DNA of 5,334 nt, from assembly GCA_003644825.1 (NCBI GenBank), contig QNDJ01000151.1:1-5334 (forward strand). The letters run 5' to 3'. Under the pieces are notes generated by a model. The model was given only the letters and a program-made list of their open reading frames with translations. It was not told the DNA's origin and searched no databases. The translations under genes and the position numbers were made by a program. This stretch comes from B21-G16 sp003644825 [NCBI: Candidatus Zhuqueibacterota bacterium]. Lineage in GTDB: Bacteria > SM23-31 > B21-G16. The stretch's first letter is position 1; every line of letters begins with the position of its first letter. This document shows positions 1-5,334 of the stretch, piece by piece.

Positions 1-11
1 AACTAAAACTA

Positions 12-24
12 CATAATGTATAAT
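12..24 (+). promoter_or_regulatory. Possible -10 element(s) immediately before the transporter start
   Basis: CATAAT lies at 12-17 and a perfect TATAAT at 19-24, directly before the ATG at 27. A -10 box at 12-17 would start transcription around 24-26 and give a leaderless or nearly leaderless message. That would fit the lack of any Shine-Dalgarno sequence here. The -35 region would fall before the window begins, so it cannot be examined. In DNA this AT-rich such hexamers arise easily by chance, so this is a weak call. Confidence 0.3.
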
Positions 25-26
25 TC

Positions 27-1643
27 ATGGGTCAATCTAAAGATAAAATAAAAGTTTTTATAGAGGAATATAAGGTCAAAGATGTTCCTGCTAAACACCC
101 TCAATTATTTGAGTTAAAAACAATTATACCCGGTATAATGCTGGGTTTACTGGGGATAATAATAGGATTAGAACTTTTAACCAGAGTAGGTATAACGGCA
201 AACACCTCAATAATTGGTGCTATTATAGCTATAGGATTATCAAGAATTCCTTTATCCGTAACAAGTTCATTTCGTAATCTTTCCAGACAGAATCTATTGC
301 AAACAGTTATTTCAGGTGCAACATTTGGGGGTGCAAATGCAATTTTCCTGCCAATTGGAATTCTATGGTTGATAAGTAAAAGGGAACTCGTCCCGATTAT
401 GTTGTTGGGTGCTTTTCTTGGATTGATAATTGATGCCACGATACTTTATAGAATATTTGATTCCAGGATTTACCCTGCAGGTGGAACATGGCCTCCAGGT
501 GTAGCAACAGCCGAGTGTATAATAGCAGGAGATAAAGGTGGGAAAAGAGCAAAACTGCTAAGTGTGGGTGGTATTGCAGGAATAATTGGTCGTTTTGCGG
601 GTATTCCAATGGATATCTTCGGAGTATGCTGGATTGGAAATATATGGGCTCTAACTATGTTCGCTGCTGGTTTACTCATAAGGGGATATTCTATTACATT
701 ATTTAATGTTGATATTAACAAATTCTATTTACCTCACGGGGTAATGATTGGAGCCGGAGTTGTTGCAATGTTCCAAATAATAGCAGAAATCGCAAAAGAA
801 AATAAAAATTTTGATAAAAAAGAATTCACAATTAATGGAAAACAATTTGGCACAGGAATAGGAAGTGGTTTTATTGCATTTCTTGTAGCCGCACTTATTA
901 TTTCGGCAGTCTCGGGTATATACACTCAAATGTCCCCGGGTATGTTGTTCTTTTTTATAATATATGCAGGCATTTCAGCTCTTATTTCAGAACTAATAGT
1001 TGGAATATCTTCAATGCATGCTGGATGGTTTCCATCCTTTGCAACAACCCTTATATTTTTAACCGGGGGAATGTTAATAGGTTTCCCCCAGACACCATTA
1101 GCATTATTAACAGGATTTACCGCATCAACTGGACCAGCTTTCGCTGATATGGCTTACGACCTGAAGACCGGCTGGATACTCAGAGGAAATGGAAAATACA
1201 CCGAGTTCGAAAAACAGGGAAGAAAACAACAATACTTTGCAGAAATTTTAGGTTTTACCATTGCATTAATAGTAGTAACCATATTTTATAAAAATTACTT
1301 CAAAGGAGGGCTGTTTCCACCCGTTGACCGGGTATATATTGCAACTATTCAGGCGGGTACTTCTTCCGAAACTGCAAAATATCTTTTAATGTGGTCAATT
1401 CCTGGTGTTATTATACAACTTATAGGTGGCATATCTACACAAATCGGGATTCTTTTTGCTACAGGCTTATTGATTCACAACCCGATAGCAGGATGGACAG
1501 CCCTGGTCGCTCTCGCAGTGAGAGCAATAATTATCAAAATATATGGAAAACCTGCAGAAAACCCTATGTATGTTCTCGCTGGTGGATTCATAGCAGGCTC
1601 TGCTTTGTGTGGTTTTATTTCATCAACGTTGAAAATAAAATAA
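27..1643 (+). CDS. OPT/YSL-family oligopeptide-type transporter
   Basis: A 538-residue polytopic inner-membrane protein of the oligopeptide transporter (OPT) family, expected to import small peptides, peptide-like compounds or metal chelates by proton-coupled symport; the actual substrate cannot be read from sequence. The lysine-rich N-terminus (1-30) is followed by roughly 14-16 hydrophobic segments, the first at about 33-51 and the last at about 512-533. Family landmarks are visible: TWPPGVATAE followed by AGDKGGKRAKLL at about 154-178, matching the OPT FPEGTA-AEVLKAGEKG region; SELIVGISSMHAG at about 321-333, matching EIVG-I-SS; and AYDLKTGWIL at about 376-385 followed by RKQQYFAEILG, matching the QDLKTG-L...RKQQ-GE-IG signature. 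The length is near the short end for bacterial members but complete. The ATG at 27 is the first start after an in-frame TAA at 21-23, and the next in-frame Met (38) lies inside the first membrane segment, so the start is secure although no Shine-Dalgarno precedes it. It is the first gene of a three-gene unit with DUF1177 and AroM proteins. Confidence 0.9.
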   Translation: MGQSKDKIKVFIEEYKVKDVPAKHPQLFELKTIIPGIMLGLLGIIIGLELLTRVGITANTSIIGAIIAIGLSRIPLSVTSSFRNLSRQNLLQTVISGATFGGANAIFLPIGILWLISKRELVPIMLLGAFLGLIIDATILYRIFDSRIYPAGGTWPPGVATAECIIAGDKGGKRAKLLSVGGIAGIIGRFAGIPMDIFGVCWIGNIWALTMFAAGLLIRGYSITLFNVDINKFYLPHGVMIGAGVVAMFQIIAEIAKENKNFDKKEFTINGKQFGTGIGSGFIAFLVAALIISAVSGIYTQMSPGMLFFFIIYAGISALISELIVGISSMHAGWFPSFATTLIFLTGGMLIGFPQTPLALLTGFTASTGPAFADMAYDLKTGWILRGNGKYTEFEKQGRKQQYFAEILGFTIALIVVTIFYKNYFKGGLFPPVDRVYIATIQAGTSSETAKYLLMWSIPGVIIQLIGGISTQIGILFATGLLIHNPIAGWTALVALAVRAIIIKIYGKPAENPMYVLAGGFIAGSALCGFISSTLKIK

Positions 1644-1659
1644 AAATATGGAGTAAAAA

Positions 1660-2595
1660 ATGTTAAAACAAATAATAGAAATTTATGAACTCCTTGATGA
1701 TTCGAAAATATCCGGAATAAAAGTGGCTGAATTCCTCAAAAAAAGAGGACTAACAAAAATCAAAGTAAACAAAATTAACAAAAGAGAAGGTTCAACAGAT
1801 TTTATCAAGATAATTATACAGGGAACCTCCGGAAAACAAAAAAATGGAAATGCTCCTACTCTGGGTATCATAGGCAGGCTTGGTGGTATAGGCGCCAGAC
1901 CCGAAAAAATTGGTCTGGTATCAGATGCTGACGGTGCCATTACTGCGTTATCCTGTGCATTAAAGCTCGCTGATATGCAGATAAAAGGAGACATACTCAA
2001 AGGTGATGTAATTATCGCAACTCATATTTGCCCGAACTCACCGATTGAACCTCATGAACCTGTTCCTTTTATGGGTTCACCTGTAAATATAGATGAAATG
2101 AACAGATATGAAGTAGACCCTGAAATGGATGCCATTTTATCCATTGATACAACAAAAGGAAACAGAATAATAAACTATAGAGGTTTTGCAATTACTCCGA
2201 CTGTAAGAGAAGGTTATATTCTCAGAATAAGTGAAGACCTGTTAAACATTATGGAATGGACTACAGGTAAACTTCCCCGGGTTCTACCTGTAACAACCCA
2301 GGATATTACACCTTATGGTAATGGTCTTTTTCACCTGAACAGTATAATGCAGCCCTGTACCGTAACGAGCTCACCTGTTGTAGGGGTTGCAATAACATCT
2401 GAAACTGCCGTCCCTGGCTGTGGAACAGGGGCAAACCATATAATCGATATTGAAGAAGCAGGAAGATTCTGCATTGAAGTCGCAAAAGCATTCTCCGAAA
2501 AAAAATGTAAATTCTATGACGAAAACGAGTTCAATTCAATTTTAAAACTTTACGGTTCAATGAGTATTTTACAGACAAAAGGAAATAACAAATGA
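1660..2595 (+). CDS. DUF1177-family protein, uncharacterised
   Basis: A 311-residue soluble protein without signal peptide or membrane segments, recognised as DUF1177 from its conserved core; no biochemical function is established. The N-terminal 1-60 is a lysine-rich helical and strand segment. The core has GIIGRLGGIGARPEKIGLVSD at about 69-89, the SDADG motif at 88-92 followed by a helix, then THICPNSPIEPHEPVPFMGS at 121-140, rich in possible ligands (H122, C124, E130, H132, E133). SIDTTKGN follows at 161-168, and a TSETAVPGCGTGANHI segment near the C-terminus contains E248, C254 and H260. The layout of an acidic DxDG motif, a helix and a GDV-I-ATH strand is reminiscent of M20/M42-type metallopeptidases, but this is only inference. 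GGAG at 1650-1653, six bases before the ATG, supports the start. The gene begins 16 bases after the transporter stop and overlaps aroM by four bases, so all three are likely one operon. Confidence 0.88.
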   Translation: MLKQIIEIYELLDDSKISGIKVAEFLKKRGLTKIKVNKINKREGSTDFIKIIIQGTSGKQKNGNAPTLGIIGRLGGIGARPEKIGLVSDADGAITALSCALKLADMQIKGDILKGDVIIATHICPNSPIEPHEPVPFMGSPVNIDEMNRYEVDPEMDAILSIDTTKGNRIINYRGFAITPTVREGYILRISEDLLNIMEWTTGKLPRVLPVTTQDITPYGNGLFHLNSIMQPCTVTSSPVVGVAITSETAVPGCGTGANHIIDIEEAGRFCIEVAKAFSEKKCKFYDENEFNSILKLYGSMSILQTKGNNK

Positions 2596-3263
2596 AAATC
2601 GGTGCAATAACAATAGGACAATCTCCAAGAGATGATATTATCCCAGAAATTCGAGATATCTTAACTCAGAATATCAAGATAATTGAGAAAGGAGTTCTGG
2701 ATGGAATTTCTTCTGAAGATATAAAAAATTTTTATCCAGACAAAACAGATTTTCCTATAGTAACAAGATTGAAGAATGGAACAGAAGTTAAAGTAGCAAG
2801 AAAAAAGATTGTTCCCGGATTAAAAAACTGCATCTCTGAACTCGAAAAAGATGAAGTTGATGTAATAGTACTTCTGTGTACCGGTGAATTCCCCGAAATT
2901 AAATCTGAAAAAATATTGCTGGAACCTCATAAAATAATGGTTAATATTGTCAGAAGCATTAAAGAAAAAGGAAAACTATGCATAATAGTGCCTTCTTCTG
3001 ACCAGATTTCATTAATAAATAAAAGATGGAAACGCATAAGTCCAGATATTATTTCAATACCATTTTCCCCATATTCAGGAAAAGATGATGAAATTATAAA
3101 AAAAGCAGAAAAAATAGTTGAATTGAATGTCGATTTAATAATCCTTGACTGTATAGGTTTTACAAGGAAAATAAAATCTATTCTAAGAGATATTACAGGC
3201 AAACCTGTCCTTTTACCAAGAACAATTATCGCAAGAATATTGCAGGAATTAATAGAAATTTGA
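2592..3263 (+). CDS. aroM: AroM-family protein
   Basis: A 223-residue cytoplasmic protein of the AroM family, close to the roughly 225 residues of the E. coli namesake, which sits beside aroL in the TyrR regulon but has no proven activity. The family is recognised from the N-terminal GAITIGQSPRDDIIPEI (4-20), the central DVIVLLCTGEFPE (90-102), EPHKIM (111-116) and the C-terminal DLIILDCIGF (181-190) followed by PVLLPRTIIAR. These strands place two cysteines, C96 and C187, in the positions where Asp/Glu-racemase-fold enzymes carry their catalytic pair, so a racemase- or decarboxylase-like role is possible; this is inference. The ATG overlaps the DUF1177 stop as ATGA, and AAAGGA at 2578-2583 gives a modest Shine-Dalgarno eight bases upstream, indicating translational coupling. 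No shikimate-pathway gene is next to it, so the name should not be taken to mean aromatic biosynthesis here. The TGA stop lies within a terminator-like hairpin. Confidence 0.9.
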   Translation: MKIGAITIGQSPRDDIIPEIRDILTQNIKIIEKGVLDGISSEDIKNFYPDKTDFPIVTRLKNGTEVKVARKKIVPGLKNCISELEKDEVDVIVLLCTGEFPEIKSEKILLEPHKIMVNIVRSIKEKGKLCIIVPSSDQISLINKRWKRISPDIISIPFSPYSGKDDEIIKKAEKIVELNVDLIILDCIGFTRKIKSILRDITGKPVLLPRTIIARILQELIEI

Positions 3264-3279
3264 ATTCTCAAATTTTTTT
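3254..3279 (+). terminator. AT-rich hairpin with T run at the end of aroM
   Basis: AAATTTGA (3256-3263) and TCAAATTT (3268-3275) form a perfect eight-base-pair stem around the loop ATTC. A G-U and an A-T pair extend it outward to 3254/3277, and a run of seven T residues ends at 3279. The left arm contains the aroM TGA stop. Position and shape fit an intrinsic terminator for the transporter-DUF1177-aroM transcript. The stem has only one G-C pair, so it would be weak, and some read-through into the amidohydrolase gene is likely. Confidence 0.4.
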
Positions 3280-3287
3280 ATTATATT
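3260..3287 (+). promoter_or_regulatory. Candidate promoter for the amidohydrolase gene
   Basis: TTGAAT (3260-3265) and TATATT (3282-3287) resemble -35 and -10 boxes, with a 16-base spacer. Transcription would begin near 3293-3295, leaving a leader of about 20 bases before the ATG at 3316. The -35-like box falls inside the terminator-like hairpin, so the two elements would share the same bases. Matches of this quality are common in AT-rich spacers; the call rests mainly on position between two genes of different character. Confidence 0.28.
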
Positions 3288-3315
3288 TATGAAACCTTAA
3301 ACAGTGGTAAATCCG

Positions 3316-4977
3316 ATGATTAATTCCATTCCTTTTCCATCAAGAAAAATTTTTGTTTTATTTCTATCAGCTTTAATTATTCTGATAGGTATTAAATGTT
3401 CCAGAATTAATAAATCGGAGTATTTGGTAGTCGGGGGAACTATACTAACAATGAACCCCAACAAACCAGAAGCTGAAGCAATGATTGTTCGTGATGGTAA
3501 AATTGAGGCTGTCGGTTCCATGGCAGAACTTGAAGAGAAATACCCGGATGCCAATGTTTATAATATTGAAGGAAGAACAATACTACCCGGATTTATTGAT
3601 TCTCATACACATGTTTATGAATTAGGATACCAGCATAGAAAAGCTGACCTTATCGGTGTCAAAACAGTAAAAGAAATGGTTGAACGCCTCAAAAAATTTT
3701 ACCATAAAAAACCACAGGGAAAATGGCTTATTGGGTATGGCTGGGATGAGGGAGAATGGGCATCCAGAGGTTATCCTGATAGAGCAGAACTGGATAGAGC
3801 ATTTCCAGAAAATCCTGTTTGTCTGGAATCTTTACATGGGTTTGCTGGTTTCTACAATGCCCGTGCCCTTGAAATTGCAGGAATAAATGCCAATACTCCT
3901 GACCCTGAAGCCGGAAAAATTTTGAGAAGAAAAAACGGTGAACCAACCGGAGTATTACTCACCGAAGCTCAGGAACTCGTTAACAAACATATTCCTCCAG
4001 AACCATTGGAAGAAATGAAAAAATCTATTCTATTGGGGCTGAACACAATGGCAAAAGAGGGAGTTACATCAATCCACGAGGCAGGTACGGATTCGAAGAT
4101 GGTTAAAGCATTCAGGGAACTCGCTAAAGAAAAAAAACTACCAATACGAGTCTATGGGATGTTAATCTGGTCAGATTCTACTCTAATTGACGAATGGTTT
4201 TCCAGAGGACCATTAATTGACCCGGATGCATTTTTCACCATCCGAACCATAAAAGTTTTTTACGATGGTTCTCTTGGTTCCCGGACTGCACTTCTAAGGA
4301 AACCATACTCGGATGAACCTGAAAATGCTCATATGATAGAGTATATAACACCTGAAGAATTGACCTATCTATCAAAACGTTCTGTGGAAAATGGGTTTCA
4401 GATTGCCGTTCATGCTATTGGCGATGAAGCAAATGAGCGAGTTTTAAGTACATTTGAATCTGTTCTAAAACCATATCCATTCCTCGATCACCGCTGGCGT
4501 ATTGAACACGCACAGGTAGTTTTACCGGATTATTTCAAACGTGCTTCCAAACTGGGAATTATATCCAGTATGCAACCCAGCCATGCTTTAGAAGACAAAG
4601 AATGGGCTGAAAATAGAGTCGGACCAGAAAGAATAAAATACGCTTACGCCTGGCGAAGTGTTCTGAATGCAGGGGGAATTCTACTGATGAATTCAGACCT
4701 TCCAGCGGTTCCCTGGAAGCCTGTATACACTCTTTATTTTGCTGTAACCAGAAAAGACCTCAACGGAAATCCACCGGAAGGATGGTACCCGGAACAGGCT
4801 ATTACTGTAGATGAAGCACTGTATGCTATGACTGTAGCAGGGGCTTACGCTTCATTTCAGGAAAACAAGCTCGGCTCTCTTTCACCCGGTAAATTTGCAG
4901 ATTTCGTTGAACTGGATAAAAATCCAAAAAAGGTAAAACCCGAAAAATTAAAAAACATTAAAGCAATTAAAACCTAG
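3316..4977 (+). CDS. Exported or membrane-anchored amidohydrolase, YtcJ-like (amidohydrolase_3)
   Basis: A metal-dependent hydrolase of the amidohydrolase superfamily, YtcJ/N-substituted-formamide-deformylase-like group, expected to cleave an amide-type bond; the substrate is unknown. From the ATG at 3316 it has 553 residues. Charged R10-K11 precede a hydrophobic stretch (about 12-26) ending at C28, giving an export signal or anchor, though the residues before C28 (G-I-K) do not match a normal lipobox. Then come the N-terminal beta-sandwich start (VVGGTILTMN), the metal-binding HTH (H97, H99) in PGFIDSHTH, GYGWDEGEW near 140-148, KVFYDGSLGSRTALL with K313, AVHAIGDEAN with H366, WRIEHAQ with H398 and NSDLPA with D461, so the catalytic set looks complete. 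The C-terminal GSLSPGKFADFVELDKNP is typical, but the frame stops at TAG where the family has one more strand (see 4975-5010). A GTG at 3304 in the same frame is an alternative start giving 557 residues; neither start has a good Shine-Dalgarno. It lies 52 bases after aroM, so it may belong to the same pathway or be independent. Confidence 0.87.
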   Translation: MINSIPFPSRKIFVLFLSALIILIGIKCSRINKSEYLVVGGTILTMNPNKPEAEAMIVRDGKIEAVGSMAELEEKYPDANVYNIEGRTILPGFIDSHTHVYELGYQHRKADLIGVKTVKEMVERLKKFYHKKPQGKWLIGYGWDEGEWASRGYPDRAELDRAFPENPVCLESLHGFAGFYNARALEIAGINANTPDPEAGKILRRKNGEPTGVLLTEAQELVNKHIPPEPLEEMKKSILLGLNTMAKEGVTSIHEAGTDSKMVKAFRELAKEKKLPIRVYGMLIWSDSTLIDEWFSRGPLIDPDAFFTIRTIKVFYDGSLGSRTALLRKPYSDEPENAHMIEYITPEELTYLSKRSVENGFQIAVHAIGDEANERVLSTFESVLKPYPFLDHRWRIEHAQVVLPDYFKRASKLGIISSMQPSHALEDKEWAENRVGPERIKYAYAWRSVLNAGGILLMNSDLPAVPWKPVYTLYFAVTRKDLNGNPPEGWYPEQAITVDEALYAMTVAGAYASFQENKLGSLSPGKFADFVELDKNPKKVKPEKLKNIKAIKT

Positions 4978-5010
4978 GTAGCAGGCAAAATAGTCGCAGA
5001 AAACAAATAA
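4975..5010 (+). other. In-frame TAG followed by the expected C-terminal tail of the amidohydrolase
   Basis: The amidohydrolase frame ends ...IKAIKT then TAG (4975-4977). The same frame continues for ten codons, VAGKIVAENK, to TAA at 5008-5010, followed at once by a second TAA (5011-5013). Members of this family usually end with a strand of the form T-x-V-x-G-K-x-V-x-E after PGK-ADFVVLD, so the tail is what the intact protein would carry, with TAG in place of one hydrophobic or aromatic residue. One base change from TGG or TTG would explain it. The other three genes end in TAA, TGA and TGA, so they neither support nor exclude reassignment of TAG. The TAG sits in the eight-base palindrome ACCTAGGT. 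Confidence 0.7.
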
Positions 5011-5077
5011 TAAAACCAATTAACTGAGACTATATTGACCTCTAAAAAAGCCCATTTACCTGTAATTATGTATGATG

Positions 5078-5150
5078 AACAATTAAACCAATCTTTACAA
5101 ATTAATATCTGAAAAAGATTGTTTTATGACTTTCAAAAAACTTAATTGTT
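5078..5150 (+). repeat. Nested perfect inverted repeats, possible terminator or structured 3' RNA
   Basis: AACAATTAA (5078-5086) pairs perfectly with TTAATTGTT (5142-5150). Inside it CAATCTTT (5089-5096) pairs perfectly with AAAGATTG (5114-5121), which is followed by TTTT. The inner hairpin has a 17-base loop. The two stems are compatible in one folded RNA, about 70 bases after the last amidohydrolase stop, so the inner hairpin with its T run could act as the terminator. A second CAATTAA at 5017-5023 could compete for the distal TTAATTG arm. Confidence 0.4.
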
Positions 5151-5206
5151 ATATTATTTTAAAATCTATAAACTAATTTAACGATGAAGTTTCTGTAAAA
5201 TGAAGT

Positions 5207-5234
5207 GGATTGTCGAACTCACGCTCCAATGACA
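5207..5234. repeat. Possible degenerate copy of a widespread interspersed hairpin repeat
   Basis: Read on the minus strand, the segment begins TGTCATT, continues with GAGCGTGAG and ends CGACAATCC. This follows the pattern TGTCATT-c-GAGCG-aAG-cga-AATCC of short interspersed repeats that, from memory, occur in many bacterial genomes. It is locally richer in G and C than its surroundings and carries complementary ends (ATTGTC at 5209-5214 with GACAAT at 5231-5236). One copy within this window cannot prove that it is a repeat. Confidence 0.35.
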
Positions 5235-5334
5235 ATAAAAATTCTGACATTTTTCTTTAATAATATTCGGAGGAAAATTAAGATAAATAACTCCTGATTA
5301 CTTAATTCGTAATTACCTGATTTAAATATATAAC

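What the first reader, a model, noticed from the sequence alone, without database searches (positions are those of the whole stretch)
4975..5010. Amber stop interrupts the conserved C-terminus of the amidohydrolase
The ten sense codons after the TAG read VAGKIVAENK, which fits the terminal strand normal for this family, and tandem TAA stops follow. A true end at the TAG would leave the C-terminal beta-sandwich without its last strand. The options are a recent nonsense mutation, amber read-through, reassigned UAG in this organism or a sequencing or assembly error. The TAG lies inside the palindrome ACCTAGGT.
Basis: partly seen in the sequence, partly recalled or inferred. Interest (0 to 1): 0.6.

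Follow-up and report, generated by a model that had tools for sequence, protein, structure and literature searches.

The report
Late stop codon truncates one amidohydrolase
In an uncultured bacterium, one predicted metal-dependent enzyme gene carries a stop codon about ten codons before the family's usual end, most likely an ordinary late nonsense mutation (or a consensus error) and not a changed genetic code.

Summary
The 557-codon Amidohydro_3 (YtcJ-like) gene ends at TAG 4975-4977, and the next ten codons, VAGKIVAENK before TAATAA, continue the family's last two strands without a gap. Of 70 homologues, 67 have a residue at the TAG column. The tail raises a C-terminal profile score from 31.4 to 45.1 bits, reached by 0 of 500 shuffled tails (best 44.0) and 0 of 188 other post-stop tails. 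Genome-wide recoding is unlikely: TAG ends 79 of 468 sampled ORFs, RF1 is intact, no PylS passes its cut-off, and none of 37 other TAG-ended ORFs shows a Pfam best stretch crossing its TAG. Best reading: a nonsense change confined to this gene that yields a C-terminally clipped protein. A consensus error in this fragmented genome cannot be excluded without reads. Read-through is not excluded: an imperfect hairpin begins 1 nt after the TAG, but hairpins after stop codons are not rare in this genome (22 of 458 at z -4 or below). Interest is low.

The parts
3304..4974 (+). Amidohydro_3 / YtcJ-like metal-dependent amidohydrolase, 557 codons before the TAG; an in-frame ATG at 3316 is an alternative start
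   Evidence: the ORF listing; Pfam PF07969 353.8 bits; PDB relatives 3igh, 3icj
4975..4977 (+). TAG codon at the column where 67 of 70 homologues have a residue (28 Ile, 21 Met, 8 Val, 4 Leu, others fewer)
4978..5007 (+). ten sense codons VAGKIVAENK that match the family's last strands
   Evidence: profile gain 13.7 bits, 0 of 500 shuffles, 0 of 188 controls; in leave-one-out 21 of 67 homologues gain no more than this
5008..5013 (+). tandem TAA TAA, close to the usual family end point
   Evidence: end positions of homologues
4979..5044 (+). imperfect RNA hairpin of 18 pairs, arms 4979-4999 and 5024-5044, loop of 24 nt holding TAATAA; not a canonical intrinsic terminator
   Evidence: z -4.26, 0 of 200 shuffles; no terminator-like site in the scan of 4900-5334; 22 of 458 post-stop windows of this genome reach z -4, this one included

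Best explanation
A nonsense change, probably recent, in one gene of this organism. UAG is read by the organism's RF1 as stop, so the ribosome releases a 557-residue amidohydrolase that lacks the end of strand 554-559 and all of strand 562-566 of the C-terminal beta-sandwich. The conserved active-site columns are upstream, so the product may keep its active site but is probably less stable, or the gene is in an early stage of decay. Shown: the TAG, the conserved tail, TAG used as a normal stop, and no second gene with the same pattern in the part of the genome tested. Inferred: that the change is real in the population, that it is recent, and its effect on stability.
For: The tail is a normal-quality family end: leave-one-out gain 13.7 bits against a homologue median of 16.6, with 21 of 67 homologues gaining no more, so it has not visibly decayed. 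TAG ends 79 of 468 ORFs in 638,839 sampled bases; among these are ORFs matching ribosomal S7, S8, L2 and a threonyl-tRNA-synthetase-like domain set, whose domains end before the TAG. RF1 scores 548.9 bits, over its cut-off of 423.25. Of 37 other TAG-ended ORFs with at least 10 further codons, 0 have a Pfam best stretch that crosses the TAG (3 of 37 have no Pfam match); of 20 TAA/TGA controls, 0 (3 of 20 without match). The model puts strands at 554-559 and 562-566, in blocks of pLDDT 97 and 92. In 49 of 50 listed PDB alignments the last aligned model residue is 564 or later. Shorter natural ends exist (L013, same class), so a clipped end can occur.
Against: No reads or second strain were available, so a consensus error is not excluded. 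Only 4 of 67 homologue codons at this column lie one substitution from TAG (26 need two, 37 three), which makes a one-step origin a little less expected, though the ancestral codon here is unknown. The stretch just before the TAG scores lower than in most homologues (32.3 bits against a median of 42.3; 13 of 67 score no more), which could mean relaxed constraint before the TAG arose. A hairpin begins 1 nt after the TAG, which could hint at a functional 3' end or at read-through.
Confidence: 0.55

Rival explanations
1. Sequencing or consensus error in a fragmented genome assembly: the real gene has a sense codon and the usual end at TAATAA.
For: The genome is 493 contigs, 83.63% complete. The tail is undecayed, as an error would predict.
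Against: Among 57 other tested stops (37 TAG, 20 TAA/TGA; 6 of 57 without a Pfam match) no comparable interrupted domain was seen, so errors of this kind are not frequent here. No read data were examined.
Confidence: 0.3
2. Gene-specific UAG read-through: most ribosomes stop at the TAG, some insert an amino acid and make the full-length protein; the adjacent hairpin pauses the ribosome or favours read-through.
For: The tail keeps family-like sequence. A hairpin of 18 pairs begins 1 nt after the TAG (z -4.26). A hairpin that encloses a stop codon with z at most -3 and at least 12 enclosing pairs is rare: 2 of 463 ORF ends, one of them this one with TAATAA taken as the stop.
Against: Strong hairpins after stop codons are not rare here: 22 of 458 windows with z at most -4, this one included, and 14 of the 15 that rank above it are more stable. 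The enclosing-hairpin test was thought of after the fold was seen. None of 70 homologues has a TAG at this column: 67 have sense codons and the other 3 end earlier at TAA, so the signal is not conserved. RF1 is intact.
Confidence: 0.09
3. Long-standing, tolerated truncation: the TAG is the functional end and the hairpin is its 3'-end element.
For: 3 of 70 homologues end earlier still, one of them in the same class (L013, no tail seen in any of three frames). The Pyrococcus relative 3icj aligns only to model residue 543. The hairpin sits where post-stop hairpins of other genes sit.
Against: The post-TAG codons score like a normal family end, which an old untranslated stretch should have lost.
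Confidence: 0.05
4. UAG is reassigned genome-wide, or decoded as pyrrolysine.
For: None beyond this one codon; only 13 tRNA genes are assembled, so a suppressor tRNA could be missing.
Against: TAG is a regular stop, also of ORFs matching ribosomal proteins. RF1 is present. The best PylS score is 25.5 bits against a cut-off of 178.15. No CTA anticodon among the 13 tRNAs and no credible CUA tRNA by pattern. The MttB homologue has no TAG inside its match, only a TAA at its N-terminal edge.
Confidence: 0.01

Closest known systems
Nonsense-truncated genes / early pseudogenes in bacterial genomes (general knowledge, recalled)
   Same: a single in-frame stop near the end of an otherwise intact conserved gene, with the post-stop codons still family-like
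   Different: origin (mutation or consensus error) is not shown here, for lack of reads
Amidohydro_3 (PF07969) / YtcJ-like metal-dependent hydrolases, PDB 3igh and 3icj
   Same: domain match, fold (VIA Z 49.8 and 47.2), invariant H101, H103, H370, H402, D465 (their metal role is recalled, not tested)
   Different: this copy stops in the penultimate strand; 67 of 70 aligned homologues continue past that column
Stop-codon reassignment in bacteria (UGA to Trp or Gly) and UAG as pyrrolysine (the latter recalled)
   Same: an in-frame stop inside a conserved domain
   Different: one gene only in the part tested; UAG used as a normal stop; RF1 present; PylS not found above cut-off. PMC8629427 (passages seen) says all bacterial reassignments known before it were of UGA, and blames pseudogenes for false stop-codon inferences in some yeasts

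Membership tests
Amidohydro_3 / YtcJ-like amidohydrolase | Pfam PF07969 above gathering score over nearly the full profile | tested here: met
   353.8 bits (cut-off 29.7), profile 2-464 of 472; 2-472 with the TAG as X
Amidohydro_3 / YtcJ-like amidohydrolase | conserved active-site columns (His-x-His, His, His, Asp) | tested here: met
   H101, H103, H370, H402 and D465 invariant in 27 aligned sequences; metal-binding role recalled, not tested
Amidohydro_3 / YtcJ-like amidohydrolase | terminal T-x-V-x-G-K strand pair (usual, not strictly defining: absent in 3 of 70 homologues) | tested here: inconclusive
   encoded, but after the TAG, so absent from the product if UAG terminates
Genome-wide UAG reassignment | loss or change of RF1 | tested here: not met
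   RF1 match 548.9 bits over cut-off, no stop inside
Genome-wide UAG reassignment | many conserved-frame TAG codons | tested here: not met
   0 of 37 other TAG-ended ORFs have a Pfam best stretch across the TAG, in a sample of 638,839 of 2,483,551 bases
Pyrrolysine system | PylS and tRNA-Pyl (CUA) | tested here: inconclusive
   no PylS above cut-off, no CUA tRNA among 13; genome 83.63% complete
Programmed stop read-through | stop codon and context conserved among relatives | tested here: not met
   0 of 70 homologues carry TAG at the column; no close relative is held
Programmed stop read-through | extended protein product | not testable with these tools
   no proteomics or reporter data
Late nonsense mutation | stop present in reads and absent from close relatives | not testable with these tools
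   no reads; the five other genomes of the phylum held are of the same class only; best homologue segment 46% identical

The most novel reading that the evidence does not exclude
A programmed, gene-specific UAG read-through: the hairpin that begins 1 nt after the TAG tunes how much full-length, stable amidohydrolase is made relative to a clipped form, using an ordinary near-cognate tRNA in a bacterium with a standard code.
Probability: 0.05. Interest if true: 0.5.

Novelty: new member of a known kind. Interest (0 to 1): 0.15.

Why it matters
Mostly as a caution. A single stop inside a conserved domain of a fragmented genome can look like recoding, but the genome's own stop usage, release factor and other TAG-ended genes argue against that quickly. 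If the read-through reading were true, it would be a bacterial chromosomal case in which the extension completes a folded domain, which I would expect to be uncommon (own judgement, not searched in depth).

Tried and rejected
Palindrome ACCTAGGT: present once, no role found. RNA families in the window: none at gathering threshold. Intrinsic terminator in 4900-5334: none by pattern. tRNA in the window: none. Another copy of the junction in viral contigs: none, a weak test for a bacterial gene. The MttB hit with one TAA was looked at for recoding: the TAA sits at the N-terminal edge of the match and the frame is open after it. The nine frames of at least 60 codons after other TAGs were looked at as possible read-through: each holds a Pfam domain of a separate gene in phase (PNPase, GMP synthase, Mur ligase, POTRA, RmuC, a transport permease, IF3, NusG_II, S19). 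L013, L024 and L032, which end before the TAG column, were checked for a frameshifted tail in three frames over about 150 bases: none seen. A sequence search of the last 102 residues against the PDB gave no alignment reaching the post-TAG tail among the five printed alignments, and none of the ten listed matches covers it. Papers: searches (listings with titles and starts of abstracts) showed no report of this stop or of read-through in this family; that is no proof of absence. From PMC8629427 I saw passages only.

Limits of the Pfam crossing test: only the best stretch per family is shown; ORFs come from a simple longest-ORF pick, not a gene caller; the 20 TAA/TGA controls are 20 of 107 candidates, taken from the 24 with the highest coding score (two window ORFs and two others left out). 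The 3igh alignment range reaches residue 567, but the sequence match to 3igh ends at query residue 545 with only 8 residues of that chain left, so 3igh may have little of the last strands.

Full report
Observation. It carries four genes in a row: an OPT-type transporter (27-1643), DUF1177 (1660-2595), AroM (2592-3263) and an Amidohydro_3 amidohydrolase (3304-4977). The last ends at TAG 4975-4977, ten codons before TAATAA.

Is the tail coding? With the TAG read as X, the Pfam match runs from profile position 2 to 472 of 472 instead of to 464, and gains 11.3 bits. I aligned 70 distinct homologues, two of them paralogues from the same genome. At the TAG column 67 of 70 have a residue (28 I, 21 M, 8 V, 4 L, others fewer). 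The Thr before it is shared by 58 of 70, and the Gly three columns later by all 67. A C-terminal profile built without the window scores 31.4 bits for the truncated end and 45.1 with the tail; 0 of 500 shuffled tails (best 44.0) and 0 of 188 post-stop tails from the same genome (best 36.5) reach that. In a leave-one-out run the tail gains 13.7 bits against a homologue median of 16.6, and 21 of 67 homologues gain no more. So the tail is a normal family end. The stretch just before the TAG scores 32.3 against a median of 42.3, with 13 of 67 homologues no higher, so that part is rather divergent.

Exceptions. L013, L024 and L032 end before the TAG column, each at a TAA, and show no frameshifted tail; L013 is from the same class. 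L010 ends directly after the motif's GK. Among 50 listed PDB alignments, the Pyrococcus furiosus relative 3icj stops at model residue 543 and the other 49 reach 564 or later; for 3igh the sequence match ends at residue 545 with 8 residues of the chain left, so the last strands may be short or different in that pair of archaeal proteins.

Structure. An AlphaFold2 model of the read-through protein, with an arbitrary Leu at the TAG and 27 aligned sequences, has mean pLDDT 88.6. Its last elements are strands 554-559 and 562-566, in blocks of pLDDT 97 and 92. The TAG is residue 558. Stopping there cuts the first of these strands near its end and removes the second. The invariant columns H101, H103, H370, H402 and D465 lie upstream; that they bind metal is recalled knowledge of the superfamily.

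Is UAG recoded in this genome? In 60 stretches plus the window (638,839 bases), a simple ORF pick gave 468 ORFs of at least 100 codons: 276 end in TAA, 113 in TGA and 79 in TAG. Frames after TAG are about as open as frames after TAA: medians 8 and 7 codons, and 9 of 78 against 38 of 272 with at least 60 codons. All nine long ones after TAG hold a Pfam domain of a separate gene in phase. I scanned all 37 other TAG-ended ORFs of the sample with at least 10 further codons, read through as X: no Pfam best stretch crosses the TAG; 3 of 37 have no match. Among them are ORFs matching ribosomal S7, S8 and L2 and a threonyl-tRNA-synthetase-like set of domains. Of 20 TAA/TGA controls chosen for coding-like tails out of 107, none crosses; 3 of 20 have no match. 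RF1 is intact (548.9 bits). PylS is not found above cut-off (25.5 bits against 178.15; the same search gives hits in 13 of 14 control genomes, 1 of them over the cut-off). The 13 assembled tRNAs include none with anticodon CTA; a pattern for such a tRNA gave 6 matches against 12 for its reversed control, two of the 6 inside the tRNA-Glu and tRNA-Arg genes of C315. The tRNA set is clearly incomplete, so its silence is weak, but the stop usage and RF1 are strong.

Origin. Only 4 of 67 homologue codons at the column are one substitution from TAG, 26 need two and 37 three; the ancestral codon here is unknown. The nearest homologue is 46% identical in its best segment (L034), and the five other genomes of the phylum that are held are of the same class only, so no close comparison is possible. 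Real mutation and consensus error cannot be separated here. I favour a real change because no second interrupted gene appeared among 57 tested stops (6 of them without a Pfam match).

The hairpin. The 83 bases after the TAG fold into an imperfect hairpin of 18 pairs (arms 4979-4999 and 5024-5044), z -4.26, 0 of 200 shuffles. This would be striking alone, but 22 of 458 post-stop windows in this genome have z of -4 or less, this one among them, against 0 of 422 mid-gene windows, and 14 of the 15 that rank above it have lower energies. A hairpin enclosing the stop, as this one does if TAATAA is the end, is rarer (2 of 463 with z at most -3 and at least 12 enclosing pairs, this one included). That test was made after the fold was seen. 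I take it as a hint that keeps read-through or a functional 3' end open, no more.

Verdict. The genome-wide recoding readings fail. What is left is an ordinary late nonsense change, or an error in the consensus, with gene-specific read-through as an outside chance.

Noticed in passing
window 27-3263: An OPT-type transporter gene is followed by DUF1177 and AroM. In a genome of the same class (L159) a DUF1177 gene again lies near an OPT-like gene, with a 225-aa protein that looks like an Asp/Glu racemase between them (both by eye, not searched); no amidohydrolase of this kind is seen on that contig, which ends in the OPT-like gene.
   Followed up: partly
window 4979-5044: Imperfect hairpin starting 1 nt after the TAG, with the 5' arm in the post-TAG codons and TAATAA in the loop.
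   Followed up: partly
L013 800-2410 (+): A same-class amidohydrolase ends at IFELV-TAA, before the TAG column, with no tail in any of three frames: a natural short version, or another damaged end.
   Followed up: partly
window 3304-3402: The amidohydrolase has an N-terminal hydrophobic helix (residues 14-32 in the model) that ends in Cys32, so it may be exported; the Cys is not in a canonical lipobox (by eye, motif recalled).
   Followed up: no
G029:C144:13510-15102 (-): A distant relative's amidohydrolase match has one in-frame TAG inside the match; not examined.
   Followed up: no
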